A DNA stretch of 64,000 nucleotides from Prolixibacter denitrificans. Its GTDB lineage: Bacteria; Bacteroidota; Bacteroidia; Bacteroidales; Prolixibacteraceae. Shown here in pieces: positions 1-64,000 of the stretch. Where the stretch lies: the NCBI RefSeq assembly GCF_003014495.1, contig NZ_PYGC01000009.1:62001-126000 (forward strand). The letters are read 5' to 3'. A program made the position numbers and the translations under genes. Numbering within the stretch: position 1 is the stretch's first letter; every line of letters begins with the position of its first letter. The notes beneath the pieces are model-generated. The model ran no database searches, had not been told where the DNA came from, and saw only the letters and a list, made by a program, of their open reading frames with translations.

Positions 1-1
1 C

Positions 2-811
2 GGGAATGCCTTTCTGCTGGAAGCTTCACGTGCCGGAGCAGATGTGATGAAAGACGATACACGTTTCCGCTATCCATCCTACGTGGAAGACATCATGGGC
101 CCGCTTTTCTTCGACTATGGATTTGGTCCCTTCCGGTGGATTTGCACTTCCGGTAAACCGGAAGATTTGGAAAAATCGGATGCCATTGCTGCCGAAGTAC
201 TGGAGCGTCTTTCTGCGGAAGCGCCAAAAGAAATCAAATCGCAGATGGAAGACAACCTGCATTGGATTCGGGAAGCAGGAGAAAACAAGCTGGTAGTCGG
301 TTCGCAGGCGCGTATTCTTTACGCCGACTGTGATGGTCGCACACAAATCGCAGCCGCCTTTAACAAAGCCATCCGTAACGGTGAAATTTCCGCTCCGATT
401 GTGCTGGGCCGCGATCATCACGATGTATCGGGAACCGATTCACCTTTCCGCGAAACATCAAATATTTATGACGGTTCCAGCTTTACAGCCGACATGGCCG
501 TTCAAAATGTCATCGGCGATGCATTCCGCGGTGCAACCTGGGTTTCATTGCACAATGGCGGCGGCGTTGGTTGGGGCGAAGTAATCAATGGCGGATTCGG
601 TATGCTGCTCGATGGCTCGGAAGAGTGCGATCGCCGACTAACACAGATGCTTCACTGGGATGTGAATAACGGAATTTCGCGCCGTTCGTGGGCCCGAAAT
701 GAACCCGCTATTTTCGCCATCAAGCGCGCCATGGAGCAAAATCCCAACCTAAAAGTGACACTGCCCAATATTGCAGACGATAACCTTATCGAAAAGCAAT
801 TCAAGAAATAA
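2..811 (+). CDS. hutU: Urocanate hydratase, C-terminal part (5' end outside window)
   Basis: Urocanate hydratase converts urocanate to 4-imidazolone-5-propionate in cytosolic histidine degradation, using NAD+ as cofactor. The frame is already open at base 2 (reading GNAFLLEASRAGADV), so the start codon lies before the window. About 269 C-terminal residues are present of a family that is usually 550-680 aa. Family blocks seen are GRDHHDVSGTDSPFRET and the glycine-rich HNGGGVGWGEVINGG. The stop codon is intact and a hairpin terminator follows. Other hut genes would be expected upstream, outside the window. The internal GTG at 44 is not the real start because homology runs through it. Confidence 0.95.
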   Translation, partial: GNAFLLEASRAGADVMKDDTRFRYPSYVEDIMGPLFFDYGFGPFRWICTSGKPEDLEKSDAIAAEVLERLSAEAPKEIKSQMEDNLHWIREAGENKLVVGSQARILYADCDGRTQIAAAFNKAIRNGEISAPIVLGRDHHDVSGTDSPFRETSNIYDGSSFTADMAVQNVIGDAFRGATWVSLHNGGGVGWGEVINGGFGMLLDGSEECDRRLTQMLHWDVNNGISRRSWARNEPAIFAIKRAMEQNPNLKVTLPNIADDNLIEKQFKK

Positions 812-841
812 ATAAGGATAAAAGGAATTTTGAAAGAAGAG

Positions 842-872
842 CTGTCCGGATGAATGTCCGGTCAGTTTTTTT
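842..872 (+). terminator. Intrinsic terminator after hutU
   Basis: CTGTCCGG (842-849) pairs with CCGGTCAG (858-865) with one mismatch, and a run of seven T follows. It ends the hutU transcript and overlaps the convergent end of the sensor kinase gene. Confidence 0.7.
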
Positions 873-3105
873 ATCCGATTGAGGGATTTCCGCGGCCCGG
901 TTTATCGTTTTCCGGGGTTATTTCCACTGAGGAACTATTGACGCCGGTAGCTACAACCAATGTAAATGAAAAGGTAGTTCCTCGTCCCAAGTCAGATTCA
1001 ACGCTGATTTCTCCACCATTCTTCTCGACAAATTCTTTACAAAGAATCAACCCAAGCCCGGAACCTTTTTCACTGTTGGTACCATAGGTAGTAAAGAACT
1101 CACGGGAATCAAAAATACGGGAGATATTTTCGGCCGGAATACCCACGCCATTATCTTTAATAGACACGCGATAGTTGTTTCCGGCACGATGTCCGAATAT
1201 GGTGATTTTTCCTTTTTCAGGAGTAAACTTGACGGCGTTCGATAACAGGTTCCGGATGACCATATTAATCATGTTCCGGTCGCAATATACCATGCAGTCT
1301 TCCGTCAGCTGCGAAGTCAGTTCAATATTCTTCTTATCAGCAAAAAAGCGTTGCTGTTCGAGATTAGAATCAACCAATCGACGAATGGAATTGGCATCCT
1401 TGAAGATTTTCAGGCCACGCTGGCTTTTCGCCCAGGAAAGAAGGTTTTCGAGCAACTCGTAAGTATTCTCCGAAAGCCGGTACAATTCCTCTTTAATTTG
1501 CTCCTGCTCTTCCGGCGGAAAAACATCGGGTTCTTTAATCAACTGGTGGAGCATACTTTTCGATGCCCCTATCGATCCGCGCAGGTCGTGTCCAATAATT
1601 GACAACAACTTATCCTTGGTGACATTAAGCTTCTCCAACTCATCCTTTTGCTGCATAATTTGTTCGTTACTTGATTCAAGTAACAAGTTGGATTTCCGTT
1701 TGGTAGTGTAGAGTGTTGCAACCAACGCCGAAAATACTGCCAGAACCAAAATGATTCCAAGCATGATATTGAAACGGATGCGCTTTCGCCCCAACTCCAA
1801 ATCCTTAATAGCGTTATCACGGGTGAGAATCTCAATCTCACTCTGTTTTTGATCCAATTCGTAACGACTCTGGATCTCCGTTATTAACTTGGCTTTGCTT
1901 TCATTGAAAGCCGAATCACGAATCGTTGAATAGGTATTGTAGAGTTCAAAAGCACGACGATAGTCTCCGGACAATGCAACCAGCCGCGAAAGTGCAGCAT
2001 AATTTTTCTCCAACAGGTCAATAATATGCAGCTTCTGAGCGTAATCGATACTTTGCTGAAAATCAGCTCTGGCTTGATCTGACTGATTTCGTGCATCGGC
2101 AATCAATCCCATATTATAATAAACGTGCGCCAGTCCTTCGACGTAATTCATGCTTTCGAACTTGGCTTTCGCTTCGAGAATTTTTTGCTCTCCTTCATCA
2201 ATTCGGTTCAGCTTAATCAATGCTTCCCCCATTCCCAAAATACCGATGCTTTCAAATTGCTTATTGTCAAGCATGATACCAATACCATAACACTGCCGGT
2301 AATAATCAATCGCCTTCTCGTAATCTCCGCGATCCTTGTAAATCTCACCAATGTTGTTCAACGGAATGGCCTCGTTCGAGAGTTGGTTTAAGTCGCGATA
2401 CACGTCCAGCGCTTCATTGTAATACTTGAGTGCTTTGTCAAGGTTTCCCCAATCGTGGTAGGCTACAGCAATGTTGTTCTTGATCCGCGCGACCTGTTCT
2501 TTTGTCCCCTTCGTTTCAAAAATTTTCAGGGCCTTCATAAAAAGCTCCATCCCCTTAACATAGTTTCCGGAAGTGGAATACAAACCAGCGAGGTTCGAAT
2601 CGATTGTTGCGATTTCCAAATCGTCTTTGGGAGACTTTAAATAGGTTAAAGCCTCGTCATACGTATCCATCGCCTTCTTAAAATCGCCAATTTTGTTGTA
2701 GTAGGAGCCAAGTGAATTAAGGGAGTTTGTAATAAGCTTTTTATCGTTCAGGTCCTTTCCAATCATCAACCCTTGCTTCAAAAGCGGCAGACATGCTTCG
2801 AATTCTCCTTTCAGAAAGTAATTACTTCCCATTGCCACATAAGCAGTACCTTCCTCTTTCCGGTCCTTTCGTTTAATGGCCAGCTGAAGAGCTTGTTCTG
2901 CATAATTCTGGGCTTTCTTGGAGTCAATATAGAGGTAGGCAAAAGAAATTTTGTTGAGCAGCTCTGCTTTGTTTTTCTCCGAAACGGAAGAAAGCTTTTG
3001 CACAAGACTGTCAACTTCTTCGACACTGGGTTTGGCGCTCAAAATTAGGGGCATACAGACCAATCCCAATAATAGGGTTATATAAACTAACTTACCTCTG
3101 GGCAC
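871..3105 (-). CDS. TPR-repeat sensor histidine kinase
   Basis: This is a 744-residue membrane sensor kinase. A signal peptide (about residues 1-24, ending LILSAKP) is followed by a run of tetratricopeptide repeats (about 50-370, for example GDFKKAMDTYDEALTYL and GDYEKAIDYYRQCYGIG). These should lie in the periplasm. A transmembrane helix follows near residues 445-465 and then a coiled linker. The HisKA H-box is IIGHDLRGS (His near 505). The ATPase domain has the N-box NMVIRNLLSNAVKF and the G boxes DNGVGIP and GSGLGLILC. The start is GTG at 3105, the first start after an in-frame stop and the one that gives the signal peptide. No response regulator or receiver domain is adjacent, so it is an orphan kinase here. 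The ligand is unknown. Confidence 0.9.
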   Translation of the reverse strand: MPRGKLVYITLLLGLVCMPLILSAKPSVEEVDSLVQKLSSVSEKNKAELLNKISFAYLYIDSKKAQNYAEQALQLAIKRKDRKEEGTAYVAMGSNYFLKGEFEACLPLLKQGLMIGKDLNDKKLITNSLNSLGSYYNKIGDFKKAMDTYDEALTYLKSPKDDLEIATIDSNLAGLYSTSGNYVKGMELFMKALKIFETKGTKEQVARIKNNIAVAYHDWGNLDKALKYYNEALDVYRDLNQLSNEAIPLNNIGEIYKDRGDYEKAIDYYRQCYGIGIMLDNKQFESIGILGMGEALIKLNRIDEGEQKILEAKAKFESMNYVEGLAHVYYNMGLIADARNQSDQARADFQQSIDYAQKLHIIDLLEKNYAALSRLVALSGDYRRAFELYNTYSTIRDSAFNESKAKLITEIQSRYELDQKQSEIEILTRDNAIKDLELGRKRIRFNIMLGIILVLAVFSALVATLYTTKRKSNLLLESSNEQIMQQKDELEKLNVTKDKLLSIIGHDLRGSIGASKSMLHQLIKEPDVFPPEEQEQIKEELYRLSENTYELLENLLSWAKSQRGLKIFKDANSIRRLVDSNLEQQRFFADKKNIELTSQLTEDCMVYCDRNMINMVIRNLLSNAVKFTPEKGKITIFGHRAGNNYRVSIKDNGVGIPAENISRIFDSREFFTTYGTNSEKGSGLGLILCKEFVEKNGGEISVESDLGRGTTFSFTLVVATGVNSSSVEITPENDKPGRGNPSIG

Positions 3106-3235
3106 GGTTGGTTAAGCGGGTTTTAAAATTGGTATCAGAACTTTGGGTTTAGATAAACAAATTAAAAAAAATTACTGAGATAAAAAAACATTAATTAAAA
3201 TATGAACCACCATACGAAACGATATTTACCGGTTA

Positions 3236-3544
3236 TTAATCCTCAAAGAACCGGTAAATTCTGGCCATATCACCTTTTAGTTCATCGAGAGAAAAAGCAC
3301 GAACTTTTCTAAAAGTTTCTTTTCCCTCGGCAAAGAAGACTACCGTCGGAACGGTGAAAACAGAAAAAGCCGCAGCTAATTCAGGTTCCTGATCCAAACT
3401 CACTACCCGAAAAGCAACTTTCGGGAACTCACTCTGTACCATGGCCTCAACTTTCGGCCTCAGCACATGACAAACCGAGCAGTTGGGGCCGGTAAAATAC
3501 AATAATACCAGTGCTTCGGTTTCCACCAATTCTTCAAAATGCAT
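3236..3544 (-). CDS. Thioredoxin-like protein
   Basis: This 102-residue single-domain thioredoxin fold has no signal peptide. The active site is CSVC in YFTGPNCSVCHVLRP, and the cis-proline loop is seen as VPTVVFF. The CSVC motif differs from the canonical CGPC, so redox potential and partners are unclear. It is separated from ispF by about 40 bp on the same strand and may be co-transcribed with it. It could be a housekeeping disulfide reductase; no specific partner can be named. Confidence 0.85.
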   Translation of the reverse strand: MHFEELVETEALVLLYFTGPNCSVCHVLRPKVEAMVQSEFPKVAFRVVSLDQEPELAAAFSVFTVPTVVFFAEGKETFRKVRAFSLDELKGDMARIYRFFED

Positions 3545-3586
3545 AAGATCGTAATAATGCTAAAGGGAACATTCCTGTTCCCAAGT

Positions 3587-4072
3587 TTATGAAATTTGTT
3601 TTTGTAACAACACTACAGCCTGCACCGAAATGCTTTCTTCGCGTCCCTCAGGTCCAAGACCTTCCGTGGTTGTCGCTTTCACAGCGACATTGTCTTCATC
3701 GATTTCCAGGACCTCTGCAATTTTCTTTTCCATCGAAGGGATGAAAGGCATCAACTTCGGCTTCTGGGCAGCAATAGTTGAATCGATATTGACAATTTCG
3801 TATCCCTTTTCCCTCACCAACCGGTATGCTTCCGCCATCAGCACTTTGCTGTCAGCATTCTTATACTTTTCCGATGTATCGGGAAAATGAAAACCAATAT
3901 CACGCAAACGGGCGGCTCCTAACATGGCATCACTAATGGCATGTAACAAAACGTCGCCATCAGAGTGAGCCACTGTTCCTTTGTTATGAGGAATCCGAAC
4001 TCCGCCAAGCCATAGCTCCTCTCCTTCAGCTAGCCGATGAACGTCGTAGCCGAGTCCAACACGATAATCCAT
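3587..4072 (-). CDS. ispF: 2-C-methyl-D-erythritol 2,4-cyclodiphosphate synthase
   Basis: IspF cyclises CDP-methylerythritol phosphate in the MEP pathway of isoprenoid synthesis. The start is ATG at 4072 (MDYRVGLGYDVHRL); an in-frame TTG two codons earlier is less likely. The metal ligands are visible in GYDVHRL and in the AHSDGDVLLHAISDAMLGA block. GFHFPDT and KATTTEGLGPEGREE complete the family signature. The length of 161 aa is normal. It begins 7 bp after the porV stop and is probably co-transcribed with porV. That pairing looks positional rather than functional. Confidence 0.96.
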   Translation of the reverse strand: MDYRVGLGYDVHRLAEGEELWLGGVRIPHNKGTVAHSDGDVLLHAISDAMLGAARLRDIGFHFPDTSEKYKNADSKVLMAEAYRLVREKGYEIVNIDSTIAAQKPKLMPFIPSMEKKIAEVLEIDEDNVAVKATTTEGLGPEGREESISVQAVVLLQKQIS

Positions 4073-4078
4073 AAACAA

Positions 4079-5266
4079 CTACCGTTGAGTTTTTTGGAAC
4101 GCATCCAAATCAAATGACAATGTGAAACGTAACGTATTTTGTAACGGATTGTTTCGTTCAGTCGGAAGAAGGTAAGAGAAATCCAGGGCAAACACATTCA
4201 TTTTCAGACCTGCACCTGCCGTGAAATATTTTCGGTTACCTTTATTCTGGTTCTCGTAAAAATATCCGGCACGCAAAGCGAACTGCTTATTGTACCAATA
4301 TTCTGCTCCCAGTGATACCATGACCTCCTGCAGTTCTTCCTTAAAACCACCGGGTGCATCACCAAATGAGGAAAATACAGCACTGATAACGGATTTATCC
4401 GAACCATACCCCGGCGTAACTATAATTGTTCCGTTCCCGGAATCAGTTGCCGAAACCGTATCGGCAGGAGTCGGAACCAGCAACTTATTGATATCAGCTG
4501 TCAGCGTCAATGAGTTGTACTCATCCAGATCCATAGAGAAAGCGGTACCTAAACGAAGGTTGGCCGGAAGAAACTCTTTCGTTTCTCCCTGATCATACGA
4601 AATTTTCGAGCCAACGTTAGAAATATCGATACCAGCAGAAATTTCTCTCCGCTGACGACTGTCTTTCCATGCTGTATGATAATAGAACGACACATCAGTT
4701 GCAAATGCGTTCCCCGGAGAATACGTTTCATCGCCCACACCGCCTGACAGGTCGGAACGGATATACCTCAACACAACAGCACCCGACCAGTTATCGGAAA
4801 GCTTTCTCGAGTAACCGGCATCGAAAGCAAATTCATTTGGATTTTGGCTGCCCATAGGTTGCCCCTGAGCATCGGTGAGCTGAATGCTACCTAATGAGAA
4901 ATACCGCAGTGAAGCACTAACAGTCTGCAAATTATCCAAACGATAGTAACCAGCCACATAAGCCAGGTTGATGTCGTCAGCCAAATCGCGCAGCCATGGT
5001 GTATAAGAAACTCCGATTCCGAATGAGCTTTCCATGAATGCATACTGCGAAGCATTCCAGTGCTGAGCATTTACATCGGGAGAGGTCGCCACCCCGGCAT
5101 CCCCCATGGCACCATGCCTCGAATCGGGCGCGATCGTCAGAAAGGGTACGGCCGTTGTAATCGGATTTGCCTTAACATCCTGACCGGTTATGGTTTCCTG
5201 CGCTGATACTTTCGCTGTTTCCAGCAACGCGACAATAACAATTAGGCTAACAAGCAGTTTTCTCAT
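4079..5266 (-). CDS. porV: Type IX secretion system outer-membrane protein PorV
   Basis: PorV is an outer-membrane beta-barrel that, in well-studied members, shuttles type IX cargo from the translocon to the PorU sortase complex. The start ATG at 5266 gives a signal peptide MRKLLVSLIVIVALLETAKV ending before SAQE. The mature N-terminus carries the family block AVPFLTIAPDSRHGAMGDAG. The rest alternates short amphipathic strands and ends in a barrel-like strand rich in F and L. Length is 395 aa. It lies directly downstream of porU in the same direction, as expected for the attachment-complex pair. The longer reading from 5299 would place MDINVFTLPFS ahead of the signal peptide and is rejected. 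Confidence 0.93.
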   Translation of the reverse strand: MRKLLVSLIVIVALLETAKVSAQETITGQDVKANPITTAVPFLTIAPDSRHGAMGDAGVATSPDVNAQHWNASQYAFMESSFGIGVSYTPWLRDLADDINLAYVAGYYRLDNLQTVSASLRYFSLGSIQLTDAQGQPMGSQNPNEFAFDAGYSRKLSDNWSGAVVLRYIRSDLSGGVGDETYSPGNAFATDVSFYYHTAWKDSRQRREISAGIDISNVGSKISYDQGETKEFLPANLRLGTAFSMDLDEYNSLTLTADINKLLVPTPADTVSATDSGNGTIIVTPGYGSDKSVISAVFSSFGDAPGGFKEELQEVMVSLGAEYWYNKQFALRAGYFYENQNKGNRKYFTAGAGLKMNVFALDFSYLLPTERNNPLQNTLRFTLSFDLDAFQKTQR

Positions 5267-5380
5267 AGAAAAAGGTAAAGTAAAAACATTAATGTCCACA
5301 AAAATAAGCTTTTGTTTTCAAAATGCATTCCTATACTGGAACGCTTTTCATAATAAAAAATTATCTTAAAACTTATGTTT

Positions 5381-8300
5381 CTAATGCAAAATCAACATTT
5401 TTCCACTCCGGGAAGCTGAAAATCCTTCTGCGGAAGTAGCTGAAAGTTGATAAATGTAGATCCCTTTAGGCAGGAAAATACCGCGCGAAGAAGGATTCCA
5501 GGTAATTGGATTACTCGACAATCCATCGGATAATACCGATTTATCCATCCGGTCGACCAAACGTCCCTGCAAATCGTAAATGGAAACGGTAACATCAAAC
5601 AAATCACCGTATTGGTTATGTTCAAAAACAAAGTGCGTTTCATCCTTCACGGGGTTCGGATAATTATATACTCGGCTTATCTTTAATCCGGTGTTCACCT
5701 TAAATTCCACCTCCTTCTCAGAGGAATTATTTAAAACATCCCAGGCCTTTATTTTCAAAGTATGAACACCACTTGACAAGTCGCTGAACTGGTAGTTGAT
5801 GGTTCCACTGTTATATGAATTCAGGTCGGCCTGAAATAGATCGTTGAGTACGATCAAGTTCTGCTCATCACCATCAAGCGTCGCGGTTAAGTCGTGTCCG
5901 ATACCCGTTCCTGAAGTGTTGATTCCCATTTCGTCCGCGAGCTTGACAATCAGCAACGGATTCCTTCCCGTTTCATCACCCGAACGAAATTGTTCATTAT
6001 CGAGATAAACCTCGATATCCGGTCCGGAGGCGTCAGTTATCGTTCCGGTGGAAGCACCACCTATATCAAATTGGTTGTAATACCCGTGACCATCGATGGT
6101 TCCGTTGGTAGCATAATAGCGTATCATTCCCTTATCGATACGATAATTGATATCCTTTGGCACGACAAACGAAAAAGTAAAACCACCATCAGTCACCGAG
6201 ACTTTTCCTTTGTATAGCACATTATTCTGAACAACATAATCAAACGGCGTTTGTCCTGCATTGCCCAATGTCTGCTCGGTCGTTTGCTTATCATAAACTA
6301 TTGGATATAGATCGCCTTTAAAGTTAGTTAGCCGGTTTCCTCTTATGTCTTGCACCTGGCCAGCTACTTTAATGACGTCCAGCGCATGAACCGTATCGGT
6401 CAACTCACTAGCCGGCTGTCCGTTTATCTCCGTGGTTGCAACGTGATATTGCGGATAGGTAAGCCGTAGTGCAGGGTCACCGAGCAACGCAAACTTTCGC
6501 GAATTGATAGTCCCGCCATTATCGATTTTCGACAAGCGGATAACATCGCCCATTCGCAGATTTTTCCCGTTTTGATCCTGCTCAAATACGTGATTGAAAA
6601 AGCTCTTATTGATCTGATAATTGGCTGAAGAATAAACCAGACGCGTGGTTGAAAACAATGCCACACCACCACCATTCGGATTAAAGAGCACATGTTCTCC
6701 TGCCGACTGCTTATTCGTATAATCCCAACGACTGAATTCACAGGTAGCGGTAACAAAAACCGGAAGTTTATTGTAATTGGTCCAGGCATCGATGTCTGGT
6801 TTCATCAATACTTTCTCATGAGCCAGTCCCTCCTCATTCGCATGCCCCGTATAGTTCATAATCAAAACGCCACGCTTGACGCGATCGTTAATCGCAGCGG
6901 TAACTCCGGGGTAACGTTCGTCAGGTGTTGTTTCCTGTGGATACGCATCAAAATAGATCTTATCAGTGTAAAACGAGGGATAATCGGTGTTCACTTGATC
7001 TGCCAAACGCTCAGCATCGCGCATGTGCAGATTTCCATCTTCATCATCAGCAATAAAGCATAATACATTGCGCCATTCACCCAAACCTGCTGTCGATGCA
7101 TAATGGATAATTTTATCAACCGCAGCTGTTGCCTCAGCTTGCGAGATACAAGGAATCCGACCAACGCCTACATCTACCGCACCATTATATTCTCCTTCTC
7201 CATCATCGAGCAATCCGAAATAATCGTCCGACACAAACGACAAGGCAGGATTGATTGAATTTTCCGACTGCCAGGTAGGAATATAATCCGGATTTTCATC
7301 CGACACATCGTGTATATTGTCATACGTCCCTTTTCCGAAAAGCAGCACATACTTCAATGGAGTGCCGGAGCTTTTCCGGTAACACGTCCGGATAAAATTC
7401 CGGATGGCAGTAACATCTTTTATTCCGGCTGAGAACTCATCGTAAATTTTTTCTACCGGAACAACCGAAACGCTCATTCCGTCCTGTTGCCTGTGAAAGT
7501 TGGCCAGCTCATTGGCTTGCGATAGAAATACCTCCGGAGTAATGATGAGCATTTCACCTGCGTCCATTCCATGCAAATCCTGATTGGCAATGTCTTCAAC
7601 AAACTCAACTCCCGGATAATCAGAAGAAGGATTGAAAGCAACAAATTCTCGCAAACTATCGGTCGAAGCCAGAAAATTCAGATGAGTTCCGTCAAAGGTT
7701 GTTTGCATTGCTTTCGGGTTCAACGGGGAACTCACATCCCATACCTTGGTTTGGGAATCGGCTCCCGATAGGCTGAATTCAGCGGTTCGACCTGCTTTTA
7801 CCGAACGGCTGTCCCGGAAAATCAGCTCACTTCCCGAAAGGACCAAATTCGCCCGCCCCTGCATGCGGACGTAGTTCAGCCAGGTTTGGTCGGTTCCTCC
7901 GGCAGAAGATCGCAGAGCCACATTCAACTGTGTGCCAGTGCCATTATATGTAAATTGCTTTTCCTGCAGATCAGCATAGTCAGCACTTTCGTAGGTCTGA
8001 TATACGCTAAACTGAAAATCGGCGAGCGTTATGCCATTAACCTGCACGGATAAGGAAGAGCCGTCTTTTGTTCTGGCTGCAGCAACCATTTGGAATGACA
8101 CAGGCTCCGAGGCCACCCGGTTAGGAATGGCAAAACTCAGACTTTGAGAGACTGTTCCGGTCATCGCCGGCCCAAACCACTCACGTCCCGACTCTATCAA
8201 ATTATTTTCTTCTTTTTCTGAGAAATCGTGATAATCGTATTGTGTCACGATAGTGTCGGCAGTTTTACCGGCTACTGTTTCGGTTGGTATTTGAGGAGCT

Positions 8301-9097
8301 GCTTGCGCATTTTCCGTTAGGTAAAAAAACGAATAATCGGGGGCAAAAGAATTCAGATGATGCTGATACAAGCCAGTGGATGCATCGTAGGTCCATTTCA
8401 CTGAGCCCGGCGCATAAAAAAACAGACAATCATCCCCGGCCGTATTTTTTCCCACGTAAAACGGAACCGGAACCAAATCATCAGGAGAGTCGGGACGGTT
8501 GACTCGGTCCAGCATGTAAGACAAATTTCCGTATATCTTCACATTGGCTGGCGTCTGAAATCCCATGCTCCTCAATGCGGCATAAGTAATGCTATGTATT
8601 CCCTTCCCTGTCGCTTTCACCTTTCTCCACGTACCCGAAGCCAACACGGAATGAGCGGCTACACTTTCCGACAAACTCGCTGCTTTTAATTCCGGCGAGG
8701 CAGAATATTTCACACGAAATTGAGAAACATACTGAATGTTTCCTGGTTCCCTGACGAAAGGCGACAACCGTAATTGAAGAAATTTCTTTCCGGAAGCAAT
8801 CACAACTTTACCCGAAAAAGACAATGTGTCGGGGAAGGTATATTGATTTATCGCTCCCGTATCCGGGACAGAATTCCATTTTTCCACCACGATTTCGGCT
8901 TTCACATTCGTGGCATTCACCGGTATCATTTCCGCCCAAAAAGGAATATCGGGCTGCACATCATCAAATTTTGCTCCTGCAAACGTTGGTAAAACAGCAT
9001 CACTCTTCTTATGCCATGCCAACGTTACATCCAGCTGCTCACCATAGACATGACAGCTGACCAGAAAAATTGATATGAAAAAGAATATTTTATACAT
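5381..9097 (-). CDS. porU: Type IX secretion system C25-family sortase PorU
   Basis: PorU is the cell-surface gingipain-like (peptidase C25) sortase that removes C-terminal sorting domains from type IX cargo and attaches the cargo to the surface. The protein has 1238 residues with an N-terminal signal peptide (ISIFLVSCHVYGEQ). The C25 domain carries the His region MNYTGHANEEG (near residue 750) and the Cys region FVTATCEFSRWD (near 785). It ends in a type IX C-terminal domain: YNYPNPV, then SIYDLQGRLV, then a short terminal KMLILH. PorU homologues keep such a domain. It sits upstream of porV and divergent from gldJ, a neighbourhood resembling that of Flavobacterium johnsoniae. Confidence 0.95.
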   Translation of the reverse strand: MYKIFFFISIFLVSCHVYGEQLDVTLAWHKKSDAVLPTFAGAKFDDVQPDIPFWAEMIPVNATNVKAEIVVEKWNSVPDTGAINQYTFPDTLSFSGKVVIASGKKFLQLRLSPFVREPGNIQYVSQFRVKYSASPELKAASLSESVAAHSVLASGTWRKVKATGKGIHSITYAALRSMGFQTPANVKIYGNLSYMLDRVNRPDSPDDLVPVPFYVGKNTAGDDCLFFYAPGSVKWTYDASTGLYQHHLNSFAPDYSFFYLTENAQAAPQIPTETVAGKTADTIVTQYDYHDFSEKEENNLIESGREWFGPAMTGTVSQSLSFAIPNRVASEPVSFQMVAAARTKDGSSLSVQVNGITLADFQFSVYQTYESADYADLQEKQFTYNGTGTQLNVALRSSAGGTDQTWLNYVRMQGRANLVLSGSELIFRDSRSVKAGRTAEFSLSGADSQTKVWDVSSPLNPKAMQTTFDGTHLNFLASTDSLREFVAFNPSSDYPGVEFVEDIANQDLHGMDAGEMLIITPEVFLSQANELANFHRQQDGMSVSVVPVEKIYDEFSAGIKDVTAIRNFIRTCYRKSSGTPLKYVLLFGKGTYDNIHDVSDENPDYIPTWQSENSINPALSFVSDDYFGLLDDGEGEYNGAVDVGVGRIPCISQAEATAAVDKIIHYASTAGLGEWRNVLCFIADDEDGNLHMRDAERLADQVNTDYPSFYTDKIYFDAYPQETTPDERYPGVTAAINDRVKRGVLIMNYTGHANEEGLAHEKVLMKPDIDAWTNYNKLPVFVTATCEFSRWDYTNKQSAGEHVLFNPNGGGVALFSTTRLVYSSANYQINKSFFNHVFEQDQNGKNLRMGDVIRLSKIDNGGTINSRKFALLGDPALRLTYPQYHVATTEINGQPASELTDTVHALDVIKVAGQVQDIRGNRLTNFKGDLYPIVYDKQTTEQTLGNAGQTPFDYVVQNNVLYKGKVSVTDGGFTFSFVVPKDINYRIDKGMIRYYATNGTIDGHGYYNQFDIGGASTGTITDASGPDIEVYLDNEQFRSGDETGRNPLLIVKLADEMGINTSGTGIGHDLTATLDGDEQNLIVLNDLFQADLNSYNSGTINYQFSDLSSGVHTLKIKAWDVLNNSSEKEVEFKVNTGLKISRVYNYPNPVKDETHFVFEHNQYGDLFDVTVSIYDLQGRLVDRMDKSVLSDGLSSNPITWNPSSRGIFLPKGIYIYQLSATSAEGFSASRSGKMLILH

Positions 9098-9326
9098 TGT
9101 GGTCGGGCAAACAGGTATTTAATTAGGCTCCCTGAATTCCAAAACTGACTGAAAAACAGAAATCAATTACAATATCAACGTTTTTTTGGAAAATCAAATA
9201 TTTATAACAAGACAAAAGAACGCAATTTTCTTCAATCATAACATTTTACATATATATTTGTCGCAATATCATACGACTAGTAAAAAAGTTATTCCCGACA
9301 GACAATAAGTGAGGCGGGTTTTCAGT

Positions 9327-9334
9327 TATATTTG
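9327..9334 (+). promoter_or_regulatory. Candidate -7 box for gldJ
   Basis: TATATTTG matches the Bacteroidota -7 consensus TAnnTTTG and lies 39 bp before the gldJ ATG. A second TATATTTG occurs at 9253-9260. Neither has a clear -33 TTTG element, so which one is used is uncertain. The 275-bp region between porU and gldJ otherwise shows only AT-rich sequence. Confidence 0.5.
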
Positions 9335-9372
9335 TGTTCACCAAGGAAAAATCACTAACGATTATACACATC

Positions 9373-10827
9373 ATGAGATTGAAATTAATTCCGTTATTGG
9401 CGATTAGTCTTCTATTACTTGGCTCCTGTAGTCTCATAAAAAGCAAGGACAAAGGAGTTTCTTCCACTACAGGCTGGGCGTATAACGACCCGGATAACGG
9501 TGGTTTTGAATACCAAGCGGGATACCATCAAGCAACAGGTCCGGGATTGGTCTTCATCAAAGGAGGAACCTTCACCATGGGGCGTGTTGAGCAGGATGTT
9601 ATGTATGATTGGAATAATTCACCAAGAAGAGTAACAGTTGCTTCGTTTTACATGGACGAAACAGAAGTAAGGAATATTGACTGGCGCGAATATTTGTACT
9701 GGATAAAAAGGGTATATCCCGATGACAAAGCGAAATACAACAAAGCTCTTCCCGATTCATTGGTATGGAGAAACGAGCTGGCTTACAACGAGCCTTATCT
9801 GGAGAACTATTTCCGTCATCCGGCATACAGCAACTATCCGGTAGTAGGAGTAAGCTGGGTACAGGCGACTGCCTATTGTAAATGGAGAACTGACCGCGTT
9901 AATGAGCGTATCCTTATTAACGAAGGGGTATTGACAGATGACTTGTCTCAAAAAGGTCAGAACGTATTTACCACCGAGTCCTATTTGAACGGACTGTATC
10001 AGGGGGTGGAAGGTGACAATCCTATGAAGGATTATTCAAAAGATGGAGCCACCCGTCGTGTAAAACAATCAGATGGCTTGCTTCTTCCAAACTACCGTCT
10101 TCCCACCGAAGCTGAGTGGGAGTACGCTGCACTTGGCTTGATTGGAAATGAAGATGGCGAGTTGTTAACCGACCGTAGAATTTATCCGTGGAATGGAAAT
10201 CAGATTAGAAACACCCAGAAAAAACACCGCGGAGAAATGATGGCTAACAGTGTGCGGGGCAGAGGTGATATGATGGGTATGGCCGGAGCACTTAATGATG
10301 CTTATGACATTACCGCACCGGTAACTGCATTTTGGCCGAATGATTATGGTCTTTACTGCATGGCTGGAAATGTGAATGAATGGGTTCAGGATGTATACCG
10401 TCCTTATGGCACGGAAGACGAAGCCGAATTCCAGCCATTCCGTGGAAATGTGTACACAAAATATAAACGAGACGCCGATGGCAACCTGATTCGTGACCAA
10501 TACGGCCGGCTCGAGGTCGATACGGTTGCTGATGCCAGGAACTTTAGAGACGGTGATTACCAATCGAGAATCGATGATTCGGAAGATTGGAACTCAGAGG
10601 CTAATAAAGCTGACAGCACTTCGAAAGACATGTATGAAGCGAATGCCGGACAATTTGCACCGCGTATTACGGACAAAGTCAGAGTTTATAAAGGAGGAAG
10701 CTGGAAGGATCGTCCTTATTGGTTGAGCCCGGGAGCCCGCCGTTATATGGATCAGAATAAATCGACTGATGATATTGGTTTCCGCTGTGCGATGACACAC
10801 GTAGGGAGTCCTAGCAACGGAGATTAA
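9373..10827 (+). CDS. gldJ: Gliding/type IX secretion lipoprotein GldJ
   Basis: GldJ is an outer-membrane-anchored lipoprotein with a formylglycine-generating-enzyme (SUMF1) fold. It is needed for gliding and for stability of the GldK ring protein of the type IX machine. The ATG at 9373 gives a lipoprotein signal with lipobox LLLLGSC (Cys19). The mature start SSTTGWAYNDPDNGGF is characteristic of GldJ rather than GldK. The SUMF1-like blocks FIKGGTFTMGRVEQD, YPVVGVSWVQATAYCKWR, YRLPTEAEWEYAA and the terminal DDIGFRCAM are all present. Length is 484 aa. murF follows after a terminator. Whether the cell glides cannot be inferred; the protein also serves non-gliding type IX systems. Confidence 0.94.
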   Translation: MRLKLIPLLAISLLLLGSCSLIKSKDKGVSSTTGWAYNDPDNGGFEYQAGYHQATGPGLVFIKGGTFTMGRVEQDVMYDWNNSPRRVTVASFYMDETEVRNIDWREYLYWIKRVYPDDKAKYNKALPDSLVWRNELAYNEPYLENYFRHPAYSNYPVVGVSWVQATAYCKWRTDRVNERILINEGVLTDDLSQKGQNVFTTESYLNGLYQGVEGDNPMKDYSKDGATRRVKQSDGLLLPNYRLPTEAEWEYAALGLIGNEDGELLTDRRIYPWNGNQIRNTQKKHRGEMMANSVRGRGDMMGMAGALNDAYDITAPVTAFWPNDYGLYCMAGNVNEWVQDVYRPYGTEDEAEFQPFRGNVYTKYKRDADGNLIRDQYGRLEVDTVADARNFRDGDYQSRIDDSEDWNSEANKADSTSKDMYEANAGQFAPRITDKVRVYKGGSWKDRPYWLSPGARRYMDQNKSTDDIGFRCAMTHVGSPSNGD

Positions 10828-10847
10828 TTTTAAAATATTACCAATTG

Positions 10848-10879
10848 AAAACCTCAGCATTTTTGTCTGAGGTTTTTTT
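10848..10879 (+). terminator. Intrinsic terminator between gldJ and murF
   Basis: AAACCTCAG (10849-10857) and CTGAGGTTT (10867-10875) form a nine-pair stem followed by a T run. It ends only 12 bp before the murF ATG. murF is therefore either read through from gldJ or needs a promoter overlapping this hairpin. Confidence 0.85.
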
Positions 10880-10890
10880 ATTTTTAGGCC

Positions 10891-12183
10891 ATGACTAAAG
10901 AAGAACTTTATCAGCTATTTCTATCGCATCCAAACGTTTCGACTGATAGTCGGAATATCAAAGAAGGATGCCTTTTTTTTGCCCTAAAAGGAGACAACTT
11001 CAACGGCAACCAATTTGCAGGCAACGCAATTGAACAAGGCGCGGCCTACGCCATTGTTGACGAAAAAGAATATGTGACAGATTCGCGTATCGTCTACGTA
11101 GCAAATGTGCTGGAAAGCCTTCAGGAGTTAGCGCGTCATCATCGTCAACTCTTGAATTTGCCAATTTTGGCCATCACCGGCTCGAACGGTAAAACCACAA
11201 CCAAGGAATTAACCGCTGCTGTACTCTCAAAGAAATTTAATCTCATATTCACGCAAGGCAACCTGAACAACCACATCGGAGTACCATTAACCCTGCTCTC
11301 GATGACCAGGGAAACGGAACTCGGGATTGTGGAAATGGGAGCCAATCATCCGGGCGAAATTGCGATACTTTCTGAAATCGCTCTTCCGAATTATGGCCTG
11401 ATCACGAACGTAGGAAAAGCTCACATCGAAGGATTCGGCTCGTTCGAAGGGGTAAAAAAAACCAAGGCTGAGCTCTACCGTTTTGTCGAGCGGACCGGCG
11501 GAAAGATATTCATCAATCAAGCCAATCCCCATCTCAGGGAAATGGCCCGGGAAACACCGAATATTCCATATACGACAAATAAAGACCTACCCGGCCTGCA
11601 AGGCGAATTAGTCGAAGCCAACCCGTTTATGGTCTGTAAAATTAAATTCCCGAAAGGATGGCTCTATATCAAAACCAAGCTCATCGGTGGTTACAACCTC
11701 GAGAATGCGCTGGCAGCTGCCACTGTTGGTAGTTTCTTCGGAATTGATCCACTGAAAATTAAAGAAGCACTGGAGAGTTATGTTCCGGCCAACAACCGGT
11801 CACAATTCATCGAAAGCAATAGCAACAAGCTCCAACTCGACGCATACAACGCCAATCCGTCGAGCATGCAGGTAGCACTCGACACTTTTCAGCATATTAA
11901 TAATAGTCCCAAGGGAGTTATTCTGGGCGACATGCTGGAACTGGGAACAACTTCAGCAGAAGAACACCAAAAGGTGGTCGACAGGATAGCCGCGAATGAA
12001 CCCGATTTTGTTCTTTTGGTCGGACCGGAATTTTCCAAATGCCAGTTGCCTGACTCGTTCCAATCTTTTCGAACAACGGAAGAAGCCAAGAGCTATTTGG
12101 AGACGACAAAACCTTCAGGCTTTTACCTGCTGATAAAAGGTTCCCGGGGAATGAAATTGGAATCGTTGGTAGAAAAATTATAG
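10891..12183 (+). CDS. murF: UDP-N-acetylmuramoyl-tripeptide--D-alanyl-D-alanine ligase
   Basis: MurF adds D-Ala-D-Ala to UDP-MurNAc-tripeptide, the last cytoplasmic step of muropeptide synthesis. The Mur-ligase P-loop is AITGSNGKTTTKE (near residue 95). Other family blocks are GNLNNHIGVPLTLL, IVEMGANHPGEIAIL, and the C-terminal DAYNANPSSM and GDMLELG. Length is 430 aa, normal for the family. Bacteroidota often carry murF beside gldJ, and that arrangement is kept here. The stop is followed by an inverted repeat (12182-12210) without a T-tract. Confidence 0.96.
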   Translation: MTKEELYQLFLSHPNVSTDSRNIKEGCLFFALKGDNFNGNQFAGNAIEQGAAYAIVDEKEYVTDSRIVYVANVLESLQELARHHRQLLNLPILAITGSNGKTTTKELTAAVLSKKFNLIFTQGNLNNHIGVPLTLLSMTRETELGIVEMGANHPGEIAILSEIALPNYGLITNVGKAHIEGFGSFEGVKKTKAELYRFVERTGGKIFINQANPHLREMARETPNIPYTTNKDLPGLQGELVEANPFMVCKIKFPKGWLYIKTKLIGGYNLENALAAATVGSFFGIDPLKIKEALESYVPANNRSQFIESNSNKLQLDAYNANPSSMQVALDTFQHINNSPKGVILGDMLELGTTSAEEHQKVVDRIAANEPDFVLLVGPEFSKCQLPDSFQSFRTTEEAKSYLETTKPSGFYLLIKGSRGMKLESLVEKL

Positions 12184-12237
12184 GCGGGCCGAATCAAATT
12201 CAACCCGCCTTCAATAAAATTGTCAATATCAGGAATA

Positions 12238-12597
12238 TTAATTCTCTACTTTCAATACATCCGAAATGGCCTGCTTGAAAGTGTCTTTTGGCAATGCTCC
12301 CATCGCCATTTGCGGTTGTTCGTTTACCGGAACGAAAAGCAAGGACGGAATACTCTGAATACCAAACATTCCAGCCAGTTCCTGTTCTGCTTCAGTATCA
12401 ATTTTATATATCACCAACTTGTCGCCGTACTCTTCCTGAAGCTCTTCCAGTATAGGTGCAACAATCTTACATGGCTGACACCAGTCTGCGTAAAAATCAA
12501 TAATACAGGGAGTATCGCCTTCATATTTCCATTCTTGATTTTCTTCAAAGTTGAATACTTTCGCTTTGAATGTGTCTTTAGTTAAATGTTCAAGCAT
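12238..12597 (-). CDS. trxA: Thioredoxin
   Basis: This 119-residue cytosolic thioredoxin has the active site WCQPC in DFYADWCQPCKIV and a cis-Pro loop in IQSIPSLLF. It would act as a general disulfide reductant, recycled by thioredoxin reductase encoded elsewhere. The active-site dipeptide is QP rather than the classical GP. It converges with murF and has an AT-rich upstream region shared with the divergent CCA-adding gene. The ATG at 12597 is the first start in the frame. Confidence 0.92.
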   Translation of the reverse strand: MLEHLTKDTFKAKVFNFEENQEWKYEGDTPCIIDFYADWCQPCKIVAPILEELQEEYGDKLVIYKIDTEAEQELAGMFGIQSIPSLLFVPVNEQPQMAMGALPKDTFKQAISDVLKVEN

Positions 12598-12697
12598 AGA
12601 TTACAATTTTCATGATAAGTTATTCAAAAGGTCAACAAATGAATATCTCTCATTGTTCCCTTCCGGGACAAAGAAAGGCAAGTTCGGCGAAAACTAC

Positions 12698-12705
12698 TAT
12701 TTTTG
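12698..12705 (+). promoter_or_regulatory. -7 promoter box for the CCA-adding enzyme gene
   Basis: TATTTTTG fits TAnnTTTG and lies 43 bp before the ATG at 12748. No clear -33 element is seen at the usual distance. Confidence 0.45.
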
Positions 12706-12747
12706 TCAACAATTTGAGAATTAGCAATTAATCATAAATAGCTCCAT

Positions 12748-14181
12748 ATGCCTGATCGGCAGAATTTTAAATCAAAACTAACGCACAGAGTATTTAGTAG
12801 CATTGCCGAAATTTCGGACGAGCAAAACCTGGAAACCTACGTCATTGGAGGTTTCGTGAGAGACTTGTTGCTCGACCGGAAACGGGAAAACTACGATATA
12901 GATATTGTCACGGTAGGCAGTGGCATTTCGCTGGCACGCGACGTGGCGAAAGCGATCAATCCCAAGCTCAATGTTTCAGTATTCAAGAATTTCGGAACCG
13001 CCATGTTCAAATTCGATAATATTGATTTTGAATTTGTCGGTGCCCGGAAAGAGTCATACCGAAGCGACAGCCGCAAACCCATAGTGGAAGACGGCACTCT
13101 GGAAGACGACCAGAAACGACGCGATTTTACCATTAACGCTTTGGCGCTTTCGCTGAATAAGGACCGCTTCGGAGAACTACTCGATCCGTTTGGCGGGTTG
13201 GATGATCTCGACAACAAAATCATCCGCACACCGCTGGAGCCGGGAATCACTTTTTCCGACGATCCGCTTCGCATGATGAGGGCTATTCGTTTCGCCACCC
13301 AGCTGGGATTCCATATCGAGGAAAAAACACTGGAGGCAATTACCGAGCAGGCCGACCGGATTGAAATCGTGTCGATGGAGCGAATTGTGGACGAGCTGAA
13401 CAAAATCATTCTGTCAGCCAAACCATCCGTCGGTTTCAAATTATTGGATAAAACCGGCTTGTTGCCCATTATTTTCCCGGAGTTTGTCAAACTGAAAGGC
13501 CGCGAGACAAAGAAAGGCATCAGTCACAAAGACAACTTCTACCACACTCTTGAAGTCCTCGACCGCATCTGCCCCAACACCGACAATCTGTGGCTTCGTT
13601 GGTCAGCCATTCTACACGACATTGCCAAGCCGGCGACTAAACGCTTTGTCGATGGCCAGGGCTGGACATTTCATGCCCACAATTTCATTGGCTCGAAAAT
13701 GATCCCCGCCCTTTTTAAAAGGCTAAAGCTTCCGCTGAATGAAAAGATGAAGTATGTGCAAAAGATGGTTTTGCTGCACATGCGTCCAATTGTTCTGTCC
13801 GAAGAAGAGGTAACCGACTCGGCTGTCAGGCGACTACTATTTGATGCCGGCGACGACATTGAAGACCTGATGACTTTGTGTGAAGCTGATATTACTTCGA
13901 AAAATGCTGACAAGGTTAAGCGGTACATGCACAACTTCCGAATTGTCCGACAAAAATTGCAGGACCTGGAAGAGCGTGATGCCATTCGCAATTTTCAGCC
14001 TCCTGTTTCTGGAGAAGTTATCATGGAAACATTCGGTTTGAGTCCGAGTCGGGAAGTCGGCGAACTGAAAGCCGCTATCAAAGAAGCCATTCTGGACGGA
14101 ATTATTCACAACAACTACGAGGAAGCTTTTCAGTTTATGATTGAAAAGGCTGAAGAAATGGGATTAAAACCGGTGAAATAA
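12748..14181 (+). CDS. cca: CCA tRNA nucleotidyltransferase with HD domain
   Basis: This class II nucleotidyltransferase would add or repair the 3' CCA end of tRNAs. That fits the tRNA-Val genes in this window, which do not encode a full CCA. The head domain has [13 protein letters not shown] and the catalytic YDIDIV carboxylates. [11 protein letters not shown] and [13 protein letters not shown] follow, then the [14 protein letters not shown] tRNA-binding region. An HD phosphohydrolase domain is seen as [14 protein letters not shown] and [12 protein letters not shown] (residues about 255-300). At 477 aa it has the length of the HD-containing form. A poly(A) polymerase is the main alternative reading, but the HD-type architecture favours CCA addition. 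Confidence 0.92.
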
Positions 14182-14182
14182 G

Positions 14183-15205
14183 CTATTCAGAGCCAAGCAC
14201 CGTAACAATCGGAAGATGATCGCTGAAGCCTCCGTGATAAGCCGGACCAAGATAAGTTCGGTTCGGTTTAATGCCCAGGTATTTTTCGTCTGCTTCCAGC
14301 AGAAAAGCTTCGCGGCAAATGTAGGTGCGTGAAATATTGAGTTTGAGCTGGGCTCCATTGAGTAACGAAGGCGTACAAATAAACTGGTCGAATACAGCCC
14401 ATTCTCCCTTGTTCCATAACGTACCAATGGCTCCATCTTTCCAAATACCGGTAAGATTAATCAACGAATCATATCCCTTAACATTACTATACTGAGCGGC
14501 GTGCAAAACATCTCGTAAACACCCTTCGTTCATGGTCGCGTTGAAGTCGCCCATCATTAAAATATGTGCAGCCGGTTCATCCGCCAGGATTGAATCAATG
14601 CGCTGTCGTAAAATGCGGGCTGCGAAGTTACGTTTCTTCTTTGTAGCCATGTAGCCTCCGTACCTGCTGGGCCAGTGATTAACGAAGAAATGAACCGTGT
14701 CGCCATCTAAGTTTCCTGAAAAGTAAAGAATGTCACGTGACTCGAACTGCCGTTTTCCTTCTTTCACCACACGTAAAAAATCAAAATCGACCGGTTTTAC
14801 CCGGTCTTTTCGGTAGAGCAGCGCCACATCGATGCCCCGCGGATCAGGCGAGTCCTTGTGAATAATACCATAGGGAACGCGACTTAAAGGTGTGCTGTCG
14901 ATTAACCGCCGGACCACCCATCGGTTTTCAATCTCAGCTAAACCAATCACATCCGGGAATTCTCCTTTCCCGGCAGCAATCAAAGCTTTGTAAATGTGCT
15001 GTATTTTGGCGTCCAAACGGTGATAAGTCCAGTGGTTTTGGCCGGCAGGAGTAAAATCATCATCTCTTGTTTCCGGATCATTCTTTACATCAAACAGGTT
15101 TTCCACATTGTAGAAAACAATGGTGAAATCATTTTTCGATTTGGATTGAGATTCCGGAGAGAGAAGATTAACCATGAATAAAATAGCCAGTAGCGGCAAT
15201 GACAT
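14183..15205 (-). CDS. Secreted endonuclease/exonuclease/phosphatase-family protein
   Basis: This EEP-fold hydrolase has an N-terminal hydrophobic signal (MSLPLLAILFMVNLLS), so it probably acts outside the cytoplasm. Family motifs are FYNVENLFD, GLAEIENRWV, NHWPSRYGG, MMGDFNAT and the terminal GGFSDHLPIV, which carry the metal- and phosphate-binding Asn, Glu, Asp and His. The substrate (nucleic acid, nucleotide or phospholipid) cannot be told from sequence. The ATG at 15205 is chosen over an in-frame TTG at 15211. It starts 7 bp after the lipoprotein gene upstream and is probably co-transcribed with it. Confidence 0.85.
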   Translation of the reverse strand: MSLPLLAILFMVNLLSPESQSKSKNDFTIVFYNVENLFDVKNDPETRDDDFTPAGQNHWTYHRLDAKIQHIYKALIAAGKGEFPDVIGLAEIENRWVVRRLIDSTPLSRVPYGIIHKDSPDPRGIDVALLYRKDRVKPVDFDFLRVVKEGKRQFESRDILYFSGNLDGDTVHFFVNHWPSRYGGYMATKKKRNFAARILRQRIDSILADEPAAHILMMGDFNATMNEGCLRDVLHAAQYSNVKGYDSLINLTGIWKDGAIGTLWNKGEWAVFDQFICTPSLLNGAQLKLNISRTYICREAFLLEADEKYLGIKPNRTYLGPAYHGGFSDHLPIVTVLGSE

Positions 15206-15211
15206 ATGCAA

Positions 15212-16657
15212 TTATTTCGATTCAGCCGTTTTTTCCGGATCCTTTTCAATCCGTTCAAAGGCTCCCAGATCAGGTCCTGCGTCATCTAAACGGCTTTCCC
15301 CCAGGAAATCGTTGGGAAACATCTTAGCATAGCTCAGCTTTCCGACATCCTTCACTGCAGAAAGTGTGTCAAGCTGGAAATTGCCCTTATACGGATCGAT
15401 AAAACGAGGATCGACATTACGAAGAATGCCCAGGTAATGCGGGTTATCGTCAATATTAATTGTATCACTAAGTTGCAGCATACAGTTATCAAACAGGTAG
15501 TTGCTTTCCCCCTTCTTGTCCATCCGCACCAAAACTTCATTGGAGCGGTTACCCGTTACAATACAATTTCCGAAGGTCGCTTCGGTCATATCGCCCACAT
15601 AACGCATATCGGTTTTGCTGTCGACAAGGTAATTCGAAACAATCAGTGTTTCGGTATTCCGGATACCCGTTGAAAGCGCATTGTAGTAATTGGCAAAAGT
15701 GGAATGATAGAACTGATAATCACCGCCCAGTAATAACGCAGTATTATAATACCGCACATTGGACACCACACAGTTGCTGGCAAGAATTTTCGACTTCATA
15801 GCCCATATCCCGGCCCAGCTCATGTTCTCAATCCGGGTATCGGCAAGTTCAACTGATGCGAATCCTTCGTGCTCGATGGTTCCCACCTGCAATCCAATGT
15901 TTGCGTTTTTTATTACGGCATGCTCAAACCGGTTATTGTGACTTCCGGAAAAGAGTATGATGCCGTTCCATTGATCGGGCAAATCACTGTACATCGATTC
16001 AAGGCGATCGCCCTGAAAGACGACCGGCTCGCTTTCCGTTCCCTGAACATCAAGTGTCCCTTTCACATAAAAGCCGGCACCATCATGAAAATAAATAATC
16101 GTTCCCGGCTCAATCGTAAGAACGGCGCCAGAATCGACATAGGCATAATTATAGACGAGGTAGGGCTTCTCATTTGTCCAGGTCGTCGTTCCAATTACTT
16201 TGGAATTGATTCGTTTAAAATCCTGTCCCCAGGCAATTAAATTTACATCCTGTACAACGCCGTTTACACTAAAAACAATGGAATCTTCAGCGACCATCGG
16301 AATATTTCCCCCGTTCTCGCCGAGCGTTACTTCCACGAAGATAAAGATGCTGTCATTAGGAGGGATTTCCACATCATAAACATCATTGGCCACCTCTCCA
16401 TTTACATTCAAACGGAAACCACTTTTATTGCCGCCCGCCAACTTAATTGAGGAGATGATGAGGGTACTGTTCGTTGGATTAACGACACGGACGTTGTGGG
16501 TAGGCGACCCGATGGAGGTGAAAATAGTATCGAAGGCAACTGTGTCAGTCGAAAAACGTAAAAGGGCATCATTAGATGAATTGATGTTTTCCTTTTCACA
16601 GGAAGCAAAAAGGTACACCAACGACATCACAATCAATATTTTAAATAATCCCCTCAT
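15212..16657 (-). CDS. Lipoprotein with probable right-handed beta-helix
   Basis: This 481-residue lipoprotein has a lipobox in SLVYLFASCEKEN. An N-terminal Ig-like region resembles choice-of-anchor domains (TDTVAFDTIFTSIGSPTHNV). Residues about 165-430 consist of short repeated turns (YVDSGAVLTIEPGTIIYF, then GTLDVQGTESEPVVFQGD) typical of parallel beta-helix repeats. No catalytic signature was recognised, so the function is unknown. An envelope adhesin or carbohydrate-binding role is possible. It is transcribed with the EEP hydrolase downstream. Confidence 0.75.
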   Translation of the reverse strand: MRGLFKILIVMSLVYLFASCEKENINSSNDALLRFSTDTVAFDTIFTSIGSPTHNVRVVNPTNSTLIISSIKLAGGNKSGFRLNVNGEVANDVYDVEIPPNDSIFIFVEVTLGENGGNIPMVAEDSIVFSVNGVVQDVNLIAWGQDFKRINSKVIGTTTWTNEKPYLVYNYAYVDSGAVLTIEPGTIIYFHDGAGFYVKGTLDVQGTESEPVVFQGDRLESMYSDLPDQWNGIILFSGSHNNRFEHAVIKNANIGLQVGTIEHEGFASVELADTRIENMSWAGIWAMKSKILASNCVVSNVRYYNTALLLGGDYQFYHSTFANYYNALSTGIRNTETLIVSNYLVDSKTDMRYVGDMTEATFGNCIVTGNRSNEVLVRMDKKGESNYLFDNCMLQLSDTINIDDNPHYLGILRNVDPRFIDPYKGNFQLDTLSAVKDVGKLSYAKMFPNDFLGESRLDDAGPDLGAFERIEKDPEKTAESK

Positions 16658-16750
16658 AGTTTTAAATAAGCGCCCTCAATATCATGGTCAGGAAGGAGCG
16701 ACCTTCCCCATTCAAATATAGTAATAATTATTAATTTCCTTTAACATTTT

Positions 16751-18199
16751 TTAACTTTCGAAATATTTTTTACGAAATAGAAGAAGCCCCAAAAACATTA
16801 GTCCACCATTTAATATCAAGATCTCAAATCCAAACCGGTAACCAAAAAGAAGTTGTTCGGACCAAGTATCAACCGCCCAACTAATGAGCGGAGCTGCAAC
16901 TGCCAGATAGGGAACGGCGCGATCGTCTACCTTGTACTTTGTAAACATCCCGAAAGCGAACAATCCCAGCAGCGGACCATAGGTGTATCCAGCCACCTTG
17001 AAGAGCGCCACAACCACACTTTCATCGTTGATAACCCGGAAAATGACGATAACAAAAAACAGAATCACCGAAAATCCCATATGCACCAATTTCCGCTCCT
17101 TCTCCTTCTTCACATCCGTTCGTTTCTGGAATTTCAGAAAGTCAACACAGAAAGCCGTGGTTAATGAAGCCAGGGCTGAGTCAGCACTGGAATAAGCCGC
17201 AGCCGTAATACCCAGCAGAAAAGCAATGCCGATGGACAGGTTCATTTTTGTCAGAGCCAACAATGGATACAAATCGTCAGTTCTCTCAGGAACAGGCGTT
17301 CCTGTCTTCGCAGCAAAAATGTAGAGCAACACACCCAGTCCCAGGAACAGCGCAACAGCGATGACGAAGCTGGCGCTAAACCAAATCATATTTTTCCGGG
17401 CTTCCCCAACATTCCGGCAGGTCAGATTTTTCTGCATCATATCCTGGTCGAGCCCCACCATCACTACCGTGACAAACATGCCGGCAAAAAACTGCTTGAA
17501 GAAATTGTTGCCTGACCGCCATCCCCAATGAAAGATTTTGGAATCGGGATGATCGGTAATATGTTGAAAAGCCTCTCCTATCGACCATCCAAAGTGGTTC
17601 AGGATATAGTGGATTGTCAGAACTACGGCTAAAATCAGGAAAGTCGTCTGCAACGTATCCGTCCAGACAATCGTTTTAATGCCTCCGCGATAGGTGTACA
17701 CCCAAATCAGCAAAATACTTATCATCACCGTAATCCAGAAGGGGACTCCGAATGCATCGAAAAAGGCAAGCTGCAAAACGCCCGCCACCAGGTAAAGACG
17801 AAATGCCGCTCCGATAGTCCTGGAAAGAAGGAAAAAGAAGGAACCTGTTTTATAGGCTGACGGTCCGAACCGTTCTTCGAGGTAACCGTAAATAGAAACC
17901 AAGTTCATCCGATAGTACATGGGCAAAAGCACACCAGCAACAATCCAGTATCCCACCAAATTCCCCAATACAAACTGAAAATAGGAAAAGGCCGAATTCC
18001 CAACTTCTCCGGGTACGGAAATAAAAGTTACCCCCGAAAGTGTGGCTCCAATCATCCCGAACGCCACCACATACCAGGGAGATTTCCGGTTGGCCGTGAA
18101 AAAAGTATCAGAGTTTGCCCCTTTCGCCGTAAGCCGCGAAATAAGTATTAGTAGGAGAAAATAACCGCCGATGACGGCCAGCACAATAAATGGATTCAT
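16751..18199 (-). CDS. Sodium:solute symporter, probable amino-sugar transporter by context
   Basis: This 482-residue inner-membrane transporter of the SSS family has about 13 hydrophobic segments. Family features include the early GMIGATLSGVTFISVPG and TYRGGIKTIVWTDTLQT segments and the AAAYSSADSALASL stretch that carries conserved Na+-site serines. It begins 3 bp after the NamZ gene stop on the same strand, so the two are surely co-transcribed. The pairing with exo-muramidase and NagZ genes suggests uptake of MurNAc or related wall sugars. SSS-type MurNAc uptake (MurT) is described in Tannerella forsythia. The substrate assignment is inference; sialic acid, sugars or amino acids are alternatives. 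Confidence 0.85.
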   Translation of the reverse strand: MNPFIVLAVIGGYFLLLILISRLTAKGANSDTFFTANRKSPWYVVAFGMIGATLSGVTFISVPGEVGNSAFSYFQFVLGNLVGYWIVAGVLLPMYYRMNLVSIYGYLEERFGPSAYKTGSFFFLLSRTIGAAFRLYLVAGVLQLAFFDAFGVPFWITVMISILLIWVYTYRGGIKTIVWTDTLQTTFLILAVVLTIHYILNHFGWSIGEAFQHITDHPDSKIFHWGWRSGNNFFKQFFAGMFVTVVMVGLDQDMMQKNLTCRNVGEARKNMIWFSASFVIAVALFLGLGVLLYIFAAKTGTPVPERTDDLYPLLALTKMNLSIGIAFLLGITAAAYSSADSALASLTTAFCVDFLKFQKRTDVKKEKERKLVHMGFSVILFFVIVIFRVINDESVVVALFKVAGYTYGPLLGLFAFGMFTKYKVDDRAVPYLAVAAPLISWAVDTWSEQLLFGYRFGFEILILNGGLMFLGLLLFRKKYFES

Positions 18200-18202
18200 A
18201 AT

Positions 18203-19378
18203 TTAATTTTGGTCGTTATCGGGATAAAGAAGATATTTTTTACGAATCTGTCTGTAATTATTAAGCTCGGGTTGCCATGAGGCACGAATCTCCTGCTCGG
18301 TCTTTCCTTCGCGGATTTGCTTGATCACGGTGTCGGTTCCCATCAGCAGATTAAACCAGCGTTCACGGGTCAGGAAATCTTTTTCGTTGGAAAAACGGTG
18401 ATACCAATTCAGGAAATATTTCAGCGTAAACCGGGGGGTGTCCTTCATTCCTCTGAAATCCTCACCATAACATTTCTGGCCCATATGGAGAGGCGACTTG
18501 GCCATTCCGACAATACTTTCGGGTGTGAAAGAAAAGGAGCCAAATTTCGGATCGGGATACCCCAATACCTGAAAAGGAAAATGCGTTCCCCGACCAACAC
18601 TCACGCTGGTGGATTCGAAGAAACAAAGCGAAGGATACAACCGGATGGACAAATCGTTTGGCAGATTGGGCGATGGTTTCACCGGTAAGGAATACCGGGC
18701 TTGATGATTGTAGTTTTTCACCGGAATCACCGTCAAATCGACTTTTTCGTGGTTTGTCAGCCAGCCCTCACCATTAATCATCAGCGCCAACTCGCCAACT
18801 GTACAACCGTGCACGACTGGAATCGGGTCCATCCCCACAAACGATCGGAATTCAGGTTTCAAAATGGGACCGGCAACATAATCACCGTTAGGATTCGGAC
18901 GATCGAGAATCATCATCTTCACACCGTTTTCGGCGCAAGCCTCCATCACATAGTGCATGGTGCTGATAAACGTGTAAAAACGGCAACCCACATCCTGTAT
19001 ATCGAAGACCACCCAATCGATTCCTTTTAACTGCTCCTGGTTCGGCTTTTTCGTTTTTCCGTATATTGATATGACCGGCAAACCGGTTTGTTTATCAATC
19101 GTATTCTCCAATTCCTCTCCGGCATCGGCCTTTCCCCTAAAGCCATGCTCCGGAGCAAAAACCTCTTTCACCGGAATATGTTTTTCAAGCAGGAAATCAA
19201 CCAGGTGCTGCCCTCTGACAACTGAAGTCTGGTTCACGACCAACGCTACATTTTTGCCTTTCAGTAATGGCAGGTATTTTCCGGTTTGTTCTGCACCAGT
19301 GACGATCTGTTTTTCTTTCGCATTTCCGCAAGAGAATAAAAGAAAAACGACAAAGAAGAGCACGATATGATTTTTCAC
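18203..19378 (-). CDS. namZ: Exo-beta-N-acetylmuramidase NamZ family (DUF1343) lipoprotein
   Basis: The DUF1343 family (GH171) includes Bacillus subtilis NamZ/YbbC, which releases MurNAc from the non-reducing end of peptidoglycan fragments. The protein has 391 residues with a GTG start and a lipobox (FFVVFLLFSCGN). Family blocks are FAPEHGFRGKADAGE, VFDIQDVGCRFYTFISTM and LDRPNPNG. NPRT-like landmarks of other hydrolases are absent. It forms a tight operon with the symporter and is divergent from a NagZ/serine-hydrolase fusion. Together these match the ybbC-nagZ-ybbE salvage set of Bacillus. Activity is inferred from family and context. Confidence 0.85.
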   Translation of the reverse strand: MKNHIVLFFVVFLLFSCGNAKEKQIVTGAEQTGKYLPLLKGKNVALVVNQTSVVRGQHLVDFLLEKHIPVKEVFAPEHGFRGKADAGEELENTIDKQTGLPVISIYGKTKKPNQEQLKGIDWVVFDIQDVGCRFYTFISTMHYVMEACAENGVKMMILDRPNPNGDYVAGPILKPEFRSFVGMDPIPVVHGCTVGELALMINGEGWLTNHEKVDLTVIPVKNYNHQARYSLPVKPSPNLPNDLSIRLYPSLCFFESTSVSVGRGTHFPFQVLGYPDPKFGSFSFTPESIVGMAKSPLHMGQKCYGEDFRGMKDTPRFTLKYFLNWYHRFSNEKDFLTRERWFNLLMGTDTVIKQIREGKTEQEIRASWQPELNNYRQIRKKYLLYPDNDQN

Positions 19379-19592
19379 AGTCCCAGTTTTTATGATTGAT
19401 TCAGAAAATTGTTAGGATTAATCGATTAAGATTTTAAATTTGTCATACATATTACTTCCGACTAAAATACAAATTTAACATGAACCTTGAAGTAAAAATA
19501 ACTATTTCTGATACCGGATAAGCTGATACAGTACAATCCATTTACTAATTTTACGAAAATCGAAATTGTCCATTACAACAACTGATGACATC

Positions 19593-22500
19593 ATGAAGTG
19601 CCAAAGAAACCTGCTTGGATTAATCACCCTCATTATTATCCTCATCCATCCTGTTATGAATCAAGCCGCCAATCCAGTCCGACCGCCATTCTACGCATAC
19701 GAAAATGATGCGTGGGTCGACTCGGTCTTTAACTCTCTCAGTTTTGAGGAAAAGATTGGTCAGCTGATAACGGTTGCGGCCTATTCAAACAAAGATGAGG
19801 CGCACACCCAGGAGATTTTGAAACAAATTACCGAAAATAAAATTGGAGGACTGGTCTTTTTCCAGGGAGGCCCCATTCGGCAGGCAGAGCTAACAAATAA
19901 ATTCCAACAGGCATCAAAGGTTCCGTTATTGATCGGTATCGACGCTGAAAACGGGCTGGGAATGCGGCTCGACAGTTGCATCAACTACCCGGTAGCGATG
20001 GCCGTTGGAGCTGTTCAGGATGATTCATTGGTTTATCAAATGGGAAAAGACATTGGTCAGCAGTGTAAACGCATAGGCATGCAGGTGAACTTTGCCCCCG
20101 TAGCCGATGTAAACAACAATCCTGAAAATCCCATCATTGGTTACCGTTCGTACGGACAGAACGTGGAAAATGTCACGCGCAAAGCGATGATGTATGCGCT
20201 GGGCATGCAAGAAGAAAACATTCTTCCGACCGCCAAACACTTTCCCGGCCACGGAGATACCGAAAAAGATTCACACAAAACACTTCCGGTCATCCCCTTT
20301 GGCAAAGAACGTCTTGACACATTGGAAATAATGCCTTTCCACCGGCTGATTTATGCAGGAATTGGCGGCGTCATGGTAGGACATCTTGATGTACCGGCGT
20401 TGGACTCAACAGGAACTCCGGCGTCGCTTTCGAAACCTATCACCGGCAAGTTGCTTCACGATGAACTGGAATTTCAGGGCCTCACCGTGACCGATGCAAT
20501 GAACATGAAAGGTGCCAGTGTAAAAGGTCCTCCCGGAACCGCAGATGTAATGGCTTTAGCTGCGGGCAATGATGTGCTGGAATTTGTCACCGATCCGAAA
20601 GCCGCCATCAAAGCCATTAAAAAGGCCGTGAGAAAAGGGATACTCACCAAAGAAGAAATTGACCAAAAGTGCCGGAAGGTATTGATGGTGAAACGCTGGA
20701 CCGAACTGAACGACTGGCTCCCGGTACAAATGGACAGTTTATATGAGGATTTAACAAATCCGCTTTACCGACTGACGTCACGTGAACTGACCAAAGAAAG
20801 CCTCACGCTATTACAAAACAAAGGCAATCTCCTTCCGCTTCAGAACCTCGACACATTGCATATTGCAACTGTGAGCATCGGCCGCGATTACGACACGGCT
20901 TTTCAAAAAGCGGTGGGGCAATACCTCCAGGTCGACAATTTTCACATCGACAAAAGTGCCTCGCTGAAATCACTTCAAAAACTCTTGCCTCAGCTAAAAA
21001 ACTACAACCTGGTGATTGCGGCTGTCAATAATTTCTGGATGACTCCGGAAAACAACTTCCATCTCACCCAGGTTCAGCTCGATGTGACAAACATCATCAG
21101 CAAGATGGACAATTCTGTCGTGGTATTGTTTGGAAATGCATACGCTGCCAACGCATTCCGCGACCTCAACGACGCCCGTTCGATCATTATGGCTTACCAG
21201 GAAACAGATGATGCGGAAAGTCTGGCGGCTCAACTGATTTTTGGAGGAATTCCTGCCAAAGGAAAACTGCCGGTTACATTGAACAAGTTTTTCCCGGCCG
21301 GAACCGGGATTCAGACCAAAGCTCTTGGGCGTTTCTCTTACACCATTCCCGAAGCTATTGGAATCGATTCGCATTACCTCGACCAGCGGATTGATTCGCT
21401 GGTGAACATCGGGCTTACGCAGAAAGCATACCCCGGTTGTCAGATATTACTGGCGAAAAACGGAAAGGTTTTCTTCCACAAATGCTATGGTTACAGAACA
21501 TACAAAAATCAGGTTCCGGTAAAACCGACTGACATTTACGATTTTGCTTCTTTGACCAAAATAACAGGCCCTTTACCGGCACTGATGAAACTGGCTGACG
21601 AGGGAAAATTCAATGTCGACGATAAATTCTCGAAGTACTGGCCTGAGTGGGATAATACCAACAAAGCCAATATCGGGATACGCGATATTCTGGCTCACCA
21701 GGGACAACTGGAAGCATGGATTCCCTATTGGAGAAGTATTGTTAAACCCAATGGCCGCTTCAAGCATGGCTACATCCGGCATCGTCCCACGCGGAAATAT
21801 TCGCTTCGCATAAGCGACAACATGTACCTGAATCACAGCTTCATTGACACCATTTATTCCGATATCGATAAATCGCCACTATTGCCTAAAAAGGCGTATG
21901 TGTATTCCGGGTTGACCTTTTATCTCTACCCGAAAATCATCTCGAACCTGACCGGAGAAAATTACCAGAAGTACATACATGAAAACTTCTACGGACCGCT
22001 GGGTGCGTCTACAGTGACTTACAATCCATACCTGAAATACCCCATCAACCGGATGATACCAACCGAAGATGACACGTTCTTCCGACACCGCCAGATTCAG
22101 GGATTTGTACACGACGAAGGTGCGGCCATGATGGGCGGCGTATCGGGTAATGCAGGGCTTTTTGGCGACATCAACGATGCGGCCAAAATCATTCAGATGT
22201 ACCTGAACTATGGCGAATACGGCGGGAAGCGTTATATCAGCGAAGCAACGATGAAGGAATGGACCCGCTGCCAGTTCCCCGACAACGACAACCGGCGAGG
22301 CCTCGGATTTGACAAACCGTTGATTGACAACAGCGAGAAAACCATTGACGAAGCTTACCCGGCTCCTTCATCCAGTGCAGAGAGTTTTGGACATAGCGGA
22401 TTTACCGGAACATTTGCATGGGCCGACCCGGAAAACGGCCTCCTTTTCATGTTCTTTTCCAATCGGGTTTACCCAACACGGAACGATCGGAAGCTCTACG

Positions 22501-22649
22501 AGCTAAACCTACGTCCCCGTCTTCATCAGGCTGTTTATGATGCGCTTAAGCGAGGATTGAAAAACGAATACGACGAAGAGAAACATGTTTTAAAACATTC
22601 GCAGGAAGAAGAGGGTGGCTATCCGCCTGTGCAAAATCCACCATTCTGA
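19593..22649 (+). CDS. NagZ-type beta-N-acetylglucosaminidase (GH3) fused to a beta-lactamase-like serine hydrolase
   Basis: This 1018-residue exported protein has a signal peptide (LLGLITLIIILIHPVMNQAA). The N-terminal GH3 domain has the NagZ motif KHFPGHGDTEKDSH (about residues 214-227) and the nucleophile region VTDAMNMKGA (near 300). A GH3 C-terminal domain follows. From about 600 to the end is a serine beta-lactamase-like domain with SLTK (near 652), YSGL in place of YxN, and GHSGFTGTF (near 933). It should remove GlcNAc from muropeptides and cleave the lactyl-amide or another amide. That would combine the functions of B. subtilis NagZ and AmiE (YbbE). It is divergent from namZ. The ATG at 19593 is preferred to a TTG nine codons earlier. 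Confidence 0.9.
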   Translation: MKCQRNLLGLITLIIILIHPVMNQAANPVRPPFYAYENDAWVDSVFNSLSFEEKIGQLITVAAYSNKDEAHTQEILKQITENKIGGLVFFQGGPIRQAELTNKFQQASKVPLLIGIDAENGLGMRLDSCINYPVAMAVGAVQDDSLVYQMGKDIGQQCKRIGMQVNFAPVADVNNNPENPIIGYRSYGQNVENVTRKAMMYALGMQEENILPTAKHFPGHGDTEKDSHKTLPVIPFGKERLDTLEIMPFHRLIYAGIGGVMVGHLDVPALDSTGTPASLSKPITGKLLHDELEFQGLTVTDAMNMKGASVKGPPGTADVMALAAGNDVLEFVTDPKAAIKAIKKAVRKGILTKEEIDQKCRKVLMVKRWTELNDWLPVQMDSLYEDLTNPLYRLTSRELTKESLTLLQNKGNLLPLQNLDTLHIATVSIGRDYDTAFQKAVGQYLQVDNFHIDKSASLKSLQKLLPQLKNYNLVIAAVNNFWMTPENNFHLTQVQLDVTNIISKMDNSVVVLFGNAYAANAFRDLNDARSIIMAYQETDDAESLAAQLIFGGIPAKGKLPVTLNKFFPAGTGIQTKALGRFSYTIPEAIGIDSHYLDQRIDSLVNIGLTQKAYPGCQILLAKNGKVFFHKCYGYRTYKNQVPVKPTDIYDFASLTKITGPLPALMKLADEGKFNVDDKFSKYWPEWDNTNKANIGIRDILAHQGQLEAWIPYWRSIVKPNGRFKHGYIRHRPTRKYSLRISDNMYLNHSFIDTIYSDIDKSPLLPKKAYVYSGLTFYLYPKIISNLTGENYQKYIHENFYGPLGASTVTYNPYLKYPINRMIPTEDDTFFRHRQIQGFVHDEGAAMMGGVSGNAGLFGDINDAAKIIQMYLNYGEYGGKRYISEATMKEWTRCQFPDNDNRRGLGFDKPLIDNSEKTIDEAYPAPSSSAESFGHSGFTGTFAWADPENGLLFMFFSNRVYPTRNDRKLYELNLRPRLHQAVYDALKRGLKNEYDEEKHVLKHSQEEEGGYPPVQNPPF

Positions 22650-22829
22650 TTTTCTGCAATTTGCTTGCAGCAGGACACGATTTTTCTTTGTTAAGAAATG
22701 TGAATTTCACTTAAAAGTAGAATAGGATTTCACGTTACCATTGGGTTATTAAATATTTAATTTTATTTTTAAGGTGATACATATTTTACTTCCAAAATCT
22801 TATTATTAACAAGATAAAATCCTACCGCT

Positions 22830-23084
22830 ATGACAAAGAAAATAACCTTCAACGAGCTGAGAAAAATTAAAGACAGTTTGCCTGACGGTGCCATCCACCA
22901 CATTGCCGAAGAATTAGGCATTGAGGTTGAGACCGTCAGGAACTATTTCGGCGGAGCAAACTACGAAAAAGGAAAAGCAGTTGGAATTCACCTTGAACAA
23001 GGTCCCAATGGTGGTGTCGTACTCTTAGATGATACAACCATTCTCGAAAAAGCGGAAGAAATTCTTCATCAGCACGAAGTATAG
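22830..23084 (+). CDS. Small conserved putative DNA-binding protein
   Basis: This 84-residue protein has a helix-turn-helix-like N-terminus: FNELRKIKDSLPDGAIHHIA, then EELGIEVETVRNYFGG. A glycine-rich central segment (EQGPNGGVVLLDD) and a terminal helix follow. Similar small proteins occur in Bacteroidota, but I cannot name a target or function. It is monocistronic, with a long AT-rich upstream region and a strong terminator downstream. That is the layout of an abundantly expressed small regulator or nucleoid protein. Confidence 0.7.
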   Translation: MTKKITFNELRKIKDSLPDGAIHHIAEELGIEVETVRNYFGGANYEKGKAVGIHLEQGPNGGVVLLDDTTILEKAEEILHQHEV

Positions 23085-23110
23085 AAACATTAAGAAGAAA
23101 AAAATCTATT

Positions 23111-23141
23111 AACTGCCTCAAAACTGAGGCAGTTTTTTTTT
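23111..23141 (+). terminator. Intrinsic terminator
   Basis: ACTGCCTCA (23112-23120), loop AAAC, and TGAGGCAGT (23125-23133) form a perfect nine-pair stem followed by a long T run. It ends the small DNA-binding protein gene. Confidence 0.92.
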
Positions 23142-23173
23142 GTACCTTCCCTGACAGACTAACCTTGATCATC

Positions 23174-23968
23174 ATGACAAAAATATTTCTGATTTTCGTT
23201 CTAATCGCTGGTTGTTTCACGCAGGCTGAAGCACAATCGAATGCCGGCTGGCGCTCACTGTTCAATGGCAAAAACCTGAAAGGTTGGGAAACCTATGTAG
23301 GCCCGCTGGAAAAAGGAGGAACTCCGTTAGGTATTAGAAAAGATCCGATGAAGATTTTCTCGGTAGTAAAAGAAGACGGGCAACCGGCCATCAGAATATC
23401 GGGAGAGGTTAACGCCTCACTGGCCACCCGGAATTCCTATGAAAATTACCATCTCCATCTCGAGTTTAAATGGGGAAAGCTTGTTTTCTCTCAACGTAAC
23501 TCCGGATTGCTTTATCACAGCTACGGTCCGTTTGGCGCAGCCCTCAATGTATGGATGAACTCACATGAATTGCAAATGAAGCATGGCAATTTAGGCGATC
23601 TGTATTGCATGGGCGCCACCTACAGTAAAATTCCCGCGGTGAAGAATGGAGACCAATACACCTACCAGACCGGAGAAGCCCGGGTCGCTTTCGGCAACGA
23701 CGAAATAGCCAAAATTTGTTCGAAAAGTGCTGACTACGAAAAACCGCTGGGCGAATGGAACACCATCGATCTGTATTGCTTCGGCAGCACTTCGGTTCAT
23801 GTTATCAACGGCAAGGTAAACATGGTGAGTTACGACTCGCGTAAATGGGTGAACCAGGAATTACTTCCCCTGGTACAAGGCAAAATCCAGTTACAATCGG
23901 AAGGTGGCGAGCTGTTCGTCCGCAACATCAGGTTAAAACATATCAAAGAATTACCATCCGATTTTTAA
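23174..23968 (+). CDS. Secreted DUF1080 (3-keto-disaccharide hydrolase domain) protein
   Basis: This 264-residue protein has a signal peptide (MTKIFLIFVLIAGCFTQAEA) and a DUF1080 fold, a LamG-like beta-sandwich. Markers are WRSLFNGKNLKGWETYVG at the start and YENYHLHLEFKWG and QRNSGLLYH in the core. Some members act on 3-keto-glycosides and others may only bind carbohydrate; the substrate here is unknown. The ATG at 23174 is chosen over a TTG at 23165. It is followed by about 170 bp before the tRNA cluster and is not obviously in an operon. Confidence 0.85.
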   Translation: MTKIFLIFVLIAGCFTQAEAQSNAGWRSLFNGKNLKGWETYVGPLEKGGTPLGIRKDPMKIFSVVKEDGQPAIRISGEVNASLATRNSYENYHLHLEFKWGKLVFSQRNSGLLYHSYGPFGAALNVWMNSHELQMKHGNLGDLYCMGATYSKIPAVKNGDQYTYQTGEARVAFGNDEIAKICSKSADYEKPLGEWNTIDLYCFGSTSVHVINGKVNMVSYDSRKWVNQELLPLVQGKIQLQSEGGELFVRNIRLKHIKELPSDF

Positions 23969-24093
23969 CCGGAATCAAACAGTCACCTTCTCCAATTTCT
24001 TTCCAGTGAGAATCTTGCGAAAGAAGTAGGCAGAATAAGGCGTTTCGGAAACCGGGCATCGCAATAAATCGGCTAAAAAGTTTGTCTTCTGTT

Positions 24094-24123
24094 TTTGCAG
24101 GAAACAAAAAAAATCTATATTTG
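24094..24123 (+). promoter_or_regulatory. Promoter of the tRNA-Val cluster
   Basis: TTTG at 24094-24097 and TATATTTG at 24116-24123 are separated by 18 bp and match the Bacteroidota -33/-7 consensus. Transcription would start about 15 bp before the first tRNA. This is one of the clearest promoters in the window. Confidence 0.75.
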
Positions 24124-24142
24124 CAACGCTTTTAACGAAAGC

Positions 24143-24217
24143 GGGAGCTTAGCTCAGTTGGTTCAGAGCATCTGCCTTACAAGCAGAGGGTCGCTGGTTC
24201 GAATCCAGCAGTTCCCA
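24143..24217 (+). tRNA. tRNA-Val (TAC), copy 1
   Basis: The acceptor stem GGGAGCT pairs with AGTTCCC. The D arm is GCTC..GAGC, the anticodon arm is TCTGC-CTTACAA-GCAGA with anticodon TAC, and the T arm is GCTGG-TTCGAAT-CCAGC. The discriminator is A, and a full CCA is not encoded. It is the first of three copies spaced exactly 105 bp apart. Confidence 0.97.
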
Positions 24218-24247
24218 CCGTTCATAATTAGGATTTTATTTTTTTTC

Positions 24248-24322
24248 GGGAGCTTAGCTCAGTTGGTTCAGAGCATCTGCCTTACAAGCAGAGGGTCGCT
24301 GGTTCGAATCCAGCAGTTCCCA
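24248..24322 (+). tRNA. tRNA-Val (TAC), copy 2
   Basis: It appears identical to the first copy over all 75 bases. The 30-bp spacers around it share the block CGTTCATAATTAGGATTTTA, showing duplication of a gene-plus-spacer unit. No full CCA is encoded. Confidence 0.97.
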
Positions 24323-24352
24323 CACGTTCATAATTAGGATTTTATTTCTTTC

Positions 24353-24427
24353 GGGAGCTTAGCTCAGTTGGTTCAGAGCATCTGCCTTACAAGCAGAGGG
24401 TCGCTGGTTCGAATCCAGCAGTTCCCA
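24353..24427 (+). tRNA. tRNA-Val (TAC), copy 3
   Basis: It appears identical to the other two copies. It is followed directly by a strong terminator, so the three tRNAs form one transcription unit. Confidence 0.97.
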
Positions 24428-24429
24428 CT

Positions 24430-24462
24430 CAAAGGATTTCACGTTTGTGGAATCCTTTTTTT
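24430..24462 (+). terminator. Terminator of the tRNA-Val cluster
   Basis: AAAGGATTTCAC (24431-24442) and GTGGAATCCTTT (24447-24458) form a 12-pair stem with one wobble and a four-base loop, followed by T residues. It lies 20 bp before the convergent folC stop. Confidence 0.9.
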
Positions 24463-24484
24463 ATGCCCTTTCGGGAAGAATAAA

Positions 24485-25783
24485 TCAGATTACTTCAGCT
24501 ACCACGAAAGTACTTCCGCCAACGAAAATCATATCATCTGGTCCGGCATTTTCTTTGGCTGCCGTCAGTGCCTCAACAACGGTCGGATATTTCTTCCCCC
24601 TCAGTCCGGCATCGGAAGCTTTCAACTCCAGCATATTCTCCGACATCGCTCTTGGAATAGAAGCTTTGGTAAAATAGTAATCGGCGTCCTTCGGCAAGAG
24701 CCGCAACACGCTCATCACATCCTTATCATTTACCATCCCCAACACAAAATGAAGCTTTTTGTAGGGCGTTTGATGAATCTGGTGCACCACCTCACGAACG
24801 CCGGCCTCGTTGTGCCCTGTATCGCAAACGATGCGTGGATTAGCGCCCAAAACCTGCCAGCGTCCTAGCAAACCGGTATTTTTCACCAAATGTTCCATTC
24901 CCCGGTACATCGCTTCATCAGAGATACTCCAGCCCCGCTCTTTCAACACGTCGACGGTCGCCAGGGCAGTGCAAAGATTACGCCCCTGGTATTGTCCCAG
25001 CAAATCCAGCGGAAGCTGTTCGAAACGCAGGGTATTGTTGTAGCGCACATTGAACAATTGCTTTCCTTCGGGCGAAGCCATTGAATAACCTGTCTGATAA
25101 AGCTGATCAGCAAATTGCAACGGAATACCTAACTCTTCTGCCCTTTCGGTGAAAACCGGAGCCGTTTCTTCAGCCGTCTCGCCTACCACTGTCGGAATTC
25201 CCTTTTTCATAATACCGGCCTTCTCACCGGCAATTTCGGTTAATGAATTTCCCAATAAGGCCACATGGTCGAGACTGATATTCGTGATAACCGATACTTC
25301 CGGAGTGATGATATTCGTGGAATCGAGTCGGCCCCCCAAACCAACTTCCACCACTGCAATATCTATTCTTTCACGGGCAAAATAGTCGAAAGCCATGGCT
25401 ACCGTCAGCTCGAAAAATGATGGTTCCATCTTATTCAGCTGGTTTCGGGCCATGAAATCATCGACAAAGCGCACTACCTCTTCTTTCGGAATTTTCACGC
25501 CATTCACGCGAATGCGTTCCCTGAAATCCTTCAGATGCGGCGAAGTGTATAACCCGACCCGGTAACCGGCTTCCTGGAGCACACTGGCCAGCATATGCGA
25601 AACCGAACCCTTTCCGTTCGTTCCTGCCACATGAACGCTACGGAATAATCGGTGCGGATGGCCGTAAAGTTCGTCCAGCGCCAGCGTATTATCCAGGTTA
25701 TTTTTATACGCAGCCGGCCCTTTCCTTTGATAAAAAGGCAATTGCTCGTATAAATATCTCAGTGTCGCTTCAAATCTGTCCAT
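24485..25783 (-). CDS. folC: Bifunctional folylpolyglutamate/dihydrofolate synthase
   Basis: FolC ligates glutamate to dihydropteroate and to folates. The protein has 432 residues from ATG 25783 (MDRFEATLRYLYEQLP). The P-loop is HVAGTNGKGSVSHMLAS (near residue 47). Other blocks are LYTSPHLKDFRERI, VEVGLGGRLDSTN, TNISLDHVALLG, GEKAGIMK, and the C-terminal VCDTGHNEAG and FVGGSTFVVAEV. It is of normal length, convergent with the tRNA cluster and divergent from phoH. An alternative start seven codons upstream is less likely. Confidence 0.95.
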   Translation of the reverse strand: MDRFEATLRYLYEQLPFYQRKGPAAYKNNLDNTLALDELYGHPHRLFRSVHVAGTNGKGSVSHMLASVLQEAGYRVGLYTSPHLKDFRERIRVNGVKIPKEEVVRFVDDFMARNQLNKMEPSFFELTVAMAFDYFARERIDIAVVEVGLGGRLDSTNIITPEVSVITNISLDHVALLGNSLTEIAGEKAGIMKKGIPTVVGETAEETAPVFTERAEELGIPLQFADQLYQTGYSMASPEGKQLFNVRYNNTLRFEQLPLDLLGQYQGRNLCTALATVDVLKERGWSISDEAMYRGMEHLVKNTGLLGRWQVLGANPRIVCDTGHNEAGVREVVHQIHQTPYKKLHFVLGMVNDKDVMSVLRLLPKDADYYFTKASIPRAMSENMLELKASDAGLRGKKYPTVVEALTAAKENAGPDDMIFVGGSTFVVAEVI

Positions 25784-25895
25784 AATGTGAAAAGAATTTA
25801 TCAACGGGTTAAAGTTCGTAAAATCATTTCGACCTGCCGTACACCAGATACAAAAAATACTACCTTTAAAAGCAAACCCTTGAAACCCTACGAAT

Positions 25896-27218
25896 ATGAC
25901 TCAAGCAAAAGTATTCGTCCTCGACACTAACGTCATCTTGCATGATCACAAGTGTATTTACAATTTCGAAGACAACGATGTAGTAATCCCGATCACGGTA
26001 TTGGAAGAGCTGGATAAGTTCAAGCGAGGCAGTGATCAGATTAACTTTCAGGCCCGTCAGTTTGTACGCATTCTGGACGAAATTGTAGGCGACGATTTAT
26101 TCAACGGAGGATTATCTCTCGGCCCCAAAAAAGGCAAACTGATTATCGAAACCGGAAAGCCTTTTTCCAAACAGATGAGAGAATCCTTCCGCGACGACAT
26201 TCCCGACCACCGTATTCTGGCCATTGCCGAAGCTGTCCGGGATAAATATCCCGAAAGGAAAACCATCTTTGTGACCAAGGATGTCAATCTCCGAATGAAG
26301 GCCAAATCGCTGCACATTGAGTCGGAAGATTACAAAAACGATAAAATTTCCGATGTCAACGTACTTTACGAAGGCATCCGGGAAATGAATGAGTACAACG
26401 ACGAACTGATCGCCAAGTTATACGACAACAAATCGCTTACGCTGGAAGAAGCCGGAATCGGAGACTCACCTTTTGCCAACGAATACCTAATTTTGAAAGG
26501 CAACCGTTCCAGTGCGCTGGCTCATTTCGATCCATTTACCAGAACCATCAAGCGAGTCGACAAACACAACGCTTACGGTATAAAACCGCGCAATGCAGAG
26601 CAAACCTTTTCGCTGGACGCCCTGTTGAATCCGGAAATCAAACTGATTGCCCTTACCGGGAAAGCGGGAACCGGAAAAACCCTGCTGGCCCTGGCAGCTG
26701 CCATTGCTCAGCATAAGGTTTATGACACGACCTTGCTGGCGCGTCCGATTGTAGCGCTAAGTAACCGCGATTTGGGTTTCCTTCCGGGAGATGCCGAAGA
26801 AAAGGTTTCGCCCTACATGCAACCACTTTTCGATAACCTGGCAGTAATTAAGAAAAGCTTTAACCCACGCAGCACCGAAGTTCAGCTTATTGAAGAGCTG
26901 CAGAAGGATGAGCGGTTGGTTATCTCGGCACTCGCCTTCATCAGGGGGCGAAGTCTTTCCAACTGCTTCTTCATCATTGATGAAGCACAAAACCTCACTC
27001 CTCATGAAGTGAAAACAATTATCACCCGTGCAGGCGAAGGAACCAAGATGGTATTCACCGGCGACATCATGCAAATCGATTCGCCTTACCTCGATATGCA
27101 GTCGAACGGATTGGCTTTCCTCACCGATAAGATGAAGGGACAAGATCTGTTTGCACACATCAACCTGGTGAAAGGCGAACGCAGCTACCTTGCCGAGTTG
27201 GCCAGCGATTTACTTTGA
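25896..27218 (+). CDS. PIN-PhoH ATPase (PhoH2-like)
   Basis: This 440-residue fusion joins a PIN-domain ribonuclease to a PhoH ATPase. The PIN domain (about residues 1-150) shows acidic residues in FVLDTNVILHD, EELDKFK and FVTKDVNLR. The PhoH domain (about 220-440) has Walker A TGKAGTGKTLLALAAA (near 254) and Walker B CFFIIDEAQNLTP (near 360). Characterised PhoH2 proteins couple RNA unwinding to cleavage, sometimes as toxin-antitoxin pairs. No antitoxin-like small gene lies upstream here, so a housekeeping RNA-metabolism role seems likelier. A hairpin follows the stop. Confidence 0.93.
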   Translation: MTQAKVFVLDTNVILHDHKCIYNFEDNDVVIPITVLEELDKFKRGSDQINFQARQFVRILDEIVGDDLFNGGLSLGPKKGKLIIETGKPFSKQMRESFRDDIPDHRILAIAEAVRDKYPERKTIFVTKDVNLRMKAKSLHIESEDYKNDKISDVNVLYEGIREMNEYNDELIAKLYDNKSLTLEEAGIGDSPFANEYLILKGNRSSALAHFDPFTRTIKRVDKHNAYGIKPRNAEQTFSLDALLNPEIKLIALTGKAGTGKTLLALAAAIAQHKVYDTTLLARPIVALSNRDLGFLPGDAEEKVSPYMQPLFDNLAVIKKSFNPRSTEVQLIEELQKDERLVISALAFIRGRSLSNCFFIIDEAQNLTPHEVKTIITRAGEGTKMVFTGDIMQIDSPYLDMQSNGLAFLTDKMKGQDLFAHINLVKGERSYLAELASDLL

Positions 27219-27252
27219 TTTCTTCGAACTCCTTTTACCTATAATTTGACTA

Positions 27253-27290
27253 GCAAAGGCCAGAGCATCAACTCTGGTCTTTGCATTTCT
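27253..27290 (+). terminator. Hairpin terminator after the PhoH gene
   Basis: GCAAAGGCCAGAG (27253-27265) and CTCTGGTCTTTGC (27272-27284) form a 13-pair stem with one wobble and a six-base loop. The T-tract is weak (ATTTCT), so termination may be incomplete. Confidence 0.7.
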
Positions 27291-27330
27291 ATGAAAGCTT
27301 ATTCGGGAAGAAGCTTATTTCCTGGTCATT

Positions 27331-27557
27331 TCAGGCTGTTGAAATTTTCAATCCGTTCACTCCTGACTGATTCTCGCTATTGAAATTTTCAATTTATCCT
27401 TTTCTAAACATTTCAGGCTGCTGAAATTTTAAATTCACCCTTTTATGAACATTTCTGGCCGTTGAAATTTTCAATAGCCCCATTTCTGACGAATTATTGT
27501 CATTGAAATTTTGCAGAAGCTCCGTCCCCCTGCTATTTTATCGCCGTTGAAAATAAA
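27331..27557. repeat. 41-bp tandem array with palindromic core
   Basis: Five copies of a near-palindromic core TTGAAATTTTCAA begin at 27339, 27380, 27421, 27462 and 27503, exactly 41 bp apart. A sixth, partial copy (TTGAAAATAAA) begins at 27547, 44 bp on. Copies 1, 2 and 4 are intact, copy 3 has two changes and copy 5 is altered at its end. Flanks share weaker similarity (CATTTCAGGCTG before copies 1 and 3, CATTTCTGGCC before copy 4). No open frame fits. It fills most of the 495-bp gap between the PhoH gene and mtaB. Confidence 0.85.
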
Positions 27558-27713
27558 TGAATCCCACCCCATTCCGCCTCCTTCAAAATTATTTTTGTAG
27601 TTTTGCGCCGTCAATAAAAGACGATTTTATCCTGAAAACTTTTTCACTGTTTTTCAGGTATAAAGTATGGGAAAACGTTGACTGCCTCCGGGCAGACTTG
27701 AAGCGAGAGAGGA

Positions 27714-29015
27714 ATGAATTACAACGGAAAAAAAGTAGCTTTTACCACGCTGGGATGTAAACTGAACTTCTCGGAAACGTCCACCATTGCCCGCTCATTC
27801 GAGGAGATGGGCTTCAACCGGACCGGGTTCAGGGACAAGGCCGATGTTTACGTTATCAACACCTGCTCGGTGACGGACACCGCCGACAAGAAAAGCCGCG
27901 CCATCATCCGTCAGGCCGTTAGGCAGAACCCCGCTGCATTTATTGTGGTGGTGGGATGTTATGCCCAGCTAAAGCCCGACGAAGTGGCATCTATCGAAGG
28001 GGTTGACCTGGTGTTGGGAGCCAACGACAAATTCAACATCACCAAATATCTCGACGGACTCGAGAAACACAAGGGAGGCGAGGTGCACAACTGCTCGTTC
28101 ACCCGTATCAATAAGTTCGACCATGCGTATTCATATGGCGATCGTACCCGCAGTTTCCTGAAAGTACAGGACGGCTGCAACTATTTCTGTACGTACTGCA
28201 CCATTCCAATGGCGCGCGGAAAAAGCCGGAACCCGAGCATTGCCAGCCTGGTGGAAGAAGCAACACGGGCCGGCAAACAAGGCATTCGCGAGATTATTCT
28301 CACGGGAGTGAACATTGGCGACTTCGGACAAAGCACCGGCGAAACATTTTACGATTTGGTACAGGCGTTGGATGAAGTCGAAAGCATCGACCGTATACGC
28401 ATTTCGTCCATTGAGCCGAATTTGCTGAACGACGATATCATCGAATTTGTGGCCCGCTCGAAGCGGATTGCACCGCATTTTCATATACCGTTGCAGGCTG
28501 GCACCAACGATGTGCTGCAACTCATGGGGCGTAAGTACAACCGGGAACTGTTTGCCCACCGCGTGGAGAAGATCAAGGAATTGCTGCCCCATGCCTTCAT
28601 TGGCGTAGACGTAATTGCCGGCATGAATGGCGAATCGGATGAACTGTTTGAAGAGTCGTACCGGTTCATCGAAAGTCTGGACATTTCGCAATTGCACGTA
28701 TTCCCTTATTCCGAGCGTTCGAAAACCAGTGCCCTGAAGATTGAAGGCGTGGTTCCAATGTCGGAACGCAAACGGAGAGTGGAAAAACTGAAAGAATTGT
28801 CTGACCAAAAGCTGAAGAATTTCTACCGGAAACACGATGGACAGAACCACCGGGTGCTGTTCGAGAAAAGCCGTTCGAAGACACGAATTACCGGATGGAC
28901 CGAAAACTACATCAAGGTAGAAACCGACTTCCATGACGATCTGGTGAACCAAATCAGGGAAGTGAAACTGTCAGGCATCAATCCAACCGGCAACATGGCC
29001 GTACTGGTTGATTAA
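27714..29015 (+). CDS. mtaB: tRNA t6A37 methylthiotransferase MtaB
   Basis: MtaB is a radical-SAM enzyme that converts t6A to ms2t6A at position 37 of ANN-decoding tRNAs. The 433-residue protein has the N-terminal MTTase domain with three cluster cysteines (TLGCKLNFSE, INTCSVTD, VVGCYAQ). The radical-SAM motif is CNYFCTYCTIP (near residue 155). A TRAM-like C-terminus follows. The VVGCYAQLKPDEV block favours MtaB over MiaB and RimO. The ATG at 27714 is supported by MNYNGKKVAFTTLGCKLN. A terminator follows. Confidence 0.95.
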   Translation: MNYNGKKVAFTTLGCKLNFSETSTIARSFEEMGFNRTGFRDKADVYVINTCSVTDTADKKSRAIIRQAVRQNPAAFIVVVGCYAQLKPDEVASIEGVDLVLGANDKFNITKYLDGLEKHKGGEVHNCSFTRINKFDHAYSYGDRTRSFLKVQDGCNYFCTYCTIPMARGKSRNPSIASLVEEATRAGKQGIREIILTGVNIGDFGQSTGETFYDLVQALDEVESIDRIRISSIEPNLLNDDIIEFVARSKRIAPHFHIPLQAGTNDVLQLMGRKYNRELFAHRVEKIKELLPHAFIGVDVIAGMNGESDELFEESYRFIESLDISQLHVFPYSERSKTSALKIEGVVPMSERKRRVEKLKELSDQKLKNFYRKHDGQNHRVLFEKSRSKTRITGWTENYIKVETDFHDDLVNQIREVKLSGINPTGNMAVLVD

Positions 29016-29041
29016 GCAAAACTGAAAAACACGTCAACATA

Positions 29042-29080
29042 CATCCCGTCAGGATTTTCCGGCGGGATATTTTATTTTTA
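29042..29080 (+). terminator. Terminator after mtaB
   Basis: ATCCCG (29043-29048) pairs with CGGGAT (29063-29068), with further partial pairing inside. A T-rich tract follows. Confidence 0.7.
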
Positions 29081-29138
29081 TAAAAACGACAGGCCTTTCA
29101 TCCTGGTAAGGAAAATGCCAACCAAGGCGATTAATCCT

Positions 29139-29146
29139 TACTTTTG
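29139..29146 (+). promoter_or_regulatory. -7 promoter box for suhB
   Basis: TACTTTTG fits TAnnTTTG and lies 17 bp before the ATG at 29164, giving a very short leader. No good -33 box is seen. Confidence 0.5.
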
Positions 29147-29163
29147 TAGAAATTTTTTTTGTG

Positions 29164-29958
29164 ATGAATCTGGAAAAACTCTGCACCGAAGTTATCAGAA
29201 TTGTAAAAGAAACCGGTCAATTCATTGCCGGCGAACGGAAAACTTTTCAGCTGGATGCCGTTGAAAGGAAAGGTAAATCGGATTTTGTGTCGTACGTCGA
29301 TAAGAGCGCCGAGAAGCAACTCGTCGAGAAGCTTCATCAGCTGCTGCCCGAAGCCGGATTTATCACCGAAGAAAATACGGCAGGCAACGACGGGGAAGAG
29401 TTTAAATGGATCATCGATCCGCTCGACGGGACCACCAATTTCATTCACGGTATTCCTCCGTTCGCAGTAAGCGTCGCCCTGCTGCAAGGCAACGAACTCG
29501 TCGTGGGGGTAGTGTACGAGATTACGCAGGACGAATGTTTTTATGCCTGGAAAGACAGTGCAGCCTACCTCAATGGCAACGTTATTCGCGTTAGCGATGC
29601 GGCCACCACGCAGGATTCGCTCATTGCCACCGGCTTTCCTTACTACAATTTCGATCGGCTCGATGGATATATCGATGCCATGAGCCACTTCATGCAACAT
29701 TCGCATGGCCTGCGCCGGTTAGGTTCGGCGGCCACTGATCTGGCGTACGTGGCAGCCGGACGTTTCGAAGCCTTCTGGGAACATGCGCTTCACGCCTGGG
29801 ATGTAGCAGCCGGAGTATTGATTATCAAGCAAGCAGGCGGACAGGTAACCGACTTCAACGGCGGCGACAATTTCCTGTTCGGTGGAGAAATCGTGGCGGC
29901 AAACGATGCATATTTCAAGGAATTTTACGACATTGTACATCAACATCTCGGCAACTGA
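29164..29958 (+). CDS. suhB: Inositol monophosphatase family protein
   Basis: This 264-residue Mg2+-dependent phosphatase has the metal-site motifs VSYVDKSAEKQLVE, FITEEN, WIIDPLDGTTNFIHG and the C-terminal HAWDVAAGVLIIKQAGG. Members hydrolyse inositol-1-phosphate or related sugar phosphates; substrate cannot be fixed from sequence. ATG 29164 is used rather than the GTG one codon upstream. A small hypothetical gene follows after 9 bp and is likely co-transcribed. Confidence 0.93.
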   Translation: MNLEKLCTEVIRIVKETGQFIAGERKTFQLDAVERKGKSDFVSYVDKSAEKQLVEKLHQLLPEAGFITEENTAGNDGEEFKWIIDPLDGTTNFIHGIPPFAVSVALLQGNELVVGVVYEITQDECFYAWKDSAAYLNGNVIRVSDAATTQDSLIATGFPYYNFDRLDGYIDAMSHFMQHSHGLRRLGSAATDLAYVAAGRFEAFWEHALHAWDVAAGVLIIKQAGGQVTDFNGGDNFLFGGEIVAANDAYFKEFYDIVHQHLGN

Positions 29959-29967
29959 ATATTGACC

Positions 29968-30438
29968 ATGAGAGAAATAGACATTCTAAAAGAACAGATT
30001 GCCCGCCTCGAAGAGAAGCGTTTCGATCTGGAAGCCTGGAAAGCACATACGCTGATTTACATCTCCCGCATCTTCGGCGAAGGCAGCGAACATGCCCGGC
30101 TCATCAACAACCTCAAGTACGATTATTCCAGCTGGAACCTGCGGGACACATCCGGCGGTATCAAACTAACTGACCCAATTCGCGTCCAGGCTCGTGAGAT
30201 TCTCGACGCCGCCATCCACGAACTGGAAATCTTCGGGTTACCGCAGAAAACCAGCGAAACACATCAACCGCTGCTGGACGCATTTAGCAACGAGCTAACA
30301 GGCCGCGAACAAAAAGAGTTAGAGAAGATCCTGGAAATGAACGCCAAAGAACGCGACAAGGCGCTGGGAACATTCATCGACAGCAAAAACAAAGAAACGT
30401 TGGTTGCCATTCTGTTGCAATTATTCCAACAATCTTAA
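29968..30438 (+). CDS. Conserved hypothetical protein
   Basis: This 156-residue cytosolic protein is not recognised. It begins with a charged helix (REIDILKEQIARLEEKRFDLE) and is mostly helical by composition, without signal peptide or membrane segment. A motif SSWNLRDTSGGIKLTDPIR lies in the middle. It is nine bases downstream of suhB and 18 bp upstream of the lipid A acyltransferase gene on the same strand, so it is probably part of that operon. Confidence 0.7.
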   Translation: MREIDILKEQIARLEEKRFDLEAWKAHTLIYISRIFGEGSEHARLINNLKYDYSSWNLRDTSGGIKLTDPIRVQAREILDAAIHELEIFGLPQKTSETHQPLLDAFSNELTGREQKELEKILEMNAKERDKALGTFIDSKNKETLVAILLQLFQQS

Positions 30439-30456
30439 TCGAACGTTTATTTCTTT

Positions 30457-31356
30457 ATGACTTATCTGTTATATCACATTCTCAGAGGATTTACATGGCT
30501 AAACCATTTTCTTCCACTGCGTGTGCATTATGCTTTTTCTGATTTCCTTTTTTTTCTTGTATATCGTGTTTTCGGCTATCGCCGGAAAGTTGTCCAAACC
30601 AACCTCGCAAATGCTTTTCCTGAAAAGACGGAGCAGGAGCGAAAAAAAATCGAACGACAGTTCTACCGCCATTTCTGTGATAGCTTTATTGAAACACTTT
30701 ATTTCTCACAAATTTCACCTTCCAGGATTAAGAAACGAATGAAGTTTCTCAATCCTGAACTGGCAGAAAAATACCTGGATGAAGGCCGTCAGGTAATTGT
30801 TTCGATGGGACACCACAACAACTGGGAATGGATGTGCAGTTGGGGTTTGCACACAAAGACAGAGTTCTACGTCGTATACAAACCATTGCACAACAAAAGC
30901 ATCGATCGATTTTACTATAAACTCCGAAGTCGTTTCAATGCCATCCCTCTTGAAAAAAACAAAACTTTCAGGCAGCTGGTTAGCGATAAAAATGAAAATA
31001 AAGTCGCCGCTGCCGGTTTTCTGAATGACCAGACGCCGAAGAAAAACGAAATCCAGTACTGGACCACTTTCCTCAACCAGGAAACACCTATTCTGTTAGG
31101 AACAGAAAAAATTGCAAAAAAAGTCGATGCCGTAGTACTTGGTGCTCACATGCAAAAACAGAAGCGGGGCCATTATACGCTGACTTTTCACCTGATTACC
31201 GATAAACCCAAAGAAACGGCTCAATACGAGATCACTGAAAAACATACCCGTTTCCTCGAACAAATCATCAAAGATGAACCGGCTTACTGGCTTTGGTCTC
31301 ACCGCCGCTGGAAACACAAACGCGAACCTGAAAATACGGAGAGCACTGGCAAATGA
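30457..31356 (+). CDS. Lipid A acyltransferase (LpxL/HtrB family)
   Basis: This is a 299-residue inner-membrane acyltransferase of the LpxL/HtrB family that adds a secondary acyl chain to lipid A. An N-terminal hydrophobic anchor is followed by RKVVQTNLANAFPEKTEQE. The HX4E catalytic motif is in SMGHHNNWEWM (near residue 115), and FLNDQTPKKNE follows. The terminal WSHRRWKHKRE is typical of the family. It overlaps the next gene by 4 bp (ATGA), so translation is probably coupled. Confidence 0.92.
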   Translation: MTYLLYHILRGFTWLNHFLPLRVHYAFSDFLFFLVYRVFGYRRKVVQTNLANAFPEKTEQERKKIERQFYRHFCDSFIETLYFSQISPSRIKKRMKFLNPELAEKYLDEGRQVIVSMGHHNNWEWMCSWGLHTKTEFYVVYKPLHNKSIDRFYYKLRSRFNAIPLEKNKTFRQLVSDKNENKVAAAGFLNDQTPKKNEIQYWTTFLNQETPILLGTEKIAKKVDAVVLGAHMQKQKRGHYTLTFHLITDKPKETAQYEITEKHTRFLEQIIKDEPAYWLWSHRRWKHKREPENTESTGK

Positions 31357-32378
31357 AAGTATCAGTTGTCATATTGAATTGGAACGGACAGGATTTTTTG
31401 CGCCAATACCTGCCGCCATTGGTAAAATACAGCAACTTACCCGAAGTGGAAGTGGTAGTTGCCGACAACGGTTCCACCGACAGCAGTCGCGAAGTGGTAG
31501 AGAAAGAGTTTCCATCTGTTCGTTATTTGCAACTGCACGAAAACTATGGCTTTGCTGAAGGTTACAACCAGGCTCTCAAACAAATCGAAGCTGAATATTA
31601 CCTATTGCTCAATTCGGATGTAGAAGTAACCGAAAACTGGCTTGAGCCGCTCGTCGAAATGATGGATGCCGATCCGTCGATTGGCGCTTGCCAACCTAAG
31701 ATTTTACAAACGGAAAAGCCGGAATATTTCGAATATGCCGGAGCAGCCGGTGGTTTTATCGACCGGTTTGGTTACCCGTTTTGTCGCGGTCGCTTGCTCG
31801 ATGTGGTCGAAAAAGATGAAGGACAGTACAACGAAAGCACCGAGATCTTTTGGGGAACCGGCGCCTGCCTGATGGTTCGCTCATCGGTATGGAAAGAGCT
31901 GGAAGGACTGGATGCACATTTCTGGGCACACATGGAAGAGATTGACCTGTGCTGGCGCATGAAAAACCGCGGCTATAAGATATATTACAATCACCAATCG
32001 ACTGTACACCATGTGGGTGGTGGAAGTCTTTCGTACGGAAATCCGCGGAAGATCTACCTCAACTTCCGCAACAACCTGTTTCTTCTGTACAAAAATTTGC
32101 CGTCTGTTTTATTGTTTCCGGTGCTGTTCAGCCGGATGATGCTCGACGGAGTCGCTGCACTTCAGTTTTTAGTTACCGGTCAGGTAGCAGCTTTCCGGAA
32201 GGTATTCATGGCACATGTCGCTTTTTACCGTCATCTTTCCCATCTTCGGAAACAACGGAAGCAACTGCTCAGCCAGGTTACCACTGAGAAACACCTGCAA
32301 ATCTACCGTGGAAGTCTGGTCTGGAATTACTATGCCAGGGGAAAAAGAAAATTCAGTGAGCTCAACTGGAAACCCTAA
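31353..32378 (+). CDS. Glycosyltransferase family 2
   Basis: This 341-residue GT2 enzyme has VSVVILNWNGQDFLRQYLPP at the N-terminus, ADNGSTDSS, and the DXD-type region LLLNSDVEV. The acceptor-side motif is AHMEEIDLCWRMKNRGY. A hydrophobic patch near residues 245-275 may associate with the membrane. It resembles rhamnosyl- or dTDP-sugar transferases of cell-surface polysaccharide synthesis. Coupling to the lipid A acyltransferase supports an envelope role; donor and acceptor are unknown. Confidence 0.9.
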   Translation: MKVSVVILNWNGQDFLRQYLPPLVKYSNLPEVEVVVADNGSTDSSREVVEKEFPSVRYLQLHENYGFAEGYNQALKQIEAEYYLLLNSDVEVTENWLEPLVEMMDADPSIGACQPKILQTEKPEYFEYAGAAGGFIDRFGYPFCRGRLLDVVEKDEGQYNESTEIFWGTGACLMVRSSVWKELEGLDAHFWAHMEEIDLCWRMKNRGYKIYYNHQSTVHHVGGGSLSYGNPRKIYLNFRNNLFLLYKNLPSVLLFPVLFSRMMLDGVAALQFLVTGQVAAFRKVFMAHVAFYRHLSHLRKQRKQLLSQVTTEKHLQIYRGSLVWNYYARGKRKFSELNWKP

Positions 32379-32499
32379 CGTTAAAAACACCTTTCAATCA
32401 TCATTTTCATTCGACCGCCGCAAATAAAGTTCAGATTTGTGATTTGAACTCCAAAGGAATATGCTAAATTTAAGAAGCATGTGTTTCCATTTTAACTGA

Positions 32500-33279
32500 A
32501 TGAAAAAGACCGGTCCGTCAGTATTTAAGGTCCTCCTGGGATTTGGTATTCTTTTCGTTGCCTACCAGATTCCCCTGGCTGTCTTGCATTATCTTCGCAG
32601 GACCGAACTCTTTTTGTTGCTACTGGTTGTTTTTCTGGTTGTAGCCTGGCTGGTTGCCCGCTGGCAGGGTTTCAGCGGACTAAAAGCGTATGGCTTGACC
32701 AATCTGTTGAAAAGTCGTAGCCGCTTGTTGTCCGGATTAGTCATTGGCCTGCTCTTTTTTTCGGCAGCTTTTCTCCTTTCAGTCCAATATAATATTGTTC
32801 AGATTAACTACCTGCCCGAACCCAAAGTGTTTTGGAAGCAAGCCTTGCTTTTTGCCTTAGTGACTATTCTTCCTGTAATCGCTTTCGATATTCTGTCGAT
32901 GGGATATTTATACCGCTTTTTGCACCGCCGCACAACACCCGAAACCTTCATCATCTTTTCGGCTATTGTTAGTACCGGAAACCAAATTTACCAATTCGAA
33001 AGCGGCCTGACGACACTCGTCTATTTATTTCTGCTGGGCATCATGCTGGTCTCTCCATTAATAATGACAGGAAATCTCTGGTATACGATTGGGCTTCACT
33101 GGGCCGTCAGCATTGTCTTCAGGTTAACTAACGATGTGTTGGTTATCGAAAACGGAACCAATCCGATTCCATCGCAATGGATTGTTATTGCCATTATCAT
33201 CATCCTCATCCCGGTAAATCACCTTTTCATCAATCAAACCCGCATGAGAAAATATCGAATTTCATCAAACATGCCGTAA
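32500..33279 (+). CDS. CPBP-like membrane protein lacking the catalytic glutamates
   Basis: This 259-residue protein has about seven hydrophobic segments and no signal peptide. It resembles CPBP/Abi intramembrane proteases around the second and last motifs. The usual EExxFRGYLY is FDILSMGYLY here, and the usual FGxxH region is STGNQIYQF. The last motif, NLWYTIGLHWAVSIV, keeps its His. The catalytic Glu pair and Arg are therefore absent, and the protein is probably not an active protease, if it belongs to the family at all. It is a solo gene after the glycosyltransferase. Confidence 0.6.
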   Translation: MKKTGPSVFKVLLGFGILFVAYQIPLAVLHYLRRTELFLLLLVVFLVVAWLVARWQGFSGLKAYGLTNLLKSRSRLLSGLVIGLLFFSAAFLLSVQYNIVQINYLPEPKVFWKQALLFALVTILPVIAFDILSMGYLYRFLHRRTTPETFIIFSAIVSTGNQIYQFESGLTTLVYLFLLGIMLVSPLIMTGNLWYTIGLHWAVSIVFRLTNDVLVIENGTNPIPSQWIVIAIIIILIPVNHLFINQTRMRKYRISSNMP

Positions 33280-33343
33280 GATCTCTTCATCCGGGTCCGT
33301 AAACAAGTGGAAATACACTCGCTTTCAGGTTTCAAGACGAATC

Positions 33344-33374
33344 ATTGTTCTGAAATAAAAATAAATGTAGCTTT
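33344..33374 (+). promoter_or_regulatory. Promoter of the SIS-isomerase operon
   Basis: TTG at 33344-33346 and TAGCTTTG at 33367-33374 are 20 bp apart, fitting -33/-7 elements. The inferred start leaves a leader of about 95 nt before the ATG at 33476. Confidence 0.6.
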
Positions 33375-33475
33375 GCGGCTTTGTTTTGAGGGGGAAATAA
33401 AATGACAGCATCAAGCTTTCTAATCATTGTCCGGAACAGACAAAGAATTTCCCCGGAGGAATTCAATTATCGCAA

Positions 33476-34108
33476 ATGAACGAACTAATTAACGATCTTT
33501 TACGGCGCGAAGCCGATGCTATTTCAACGATTCCGGTCAAGGAAGGTTACGAAGCTGCTGTTGAAATTCTGTATGAAAGGATTCATCAGCAACATGGCAA
33601 GTTGGTAACCAGTGGAATGGGTAAAGCCGGGCAAATTGCGCTGAACATTGCTACCACTTTTAGCTCAACCGGAACGCCGTCCATCTTCCTACATCCGAGT
33701 GAAGCACAGCACGGAGATTTGGGAGTCTTGCAACCGAACGATGTATTGCTGCTCATTTCAAACTCGGGGAAAACCCGTGAAATACTGGAACTGATTGATT
33801 TAGCAGAAAATTTGTATCCCAATCTTCCGCTCATCGTAATAACAAGTAACGAAGAGAGTCACCTGGCTTTGACAGCTGATGTGGTTCTTCCTACCGGAAA
33901 CCCCAAAGAACTCTGTCCGCTGGGCTTGACTCCATCGACATCTACAACTGTTATGACTGTTATTGGAGACATATTGGTTAACCTGATGATGCGCCGAATT
34001 GAGTTTTCGAGCGAAGAATATGCCAAACGTCATCACGGTGGTTATCTGGGTCACAAATCGCGCCGGCTGGCCAAAGGAATGGAACGGCTGGCAAAAGAAA
34101 AATCATAA
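33476..34108 (+). CDS. SIS-domain sugar-phosphate isomerase (KpsF/GutQ type), no CBS domains
   Basis: This 210-residue protein is a single SIS domain of the arabinose-5-phosphate isomerase type, which feeds Kdo synthesis for lipopolysaccharide. Markers are VTSGMGKAGQIALNIATTF, FLHPSEAQHGDLGVL, LLISNSGKTREI and GLTPSTSTTVM. The final HHGGYLGHKS is the tail seen before the CBS pair in longer enzymes. The CBS pair is missing here, with the stop in a natural place. SIS-only forms with isomerase activity have been described, so this is probably complete and functional. The isochorismatase-like gene follows after 12 bp. Confidence 0.9.
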   Translation: MNELINDLLRREADAISTIPVKEGYEAAVEILYERIHQQHGKLVTSGMGKAGQIALNIATTFSSTGTPSIFLHPSEAQHGDLGVLQPNDVLLLISNSGKTREILELIDLAENLYPNLPLIVITSNEESHLALTADVVLPTGNPKELCPLGLTPSTSTTVMTVIGDILVNLMMRRIEFSSEEYAKRHHGGYLGHKSRRLAKGMERLAKEKS

Positions 34109-34120
34109 ACCAAAAGAATC

Positions 34121-34663
34121 ATGCGTATCACAAGAGAAAACACAACCGGATTAATCATTGACATTCAGGAACGTTTGTTCCCTGCAATGAGCAACAAGGA
34201 GACCCTACTCAAAAATGCTCAAATACTGGTAAAAGGCTTGCAGGTCCTGGGAATTTCCACTGTTTTTACGCAGCAATATACCCGTGGTTTGGGAAAAACG
34301 CTGGACGAGATTTCCAGTCTGGTTCCCGGTTTTTCGTACTTCGAAAAGTCGGACTTCAGCAGCTATCATGTACCGGAATACCAACTTTTCCTGGAACAGA
34401 AAAATTATGAGAATGTCATCATTGCCGGAATCGAATCGCATGTTTGCGTTCTCCAAACCGCTATCGACCTGAAACATTCTGGTTACCACCCTATTGTAGT
34501 GATGGATTGCACCGATTCGCGTACCGAAGCCAACAAACAACTGGCTATGGAACGCTTCCGCCACGAGGGCATTATGATGACTTCGTACGAATCCATCTTG
34601 TTCGAGCTGACAACTACCGCTAAAGCTCCCGAGTTCAAGACCATTTCAAATCTGGTTAAATAA
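34121..34663 (+). CDS. Isochorismatase-family hydrolase
   Basis: This 180-residue cysteine hydrolase has the family triad: Asp in GLIIDIQERL, Lys in YFEKSDFSSY and Cys in GIESHVCVLQTAIDL. It is similar to YcaC/nicotinamidase-like hydrolases of unknown substrate. It is likely co-transcribed with the SIS isomerase, without an evident pathway link. A terminator follows. Confidence 0.9.
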   Translation: MRITRENTTGLIIDIQERLFPAMSNKETLLKNAQILVKGLQVLGISTVFTQQYTRGLGKTLDEISSLVPGFSYFEKSDFSSYHVPEYQLFLEQKNYENVIIAGIESHVCVLQTAIDLKHSGYHPIVVMDCTDSRTEANKQLAMERFRHEGIMMTSYESILFELTTTAKAPEFKTISNLVK

Positions 34664-34688
34664 AAGATAATCAAATACCCGATAGTTC

Positions 34689-34717
34689 ATGCCGCGTCAT
34701 TCAATGCGGCATTTTTA
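34689..34717 (+). terminator. Intrinsic terminator
   Basis: ATGCCGC (34689-34695) and GCGGCAT (34706-34712) form a seven-pair stem followed by T residues. Confidence 0.8.
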
Positions 34718-34838
34718 TTTCCGAAAACAGCATTTTTATCTGCAAGTCATTTTTTACACCGATTTCTTTAACAGAAACGAATCTATCCTGAGCCATTTCC
34801 TGTTATCTTTATGGAGACGACCAATATCAAACACTTGA

Positions 34839-36296
34839 ATGACGGGAGTATTACCATATCTAACGATTCTGTACTATTTAATCGTTATCGTCTTCTTCTT
34901 TTCGATTCTGCTGAGAAATAAGCATCCGCTGAAGACTCAGTCGTACTTACTTGTGCTGGTTTTGCTACCCGTTTTAGGCATTATCATTTATCTGTTTTTC
35001 GGTGTCGATACCCGAAAACGAAAACTCTTTTCGCGCAAAGCAATTGCCGACCAGAAACTGTTGCAGGCATGGAGTAGGTATTACGCCGATTTCCTGTCGA
35101 AAAGTAAATCCGACCTGGTTGAATTGCTCCAGGACAAGTGGAGGATTCCTTTCCTGTCATGGCGAAACAGTTTTGCTCCCCTCTTCCTGCAGAACACCAT
35201 CACCATTCTGAACAACGGCGAAGAAAAATATCCTGTACTGTTTGAAAAATTGCAGACGGCAAAGCACCATATTCACATTGAATATTATATCATTACCGAG
35301 GGAAAAATATTTAATCGCGTTTGCGAGATTCTGGAACAGAAAGCCCGCGAAGGGGTGGAAGTCCGGTTGATTTACGATGGCTACGGCAGCCGGAAGCTAA
35401 AAAACAAAACCCTCAGACGCCTTGCAAAAGCGGGCGTTCAAACCGGCGAATACAACTCGGTACTGTTTCCACGCTTTGCCAATCGGCTGAATTTCCGTAC
35501 TCACCGGAAAATAGTAGTCATCGATGGGAAAACCGCTTTCACCGGTGGCATCAACCTCGCAGACAATTATGTAAATGGTAAGCGGAAATGGCCGAAACGC
35601 CCAAAGATGTGGCGTGATGTTCACTGCATGATTGAGGGCGATGCCTGCTATTCTCTGCAGCTTCTTTTCTTTCTCGACTGGTATTTTGTTAGCAACATCG
35701 CCCTGAATATAGGTCCCCCATACTTTCCGCGCGAAAATAACGAAGGCACATCGCCGACCCTGATTGTGGGCAGCGAACCGGATTCGGACAGTCCCAACAT
35801 CATGGAGACCTACTTCCAACTTATCTCACTTGCGCAGAAAGAGTTATTCATTGCGACGCCATATTTTATCCCGAACGAAAGCATCATCACCGCACTAAAA
35901 ACAACCGCCAAATCGGGAATACGGGTAGTACTTATGCTACCTCAGGAAAGTGACTCATTTATTGTTTCGGCGGCAAGCTACACTTACCTGGGCGAGCTTA
36001 TTGAAAGCGATGTGGAAATTCATCTGTACCAGAAAGGAATGCTTCATGCCAAAACCATCGTCATCGATGGAGAAGTGGCCTCAGTTGGAACCGCCAACAT
36101 GGATTACCGCAGTTTCGATTCCAATGCCGAAGTCAACGCTATCATTATGGACGAGGAAGTGGCAGGAAAAATAAAAGCCGACTTTGAGAACGATTTAAAA
36201 GACTCCTACCGGTTATCGCTTGCCGAATGGGAAGACCGGCCTATTGCTCAAAAGCTGATTGGATCAATGGCCCGCCTGATTGCTCCGTTATTGTAA
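34839..36296 (+). CDS. cls: Cardiolipin synthase
   Basis: This membrane phospholipase-D-type enzyme condenses phosphatidylglycerol to cardiolipin. Its 485 residues begin with two transmembrane helices (about 5-25 and 35-55). The two catalytic HKD motifs are HRKIVVIDGKTAFTGG (near 221) and HAKTIVIDGEVASVGTANMD (near 402). The length is standard. It is flanked by a terminator upstream and converges with the ArnT-like gene downstream, with an 11-bp gap. Confidence 0.94.
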   Translation: MTGVLPYLTILYYLIVIVFFFSILLRNKHPLKTQSYLLVLVLLPVLGIIIYLFFGVDTRKRKLFSRKAIADQKLLQAWSRYYADFLSKSKSDLVELLQDKWRIPFLSWRNSFAPLFLQNTITILNNGEEKYPVLFEKLQTAKHHIHIEYYIITEGKIFNRVCEILEQKAREGVEVRLIYDGYGSRKLKNKTLRRLAKAGVQTGEYNSVLFPRFANRLNFRTHRKIVVIDGKTAFTGGINLADNYVNGKRKWPKRPKMWRDVHCMIEGDACYSLQLLFFLDWYFVSNIALNIGPPYFPRENNEGTSPTLIVGSEPDSDSPNIMETYFQLISLAQKELFIATPYFIPNESIITALKTTAKSGIRVVLMLPQESDSFIVSAASYTYLGELIESDVEIHLYQKGMLHAKTIVIDGEVASVGTANMDYRSFDSNAEVNAIIMDEEVAGKIKADFENDLKDSYRLSLAEWEDRPIAQKLIGSMARLIAPLL

Positions 36297-36307
36297 CACA
36301 AATTCAC

Positions 36308-37858
36308 TCAACGACGATACATACTTTTTAGTTCTTCAGCTTTAGCGGCATAAAAAGATTGAGCTCCCGGTTTCGGATCGGTACATAAAAAAACCTTCAG
36401 GCCGTTTTCACGGAAGTTGACATCATCGATTTCGCCAATTTCCCGGTACGAATTGAATAACTTATCGATATCACCCACTTCGTCATTGATATAAATAAAC
36501 GCTCCGTTTCCGAGAGAATCAGGAGCCCACAACAAGTAACTATCATCGAAACTAATCGGTTCAGGGAGGTCATAAGCATGTCCGTAAAAATGAACAGCAC
36601 CCGCCTCGCCATAATTTTCCGCAAAAATATGACAATTAGCTTGTTGCTCGGGAGTCAGTTCATGATAAGCCTTAGCAGTCAGCCGGGCCAGCTCGCTCCA
36701 GCAGGTCATGTCCGCATAGTCTTGCGGAATATTATGCACTTTGCCATCCTCCCAGATGATAATACCCGGGCCTGCCACCTTAATCGCCGATTGACAATAG
36801 GCCGCCATCTTATTAATCGGGAGAACGGGAAGCGCCAATGGCAGAATCGGAATCAGCAGCAGAACAGACAAAACAGGCAACGCATAATTTATCCATTTCC
36901 ATTTTCCCGTCAGATATTTTTCCATCACATAACCGCCAGCTGCGAAAAGCATCGGATAAGCTCCCAGCGTATAATACGACTTTCCGCGTGACAAAATCAG
37001 GATAAGCAATACCAACAAAAAGGTAACGGCAATAGGACGAAACTTCTTCTCTTTCCGGGCAATTAACAAAACCAGGAATCCAACTATCCATACCCAGAAT
37101 GACGTGAAATGAAACAACAACTGCGACGATAAAAATCCCGACAGCGTCACATTCACTAACTGTGTGCGCTGCAGTTCGACCATATGATGAACAACCGGCC
37201 AGTCGTGCTCGTACTGCCAGATAAGGTTGGGAAGTATCATCACAAAGCCAATTAGAATTCCCAATATCAGCTGTTTGCTCCAAAGCAGTTTTCGATACGG
37301 GCTTAACAAAAGAGAGATTCCCCAGGCAAGTACCAGAAACGAGATGGAGTATTTAGCCAGAAAACCAATTCCGATAACAAATCCAATCCATGGCCACAAC
37401 TGCTCGTCGTTGCGATTGATTAACCGAATGAACAGATAAGAAGTCAGCAGCCAGAAATATTCGTCGAAAGAAACCGGTTGAAACAGTGCGTTCGAACGAA
37501 GAAAAGCCAATGACGTGAGGTAAGCCATTTCGGCAATGAACACAGCCAGTAGTCGTCCGCCCATTTCGCGAACCAGGAATCCGATAGTCACCAACGAAGC
37601 AGCCCCTAACAAAGCCGGGACCAGCTTAATCGCAAAAACAGAATATCCCGCGGTGTGTCGTATGATGAAAGAGACCATACCGATAAGTGGCGGCGTAGAA
37701 ATGTATCCGGTTGCCGGATGATCGCCCATCGCAAAGTACAGCATCCCGTCACGATGTAACTCGTAATTATAAGCGGTCAACAAATGGATAACGACAGTTG
37801 TCAAGGCAAAACCGGCAACCATCCAACCGAAAAGGATATTCTCTTTTTTGCTGTTCAT
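36308..37858 (-). CDS. Glycosyltransferase family 39-like (ArnT/PMT-type) membrane protein
   Basis: This 516-residue inner-membrane protein has many transmembrane helices. It uses ATG 37858 (MNSKKENILFGWMVAG); an upstream in-frame start would add 14 doubtful residues. The first periplasmic loop carries the conserved acidic residue in YNYELHRDGMLYFAMGDHPA. PPLIGMVSFIIRH and later LRSNALFQPVSFDEYFW also fit polyprenyl-phosphate-dependent GT39/GT83 enzymes. A soluble periplasmic domain occupies the last 170 residues. Donor and acceptor are unknown. A candidate structured RNA lies 70 bp upstream on the same strand and could be its leader. Confidence 0.87.
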   Translation of the reverse strand: MNSKKENILFGWMVAGFALTTVVIHLLTAYNYELHRDGMLYFAMGDHPATGYISTPPLIGMVSFIIRHTAGYSVFAIKLVPALLGAASLVTIGFLVREMGGRLLAVFIAEMAYLTSLAFLRSNALFQPVSFDEYFWLLTSYLFIRLINRNDEQLWPWIGFVIGIGFLAKYSISFLVLAWGISLLLSPYRKLLWSKQLILGILIGFVMILPNLIWQYEHDWPVVHHMVELQRTQLVNVTLSGFLSSQLLFHFTSFWVWIVGFLVLLIARKEKKFRPIAVTFLLVLLILILSRGKSYYTLGAYPMLFAAGGYVMEKYLTGKWKWINYALPVLSVLLLIPILPLALPVLPINKMAAYCQSAIKVAGPGIIIWEDGKVHNIPQDYADMTCWSELARLTAKAYHELTPEQQANCHIFAENYGEAGAVHFYGHAYDLPEPISFDDSYLLWAPDSLGNGAFIYINDEVGDIDKLFNSYREIGEIDDVNFRENGLKVFLCTDPKPGAQSFYAAKAEELKSMYRR

Positions 37859-37928
37859 GATATTACAGTGAACTGATTTATGGAATGGTAATTTACGCAA
37901 TCCTCCTGTTTCCGTTCGAAAAAGGGCA

Positions 37929-37958
37929 TAAAAAAAGCCCTCTGGCGAAGGGCTTTTT
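37929..37958 (-). terminator. Terminator of the candidate RNA
   Basis: On the minus strand AAAAAGCCCT (37949-37958) pairs with AGGGCTTTTT (37932-37941) and a T tract continues. It lies about 70 bp before the ArnT-like ATG. The stem is also T-rich on the plus strand but less so. Confidence 0.85.
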
Positions 37959-38101
37959 GACTTACGATTATTAGACTAATGTCATCTCTTGTGGCGAAAC
38001 TACTCCCTCCAAAACCAGTCTGTTAAACAACTAGCTACGACAACTACCCACTTAATCAGCTCGGGAGGGATATAGAGATTCATTACCTCATCATGTTATC
38101 G
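37929..38101 (-). ncRNA. Candidate structured small RNA (6S-like or cis leader)
   Basis: A consensus promoter, a long imperfect hairpin and an intrinsic terminator are seen in order on the minus strand, defining an RNA of about 173 nt. The outer stem pairs 38074-38085 with 37977-37989 (TAATG and ATCTCT helices around a small internal loop). The next helix, CCCTCC/GGAGGG, pairs 38064-38069 with 38005-38010. It is separated by an asymmetric bubble of 4 against 15 nt. An upper helix pairs 38051-38059 with 38020-38026. The terminator uses AAAAAGCCCT/AGGGCTTTTT with a seven-T tract. A long hairpin with a central bubble is the layout of 6S RNA. A leader or attenuator of the downstream ArnT-like gene is the alternative. 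No open frame is present. Confidence 0.55.
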
Positions 38102-38106
38102 GCGGA

Positions 38107-38137
38107 CAAAATTAAAGCTTATTATTAATTAGACAAA
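38107..38137 (-). promoter_or_regulatory. Promoter of the candidate RNA
   Basis: Read on the minus strand, TTTG (38137-38134) and TAATTTTG (38114-38107) are separated by 19 bp. This matches both elements of the Bacteroidota consensus exactly and places the start near 38101. The rest of the gap up to marC (38138-38347) shows only AT-rich sequence with no convincing gene. Confidence 0.75.
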
Positions 38138-38347
38138 TTTAAAATAACAAAGAGTGAAGTATAAATTCCAAATTAACAATTTCTTAGCATTACCTCCATC
38201 CTGAACTTTGCCTTCAATTAAACAAAACAATTATGAGATGAGATTGTATGTTTAAATAGAGACTACATATTTAGCCGGCCGGGGAACCAAAATCCCCAAT
38301 CTCTTGTCGGTTGTTCATCAGTAAATTTTAAAAGATTCACTATTCCA

Positions 38348-38959
38348 ATGACTGAGATTCTTAAGTACTCAACATTTCTGCTCATCCTGCTGAACCCTTT
38401 CTTGGTAATTGTCTATTTAATAGACATCATGCGAAAACTATCCATGGCTCGTTTCCGAAATGTATTGATTCGGGCAGGTATCATCAGCACATTTGTTTTC
38501 ATCGTATTTGCACTGCTTGGAGACGTCATTTTCTCGGATGTCATTCATGCCAACTTTGCATCATTCCAGATATTTGGCGGGATCGTCTTTCTGCTCATTG
38601 GACTGCAGTTTGTGTTCAAAGGTGGAACAGCCATCGAAGGTCTGCGGGGAGAGTCGAAATATGTAGCCGGTGCTATCGCGATGCCCATCCTGATTGGTCC
38701 GGGAACCATCAGTTACAGCGTGGTTATTGGTGAACATCTGGACAGAATCGACTCCATTTTATCCATCGCCATTGCTATTGCCGTTTCGGTTTCCATCATG
38801 ATTTTGCTAAAGAGACTGCACGATTACATTCAACCCAAGAACGAGGAACTGATCGAACGGTATTTTGATATTTCCGGTAGAATAACTGCATTGGTCATCG
38901 GAACAATTTCAATCGATATGATTATGCAGGGCCTCAATGCCTGGATGCATCATACGTAA
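38348..38959 (+). CDS. MarC-family integral membrane protein
   Basis: This 203-residue inner-membrane protein of the MarC/UPF0056 family has six hydrophobic helices. Family features are LILLNPFLVIVYLID near the start, FGGIVFLLIGLQF, and AIAMPILIGPGTISYSVV in the second half. Despite the name, MarC is not established as an antibiotic-resistance factor and its physiological role is unknown. It is followed by dps after 77 bp in the same direction. Confidence 0.9.
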   Translation: MTEILKYSTFLLILLNPFLVIVYLIDIMRKLSMARFRNVLIRAGIISTFVFIVFALLGDVIFSDVIHANFASFQIFGGIVFLLIGLQFVFKGGTAIEGLRGESKYVAGAIAMPILIGPGTISYSVVIGEHLDRIDSILSIAIAIAVSVSIMILLKRLHDYIQPKNEELIERYFDISGRITALVIGTISIDMIMQGLNAWMHHT

Positions 38960-39036
38960 GAAGAATCAACCTTTCAGACACCTTCGTGACTAACCAGAGG
39001 AAAATCTTATTATTAATCATTTAAATCGAAAACATT

Positions 39037-39528
39037 ATGAATATGAACCTGAATGCAATTGGATTAGACGTAGAGAAAGCCGAAAATCTTTCAGCGAAAC
39101 TGAATCAACTTCTGGCTAACTACCAGGTATTTTATATCAATGTCAGAGGATTTCACTGGAACATCAAAGGCGACAAATTTTTCGAACTTCACATTAAGTT
39201 TGAAGAATTGTATAATGACTTACAACTGAAGAACGATGAAATCGCAGAGCGGATTCTGACACTCGGGAATACTCCGTTTCATAGCTACACTGACTTTCTG
39301 AAAAACAGCACAGTAAAAGAGGTGACCGATATTTCCGACGGAAATCAATGTGTTGCTGAGATTCTGAACGCTTTTAAAGTAATTATCGAATTGCAACGGG
39401 AAATTCTCGCTGACTCGGACGAAGCCAGCGACGAAGGTACCAACGCTTTGATGAGTGATTACATTCGCGAGCAGGAAAAATTGGTTTGGATGTACTCATC
39501 ATTTCTCGGAGACAAAATTCTGAATTAA
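39037..39528 (+). CDS. dps: Dps-family ferritin-like DNA protection protein
   Basis: Dps forms a dodecamer that oxidises and stores iron and protects DNA in stress. The 163-residue protein has the inter-subunit ferroxidase ligands in RGFHWNIKGDKFFELH and FEELYNDLQLKNDEIAERIL. The terminal LVWMYSSFLG helix is typical. There is no lysine-rich N-terminal tail, so direct DNA binding is uncertain. A strong terminator follows the stop. Confidence 0.94.
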   Translation: MNMNLNAIGLDVEKAENLSAKLNQLLANYQVFYINVRGFHWNIKGDKFFELHIKFEELYNDLQLKNDEIAERILTLGNTPFHSYTDFLKNSTVKEVTDISDGNQCVAEILNAFKVIIELQREILADSDEASDEGTNALMSDYIREQEKLVWMYSSFLGDKILN

Positions 39529-39547
39529 TGATATCGTTGCTCAAAAT

Positions 39548-39583
39548 AAAAAGCCGGCCTTGTTAGCAAAGCCGGCTTTTTTT
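39548..39583 (+). terminator. Terminator between dps and lysA
   Basis: AAAGCCGGC (39549-39557) pairs with GCCGGCTTT (39571-39579) and a T run follows. The A-rich left side lets it also work for the convergent lysA transcript. Confidence 0.9.
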
Positions 39584-39598
39584 ATCCTTGTCAGTTCC

Positions 39599-40759
39599 TT
39601 ATTTCAATAATTCATCGGAATTGTAGCTTCTCACCATGTCGCGCATGTTGTAGGTCGAAGCCATCGATTCTCCGTATGCTCCGGCAGAATGCAATGCTAC
39701 TAAATCGCCTCTTTTTGCCACCGGCATGAGCGTTCCTCGCGAAAACGTATCAGAAGACTCACAAATCGGACCAACTACATCGTACTTCACCAACTCTCCA
39801 TTCGAAGACAAGTTTGTGGCTTTATGGTTTGCCTTGTAAAGAGCCGGACGAATCAATTCTGTCATTCCGGCATCCAGAATCATAAACTGGGTTTCAAGCC
39901 CTTTTTTCACGTACAGTACCCTTGAAATCAAATGTCCACATTGTGCTACCAGCGACCGCCCCAACTCGAAATGAAGTTGCTGCCCAGGCTGTAACTCCAG
40001 GTTATCGTGAAATGCCTTGAAGTACGATTTGAAATCAGGAATCGGTTCTTCCTCGGGTTTTTCATAATTGATGCCCAATCCGCCACCAACATTGATGTGC
40101 TCCAGGTGAAATCCGTTTTCGACAAACCACTCCTGAATTTTATTCACTTTCAGCGAAAGCTGCTCGAACACCGAGATATCGGTAATTTGCGAACCGATAT
40201 GGAAATGTATCCCGGTTAACCGGATATTTTTTAACGAACGAAGCCGGCGCCCCACTTCATCGAAATCCCAGTGGTTTATCCCAAATTTATTGTCTTTCAA
40301 TCCGGTTGTAATGTACTCGTGCGTTTGCGGGTCCACATCGGGGTTGATGCGGATGGCCACCGGCGCTACTTTGCCGGCTTCTCCAGCCAACTCATCAATC
40401 ACCTCAATTTCGGGAATTGATTCGCAGTTGAAGCTAAAAATATCGTTTTCGAGTGCAGTACGAATCTCCTTATCACTTTTACCAACACCGGCAAAAGCAA
40501 CTTTCTCGCGGGGAATACCGATTTCGATTGCTTTGGCAACCTCGTTGCCACTCACACAATCGGCTCCCATGCCTGCATCGCGGATTACTTTCAGTAACGC
40601 ATCGTTAGCATTCGCTTTCACAGCATAATGCACGATGTATCCATACTTACTGCTCTCCTGTTTTACTTCGTCGAGGGTCCGGCGCAACAAATCAAAATCA
40701 TAAAAATAGAAAGGCGTTTCAAGTGCCTTGAATTTCTCAATAAACCGGTTATCTATCAT
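39599..40759 (-). CDS. lysA: Diaminopimelate decarboxylase
   Basis: LysA converts meso-diaminopimelate to lysine with PLP. The 386-residue protein has the PLP lysine in YGYIVHYAVKANAND. HFHIGSQITD and INVGGGLGINY follow, then the active-site CESSDTFSRG and a late AGAYGESMASTYN. It lacks about 20 N-terminal residues of some homologues but is otherwise complete. Its start is 6 bp after the lysC stop, so the two form an operon at opposite ends of the lysine pathway. Confidence 0.95.
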   Translation of the reverse strand: MIDNRFIEKFKALETPFYFYDFDLLRRTLDEVKQESSKYGYIVHYAVKANANDALLKVIRDAGMGADCVSGNEVAKAIEIGIPREKVAFAGVGKSDKEIRTALENDIFSFNCESIPEIEVIDELAGEAGKVAPVAIRINPDVDPQTHEYITTGLKDNKFGINHWDFDEVGRRLRSLKNIRLTGIHFHIGSQITDISVFEQLSLKVNKIQEWFVENGFHLEHINVGGGLGINYEKPEEEPIPDFKSYFKAFHDNLELQPGQQLHFELGRSLVAQCGHLISRVLYVKKGLETQFMILDAGMTELIRPALYKANHKATNLSSNGELVKYDVVGPICESSDTFSRGTLMPVAKRGDLVALHSAGAYGESMASTYNMRDMVRSYNSDELLK

Positions 40760-40765
40760 CGAATA

Positions 40766-42082
40766 TTATGCATTTAATACTTTATAACTAAGTGCTTCCA
40801 AAGTCGCTTGTTTGTCGCGGGTATTGACAAGCACCGAAATATTATGGCGGCTTCCACCGTACGAAATCATCCTGACAGGAATTCCCTCCAGCGCATTAAA
40901 CAAGCGTGCTGCATATCCCTTTTCGCCAGCCACAATGTCTCCAACAATACAAACTATGGTTTGTTTCTCGTCGACAATCACTTCGCCGTACTCTCTCAAC
41001 TCCTTTAGAATTTCCGGCAGATGATGATCGTTATCAATGGTCAGCGAAACGGCTACCTCTGAAGTAGTAATCATATCGATCGGCGTCTTGAAAAACTCAA
41101 AGATCTCAAAAACGTTCTTCAGGAAACCGTAGGCGTTCAGCATTCGTCCCGAGCGAATTTTAATTGCCGTAATGCCATCCTTGGCCGCCACGGCTTTAAT
41201 TCCTGGACCACTCGACTCTGCCGTGATTAATGTTCCCTGGCTATCGGGTGCCATGGTATTTTTCAGGCGAACCGGAATGTTGTTAATCTTGGCCGGATGA
41301 ATGGTCTGCGGATGCAAAATTTTTGCTCCGAAATAGGCCAACTCAGCAGCCTCGTTAAACGATAAGAAATCAACGCGGTGCGTTTTATCGACAACACGCG
41401 GATCGTTATTATGAAATCCGTCAATATCCGTCCAAATTTGCACCTCTTCACTTTTAATGGCAGCGCCAATCAACGTAGCCGAGTAATCGGAACCACCTCG
41501 TTGCAGATTGTCAATCTCTCCTTCCGGATTTCGGCAAATAAACCCTTGTGTAATGTAATAATCGGCCTTGGGAGAATTCTCCATCAGCTCGGCCAGATGC
41601 GTTCGGATATAGGCACTATCCGGAGATTTGTCCTTGTCAATCTTCATGAAATCGAGTGCCGGCAGGCAGTAGGCATTGTAACCATTCTCCCGCATCAGCA
41701 CAGTGAACAGGTTGGTAGACAGCAGCTCACCCTGAGCCAGAATAGTCCGCTCGCCGACTTCGCTAAAATCACCAACTGCAAACGATTTTAAGGTCTCGAA
41801 ATGCGTCTCAAGTATCTTTTTCCCTTTCTCCTTATTCTCATTTTTTTCGAACAGGTCATACACTACGTTGTAATACTTTTTTTCCAGTCCACTGATCACA
41901 CCCAACGCAGCCTCTTTATTCCGTTTATATAAATAATCCGAAATTTCTACCAGGCTGTTGGTTGTTCCCGACATAGCTGACAAGACAACGACTTTGCGCT
42001 CACCGTCGGCAATAATCTTCATCACCGCGCGCATGTTTTCAACGGAACCGACCGAGGTTCCTCCAAATTTCAAGACTTTCAT
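40766..42082 (-). CDS. lysC: Aspartate kinase (monofunctional)
   Basis: Aspartate kinase makes aspartyl-4-phosphate, the entry step to lysine, threonine and methionine. The 438-residue protein starts MKVLKFGGTSVGS and has the catalytic domain blocks LSAMSGTTNSL and QRGGSDYSATLIGAA. Two ACT domains lie in the last 150 residues, as expected for feedback control. No homoserine dehydrogenase is fused. A candidate -7 box (TAGTTTTG on the minus strand, 42129-42136) lies about 50 bp upstream. No lysine riboswitch was recognised in the leader. Confidence 0.95.
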   Translation of the reverse strand: MKVLKFGGTSVGSVENMRAVMKIIADGERKVVVLSAMSGTTNSLVEISDYLYKRNKEAALGVISGLEKKYYNVVYDLFEKNENKEKGKKILETHFETLKSFAVGDFSEVGERTILAQGELLSTNLFTVLMRENGYNAYCLPALDFMKIDKDKSPDSAYIRTHLAELMENSPKADYYITQGFICRNPEGEIDNLQRGGSDYSATLIGAAIKSEEVQIWTDIDGFHNNDPRVVDKTHRVDFLSFNEAAELAYFGAKILHPQTIHPAKINNIPVRLKNTMAPDSQGTLITAESSGPGIKAVAAKDGITAIKIRSGRMLNAYGFLKNVFEIFEFFKTPIDMITTSEVAVSLTIDNDHHLPEILKELREYGEVIVDEKQTIVCIVGDIVAGEKGYAARLFNALEGIPVRMISYGGSRHNISVLVNTRDKQATLEALSYKVLNA

Positions 42083-42273
42083 TGGTCAATCTCCTTTAAC
42101 GGTTTAACCTGTTGCAATTTTTCAAAAACAAAACTACAAATTAATCAAAGGAAAAAAGGATTCGAAAAAGGAGGTAACGAAAAATTTACTTACAAATTGA
42201 AAGTAAGAAATATTTCAAGCTATAAATATTTAGTTTTAGCAATAATAATATAGAAAATACAAAGAAATTTGAA

Positions 42274-42912
42274 TTAGGAGAAACGGGCAGGTATCTCACT
42301 AAGCGAGTCGAGAACTTCACAGCCGGTTTCGGAAAGTCTTTCGTGGGACTGGTGACCATTGGCAACCAGGAGACAATGACATCCGATGGCTTCCGCTACT
42401 TCAAAATCGTGAATCGTGTCACCAATCAGGAGAACCTGATTCGGAGAAACCGCTACATCTTTGAGTAATTGTTTTCCATTGTCAATCTTTGAAGCCGCGT
42501 AGTGATTGTCCAGCCCGCAAATCATTTCGAAGAAAGGAAAGATGTCGTTTTGCTTCACATTTTCGATAAGCGGCTCCTGCTCCATTGCCGAAAGAATCAA
42601 CTGCCGTACGTTCTTTGATTGAAGTATTTGGAGAACATCCGTTGCGCCATTCTGTAATCCGCAATCCGGAACGTCCCGGTTGTAGATATCGATAAACTCC
42701 CGGGCCGGAATTTCAAAAGGCTCGCTTTCAAAATCAAACCCGATTCTGCGGTAATAATCTTTTACAGGAAAGGTGAATACTTCGCGGTAGCGCTCCGTTG
42801 AAAGTGCAGGCAGTGCCCGCTTCGCCAATAGCTGGTTGATGATTCGGACCGACAAATGCAGATCATCAAGCAAAGTCCCGTTCCAATCCCAGATGACGGT
42901 CGAAAACTTCAT
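42274..42912 (-). CDS. HAD-family hydrolase (phosphoglycolate phosphatase-like)
   Basis: This 212-residue haloacid dehalogenase-like phosphatase has motif I VIWDWNGTLLDD, motif II LILSAMEQ, a lysine in YAASKIDNGK and motif IV LIGDTIHDFEVA. Motif I is DWNGT rather than DxDGT, a common variant. A helical cap lies between motifs I and II. The likely substrate is a small phosphate ester such as phosphoglycolate or pyrophosphate. Its ATG abuts the stop of the acyltransferase gene upstream, so they are co-transcribed. Confidence 0.9.
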   Translation of the reverse strand: MKFSTVIWDWNGTLLDDLHLSVRIINQLLAKRALPALSTERYREVFTFPVKDYYRRIGFDFESEPFEIPAREFIDIYNRDVPDCGLQNGATDVLQILQSKNVRQLILSAMEQEPLIENVKQNDIFPFFEMICGLDNHYAASKIDNGKQLLKDVAVSPNQVLLIGDTIHDFEVAEAIGCHCLLVANGHQSHERLSETGCEVLDSLSEIPARFS

Positions 42913-44067
42913 CTATTTCCGTTGGCATTTACAGTTCTCGAAGTTGAAAACAGGCACGGCATACATCCCCAGCCAAAGTTGCATGGCATCATCGCGATCC
43001 TCGTTCACCAGTTTGAGTCGCTGGTGCGTCAAATCGAGAAATTTTTCTTTTTCCTCTGCAGTGTACTGGTCAGAATATTTCTGCGTCTTGTAGAAAATAT
43101 CGTAGGCGATGTAATTATTCGGCCAAAGCTTGAAGTTCCGGTAAATTTCCACATCGATATATTCGGAAAGTGCCTTTAATGCCTTATTGGTATTGCCAAT
43201 CTTAGCAATGTCGGCCAGCGGCTCCACAACGGGTTTACCAAATTCGAAATGCACGTGGCCCTTTTGATTCTTTAAGCCACTCACCATACTCCACAAGTCG
43301 TCTTTCTCTGTTTTCGAGAAGTCAGGATCGTTTTGCCTCTTCAGCAACTCGGCCACCTTCTCATTCCCGCACGGTTCTATCTCATAAGAAATTGAAAGTG
43401 GCACCAGGTTCAGTTCCCTGAAACCCGTTTCAAAATCGGCCCCATTGGACATGTTCATCATCTTCAGGACCGAAACCTGCGTCAGGTCGTTTCCATCTTT
43501 GGTCCGTCCTTCACGCTGCGCAATCCAGACTGAATCGCCGCGGTTTTGTATCGAATGGCGAATATATTCCGACAATGTTTTGGAAGCCATCAACATCTGC
43601 TTCACCGGAATATTCCGTTTCACCACAAAAGCCCGGTTCAGCTTTACCATATCAGTAATCCACTGATAGATCAGCAGGTTGCTGCCAATCGCAATTTCCG
43701 TGGTATTCAAGCCGGCTTTTTTAATCTCCACATTCATCAAAGCCGCATCGAGAATGATGTCGCGGTGATTGGAAATGAAAACATAGCTTTTGTTCGGGTC
43801 GATATTTTCCAGCCCGCCAATGCTAATTCCTTCGGTACTGTTTTCAATGATTTTATCCAGATACGGCAACATAAAGCGTGTCTGAAAATCGTCAACGTTA
43901 TACGTCAACAGGAGAGCAGCTTTGATCTCCTCTACACGCTCTCGGGTTTGATAGAGCGTCATCAGCACCTCATCAAAAATGGGATCAGCGACCAGTCGCT
44001 TCATCACTTCCGCAACTTCGTCGTCTCTGTAAGGCCTGATTTCATCAAATTTTTTTTCGGACTGCAT
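42913..44067 (-). CDS. Glycerolipid acyltransferase (PlsC-like)
   Basis: This 384-residue protein of the 1-acyl-glycerol-phosphate acyltransferase superfamily has the motif FISNHRDIILDAAL near residue 115. AIGSNLLIYQW and a phosphate-binding WIAQREGRTKDG follow. The spacing between the motif His and the second Asp is HX5D rather than the usual HX4D. It has no clear transmembrane helix. A role in phospholipid assembly is the working inference; acceptor is unknown. It is the first gene of a two-gene unit with the HAD phosphatase. Confidence 0.85.
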   Translation of the reverse strand: MQSEKKFDEIRPYRDDEVAEVMKRLVADPIFDEVLMTLYQTRERVEEIKAALLLTYNVDDFQTRFMLPYLDKIIENSTEGISIGGLENIDPNKSYVFISNHRDIILDAALMNVEIKKAGLNTTEIAIGSNLLIYQWITDMVKLNRAFVVKRNIPVKQMLMASKTLSEYIRHSIQNRGDSVWIAQREGRTKDGNDLTQVSVLKMMNMSNGADFETGFRELNLVPLSISYEIEPCGNEKVAELLKRQNDPDFSKTEKDDLWSMVSGLKNQKGHVHFEFGKPVVEPLADIAKIGNTNKALKALSEYIDVEIYRNFKLWPNNYIAYDIFYKTQKYSDQYTAEEKEKFLDLTHQRLKLVNEDRDDAMQLWLGMYAVPVFNFENCKCQRK

Positions 44068-44172
44068 TGTATTCCAAGAATAGTTTAAATTTCCGAGCAG
44101 TCTTGCAAAGGTAAAAAATTACCCGAATGCGCCATGAACAGATTGCTCTGCAACATCTGACTCCAGCAGGAT

Positions 44173-46215
44173 TTACCATCTCAGGCGCAGAAGTGCCCGA
44201 ATATCAACACGAGACTCGCCTTCCGTTTCATCGTTTCCCGAGCCCCAGGTTTCCAAACCGGGACGCAAACTATATCCACCTTTCAAATAAACGGTTAACC
44301 ACCTACCTGGAGCCCACTTCAAATTCAGATACATCCGGTGCCCCTGGCCATAAAACGCTGGAATGGAAAAATGATACAAAACATCATTTTCGTAAGCATA
44401 AATCCGGGAATTGTACCCATCGGTATTGTACCACGCATAGCGAATCCAACACTCTGTCTTCGCTTTCTCCAAATGAAAGACGAGGTCCTGAAAAGCCAGC
44501 CAACCGGTTTCCGTCACATCAGCTTTTTTATATCCCGCATACTCAACCCGGTTCCGAAACGTGACAGTTTCCGACAAATCCCAATCGGTATGTAGCCTAA
44601 CACGAGTAGTTGTCTCATCGACATCCGTTAAAACGGTCCCACCATCCGAAATTTTGTCCGGCCGCGTTTCTGTCTTTCCGCGCAGATAACATTCAAACGT
44701 AGATAACGGCGACCACGTAAGCTGAGAAAACAATTCGGTGCCCGAACCCGGTGACGACGTATACGAACGTACCCATGGGAAATGATAGGCATCTGCATAA
44801 AAATCCATTCTTAATTTAGGAGCCAAAAGTATTTCGCTACCCAAATAGAACCCGGCCTCATTCCTCACTCCCGAACTTTCGCCAAATGCATTTCCATAGA
44901 AAGAATGAAATGAACGAGAGTAATTCCGGTATACCGCCGAAATTCCGATTTGCGGATGAGGACGCCAGACAATTCCCTGAATTCCAGCCAACGTCTCATT
45001 CTCACGGGCAGCCACCTCGCCGAACAGTTGAACAGATGGAAATGCCAGTTGGTAGTCAATTCCCGCTTGCTGGTTGGTGCTGCCCCGAAAATAATACTGC
45101 TTATACAAATCGTCTCCCGGCTGTATTTCACCGTCGAACATTTGCCGACTGTATGTGATGCCCATCCGAAAATGGTTGGTTTTTAACTGCGCGTATCCGC
45201 CAAACACTCTTTCATTCAACGACAATTTATCCGCCCGTTCTCCTTCGGTCCGGTGCAGTCCGGAAGTTTGGAGTGAAGTAAAAACAGCAGGCTCCTCCGA
45301 CACTTTGTTAGCGTCCCGGTTTTTATCCGAAAAGAACAAAAACATCTCAAATGGTCCACGCCCTAAGGTTAATGCACCCCCGCGAAAAAAGCGATTCTCA
45401 TCCGTCGATGTATAAGCACGAATGCCTTGCCCGGACTTCATTGTATTCAGCACATCGGCAGACTTGCCCGCTCCCATGCCCGACCAATAATTAAGGCCCT
45501 GCCCTGTTCGGATATAGAAATCCCCAATATTGACCTGCTTGATAAAGCCTCTTCCCTGAACTGCAGCGAAAGCCGAATAAAAGTCAAATCCGTTGGAATT
45601 ATCTCCGGAGAAGAATTCCTCGCCGGCATCTTTTTCTGCGGTAAAGCCCGCCGACCAGCTTTCCGCTTTTTCATAATGGTAGCGGGTATAAAACCGTTCC
45701 GGCGTACCCGGATATTTGGGAGGTTCCGAAATGGATGCACTTCCATATCCCCGGCTTTTGGGAAACAGTCGTTGCCCTTTTAAAAGTAGGTAACTTCTTC
45801 CTCGTCTTCTATATTTCCTGGCTTCAGCTGATGGCTGTGCGAAAGAGATGAACGGCCTGATTCGCGCCACAATGTCGGGAGTAAATCCGGGTAAGGTATT
45901 TAACTCGTACGACGACAAAATCTCGCCATGTTTTTCACGGTAGTTAATAATCGTGGCAATCTGTGAGAAATTCAGAAAATGCAGTTTCTCCAAATCCGTT
46001 GCTGTTGCCGAATTGATATTCAGCGGTTGCTCTGCCAGGTGAGTCAAATCTTCCAAAATCAAAGCCGATTCCGTTTCATCTTCAGCCGATTCCCGAATCG
46101 ATTCGATGATCTGCTCAATCTCCTGTTCCCGCGAACGCTCCTGCCCAACCGATTCGATTGGAACCAGCGGAATAAAAAGTATCAGCAAGACAATATGCCA
46201 TTTCTCCTTGATCAT
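44173..46215 (-). CDS. Helix-hairpin-helix protein with probable outer-membrane beta-barrel
   Basis: This 680-residue exported protein has a signal peptide (WHIVLLILFIPLVPIESVG). A ComEA-like helix-hairpin-helix region (residues about 50-115) follows: PLNINSATATDLEKLHFLNF, then LSSYELNTLPGFTPDIVARI. After that come about 550 residues of alternating aromatic strands that resemble an outer-membrane barrel (for example FYTRYHYEKAESWSAGF). The final residues, ALLRLRW, suit a barrel end. Its function is unknown. HhH domains bind DNA, so an uptake or surface-DNA role is possible. It is coupled to a second barrel-like gene 3 bp upstream. Confidence 0.78.
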   Translation of the reverse strand: MIKEKWHIVLLILFIPLVPIESVGQERSREQEIEQIIESIRESAEDETESALILEDLTHLAEQPLNINSATATDLEKLHFLNFSQIATIINYREKHGEILSSYELNTLPGFTPDIVARIRPFISFAQPSAEARKYRRRGRSYLLLKGQRLFPKSRGYGSASISEPPKYPGTPERFYTRYHYEKAESWSAGFTAEKDAGEEFFSGDNSNGFDFYSAFAAVQGRGFIKQVNIGDFYIRTGQGLNYWSGMGAGKSADVLNTMKSGQGIRAYTSTDENRFFRGGALTLGRGPFEMFLFFSDKNRDANKVSEEPAVFTSLQTSGLHRTEGERADKLSLNERVFGGYAQLKTNHFRMGITYSRQMFDGEIQPGDDLYKQYYFRGSTNQQAGIDYQLAFPSVQLFGEVAARENETLAGIQGIVWRPHPQIGISAVYRNYSRSFHSFYGNAFGESSGVRNEAGFYLGSEILLAPKLRMDFYADAYHFPWVRSYTSSPGSGTELFSQLTWSPLSTFECYLRGKTETRPDKISDGGTVLTDVDETTTRVRLHTDWDLSETVTFRNRVEYAGYKKADVTETGWLAFQDLVFHLEKAKTECWIRYAWYNTDGYNSRIYAYENDVLYHFSIPAFYGQGHRMYLNLKWAPGRWLTVYLKGGYSLRPGLETWGSGNDETEGESRVDIRALLRLRW

Positions 46216-46218
46216 CAG

Positions 46219-47052
46219 CTACAGATTAAACGTGAGTGACACAGACGGTGAATATCCTAACAGAGCATGGTGTGACACGGCCAGATCGGTTTGCAGAAAA
46301 TTCCACCGGTAACCGAACCCGGCAGCATAACGCACCGGTTTGCCGGAAAGTCCCCCCCGCAGCGAGAAATGCTCGTGAGGTTGATAATCGAAACCACCGT
46401 GTAGTTTGTAATTCCCTTCCATATCGCCGGAAGTTCCCAGGTAAGTTTTCAGCTTATCACCCAACGGAAATCCAGCTCCAACTTTGAGTGCAACAGGTAT
46501 GGAACGTTGGTTGAAGTTGGACTGTATGCCGGCACCAAACGGATTGAACAAATGAATGCCCAACGTTTGCTTTCCCGGAAATTCATAACGGGCCCCCATC
46601 TCGAAAAGGAAAGTTCCTCTGATAGTTCCGTTTTCCGGAAAATCCATCATGTAATAACTGAATTGCAACCCGCTCGATAACCGTGGCCCCAATTTTTTAG
46701 CAAATGCCAAACCAAACCGGCTTTCGTGGTAGCCGGTCATTCCTGTCTGCCAAACGCTCAATGCGAACGTACTTGTTTTGAGAGGCAAACAAACCGCACC
46801 CGACATTTCGGTAAAATCGTTCGTCAAATAAAGTTGCTGATAATGCACCGCTGCCGATACGCTTTCCAATTCCGCTAATCCGGCCTGGTTGTAAAATGCT
46901 GCAAAGGGAGTTTCTAAAGTGACAGAGGCGCCACCAACTGAAATGGAATAACTGTCTGAGTCCAAAAGATCGGTCTGAGCGAACAATGGTGTGGTCGAGA
47001 GAAGAAAGAAGCAAACAAAAAGGTTAAATGTCAGGTTTGTGGTTTGATGCAT
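46219..47052 (-). CDS. Outer-membrane beta-barrel protein of PorV/PorQ-like type
   Basis: This 277-residue protein starts at ATG 47052 with the signal FNLFVCFFLLSTTPLFAQ. The early motif SISVGGASVTLETPFAAFYN, then QAGLAELES, resembles the start of FadL/PorV/PorQ-type barrels. The rest is alternating strands, ending VSLTFNL. It lies 3 bp upstream of the HhH-barrel gene and the two surely form one operon. No specific function is assigned. It lacks the PorV block seen at 4.1-5.3 kb and is not a second porV. Confidence 0.7.
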   Translation of the reverse strand: MHQTTNLTFNLFVCFFLLSTTPLFAQTDLLDSDSYSISVGGASVTLETPFAAFYNQAGLAELESVSAAVHYQQLYLTNDFTEMSGAVCLPLKTSTFALSVWQTGMTGYHESRFGLAFAKKLGPRLSSGLQFSYYMMDFPENGTIRGTFLFEMGARYEFPGKQTLGIHLFNPFGAGIQSNFNQRSIPVALKVGAGFPLGDKLKTYLGTSGDMEGNYKLHGGFDYQPHEHFSLRGGLSGKPVRYAAGFGYRWNFLQTDLAVSHHALLGYSPSVSLTFNL

Positions 47053-47167
47053 TCCAATTTTTGTCAACAAAAACGGGTGAAAAAAAGGCCGGTGGTTGCA
47101 TAACAACCATCGGCCCCCTGAAAAACTATAAATAAGTTACGAAAAAAAGAGGAATGAAACCTAATAT

Positions 47168-47677
47168 TTAATTCGTTTTGTACTGGTACTTCACGGTAGC
47201 CAGTTCCTCATTTGCTTTCACAATTTTTTTCTTCAAATCGTTTTTAAACGCTTTGAAACTTTCCGCCAGTTCAGCATCGCCGGTAGCCATGATCTGAACA
47301 GCCAGAATCGCAGCATTGCGGGCTCCGTTCACTGCTACTGTTGCCACGGGAATACCGGGAGGCATTTGCACGATAGACAGAATGGAATCCCAACCGTCGA
47401 GGCTGGCTTTAATCGGTACCCCGATAACGGGTAACGTAGTCATCGCAGCGATAACACCCGGCAAATGGGCAGCCATTCCGGCAGCAGCAATAATTACTTT
47501 AATTCCCCGATCGGCGGCATTGGTAGCAAATTTTTCCACTTCTTCCGGCGTACGGTGAGCCGAAAGCGCGTTCATTTCAAAAGGAATTCCGAATTCATCC
47601 AGAATCTTGGCAGCCCCTTCCATTACTGGCAAATCGGAGGTACTACCCATAATGATACTAACCTTTGGTTCCATCAT
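47168..47677 (-). CDS. purE: N5-carboxyaminoimidazole ribonucleotide mutase
   Basis: PurE class I moves the carboxyl group of N5-CAIR to form CAIR in purine synthesis. The 169-residue protein starts at ATG 47677 or 47674 (MEPKVSIIMGSTSDLPVM). The SDLP motif, LSAHRTPEE, AAAGMAAHLPGV and GIPVATVAVNGARNAAILA are all conserved. A longer open frame upstream adds a hydrophobic stretch absent from the family and is rejected. The gene is divergent from hpt, with about 350 bp between. Confidence 0.95.
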   Translation of the reverse strand: MMEPKVSIIMGSTSDLPVMEGAAKILDEFGIPFEMNALSAHRTPEEVEKFATNAADRGIKVIIAAAGMAAHLPGVIAAMTTLPVIGVPIKASLDGWDSILSIVQMPPGIPVATVAVNGARNAAILAVQIMATGDAELAESFKAFKNDLKKKIVKANEELATVKYQYKTN

Positions 47678-47807
47678 TTTACTATTTATTGGTTGATTAA
47701 TACAATTCAGAAATTGACCGGATAAAAATAACACCAAAAAATAGAAATGCATTAAAAATCTCTCACTTACTCGCAGCAAATATCCGTTACGAACGAAAAG
47801 AATTGAT

Positions 47808-47815
47808 TATCTTTG
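47808..47815 (+). promoter_or_regulatory. -7 box upstream of hpt
   Basis: TATCTTTG fits TAnnTTTG on the plus strand. If used, it gives a leader of about 200 nt before the hpt ATG, with a terminator-like hairpin inside it. Confidence 0.5.
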
Positions 47816-47865
47816 TCCGGAAATTTCAAGCTTGTATTAAGGAGTTCTGAGGTTTGTTTATCCGG

Positions 47866-47903
47866 CCCTGGCGATTTGCCCGGGTTCTGTTTTTTCCGGC
47901 CGG
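47866..47903 (+). promoter_or_regulatory. Terminator-like hairpin in the hpt leader
   Basis: CCCTGGC (47866-47872) and GCCCGGG (47878-47884) form a seven-pair stem with one mismatch and loop GATTT. T-rich sequence (TTCTGTTTTTT) follows directly, then the palindrome CCGGCCGG (47896-47903) and more T. It sits about 45 nt into the inferred leader and could act as an attenuator for hpt or end a short RNA. Confidence 0.45.
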
Positions 47904-48025
47904 TTTTTGGAAGAATGACTTGTCTTATTTTTTTCAAATTCAACTCATCAACCGCCTAATCAAAAAGCAAATCGGATGGAACAATGGGGAAATCCTGATA
48001 CCTTAAAAGGTTAACTGTAAGAAGA

Positions 48026-48568
48026 ATGAAACGGATTAAGCTCTGGGACAAAGAATTTGAAATTTCCATACCTGAGGGGAAAATTCAAGAGGCCATCCAA
48101 AAAATGGCCGACCAAATGAAAAGCGAACTGGAAGGGAAAGAAGTAGTTTTCCTCTGTATTCTGAACGGCTCCTTTATTTTCTCAGCTGACCTGATGAAAA
48201 AACTGGAATTGTTGGACGCTCAAATCACGTTCCTCAAGCTGGCCTCTTATTCAGGCACTCAATCAACGGGCAATTTGAAAGAATTGATTGGGCTGAATGA
48301 AGATTTGCAAGGCCGCAACGTAGTGATACTTGAGGACATTGTTGATAGTGGTTTTACCATTACCGATGTAGTGCGCCAGGTAAAAGAGAAAGGAGCTGCT
48401 GATGTAAAAGTGGCTACATTGCTCTTTAAACCGGACGCGCTGAAAACCGAAGCAAAACTGGATTACGTCGGGCTGGAAATCCCCAACGACTTCATCGTAG
48501 GTTATGGTCTTGATTACGACGGGCGCGGCCGTAACCTAAAAGACATTTACACATTAGTACCTGACTAA
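48026..48568 (+). CDS. hpt: Hypoxanthine phosphoribosyltransferase
   Basis: This purine salvage enzyme converts hypoxanthine or guanine plus PRPP to IMP or GMP. The 180-residue protein has the PRPP-binding loop VVILEDIVDSGFTI. The catalytic flexible loop region is KLASYSGTQSTGNLKEL, and the base-binding end is IPNDFIVGYGLDYDGRGRNL. adk follows after 68 bp and obgE after that, all in one direction, a common order in Bacteroidota. The unusual leader upstream suggests regulation. Confidence 0.95.
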   Translation: MKRIKLWDKEFEISIPEGKIQEAIQKMADQMKSELEGKEVVFLCILNGSFIFSADLMKKLELLDAQITFLKLASYSGTQSTGNLKELIGLNEDLQGRNVVILEDIVDSGFTITDVVRQVKEKGAADVKVATLLFKPDALKTEAKLDYVGLEIPNDFIVGYGLDYDGRGRNLKDIYTLVPD

Positions 48569-48636
48569 AAAATAGTAACTTGTAAGCCGATGGACCTGAC
48601 TTCCGGAAACCAAAACATCAATTAGATAAAAAGGAT

Positions 48637-49209
48637 ATGCTTAACTTAGTTCTTTTTGGACCCCCCGGAGCGGGAAAAGGTACGCAGGCTGAATTTCTGG
48701 AAAAAAACTTCAACCTGATTCACATTTCCACGGGAGATCTGTTGCGCTCTGAAATTGCTGCCAAAACCGAACTCGGCATCGAAGCAAAGAAAAACATCGA
48801 CAAGGGAGAATTGGTGCCCGATTCTGTGGTTGTCGACATGATTAAAGCAAAGCTTAATGCCCATCCTGCGGCACACGGATTTATATTTGACGGCTTCCCC
48901 CGGACTGTCGCACAGGCAAAGGCACTCGACCGGCTTTTGGAAGAGCATGGCACCGACTTGTCTGCGATGCTCTGCCTCCAGGTAGAAAACCAGGAACTGA
49001 TTGACCGGCTGCTGAACAGAGGCTTGACCTCCGGTCGCTCTGACGATCAGGATCGGTCGATCATCGAAAACCGGATTTCTGTGTATGAACACAAAACAGC
49101 ACCGCTGATTGAATACTACAAAGCACAGGACAAATATGTTCCGGTAGAAGGCATGGGAACGATTGAGCAAATTGCCGACCGGCTGGCAAAGTCAGTTGAA
49201 GCGCTTTAA
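48637..49209 (+). CDS. adk: Adenylate kinase
   Basis: Adenylate kinase interconverts ATP, ADP and AMP. The 190-residue protein has the P-loop FGPPGAGKGTQAEFL, HISTGDLLRSEI, and the NMP-site FIFDGFPRTVAQA. The short lid (NRGLTSGRSDDQD) replaces the long zinc-type lid. Its length is typical of short-lid adenylate kinases. A strong terminator separates it from obgE. Confidence 0.96.
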   Translation: MLNLVLFGPPGAGKGTQAEFLEKNFNLIHISTGDLLRSEIAAKTELGIEAKKNIDKGELVPDSVVVDMIKAKLNAHPAAHGFIFDGFPRTVAQAKALDRLLEEHGTDLSAMLCLQVENQELIDRLLNRGLTSGRSDDQDRSIIENRISVYEHKTAPLIEYYKAQDKYVPVEGMGTIEQIADRLAKSVEAL

Positions 49210-49225
49210 CGAAAAAACACCAATA

Positions 49226-49263
49226 AGGAAGGCCGCTTTCGAAAAGGAAGGCGGCCTTTTTTT
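49226..49263 (+). terminator. Intrinsic terminator after adk
   Basis: AAGGCCGC (49229-49236) pairs with GCGGCCTT (49251-49258) and a T run follows. Confidence 0.85.
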
Positions 49264-49336
49264 GCTTTCCGGAAAACATTTTTCCTTTCTCGTGATACAA
49301 AGCGTAAATGCTTTTCGCATTGTCAAATTAAGGGTG

Positions 49337-49344
49337 TAATTTTG
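49337..49344 (+). promoter_or_regulatory. -7 promoter box for obgE
   Basis: TAATTTTG fits TAnnTTTG and lies 21 bp before the obgE ATG. No exact -33 box is seen. Confidence 0.5.
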
Positions 49345-49365
49345 TGCCCTCAACAGAGATAGAAT

Positions 49366-50358
49366 ATGGCAGGATCGAACTTCGTAGATTACGTTAAAAT
49401 ATTTTGCCGCTCAGGGAAAGGCGGTGCTGGTTCCAGTCACATGCGGCGGGAGAAATTTGTGCCCAAAGGCGGGCCCGATGGTGGCGATGGTGGCCGTGGC
49501 GGTCACGTGATTGTGCGTGGCAACGCCCAGATGTGGACCTTGCTGCACCTGAAGTTCCAGAAACATATTTTTGCCGGCCACGGCGAATCGGGCGGCAGAC
49601 AAACCAGTACGGGCAAAGACGGTGAAGATGTCATCATCGAAGTGCCGCTGGGAACGGTTGCGAAGGATGCCGAAACCGGCGAAACCCTGTTTGAAATTAC
49701 CAAAGACGGCGAAACGGGCTTTCTGGCTAAAGGTGGTCGCGGCGGATTGGGAAACGTGCATTTCAAATCGTCGACCAACCAAACGCCGAGGTATTCTCAA
49801 CCCGGAGAAGATTACGAAGAACACTGGCGCATCCTGGAGCTAAAAGTGCTGGCCGACGTTGGTCTGGTTGGATTCCCCAGTGCAGGTAAATCAACGCTGC
49901 TTTCAGTGGTTTCGGCTGCCAAGCCAGAAATCGCCGAGTACCCGTTTACCACGCTGGTTCCCAACCTGGGGATTGTCGGCTACCGCGATAACCAATCGTT
50001 TGTGATGGCTGATATTCCTGGAATCATCGAAGGAGCCCACGAAGGGAAAGGCCTCGGTTTACGCTTCCTGCGCCATATCGAACGGAATTCCATGCTGCTG
50101 TTCATGGTTCCTGCCGACAGTGATGATCACCGGAAGGAATATGGCATTTTGCTGAACGAACTGGAAAAATACAATCCCGAATTACTGGATAAGGAACGTT
50201 TCCTGGTCATTTCCAAGAGCGATATGCTCGACGAGCAGTTGATGGAAGAGATTGGCCATGAGCTGGAGGGAATCCCACACCTCTTCATCTCTTCGGTAAC
50301 CGGAATGGGCATTATGGAGCTGAAAGACCAGATCTGGAAAACGCTAAACGGTTATTAA
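49366..50358 (+). CDS. obgE: GTPase Obg/CgtA
   Basis: This essential ribosome-associated GTPase takes part in 50S subunit assembly. The 330-residue protein has the glycine-rich Obg fold ([20 protein letters not shown], then [16 protein letters not shown]). The G domain has G1 [12 protein letters not shown]2 in [13 protein letters not shown]3 [17 protein letters not shown] and G4 ISKSDM. It lacks the C-terminal OCT extension found in Firmicutes. It has its own promoter and is followed by the PAP2 gene after about 100 bp. Confidence 0.96.
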
Positions 50359-50457
50359 GTCGGAATACAAGCATTGCATAAACCGCGATTCTTCGTATTT
50401 TGGAGCAGTTCTAAATAAAAAATCCCCCTTTATAACGAATGTTACAAAGAAATTCAC

Positions 50458-51147
50458 ATGGGTATTATTGAAACGCTTAATCAATGGGACACGGAGTTAT
50501 TCCTCTACCTCAACAGCTTTCACAACAGCTTTTGGGATTACACCATGACCCTTTTTACCCGGACGGAAATGTGGCTGCTTTTTTACCTGGTCATATTTAT
50601 CACCATCATCCGGAAATACAAAAGAAAGTCACTGCTGGTTTTTTTGGTCATCACGCTGTTGATTATTCTGGCCGACCAGGGGTCCGGGATTTTGAAGCAC
50701 GGCATCGAGCGACTAAGGCCGTCACACGATCCCTACGTGGCACCATTGGCCCACAACTTCTTTAAAAAGGGAGGTTTGTACGGATTTGTATCGGCGCATG
50801 CCGCCAATTCCTTTGGCTTCGCTATCTTCTCTGTCCTGTTGTTCCGCAACCGGCTCTTCTCCTTTTTTATGATTACATGGTCACTCCTCATTGCTTCCAC
50901 CCGCATTTACCTGGGCGTTCATTATCCCGGCGATATTTTGGGCGGGATGATTCTGGGTAGCCTCATTGGCTGGGGAATGTACCGACTGCTGTTATTTTTG
51001 GAAGTATTTATGCGGCCGCGTAAACCGGAATTCATTATTCCCCTCGAGAACAAACGGGTGTACAACATCATACTGGCTGCCTTTGTGGTGATTGGATTCT
51101 CGATGCTGGTTGTTAACTTTTTCCTCAAACACCACATGTTCGCCTAA
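50458..51147 (+). CDS. PAP2-superfamily membrane phosphatase
   Basis: This 229-residue inner-membrane phosphatase has about six helices and the three PAP2 motifs: KHGIERLRP (near residue 80), VSAHAANSFGFA, and STRIYLGVHYPGDILGG. The usual PSGH is SAHA. Likely substrates are undecaprenyl diphosphate or lipid phosphates; substrate is not fixed by sequence. Its stop TAA overlaps the ATG of the MutS-like gene by one base, so the two are translated in tandem. Confidence 0.9.
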   Translation: MGIIETLNQWDTELFLYLNSFHNSFWDYTMTLFTRTEMWLLFYLVIFITIIRKYKRKSLLVFLVITLLIILADQGSGILKHGIERLRPSHDPYVAPLAHNFFKKGGLYGFVSAHAANSFGFAIFSVLLFRNRLFSFFMITWSLLIASTRIYLGVHYPGDILGGMILGSLIGWGMYRLLLFLEVFMRPRKPEFIIPLENKRVYNIILAAFVVIGFSMLVVNFFLKHHMFA

Positions 51148-52958
51148 TGAGTCAACCCGCCGAAAAGATTTACCAGGAGAGACAACAAAAGTTTGAACAG
51201 GAACTGACCGTAACCAACAAATGGTTGCGGTTGTTGTCGTTTCTTCGTCTGATTGTTTTTATGGGCGGTTTGATTCTGCTCTACCAGCTCCGGATGGCGT
51301 CGCCATTGCTCATCGTAGGGCTGGCCATCGTGTTGATCGCTACCTTTCTTTTCCTGATGAAACGATACTCCGAACTTTCGGAGGTCAGGCAAATGCAGGA
51401 GAATTACATCGAAGTCAACCACAACGAATTGAAAGCGCTTGGTTTCGATTTTTCGCCGTTTGGGCCGGGAAACGAGTACAAACAATCAGAGCATCCCTAT
51501 TCCTTCGATCTGGACCTCTTCGGTGAATTTTCCCTCTTCCGGATGTTGAACCGGACGACCACTTCGGTGGGAAGCCGGCGGCTGGCCAGCTGGCTGCAGA
51601 ACATGATGCTTTCGCCGGAAAAAATCAAAGCCCGGCAGGACGCGGTCAGGGAGCTGACAGAGAAACTTTCGTGGCGACAAACCTTTTCGGCCAGTGCCAT
51701 GCTCTATCACGAAGATGATGCGCACATCGAGACCATTAAAAACTGGAAGGATATTGAGGTAAAGTTCCCGGGCGAAACGTTTTTCCGGATAGCCGGCATC
51801 GTTGTTCCCTTGCTCACCCTGGTTGCCATTGGGCTGCTCATTGCCGGTGAGATTACCTTCGGCCAGTACATGCTTACTTTTTACCTGCAATGGATCCTGT
51901 TTGGAATTCGCAGTAAAGTGCTAGCGTTTTTCTTCGACAACTTTGGAAAGAACTCAGCGCTCTTAAATAAGTACCGGAAACTCTTCGATTTAATCGAGAA
52001 CGAAACATTCGCTGCCGCAGAAACCCAAGCCATCCGCCAGTTGCTTATTTCGCCGCGAAAGGCAAGCACTGAAATAAAAAGCCTGAATAAGACTATCAAG
52101 CTTTTCGAAGCACGGCTCAACATGATCACCGTATTTGTGTTTAACTCCATTTTCATGTGGGACATCAACTGCAGCCTGGCGTTGTTGAAATGGCACCGGC
52201 GAAATGCCACGTTGCTGCCACAGTGGCTCCAGGCAGCTGAGCAGTTCGATGCACTGAACAGCCTGGCGAACTTTGCGTACAACCGACCGTCAACGAATTT
52301 CCCTGTCCCGGAGAATGACGGCCATGCATTAAATGCAACATTGGTCGGTCACCCGTTGATTCCGGAAACCGAGCGAATCGACAATGATTTTCAGATTGAC
52401 GGAAACGGTGAGTTCGTCATCATTACCGGGGCCAACATGGCCGGGAAGAGCACCTTCCTGCGCACCGTGGGCGTGAACCTGGTGCTAGCGATGGCCGGAG
52501 CGCCGGTTTGCGCGAAAGAGTTCCGCTTTACGCCCATGCCGCTCTACAGCCACATGCGCACCGACGATGACCTGGGACGGCACGAATCGTACTTCTTTGC
52601 CGAGCTGAAAAAACTGAAAGTTATCCTGGAAGCCCTGAAAGAGAAAGGGAAAATCTTCATCATTCTGGATGAAATCCTGCGGGGCACCAACTCGGAAGAT
52701 AAACTCAGCGGCTCCATCCAATACCTGGAACAACTGATCCTGGAAGGCGGCATGGGGATTATTGCCACCCACGACTTGAAGCTGACCGAGCTGCACGAAA
52801 AGCACCCAAAAACGTTGCGCAACCAATGCTTCGAGGTGAACCTTTCTTCCGAAGGACTCACCTTCGACTACAAGCTATACGAGGGTGTGACCCGTACGAT
52901 GAACGCCACTTTCCTGATGCGGCAGATGGGGATTATTCCCGGCAACGGCCAGTCATAA
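51147..52958 (+). CDS. Membrane-embedded MutS-like ATPase
   Basis: This 603-residue protein has a C-terminal MutS ATPase domain: Walker A ITGANMAGKSTFLRT (near residue 430), signature region DDDLGRHESYFFAELKKL, and Walker B IFIILDEILRGTNSEDK. The N-terminus has two transmembrane helices (about 27-47 and 49-70), and another hydrophobic pair lies near 215-255. The mismatch-recognition domain I of MutS is absent. It cannot be a classical mismatch-repair MutS; the function is unknown. The last 13 codons of this gene recur as an exact 38-bp copy at 58877-58914. It is coupled to PAP2. Confidence 0.85.
   Translation: MSQPAEKIYQERQQKFEQELTVTNKWLRLLSFLRLIVFMGGLILLYQLRMASPLLIVGLAIVLIATFLFLMKRYSELSEVRQMQENYIEVNHNELKALGFDFSPFGPGNEYKQSEHPYSFDLDLFGEFSLFRMLNRTTTSVGSRRLASWLQNMMLSPEKIKARQDAVRELTEKLSWRQTFSASAMLYHEDDAHIETIKNWKDIEVKFPGETFFRIAGIVVPLLTLVAIGLLIAGEITFGQYMLTFYLQWILFGIRSKVLAFFFDNFGKNSALLNKYRKLFDLIENETFAAAETQAIRQLLISPRKASTEIKSLNKTIKLFEARLNMITVFVFNSIFMWDINCSLALLKWHRRNATLLPQWLQAAEQFDALNSLANFAYNRPSTNFPVPENDGHALNATLVGHPLIPETERIDNDFQIDGNGEFVIITGANMAGKSTFLRTVGVNLVLAMAGAPVCAKEFRFTPMPLYSHMRTDDDLGRHESYFFAELKKLKVILEALKEKGKIFIILDEILRGTNSEDKLSGSIQYLEQLILEGGMGIIATHDLKLTELHEKHPKTLRNQCFEVNLSSEGLTFDYKLYEGVTRTMNATFLMRQMGIIPGNGQS
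52905..52942 (+). repeat. 38-bp direct repeat, copy 1 (inside the MutS-like 3' end)
   Basis: These 38 bases, coding for the end of the MutS-like protein (ATFLMRQMGIIPG), recur exactly at 58877-58914 in the same orientation. The two copies flank 5.9 kb that carries the XRE, membrane, HEPN-like and BNR genes. Confidence 0.9.
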
Positions 52959-52969
52959 AAGCGAGACGA

Positions 52970-53329
52970 CTACGCCTCGCCCTTCTCTATTTTTTCCTTG
53001 ATTAGTTGCTCCACCTCGTCGAGTTGTTCGAGCGGGATGGAATTGAGCATCCGGGTGAGGTCGATGACTTTATCGGAGCGTTTTATTTTATTGAGCGGAT
53101 GCTCCGCATCGACCTGCGTGTTTTTGTCGGGCGTCCACTCATAGAAGTCGTTGGGCGTGCAGCGCAGGAGCACGCAGAGCCGTTCGATTTCGCGAAGGTT
53201 GAGCCGGGCCACCTTGTTCTTTTTAACCCGTGTGGCAAAATTATCGGAGAAGCCCGCATTTTTCAGGTAAGTGAAAGGCCGGGCAATGCCTCTTGCCTTA
53301 AAAATCCGTTCGAAGTTGTAGATTAGCAT
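52970..53329 (-). CDS. XRE-type helix-turn-helix regulator
   Basis: This 119-residue DNA-binding protein uses ATG 53329 (MLIYNFERIFKARG). The HTH spans about residues 12-60 (FTYLKNAGFSDNFATRVKKN, then LREIERLCVLLRCTPNDFYEW). The charged C-terminal half (DLTRMLNSIPLEQLDEVEQL) may dimerise. The family is common in Bacteroidota and its targets are unknown. The gene is convergent with the MutS-like gene. An inverted repeat (53348-53362) just upstream could be an autoregulatory operator. A 21-bp periodic array lies 107-270 bp upstream of the ATG. Confidence 0.88.
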   Translation of the reverse strand: MLIYNFERIFKARGIARPFTYLKNAGFSDNFATRVKKNKVARLNLREIERLCVLLRCTPNDFYEWTPDKNTQVDAEHPLNKIKRSDKVIDLTRMLNSIPLEQLDEVEQLIKEKIEKGEA

Positions 53330-53347
53330 AGGTTTGGGTTTGAATAA

Positions 53348-53362
53348 CCTACACAAGTTAGG
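53348..53362. promoter_or_regulatory. Candidate operator of the XRE gene
   Basis: CCTACACAAGTTAGG is an inverted repeat (CCTA...TAGG; also ACCTA...TTAGG) 19 bp before the XRE ATG. On the minus strand it overlaps a -7-like TAACTTGTG. An autorepressor site is the natural inference. Confidence 0.35.
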
Positions 53363-53435
53363 CGATTTACCGCTTATTAAAAAAATAAAACACTTCTTTC
53401 TGTTCTGCTATTCATTTTTATGACTTTACTTCTCG

Positions 53436-53597
53436 CGTATCTTTTTCAACCTACCGTGTATCTTACATTTTCCTTCGTTCTTCTATGATTTCCATACGTG
53501 CTTATTGTATTGCTACCCGTTCTTATTATTCCTCTGCTCGTTCTTGTTAGTTAACTTACTCTCGTTACTACAAAGTTTATCGTGTTTTCTTGATTGC
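53436..53597. repeat. 21-bp periodic semi-conserved array upstream of the XRE gene
   Basis: Units begin with CGT (most often CGTTCTT or CGTGCTTAT) at 53436, 53455, 53476, 53497, 53518 and 53539, with spacings 19, 21, 21, 21 and 21. Looser units follow at 53563 and 53581 (spacings 24 and 18). The first seven bases are conserved and the remaining 12-14 differ between units. It lies in a 465-bp gap with no convincing gene. A pyrimidine-rich stretch (53391-53435) precedes it and a G-rich stretch (53598-53665) follows it. Confidence 0.75.
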
Positions 53598-53793
53598 CGG
53601 GATTGGATGGTCGTTTTCTTGGCAGGGATGGTTGTTTGGGTATGCGGGAGGTGGAATAGGGGAAAAGTACCAAATGATATCGAGACTTAGCACCACACTT
53701 TAATTGCCCAGCAATAGGCAGAAAAGCAACTTGCGTTCATATTCATCGTATCAAAGCATAGCCCCGCGTTATACAAAATATTGGTAAGCGCAA

Positions 53794-54180
53794 TTATCTA
53801 ATAGTATCACTTACCATAGTACTGTCACTGTTTTCAGATCTAATATTTTGTTCAATTAATCTATTGTAGTTTTCAATCATAATCTCTTTTTTCGTCTTAT
53901 ACCCCGTCCTTGCTTTATAAATGCTGAATGCTATATAAAAGACTACAAACGTCAACACTATTGCTATGTAAATTTTACCTAAAGTCTTAGAAAACAATTC
54001 CACACCCTCAACCTTGTAATTAACTATCAAAATAATTAGGGAAACAAGCGATATAATTCCTATAAGAATTATTCCTCCATACAGTAGTGGGTTCGACGAA
54101 TTCAAATCCTCAAGTAATAAAAATCCCATAAGACAAATTGCAAACCCCAAAGAAGCTAATAGCGAAGCAAATTTTTTCAT
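53794..54180 (-). CDS. Small membrane protein of unknown function
   Basis: This 128-residue protein has three probable transmembrane helices: ASLLASLGFAICLMGFLL, YGGIILIGIISLVSLIILIV and IYIAIVLTFVVFYIAFSIY. A charged C-terminal tail of about 40 residues (TKKEIMIENYNRLIEQNIRS) follows. No family was recognised. It lies 76 bp downstream of the HEPN-like gene on the same strand, in a visibly AT-rich segment unlike its neighbours. The pair may be one transferred unit. Confidence 0.65.
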   Translation of the reverse strand: MKKFASLLASLGFAICLMGFLLLEDLNSSNPLLYGGIILIGIISLVSLIILIVNYKVEGVELFSKTLGKIYIAIVLTFVVFYIAFSIYKARTGYKTKKEIMIENYNRLIEQNIRSENSDSTMVSDTIR

Positions 54181-54256
54181 AACCTAGGTCTCTTCTTGTT
54201 GTTCTTCTCCATATTTTATCCCAATACTTATTATTCCAAACGGTTGTGTGTTGTTT

Positions 54257-54697
54257 CTACTTTTTTAGTTTATTATTTTCTTTTCTAATGATGTCTGCTA
54301 GTCCGTCAATATTTTCAGTTAACTGCCACGCTCTTTCGATATAAAGAAGAACATCTGTATCCATAAGATTATTTTTCTCTAAAATCGTTTCATCTAATAG
54401 ATCAACAAAAAGAGCATATATATTATGAGTTATATAATTTCTCTGCCTGGAAATATCTTTGAGTATCATTATCGTATTTTTACTCAGAATGTGATTGGTC
54501 TCAGCAAGATCAATTAATGAACCTAATGTCGCTCTATTGAATTTACCTTTTACATTATGGTTCTTTAAGAGGATAATTAATTCGGCTTCGAGCTTACCTG
54601 ATGCTAATGTAACTCTCCCCAATTCTGAGGTAAATTCTTCTGACTCGTTAAGTAATTTGTAAAACTCTAATCCTTTTTTGGGTTCTCCTAAGTACAT
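54257..54697 (-). CDS. HEPN-like helical protein (candidate RNase)
   Basis: This 146-residue all-helical protein has the segment DISRQRNYITHNIYALF. Its RNYITH matches the RX4-6H signature of HEPN ribonuclease domains, with the polar residue after Arg. The N-terminal helix ELGRVTLASGKLEAELIILL fits the first helix of such folds. The gene is AT-rich and is followed by a small membrane protein gene. HEPN proteins act in toxin-antitoxin, defence and RNA processing, but this subfamily is uncharacterised to my knowledge. Assignment rests on a short motif and fold-like composition only. Confidence 0.6.
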   Translation of the reverse strand: MYLGEPKKGLEFYKLLNESEEFTSELGRVTLASGKLEAELIILLKNHNVKGKFNRATLGSLIDLAETNHILSKNTIMILKDISRQRNYITHNIYALFVDLLDETILEKNNLMDTDVLLYIERAWQLTENIDGLADIIRKENNKLKK

Positions 54698-54953
54698 TCT
54701 TTATCAGGGATTTAAATCACACACAACTAGTGTGTATGTGCATTGTTCTTATTTTTCTTAATCGGTATACAACTTGTGCTTATACCTGCATATGGGGATG
54801 TATTGTGTACCTACTATGTTGCATCAAGAAGTAAGCAGTAATGGGTTTTAATTTCGAAGTTTCTTCCACGAAGAGCTTCACGCCAATGAAATTAGCGTTT
54901 TTTATCGTTAATCAAAAGTTGGGAAATCAGGTGCATTCTCGACAAGTTATTCA

Positions 54954-55022
54954 CCCCTAAATCCCCTAAAGGGGACTTGGAGCTGCCCCTTTAGGGGAGC
55001 TCCGAGACTTCGGAGGGAGGGG
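54954..55022. repeat. Palindromic intergenic element
   Basis: CCCCTAAAGGGG (54963-54974) and CCCCTTTAGGGG (54986-54997) form a 12-pair hairpin with an 11-base loop. Flanking GGAGCT/AGCTCC and a trailing GGAGGGAGGGG surround it. Its reverse complement resembles the AGTCCCCC...GGGGGATTTAGGGGG element at 58821-58848, so the two are members of one family in opposite orientation. Confidence 0.7.
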
Positions 55023-55105
55023 TAAAAACGGAACGCCAATTACAATTTGTCAATTTTAAATTTTGCCCTGGTACTTTTCGGACACCTTCCAATTAAATCC
55101 AATTT

Positions 55106-55142
55106 CATCTCCTGCATCCAAGCTGTTCGGATGCAGGAGATG
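55106..55142. repeat. Perfect 14-bp inverted repeat
   Basis: CATCTCCTGCATCC (55106-55119) and GGATGCAGGAGATG (55129-55142) are exact inverted copies with a nine-base loop. It lies about 50 bp past the BNR gene stop on the minus strand but has no T-tract, so it is not a typical terminator. Confidence 0.85.
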
Positions 55143-55192
55143 GGAATCATTCCAGAGACGGTAATTGAATTTATCTATTTCATTGATAGTCT

Positions 55193-58100
55193 TTACTTGC
55201 TACCTTCGTTCCATTCAGGGAATCTCCCGGGCGTGTATGGGGCACCATACTTTTCCAGTTTTGATTCAACCGATTTTATTTCACTATCGATCGATTTTAG
55301 TTTCGTCAATAAGTCTCCAAATTTACTGGCGGCAGCATCGTATGACTGCTTAAATGTGGTCGTTGGAGCTGCCGTTGTCGTCCACAGTGCGCCGGTAATT
55401 AAATCGACTCTTTCTTTCACGGAAGTGGGTGAAGCACCTTCGTAATCGGCTTTCAATCGGTCTCCGTTCAGTTCTTCGTTCAACTCATCGAGCTCCTGTT
55501 TAATGGATAAAATGGAGTTGTAAATGCTGTCAGGAACATTCGCTCCATCAATCACGGCCTTTTCGAGATAGGCAATTTTATTAACGAGTGATTTTCGGTA
55601 GGCATCTGCCCCGGAAATTGCCCGGGTCAATGAAGCCACTTTTTTATTGAATTGATCAAGAGCAAGTCTTTCATCAGCAGCAAGCGTGGTAGTATTTAGC
55701 GGTTCACAGACAAAATCCTGCGGTGGTACCAATTGAGTAAATTTTCCATCGACAAATTTTGAAAGCGAGACTTTGTATTTTCCGGGGACAACCATATAGC
55801 CTACATCAGGCGAATACCATGGTACAGAAGTATCAACCGGCTTTATTGAAACAGGTGTAAATGGATTATACCTGAAATTCCAGGTAATCCGGTTCACTCC
55901 CTTTTTGGGTGACGTCTTAATTTTCCGGATGACGTTTCCATTTTCATCGGTGATGGTAAAAAGCAAATAGGCTGTTGGTTCTTCCTTTTCTTCATGCAAC
56001 CTGTCGTAGGTGGGAAATTTCACCTCTTCGTTTTTCTTCTGCTTGGCTTTTTCTTCGTCTCTTCGTTGCTCTTTCAGCGATTTGATATCATCTTTCAGAT
56101 AATAGGTAAACACTGCTCCAACAGGCGGATTGGGTGCGCTATAAAAGCTTGCTCCCTGAAACCCTACGCCTTTGAATCCAAGCGGATTTGCCTGAACAAA
56201 CATTTTTGCATCCTTAATCGGGAAAATGTAAGCTTTCTTTTTCAGTGTTTCAGGACTTAACTTTCTCAACGGGGTATAATTATCAAGAATGTAAATTCCG
56301 CGACCAAATGTTGATACCACCAGATCGTGTTCTCTTCGCTGTAAAACAAGGCTCTTGACACACTCGGTAGGAATTCCGTTTTTTAACTGAACCCATTCAT
56401 GTCCGCCGTCATTTGTAAAGAAGACGCCAAATTGCGTTCCAACAAAAAGAAGACTTTTGTCCTTATCATCTTCTGCAATGGTGTAAGTGCTTCCCTTTTC
56501 CGGTAGATTTCCGTTGAACAGGAACCACGATTTTCCGCCATCCGTTGTTTTGAAAAGGTAAGGTTTGAAATCACCATCAAGAAAATTTTCGCAGGCAGCG
56601 TAAGCCACGTTTTTGTCGAAGTGTGACCCGATTATTTGAGAGATTCTTGCATATTTTGGCAATCCGGGTGTTGAAGATTTATTCCAGTTTTTCCCTCCAT
56701 CGGTTGTATAATAAATCAATCCGTCACCGGAACCCGTGAATAGCAGATTCTCATCGATTGGTGACTCGGCAATTGCACTTATTTGTCCCATCGAACCCTT
56801 TCTGACCAGTTCGTCAACGCTCCAGCTCCGATCCATCAGGTTTTGCATTTCATTCGGCACACCGCGGGTCAAATCAGGACTGATTACATCCCAGGTGCTT
56901 CCCATATCGTTGGTCCGGAATAATTTGTTGGCCCCGAAATACAATCTTTTATGATCGAATTTGGAAATTAATAAGGCAGCATCCCAGTCGAACCGATAGG
57001 CCGTATCAGCAAAGTCATACGGTTTAATGAATAATTGTTCACCCGTTTTTTTATCATACCGAACCAGACCGCCATTTTGCGACTCTGCGTAAACGATGTT
57101 CGGATCTTTCCAGTCCACCTGCGATTGAAAACCATCACCGCTGGTTGTAAAAAACCAATCGCGGTTGGTAATGCCACTGGAATTGATAGTTCTGGAAGGA
57201 CCTCCAAAGCTGTTGTTGTCCTGCGAGCCAGCGTAGACATTATAAAATGGCTTTGCGTTATCGGTTGTTACTTTATAGATTTCAGCGATTGGGATATTCG
57301 ATTTGAAGCCCCAGTTTTTCCCCTCATCATACGTTTCGTAAACACCACCGTCACACCCGTCAATCAGGTGTTTGTTGTTCGATGGATCAATCCACAACAC
57401 ATGATTATCGACGTGCTTTTTAGCTTCGCCTAAATTATTCCATGTTTTGCCTCCATCGATGCTTACCTTCATAAATACATCCATGCTATAGACCCGATCG
57501 ACATTTTTGGTATCGCAGTAAATTTTCTGGAAATAGAACGGATAAGAAGAAACATAACTACTCCGTTTTTCCCAGCTAATTCCGCGGTCTGTACTTCGGT
57601 ATACACCTCCGCCTTTTTTGGCCTCAACAATGGCAAACAAGACATCCGGATTTACCGGAGAAATAGCGATTCCGATTCTTCCGACATCCCCCGTTGGAAG
57701 CCCCTCGGTCATTTTCGTCCAGGTTTTTCCGCTGTCGGTACTTCGGTATATTCCGCTTTCCGGTCCGCCGGAGACCCCGGTAAATAGTTTTCTCATTCTC
57801 TGGTGTGCCACGGCGTACAGAATATTGGTATGTCTGGGGTCCATGTGAATCTCATAGCAACCGGTATATTTACTGATAAACAAAACCTTTTTCCAGGTTT
57901 TTCCGCCGTCCGTAGTTTTGAATATTCCCCGCTCATCATTTGCTTTTCTCAACGATCCGTAAGCAGCGACATAGACGGTATTCGGATCTTTCGGGTCAAC
58001 AACAATTCCTCCGATGTGATAGGAATTTTTAAGCCCCATGTTTTTCCAGCTTTGTCCGCCATCTTCACTTTTATAAACTCCATCGCCGTAAATAACATTA

Positions 58101-58471
58101 TTCTGATTGTTATTTTCGCCTGTTCCAACCCATATCGTGTTAGGATTCGTCGGATCAATGGTTACAGCACCTATTGCGTACGATTTTTGATGATCAAATA
58201 CCGGGGTGAAAGTGATTCCGTTATTGGTTGTTTTCCACAATGATCCATGACCGGCCCCCACAAAATATTCGCTATGATTGAAAGGATTTACGGCGAGGGC
58301 TACCACACGGCCTCCTGTTATGGCCGGTCCGATACTTCTGAAGGATAGTCCGCTTAACGAAAGATTTTTAAGCGAGTCCTGGTTTGATTCTGTCTTTATA
58401 TTTTTAGCCGGGAGATTTCCGGAAATAAGCAAAATGGATGCAATAAGAAGGGAAATTTTAATTCTTTTCAT
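55193..58471 (-). CDS. Large secreted BNR/sortilin-type beta-propeller protein
   Basis: This 1092-residue exported protein has the signal peptide SLLIASILLISGNLPAKN. Residues about 40-740 carry many BNR/Asp-box repeats (ESGIYRSTDSGKTWTKM, FKTTDGGKTWKKV, YYTTDGGKNWNKSS), as in VPS10/sortilin-like propellers. After residue 780 comes a beta-rich region (NRITWNFRYNPF), then a coiled helical region (YLEKAVIDGANVPDSIYNSI). Similar proteins are often labelled glycosyl hydrolase, but no catalytic residues can be assigned. No type IX C-terminal domain is seen. Its flanks hold duplicated repeat elements, suggesting the gene was inserted. Confidence 0.88.
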   Translation of the reverse strand: MKRIKISLLIASILLISGNLPAKNIKTESNQDSLKNLSLSGLSFRSIGPAITGGRVVALAVNPFNHSEYFVGAGHGSLWKTTNNGITFTPVFDHQKSYAIGAVTIDPTNPNTIWVGTGENNNQNNVIYGDGVYKSEDGGQSWKNMGLKNSYHIGGIVVDPKDPNTVYVAAYGSLRKANDERGIFKTTDGGKTWKKVLFISKYTGCYEIHMDPRHTNILYAVAHQRMRKLFTGVSGGPESGIYRSTDSGKTWTKMTEGLPTGDVGRIGIAISPVNPDVLFAIVEAKKGGGVYRSTDRGISWEKRSSYVSSYPFYFQKIYCDTKNVDRVYSMDVFMKVSIDGGKTWNNLGEAKKHVDNHVLWIDPSNNKHLIDGCDGGVYETYDEGKNWGFKSNIPIAEIYKVTTDNAKPFYNVYAGSQDNNSFGGPSRTINSSGITNRDWFFTTSGDGFQSQVDWKDPNIVYAESQNGGLVRYDKKTGEQLFIKPYDFADTAYRFDWDAALLISKFDHKRLYFGANKLFRTNDMGSTWDVISPDLTRGVPNEMQNLMDRSWSVDELVRKGSMGQISAIAESPIDENLLFTGSGDGLIYYTTDGGKNWNKSSTPGLPKYARISQIIGSHFDKNVAYAACENFLDGDFKPYLFKTTDGGKSWFLFNGNLPEKGSTYTIAEDDKDKSLLFVGTQFGVFFTNDGGHEWVQLKNGIPTECVKSLVLQRREHDLVVSTFGRGIYILDNYTPLRKLSPETLKKKAYIFPIKDAKMFVQANPLGFKGVGFQGASFYSAPNPPVGAVFTYYLKDDIKSLKEQRRDEEKAKQKKNEEVKFPTYDRLHEEKEEPTAYLLFTITDENGNVIRKIKTSPKKGVNRITWNFRYNPFTPVSIKPVDTSVPWYSPDVGYMVVPGKYKVSLSKFVDGKFTQLVPPQDFVCEPLNTTTLAADERLALDQFNKKVASLTRAISGADAYRKSLVNKIAYLEKAVIDGANVPDSIYNSILSIKQELDELNEELNGDRLKADYEGASPTSVKERVDLITGALWTTTAAPTTTFKQSYDAAASKFGDLLTKLKSIDSEIKSVESKLEKYGAPYTPGRFPEWNEGSK

Positions 58472-58876
58472 ACGAAGTATTTTTGGGTAAAGGCGATATC
58501 AAAAACGGTCTATGGAAAACCTCTTTGATATTCCCGCCGGTGGTGTAAATAGAACAAAAGTTTTGATCAAGTACAACCAACTCACCAATTCAACGCTAAT
58601 ATATACGAAAATGATTTACGGTTATATTACTTGTGACTATTTATAAAGCTAGTCGTCCCAACTACAGAAACAGTCTCACCGTTTCAGGACGTGTGGCAAA
58701 AATACGTTCAGCAGTTTTTATCGTTCATCAAAAGGTGGGCATTTTTAGCCCCACACCCAGCCTCTCCCCAAATTGGTGAGAGGTGTTGAGCCGGAGCGTC
58801 AAATAAAGTTAGCGGCTTAAAGTCCCCCGGATGGGGGATTTAGGGGGCGCACAAAAAGTATTGTGATTTTTACGTA
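58472..58876. other. Intergenic region with repeats upstream of the BNR gene
   Basis: No gene is seen. It holds a copy of the dispersed TTTTTATCGTT element (58706-58740), an imperfect 23-bp palindrome CCTCTCC...GAGAGG (58761-58783), and a CCCCC/GGGGG hairpin element (58821-58848). The repeat order matches the left flank of the BNR gene. Confidence 0.7.
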
Positions 58877-58914
58877 GCCACTTTCCTGATGCGGCAGATG
58901 GGGATTATTCCCGG
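58877..58914 (+). repeat. 38-bp direct repeat, copy 2 (relic of the MutS-like 3' end)
   Basis: This is an exact copy of 52905-52942. In frame it reads ATFLMRQMGIIPG, then KGI and a TGA stop at 58924-58926, close to where the MutS-like gene ends (NGQS stop). Upstream of it there is no MutS coding sequence, so it is a 3'-end remnant. It ends next to the convergent metallophosphoesterase stop. Confidence 0.9.
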
Positions 58915-58929
58915 AAAGGGGATTTGAGT

Positions 58930-59811
58930 TTATGCCAGCTCTATCACGGTGATTTCGGGGGGCATGCCGATGCGACCCGGGAAGCCGTGGTAGCCAAATC
59001 CGCGGTTGACATACAGGTATTGCTTATTGTGACGGTACAGTCCGCCCCAGCGAGGATACTTGTACTGTATCGGGCTCCATTTGATGCCGGCCCGCTCGAT
59101 GCCAAACTGCATTCCGTGGGTATGTCCCGCGAAAGTGATGTCGATATCGGTGCCGGTCAGCACCTCTTCGTCCCAGTGTGACGGGTCATGGCTCAACAAC
59201 ATCTTAAACTGTTCCGGAGCAACGTTCGCCAGCGCCTTGTTCAGATCGCCATGCTGAGGGAATGGAGGTTTGCCCCAGTTTTCGACACCAACCAACGCGA
59301 TTTCTTCGTCATTGATGGTCAGGTTTTCGGACTCGTTCAGCAATAGCCGGAAACCAATTTTCTTATGGAAATTCTTGATGGAGTTCAGGTTTTTCTCTTT
59401 GGCCGCGGGGGTTTCCCATTCGGAGTAGTCGCCGTAATCGTGGTTACCCAAAACGGAATATTTACCGTATTTGGCTTTCATTTTAGCCAGCACAGGTGCC
59501 CAGCCATCGGTTTCTTCGGCAAAGTTGTTAACCAAATCGCCGGTGAAGAAAATCAGATCGGGCTCCTGCTCATTAATCATTTCAACCGCCTTGGTAATTT
59601 GCTCGTATTTCCGGCGGAAACTCCCCAGGTGCATATCCGATATCTGGACAATCTTCAATCCCCGAAACGATTCCGGAAGATTCTTAAAACGAATTTTTTC
59701 GTGTATAACCTTGTACTTGAATTTTCCCTTGGTTACTCCGTACAGAACGGACGCCACCGGAATAGCGGCTACAAAAAAGCTCATTTGGTATAACAAAACC
59801 GAACCCAGCAT
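58930..59811 (-). CDS. Membrane-anchored metallophosphoesterase
   Basis: This 293-residue calcineurin-like phosphoesterase has one N-terminal transmembrane helix (YQMSFFVAAIPVASVLYG). The metal-binding motifs are IVQISDMHLGSF, FFTGDLVNN, VLGNHDYGDYSEW, MLLSHDPSHWD and FAGHTHGMQFG, and all expected Asp, Asn and His residues are present. Many Bacteroidota homologues have three further N-terminal helices. Here an in-frame TAA five codons before the ATG rules out an extension, so the N-terminus is short or truncated. UDP-diacylglucosamine or other phosphoesters are possible substrates. Confidence 0.9.
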   Translation of the reverse strand: MLGSVLLYQMSFFVAAIPVASVLYGVTKGKFKYKVIHEKIRFKNLPESFRGLKIVQISDMHLGSFRRKYEQITKAVEMINEQEPDLIFFTGDLVNNFAEETDGWAPVLAKMKAKYGKYSVLGNHDYGDYSEWETPAAKEKNLNSIKNFHKKIGFRLLLNESENLTINDEEIALVGVENWGKPPFPQHGDLNKALANVAPEQFKMLLSHDPSHWDEEVLTGTDIDITFAGHTHGMQFGIERAGIKWSPIQYKYPRWGGLYRHNKQYLYVNRGFGYHGFPGRIGMPPEITVIELA

Positions 59812-60029
59812 TCTCCTCTTCTCATTTTATTCCATTGCGGTACGCGCTTCCTCACTCTTCCTGAACACCGTACGACGCAAAATCTGCCTGCGAAAATAGA
59901 TGTTTCCGGCAAGTTAAAGTGTTAAAATCCAATAAAAACTAAAAAAAATACGATTCGGAGTTGTCTGCCGCATTGTATTGCTCCTCAGCAAACGGATAAG
60001 AACATAATTTGGAAATCCGTATGATATTT

Positions 60030-60746
60030 TCAAAATGCATTCCTTCTCATATATTTTCGTTCAATACCCCTGTTACTATCAGAAATACCGGTCATCACGA
60101 GCTCGTTCTTGTTGACTTCAATACGCCAGCTTTCAGGTTTTTCTCCTTCCTGATGGGGCAGAAAAGTGAGTTCCGGTTTGTGAGCGTTCATATGCCAGTA
60201 TCCGGTTAACTTTTTGCCTTGCGGGCTGAAGTTGATATACCTTCTATCCCATCTGATGAATAGCCTGTGCTTATTCCCACTATCGAATTCTTTTAATATG
60301 GATTGATGATCTTTTGTAATCTCTGTCAAATCCCAAAGACCAACCAAATAATCCGCCGGAGCCATGGGGAGTTTCTGTATAGGGCTAAGTGTAACCTTTA
60401 CCGGCATACCTTCTTCCTCTCTTTGCCAGTACATCTTTTCATTGTCGAAGGACACGGTAAAACCCCCGAACTCATCTTTGATGCCTAACGGGTCAACTGC
60501 TGTGAAAATCTTGTTTTCTGCATCATAACTCCAGCTACCCTGGGAATTTTGCAGCCATCCGTTTCCCGATTGGAAGGAACCGTCCGCATTTATTTTGGTC
60601 CATTTGGCTACAGGGGTCATATTTTGGTTTCCGACCGATACCGTTTCAATTGCCCAAAAACCTGTAATCTTGCTTTTCTGAGCATAAATATTTGAAGAGA
60701 AAAGCAATAGCATGATTGCCATTAGTGATTGAATTGAAAGTCTCAT
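60030..60746 (-). CDS. Secreted lipocalin-like protein
   Basis: This 238-residue protein has the signal peptide LMAIMLLLFSSNIYA. Two similar halves start GFWAIETVSVGNQ and GLWDLTEITKDHQ, each followed by short beta strands. This fits a duplicated lipocalin-like domain. No ligand can be proposed. It is 3 bp downstream of a serine hydrolase gene and is surely co-transcribed with it. Confidence 0.7.
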   Translation of the reverse strand: MRLSIQSLMAIMLLLFSSNIYAQKSKITGFWAIETVSVGNQNMTPVAKWTKINADGSFQSGNGWLQNSQGSWSYDAENKIFTAVDPLGIKDEFGGFTVSFDNEKMYWQREEEGMPVKVTLSPIQKLPMAPADYLVGLWDLTEITKDHQSILKEFDSGNKHRLFIRWDRRYINFSPQGKKLTGYWHMNAHKPELTFLPHQEGEKPESWRIEVNKNELVMTGISDSNRGIERKYMRRNAF

Positions 60747-60749
60747 AGT

Positions 60750-61907
60750 TTATTTTGTTAATAGGTTTACAATTTGTTTTGCCAATTCCATTTCCCCGGT
60801 TCTGTCTCCCACGTTACTTAAAAAGCTGATGACATATTCTCCGCGATTGATGTTAATGAGCATTGCTCTGTAACCATCCGTACTTCCGCCATGAATAATG
60901 TAAGGCTTTTCAATTCCCAGATTACCCATTTCGCTTTTGTTATCCGCGTCGACAACTACCCATCCGTATCCATAGCTGACGTGTTTTGAAATGCCCACCA
61001 GGTGATTGGTTTTCATCAGTTCCAGAGAATGCTTGTTTAAATAACCGGGATTATCCATTACCTGGGCCCATCGGTTTAAATCGGAAGCTGTTGAAAATAT
61101 TCTCCTCCCCAGACTTAGATCGATAAACGGGTTCTGAAGCCATTTCCCGGTTTTCTCATCATAGTTATACCCTTTCGCCAGATGCTTTATGATTTGATCG
61201 TTTTTGCTTACCGAAACCGCATGTTTCAAACCCAGTGGGCGCGTCAGTTTTTCTTTTAAGATTTGAGAAAAAGGCATATGATAGGTTTCTTCCAGAATGA
61301 TTGCCACTAAATGGTAGGCAAAATTGCTGTAATAGAATTGCTTCCCCGGCTCATTGACAGGCTTTATTTTACTGATGAAATTGACATATTCTTCATTGGT
61401 AAATCTCATCCGCTTAAACTTCCGGAACTGATTCCTTCGCAACTCTTCCGGTATCTGGTCATAATCGGGCAGCCCGGAAGTGTGACTGAGCATGTTGCTT
61501 AGTGTGATTTTAGGATCAAAAATCCCTTCGTATGAAAAGTCTTTCAGTAAATCGAACAGTTTGTCGTTCAAACTGAGTTTTCCTTCTTCCACCGCTTTTA
61601 AAACCAACGCCGATATCATTGATTTATTCAGGGAAGCAATATCAAACTTCACGTCTTTTGTAACCGGAATATTCCAACTCCTGTCGGCAATTCCCAGGTA
61701 GTTTTCATAAATAACCTTGCCATTATGACTGATGACAACTCCCCCATGAAAGAGGTCTTGCTGATAACGACTCGTAAACAGTGAATCAATTTTTCCAACC
61801 TGGAGATGAGTGTCCTGAGTCGTTCGGTTTTCCTTAGGCAGACATCCTGCTAACAAGAATAAGATCAATACCCCTAACAACCGATTCTTTGTCTTTTTCA
61901 TAGGCAT
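60750..61907 (-). CDS. Beta-lactamase-family serine hydrolase (lipoprotein)
   Basis: This 385-residue serine hydrolase of the class C beta-lactamase/AmpH type has a lipoprotein signal with lipobox LFLLAGC. The nucleophile motif is SLNK in FDIASLNKSMISALVL, the second motif is YSNFAYHLVA, and the late IHGGSTDGYRAM fits the third. It probably acts on peptides or esters at the cell surface rather than on antibiotics. Either ATG 61907 or ATG 61901 could be the start. It is paired with the lipocalin-like gene and lies downstream of the LytTR regulator on the same strand. Confidence 0.9.
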   Translation of the reverse strand: MPMKKTKNRLLGVLILFLLAGCLPKENRTTQDTHLQVGKIDSLFTSRYQQDLFHGGVVISHNGKVIYENYLGIADRSWNIPVTKDVKFDIASLNKSMISALVLKAVEEGKLSLNDKLFDLLKDFSYEGIFDPKITLSNMLSHTSGLPDYDQIPEELRRNQFRKFKRMRFTNEEYVNFISKIKPVNEPGKQFYYSNFAYHLVAIILEETYHMPFSQILKEKLTRPLGLKHAVSVSKNDQIIKHLAKGYNYDEKTGKWLQNPFIDLSLGRRIFSTASDLNRWAQVMDNPGYLNKHSLELMKTNHLVGISKHVSYGYGWVVVDADNKSEMGNLGIEKPYIIHGGSTDGYRAMLININRGEYVISFLSNVGDRTGEMELAKQIVNLLTK

Positions 61908-62000
61908 AGCGTTTTTGCAAATATCAAAGCAAAAATGCCCGACTAACCAATCAGAAAGTGGGTTTGTGACGAAATTCAGCGATGAGGGACGAAATGATTT

Positions 62001-62765
62001 TCAGTTGAGAAAGTCGTTTTGATAATTCTTTGAAACTGGTAAGCTGGCGGTGCCAATTTCAATGAAAACTTTCCCCTTGGTTTGTTTTATATTTTGAACA
62101 TGGGCTCTGTTCACCAAATAACTTCTGTGGATTCTGACAATTTCTGGATGTGTTTTCAACTCCCCTTCCAGGTTTTTTAGGGTTTTTCGGATGAGATGCT
62201 GTCTGTTCTGATGACCTGAGATGTATGTAATCGAGACATAATTCTCTGAAGAACTGGCATACAGAAAGTCTTTCAGTTTGATTTTCAATCGATCTTTCCC
62301 GTTGTCAGATTGAAATAACAGATAATCAACTTCCTGAACCTTCTGCTTCAGTACTGCCATGATGGACAGATAAAAAAACAATGGGAATATCATTATCAAA
62401 GGAAATTCCTTTTGTATCAGTGCCCAGGCTTCGATATTCCATTCCTGCCAATTCCAGAAAAAGTTAAACAGAAGAAATATGAGTTGGTTACCCAACAAGA
62501 CCAAAGCCATATACCACAAAATGGAACGCTTAATTCCTTTAATTTTCAGCTTTGGCTTCACCCAGGATTCAAAAACCAATAGGTAAGTGAAAGTTAATAC
62601 CCCAAAACTGATGCTCCTAAAAAGATGAGAATGCCCTGAATATGACATTCCTTGTTGAATGCCATACGCACCAAAGAAATAGAGAAAATAGAAAACCGAG
62701 AAGCCTGAAACCAAGCTCAGCAAGACAGCCGAAAATTTTTTAAACGTGTTTCTATTCAGTAGCAT
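62001..62765 (-). CDS. Membrane-anchored LytTR-family transcriptional regulator
   Basis: This 254-residue protein has four transmembrane helices in its first 150 residues. A LytTR DNA-binding domain follows (about 150-250): KLKDFLYASSSENYVSI, LIRKTLKNLE and FVRIHRSYLVN-like VRIHRSYLVNRAHV. There is no receiver domain, so it may sense membrane or ligand signals directly. ATG 62765 is preferred to TTG 62771. It precedes the serine hydrolase and lipocalin-like genes by about 95 bp and may control them. Confidence 0.88.
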   Translation of the reverse strand: MLLNRNTFKKFSAVLLSLVSGFSVFYFLYFFGAYGIQQGMSYSGHSHLFRSISFGVLTFTYLLVFESWVKPKLKIKGIKRSILWYMALVLLGNQLIFLLFNFFWNWQEWNIEAWALIQKEFPLIMIFPLFFYLSIMAVLKQKVQEVDYLLFQSDNGKDRLKIKLKDFLYASSSENYVSITYISGHQNRQHLIRKTLKNLEGELKTHPEIVRIHRSYLVNRAHVQNIKQTKGKVFIEIGTASLPVSKNYQNDFLN

Positions 62766-62996
62766 CCCCAAAAATCGTCAAATCAATATTATCTGAATTT
62801 TTCAATCAAAATAGTATGATTTTCTGCAATTCATTTCCAGCAACAAAATTCAATCCTACAGGTGTAGCGGGGAATGTCTTCAACCAGCATACACCAACAA
62901 CTATTATCTGCCCGTAATAGAATGTATTGTGTGCTTAGAATAACACTACAACTATTGCAGCAAACATTGAGGTAAAATTGATTTCAGGTGATAAGT

Positions 62997-63323
62997 CTAT
63001 TTCTTCTTCTTTTTTGGTTTGGGCATAGGTAATTCCTTTACCGTGACTCGAACCAATTCGCTCAGCCATTCCCGGTCCTCAAGTTTATCTTCAATCAGGA
63101 AACTCGGCTTTGCGCCCTCGTAGGGTGGAGCTTCCACCACATTGCCAATAAATTCGCGCCCTGCGTTGGTCGGTTTGATGAATAGCTTATTATCGCAGAT
63201 TACGCCGAAGAATTTTCCATCGGCGTAAATGCCGTATTCGCCAAACATTTTCCGGGCCTTTATTTCTCCGGCCTTCTCCATCTGGTCAATGACGAAATCC
63301 ACAAATTCCTGTTTGGTTGCCAT
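62997..63323 (-). CDS. TfoX/Sxy N-terminal domain protein
   Basis: This 108-residue protein is a single TfoX N-terminal domain: KARKMFGEYGIYADGKFFGV, NKLFIKPTNAGREF and APPYEGAKPSFLIED. The lysine-rich end is PKPKKKKK. In gamma-proteobacteria the family includes the competence activator Sxy, but Bacteroidota members are short, widespread and uncharacterised. No DNA-uptake genes are adjacent. Confidence 0.88.
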   Translation of the reverse strand: MATKQEFVDFVIDQMEKAGEIKARKMFGEYGIYADGKFFGVICDNKLFIKPTNAGREFIGNVVEAPPYEGAKPSFLIEDKLEDREWLSELVRVTVKELPMPKPKKKKK

Positions 63324-63650
63324 CGTGTTGAATTGTTAGGTGTTCACTTCTGATTTCCTGCCTTCCCGCCACTGAAATTAGTGCTTTTTATCGTTAATTA
63401 AAACGTAGCCGATCAGGACATGTCCTGACCCTACCGATACCGCACCCTGGCAAACCGGAGAAGAATCCTCTTAAAACATAATATTAACAGTCCTGCCAAT
63501 CGATTCCTATCGGGCTGAATATCTGTTTGAAATCATCATAAAAAAAAGCGGATATAAACCGTTTATTAACCACAGATTGTTTATTTCAAGCGAATCGGAG
63601 TTTCTTAATCGCACCTTAATTTCGTTATATTTGTCCAAAATCGATCGAAA
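63324..63650. other. Intergenic region upstream of parE
   Basis: It has no gene. It holds the third copy of the dispersed TTTTTATCGTTAAT element (63374-63410), a perfect 16-bp palindrome TCAGGACATGTCCTGA (63413-63428) and a -7 box TATATTTG (63626-63633) 17 bp before the parE ATG. Confidence 0.7.
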
Positions 63651-64000
63651 ATGACACCAACGTATTCAGAAGATTCCATCCGTACACTGGACTGGAAAGA
63701 GCACATCCGCAAACGACCAGGGATGTATATCGGGAAGCTGGGCGACGGCTCATCTCCCGATGACGGGATTTATGTGCTTTTGAAGGAAGTCATCGATAAC
63801 TCCATCGATGAGTTCATGATGGGTTTTGGAAAGAAAATCGACGTGGAAGTAAGTGACGAGCTTGTTTCCGTGCGAGACTTCGGACGCGGGATTCCGTTGG
63901 GAAAACTGGTGGAAGTGGCTTCCAAAATGAACACTGGTGCCAAGTACGACTCCAAAGTATTCAAGAAATCGGTCGGATTGAATGGAGTCGGTATCAAGGC
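63651..64000 (+). CDS. parE: DNA topoisomerase IV subunit B, N-terminal part (3' end outside window)
   Basis: This is the GHKL ATPase subunit of a type IIA topoisomerase that decatenates chromosomes. Only the first 116 residues are in the window. They start [20 protein letters not shown], then RKRPGMYIG. The ATP-binding Asn and Glu lie in [13 protein letters not shown], followed by VRDFGRGIP and the start of the lid [18 protein letters not shown] is typical of Bacteroidota ParE rather than GyrB. A -7 box TATATTTG precedes it. Confidence 0.92.

Follow-up and report, generated by a model that had tools for sequence, protein, structure and literature searches.

In many Bacteroidota, one family of small DNA-binding regulator genes carries its own array of 21-base units just in front of it, and gene plus array can be present, absent or relocated as one small cassette of about 0.8-1 kb. 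The family was recognized from a 64,000-nucleotide stretch of Prolixibacter denitrificans (NZ_PYGC01000009.1, positions 62,001 to 126,000; hereafter the window), part of a genome of 4.73 Mb in 36 contigs. A first-pass annotation had noticed here a 21-bp periodic, semi-variable array upstream of an XRE gene, the link between both being only inferred. This association holds up and looks undescribed, since no description was found in searches of open-access papers, which cover neither most subscription papers nor bioRxiv preprints. We propose, with a probability of roughly 0.57, that the array is a many-site operator through which the XRE controls its own promoter. Binding, regulation and the mode of movement are inferred.

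The periodicity itself is real. CGT occurs at 53436, 53455, 53476, 53497, 53518, 53539, 53563 and 53581, as annotated. In the stretch 53433-53602, identity at lags 21, 42 and 63 is 0.51, 0.45 and 0.42, against about 0.3 at most other lags (the highest other values are 0.40 at lag 39 and 0.41 at lag 46). Across the whole intergenic stretch, the maximum-scoring lag-21 segment reaches 16.8 and spans 53428-53637 on the minus strand, corresponding to about 10 units. None of 1000 dinucleotide-preserving shuffles reaches that score at lag 21 (best 7.3) or at any lag from 10 to 65, and the five-step CGT chain is equally matched by 0 of 1000 (best 3). The array is thus longer than first annotated and stays in register: the supposedly loose units at 53436 and 53563 belong to in-register 21-mers whose CGT is shifted by 2-3 bases, whereas 53581 is exactly in register. 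Read on the XRE strand, the steadiest columns are ACG at unit positions 3-5, G at position 10 and an A-rich end. Tandem Repeats Finder does not report the array, presumably because the units are too unlike each other, but reports a 105-bp tandem repeat of 2.7 copies at 24142-24428 of the window (tRNA-like by eye) and a 41-bp tandem repeat of 2.3 copies at 27381-27475.

The gene next to the array (52970-53329, minus strand, ATG at 53329, 107 bp from 53436 as annotated) encodes an XRE-family regulator of 119 aa with an HTH_26 domain (PF13443, E=5.8e-9, 36.5 bits against a cut-off of 22, scanned as the 128-aa ORF) and the near-invariant CTPND motif at residues 57-61. An AlphaFold model based on three sequences predicts a helix-turn-helix with a mean pLDDT of 73.6 and a helix at residues 29-36. 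Columns 28-46 are mostly variable, but the linker and C-terminal part vary as much. The leader between array and ATG (53330-53427, minus strand) presumably holds the core promoter. The three other genomes of the genus all keep the array, one of them (G001; genomes and loci are designated G and L, respectively) with a gap of exactly 21 nt. Mean pairwise identity among the four species is 0.70 in the array, 0.85 in the leader, 0.86 in the start of the gene and 0.44 upstream of the array.

All hits of four searches at their thresholds (E<=1e-10 in one search, E<=1e-14 in two others) gave 61 family members, the window included and P. bellariivorans counted once. The family is patchy, being present in 5 of 61 genomes (the own genome plus 60 relatives), 20 of 393 genomes of the order and 7 of 395 drawn from the phylum, each count including the own genome. 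These are lower bounds, as one query sequence was used and only 11 candidates were scored in genomes G229 and G314. Two members (L082, L098) had too little upstream sequence. Of the other 59, the best lag between 10 and 65 was 21 (36 members), 42 (13), 63 (4), 41 (4) or 20 (2); 57 of 59 are thus array-type, including all 18 added paralogues, although the 59 are not independent, comprising orthologues and paralogues. The 95% control score is exceeded by 51 of 59 and the 99% score by 39. The eight regions below the 95% score are L026, L068, L085, L088, L090, L104, L108 and L112, and two of them (L085, L088) have no 21-type best lag at all. Among 333 control regions upstream of mechanical ORFs of at least 150 aa in the same loci, 7.5% had such a lag, about what chance gives for 4 of 56 lags, and 4 of 333 exceeded the 95% score with such a lag. 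One of these did so strongly (score 62, lag 41): at approximately 696-1105 of L102, a 41-bp periodic array with ATTTGTC...GACAAAT inverted repeats precedes an ORF that looks spurious. In the 500 bp downstream of the gene, lag 21 was the best lag in only three loci (L065, L070, L100), with identity of 0.40-0.45.

The array is also nearly restricted to this XRE subfamily. In a search of eight genomes for HTH_26 (79 places, 30 loci retrieved, 26 analyzed, the other four being family members), 8 of 9 family members but only 1 of 17 other HTH_26 genes have array-type repeats above the control score; L191, with STPND, is counted as family because it is the gene of L079. A profile search of 395 genomes yielded one further clear, distant member, L223, which has an array, whereas nine weak hits have none. 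Eight of the latter are short regulators with CQPGD, and the ninth, L215, has CTPND but only a partial match. Notably, a different XRE gene of 86 aa in genome G075 (L206, contig C99), not of the CTPND subfamily, also has a 42-bp periodic array about 270-520 bp upstream of its HTH match.

Unit sequences differ between lineages, yet the spacing does not. The conserved head of the first-pass annotation is not shared across homologues, each lineage having its own unit. The remark that this is no ordinary conserved tandem repeat holds for the window copy, although some relatives have near-perfect repeats (lag-21 identity 0.90-0.98 in L027, L069, L079 and L081). Array length is 11 units at the median (range 2-22), and arrays end at a median of -83 from the ATG. 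A -7-like box TANNTT[TAG][GA], a loose pattern chosen after reading the sequences, starts at -31..-60 in 30 of 58 loci, against 5-11 in the other 30-nt bins; TANNTTNG gives 18 against 0-5, and the strict TANNTTTG only 5 against 0-4. The window does not match the loose pattern and has, as read by eye, only TAACTTG near -31. In some loci, the array runs to within 10-20 bp of the ATG, over the promoter region rather than upstream of it. Across 40 arrays, excess identity is 0.29, 0.27 and 0.23 at lags 21, 42 and 63, and none is seen at 10-11 bp, which speaks against A-tract bending. The exact spacing without sub-period fits the cooperative binding on one helical face put forward in the first-pass annotation, which remains an inference. 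Units are palindromic at p<0.05 in only 8 of 53 arrays, providing weak support for dimer sites.

A coding array was rejected: 21 of 50 arrays have a fully open frame, more than composition shuffles (5.1), but periodicity alone favors this because a 21-bp unit repeats the same seven codons, and the open frames fall in different frames and strands. A separate dispersed intergenic element of about three 21-bp units starting with CGTTCA, often preceded by TTTTC, occurs in the own genome (G000; e.g., L009:6247, L010:6162, L012:2825, L014:6739, L015:446). CGTTCA-N15-CGTTCA is found at 19 places in this genome and at 19, 16 and 6 in three congeners (reversed pattern 0-1), but at 0-4 in six genomes of other genera, like their controls of 0-3. 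It looks like a distinct repeat of the genus, perhaps a MITE-like or regulator-site family.

Mean unit similarity is 0.24-0.28 in the classes below 60% XRE identity and 0.55-0.65 above. The same XRE type at different slots gives 0.63 (L105/L113) and 0.39 (L109/L114), whereas a different type at the same slot gives 0.29 (L104/L114). In G075, all 11 places within 3 mismatches of the L079 unit lie in its array. Yet L066 and L067, in one genome, have 92% identical XREs with identical helix residues and 85% identity in leader and gene, while their arrays do not match (0.35); L099/L111 (0.27) and L101/L111 (0.35) also break the rule. Motif similarity tracks helix identity (Mantel r 0.37), but given the rest of the protein the partial r is only 0.075 (p 0.02), while the rest given the helix does better (0.29); in pairs of 50-75% identity the rest again correlates better (0.62 versus 0.40). 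Shared descent is thus not excluded.

Array plus XRE behaves as a cassette. No gene family recurs beside it. Pfam (35 upstream and 36 downstream genes) and PADLOC (the 35 upstream genes) show neighbors of assorted functions, DDE_Tnp_1 and Y1_Tnp each matching 1 of 35 upstream neighbors. In G229, the L105 module lies between a 777-aa FtsX/MacB-type permease gene and a sigma-54-type response-regulator gene, 830 bp apart; in G128 the same two genes (64% and 70% identical) stand 55 bp apart without array or XRE. At the L109 slot of G229, about 1000 bp separate flanks that are 57 bp apart in G314, and about 1040 bp separate flanks that are 99 bp apart in G128; by eye, the empty sites hold a terminator-like hairpin. 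Two empty relatives against one occupied genome suggest a gain in G229, by parsimony only. The L103 slot is shorter in both relatives (411 against 728 bp; 806 against 1556 bp) but not cleanly empty. The slot of L113 holds a different XRE in G128, and in G229 about 4 kb of other DNA without an XRE match. In addition, close XREs sit at unrelated loci: L105/L113 (88% identical) and L109/L114 (77%) have no alignable flanks, and L068 and L070, in different families, are 85% identical from -333 to +340, i.e., array plus gene, with only a 32-bp match beyond, although only about 0.5 kb of downstream sequence exists for L070. Other pairs are syntenic on both sides (such as L106/L115, L104/L114 and L107/L112) or only downstream (L073/L075), so several occupied slots are stable. 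In Prolixibacter, the downstream side is fully alignable between window, L095 and L096, while only 13-16% of 8.5 kb is alignable upstream, the next shared gene (293 aa) lying 2.3, 3.4 and 6.5 kb upstream. The genes just upstream of the array in the window (53640-58471; two small ORFs without a Pfam family above cut-off and a 1092-aa ORF) indeed differ from those in the congeners (a 161-aa ORF and a 320-aa ORF without Pfam family, and a DNA methylase), indicating a variable slot.

Taken together, we favor a model in which the units are tandem operator sites for the adjacent XRE. Each unit spans two helical turns, so XRE molecules, probably as dimers, would load cooperatively on one face of the DNA next to the core promoter and set the level of XRE and of any co-directional gene read through from it. 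That the XRE binds the array is likely but unproven, and that array and recognition surface co-evolve is equally inferred. Among the Foldseek hits, none with E<=0.001, are CylR2 and restriction-modification controller (C) proteins, which share the small XRE fold. Compared with autoregulated Cro/C1-type repressors and C proteins, which presumably also act on tandem operators, the differing features here are a median of 11 units at an exact 21-bp (or 41/42) period, a unit private to each lineage, cassette-like movement and no recurring R-M or phage genes; a DNA methylase upstream in L096, a MutH-type gene upstream in L027 and NotI downstream of one of 36 loci do not make a rule. SaPI2 Stl2 (PMC11846896) is the best sequence hit (E 0.18) and the best fold hit (E 0.088), both non-significant; only the DNA-binding fold is shared, and its phage-satellite setting and recombinase targets have no counterpart here. 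CRISPR arrays likewise combine a repeated and a variable part, but the units here are 21 bp, the variable parts are largely alike between species of the genus, and no neighboring gene recurs, although cas genes as such were not searched.

Other functions are less likely. The array may titrate the XRE, or the XRE may repress or block incoming elements carrying the same sites, control of its own promoter being secondary. Such an orphan immunity or sink would account for the many sites for one small gene and for the at least 11 paralogues matched in each of two genomes, with differing arrays, and Stl2 is among the closest fold hits, none of them significant. However, the window XRE has no match at E<=1e-5 in 50,697 phage or 72,556 plasmid records, 22 viral-contig loci are short HTH-level matches, and no defense family recurs among the 35 upstream neighbors. 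It is also improbable that the array is a recombination or insertion site for moving the cassette. Occupied and empty sites, the same XRE type at different slots in sister genomes and the loss of alignability at the outer edge of the array in Prolixibacter are in line with this, yet no recombinase family recurs, the array is on one side only, no array remnant is evident at the empty sites and the -7-like boxes cluster between array and ATG.

A partition- or anchor-like site, reminiscent of ParR/parC loci or plasmid iterons in its tandem, helically phased sites next to the gene of the presumed binding protein, finds little support, given the at least 11 copies spread over the G229 chromosome, the assorted chromosomal neighbors, the lack of a plasmid match and the absence of any recurring neighbor, although no NTPase model was searched as such. 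The repeat-plus-variable anatomy and the arrays running close to the ATG could suggest an array acting as RNA, but there is no Rfam match at E<=1 in 52900-54300 of the window, and the -7-like boxes lie at -31..-60 while arrays end at a median of -83, making this a remote possibility. Neutral slippage could explain how fast arrays change, as seen in G001, the near-perfect arrays and L066/L067, but is largely refuted by the recurrence of one period in front of one gene family across the phylum, with unrelated unit sequences, and its rarity in front of other genes. Conversely, a bolder and rather unlikely reading, which is not excluded, is a phylum-wide class of minimal mobile elements, made of one DNA-binding protein and its private 21-bp code array without a recombinase of its own, that insert into intergenic regions and impose their own switch on the neighboring operon, many orthogonal codes coexisting in one chromosome.

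In summary, array and XRE are one unit, widespread but patchy, self-contained and at least sometimes movable. If our model is right, this is a natural library of matched regulator-array pairs, with at least 11 paralogues in one chromosome, each with its own array, and members spread over a phylum. It would pose the clear question of how a cassette with no recombinase of its own moves between slots, show how many-site autoregulation works and let a code between protein residues and bases be read from sequence.
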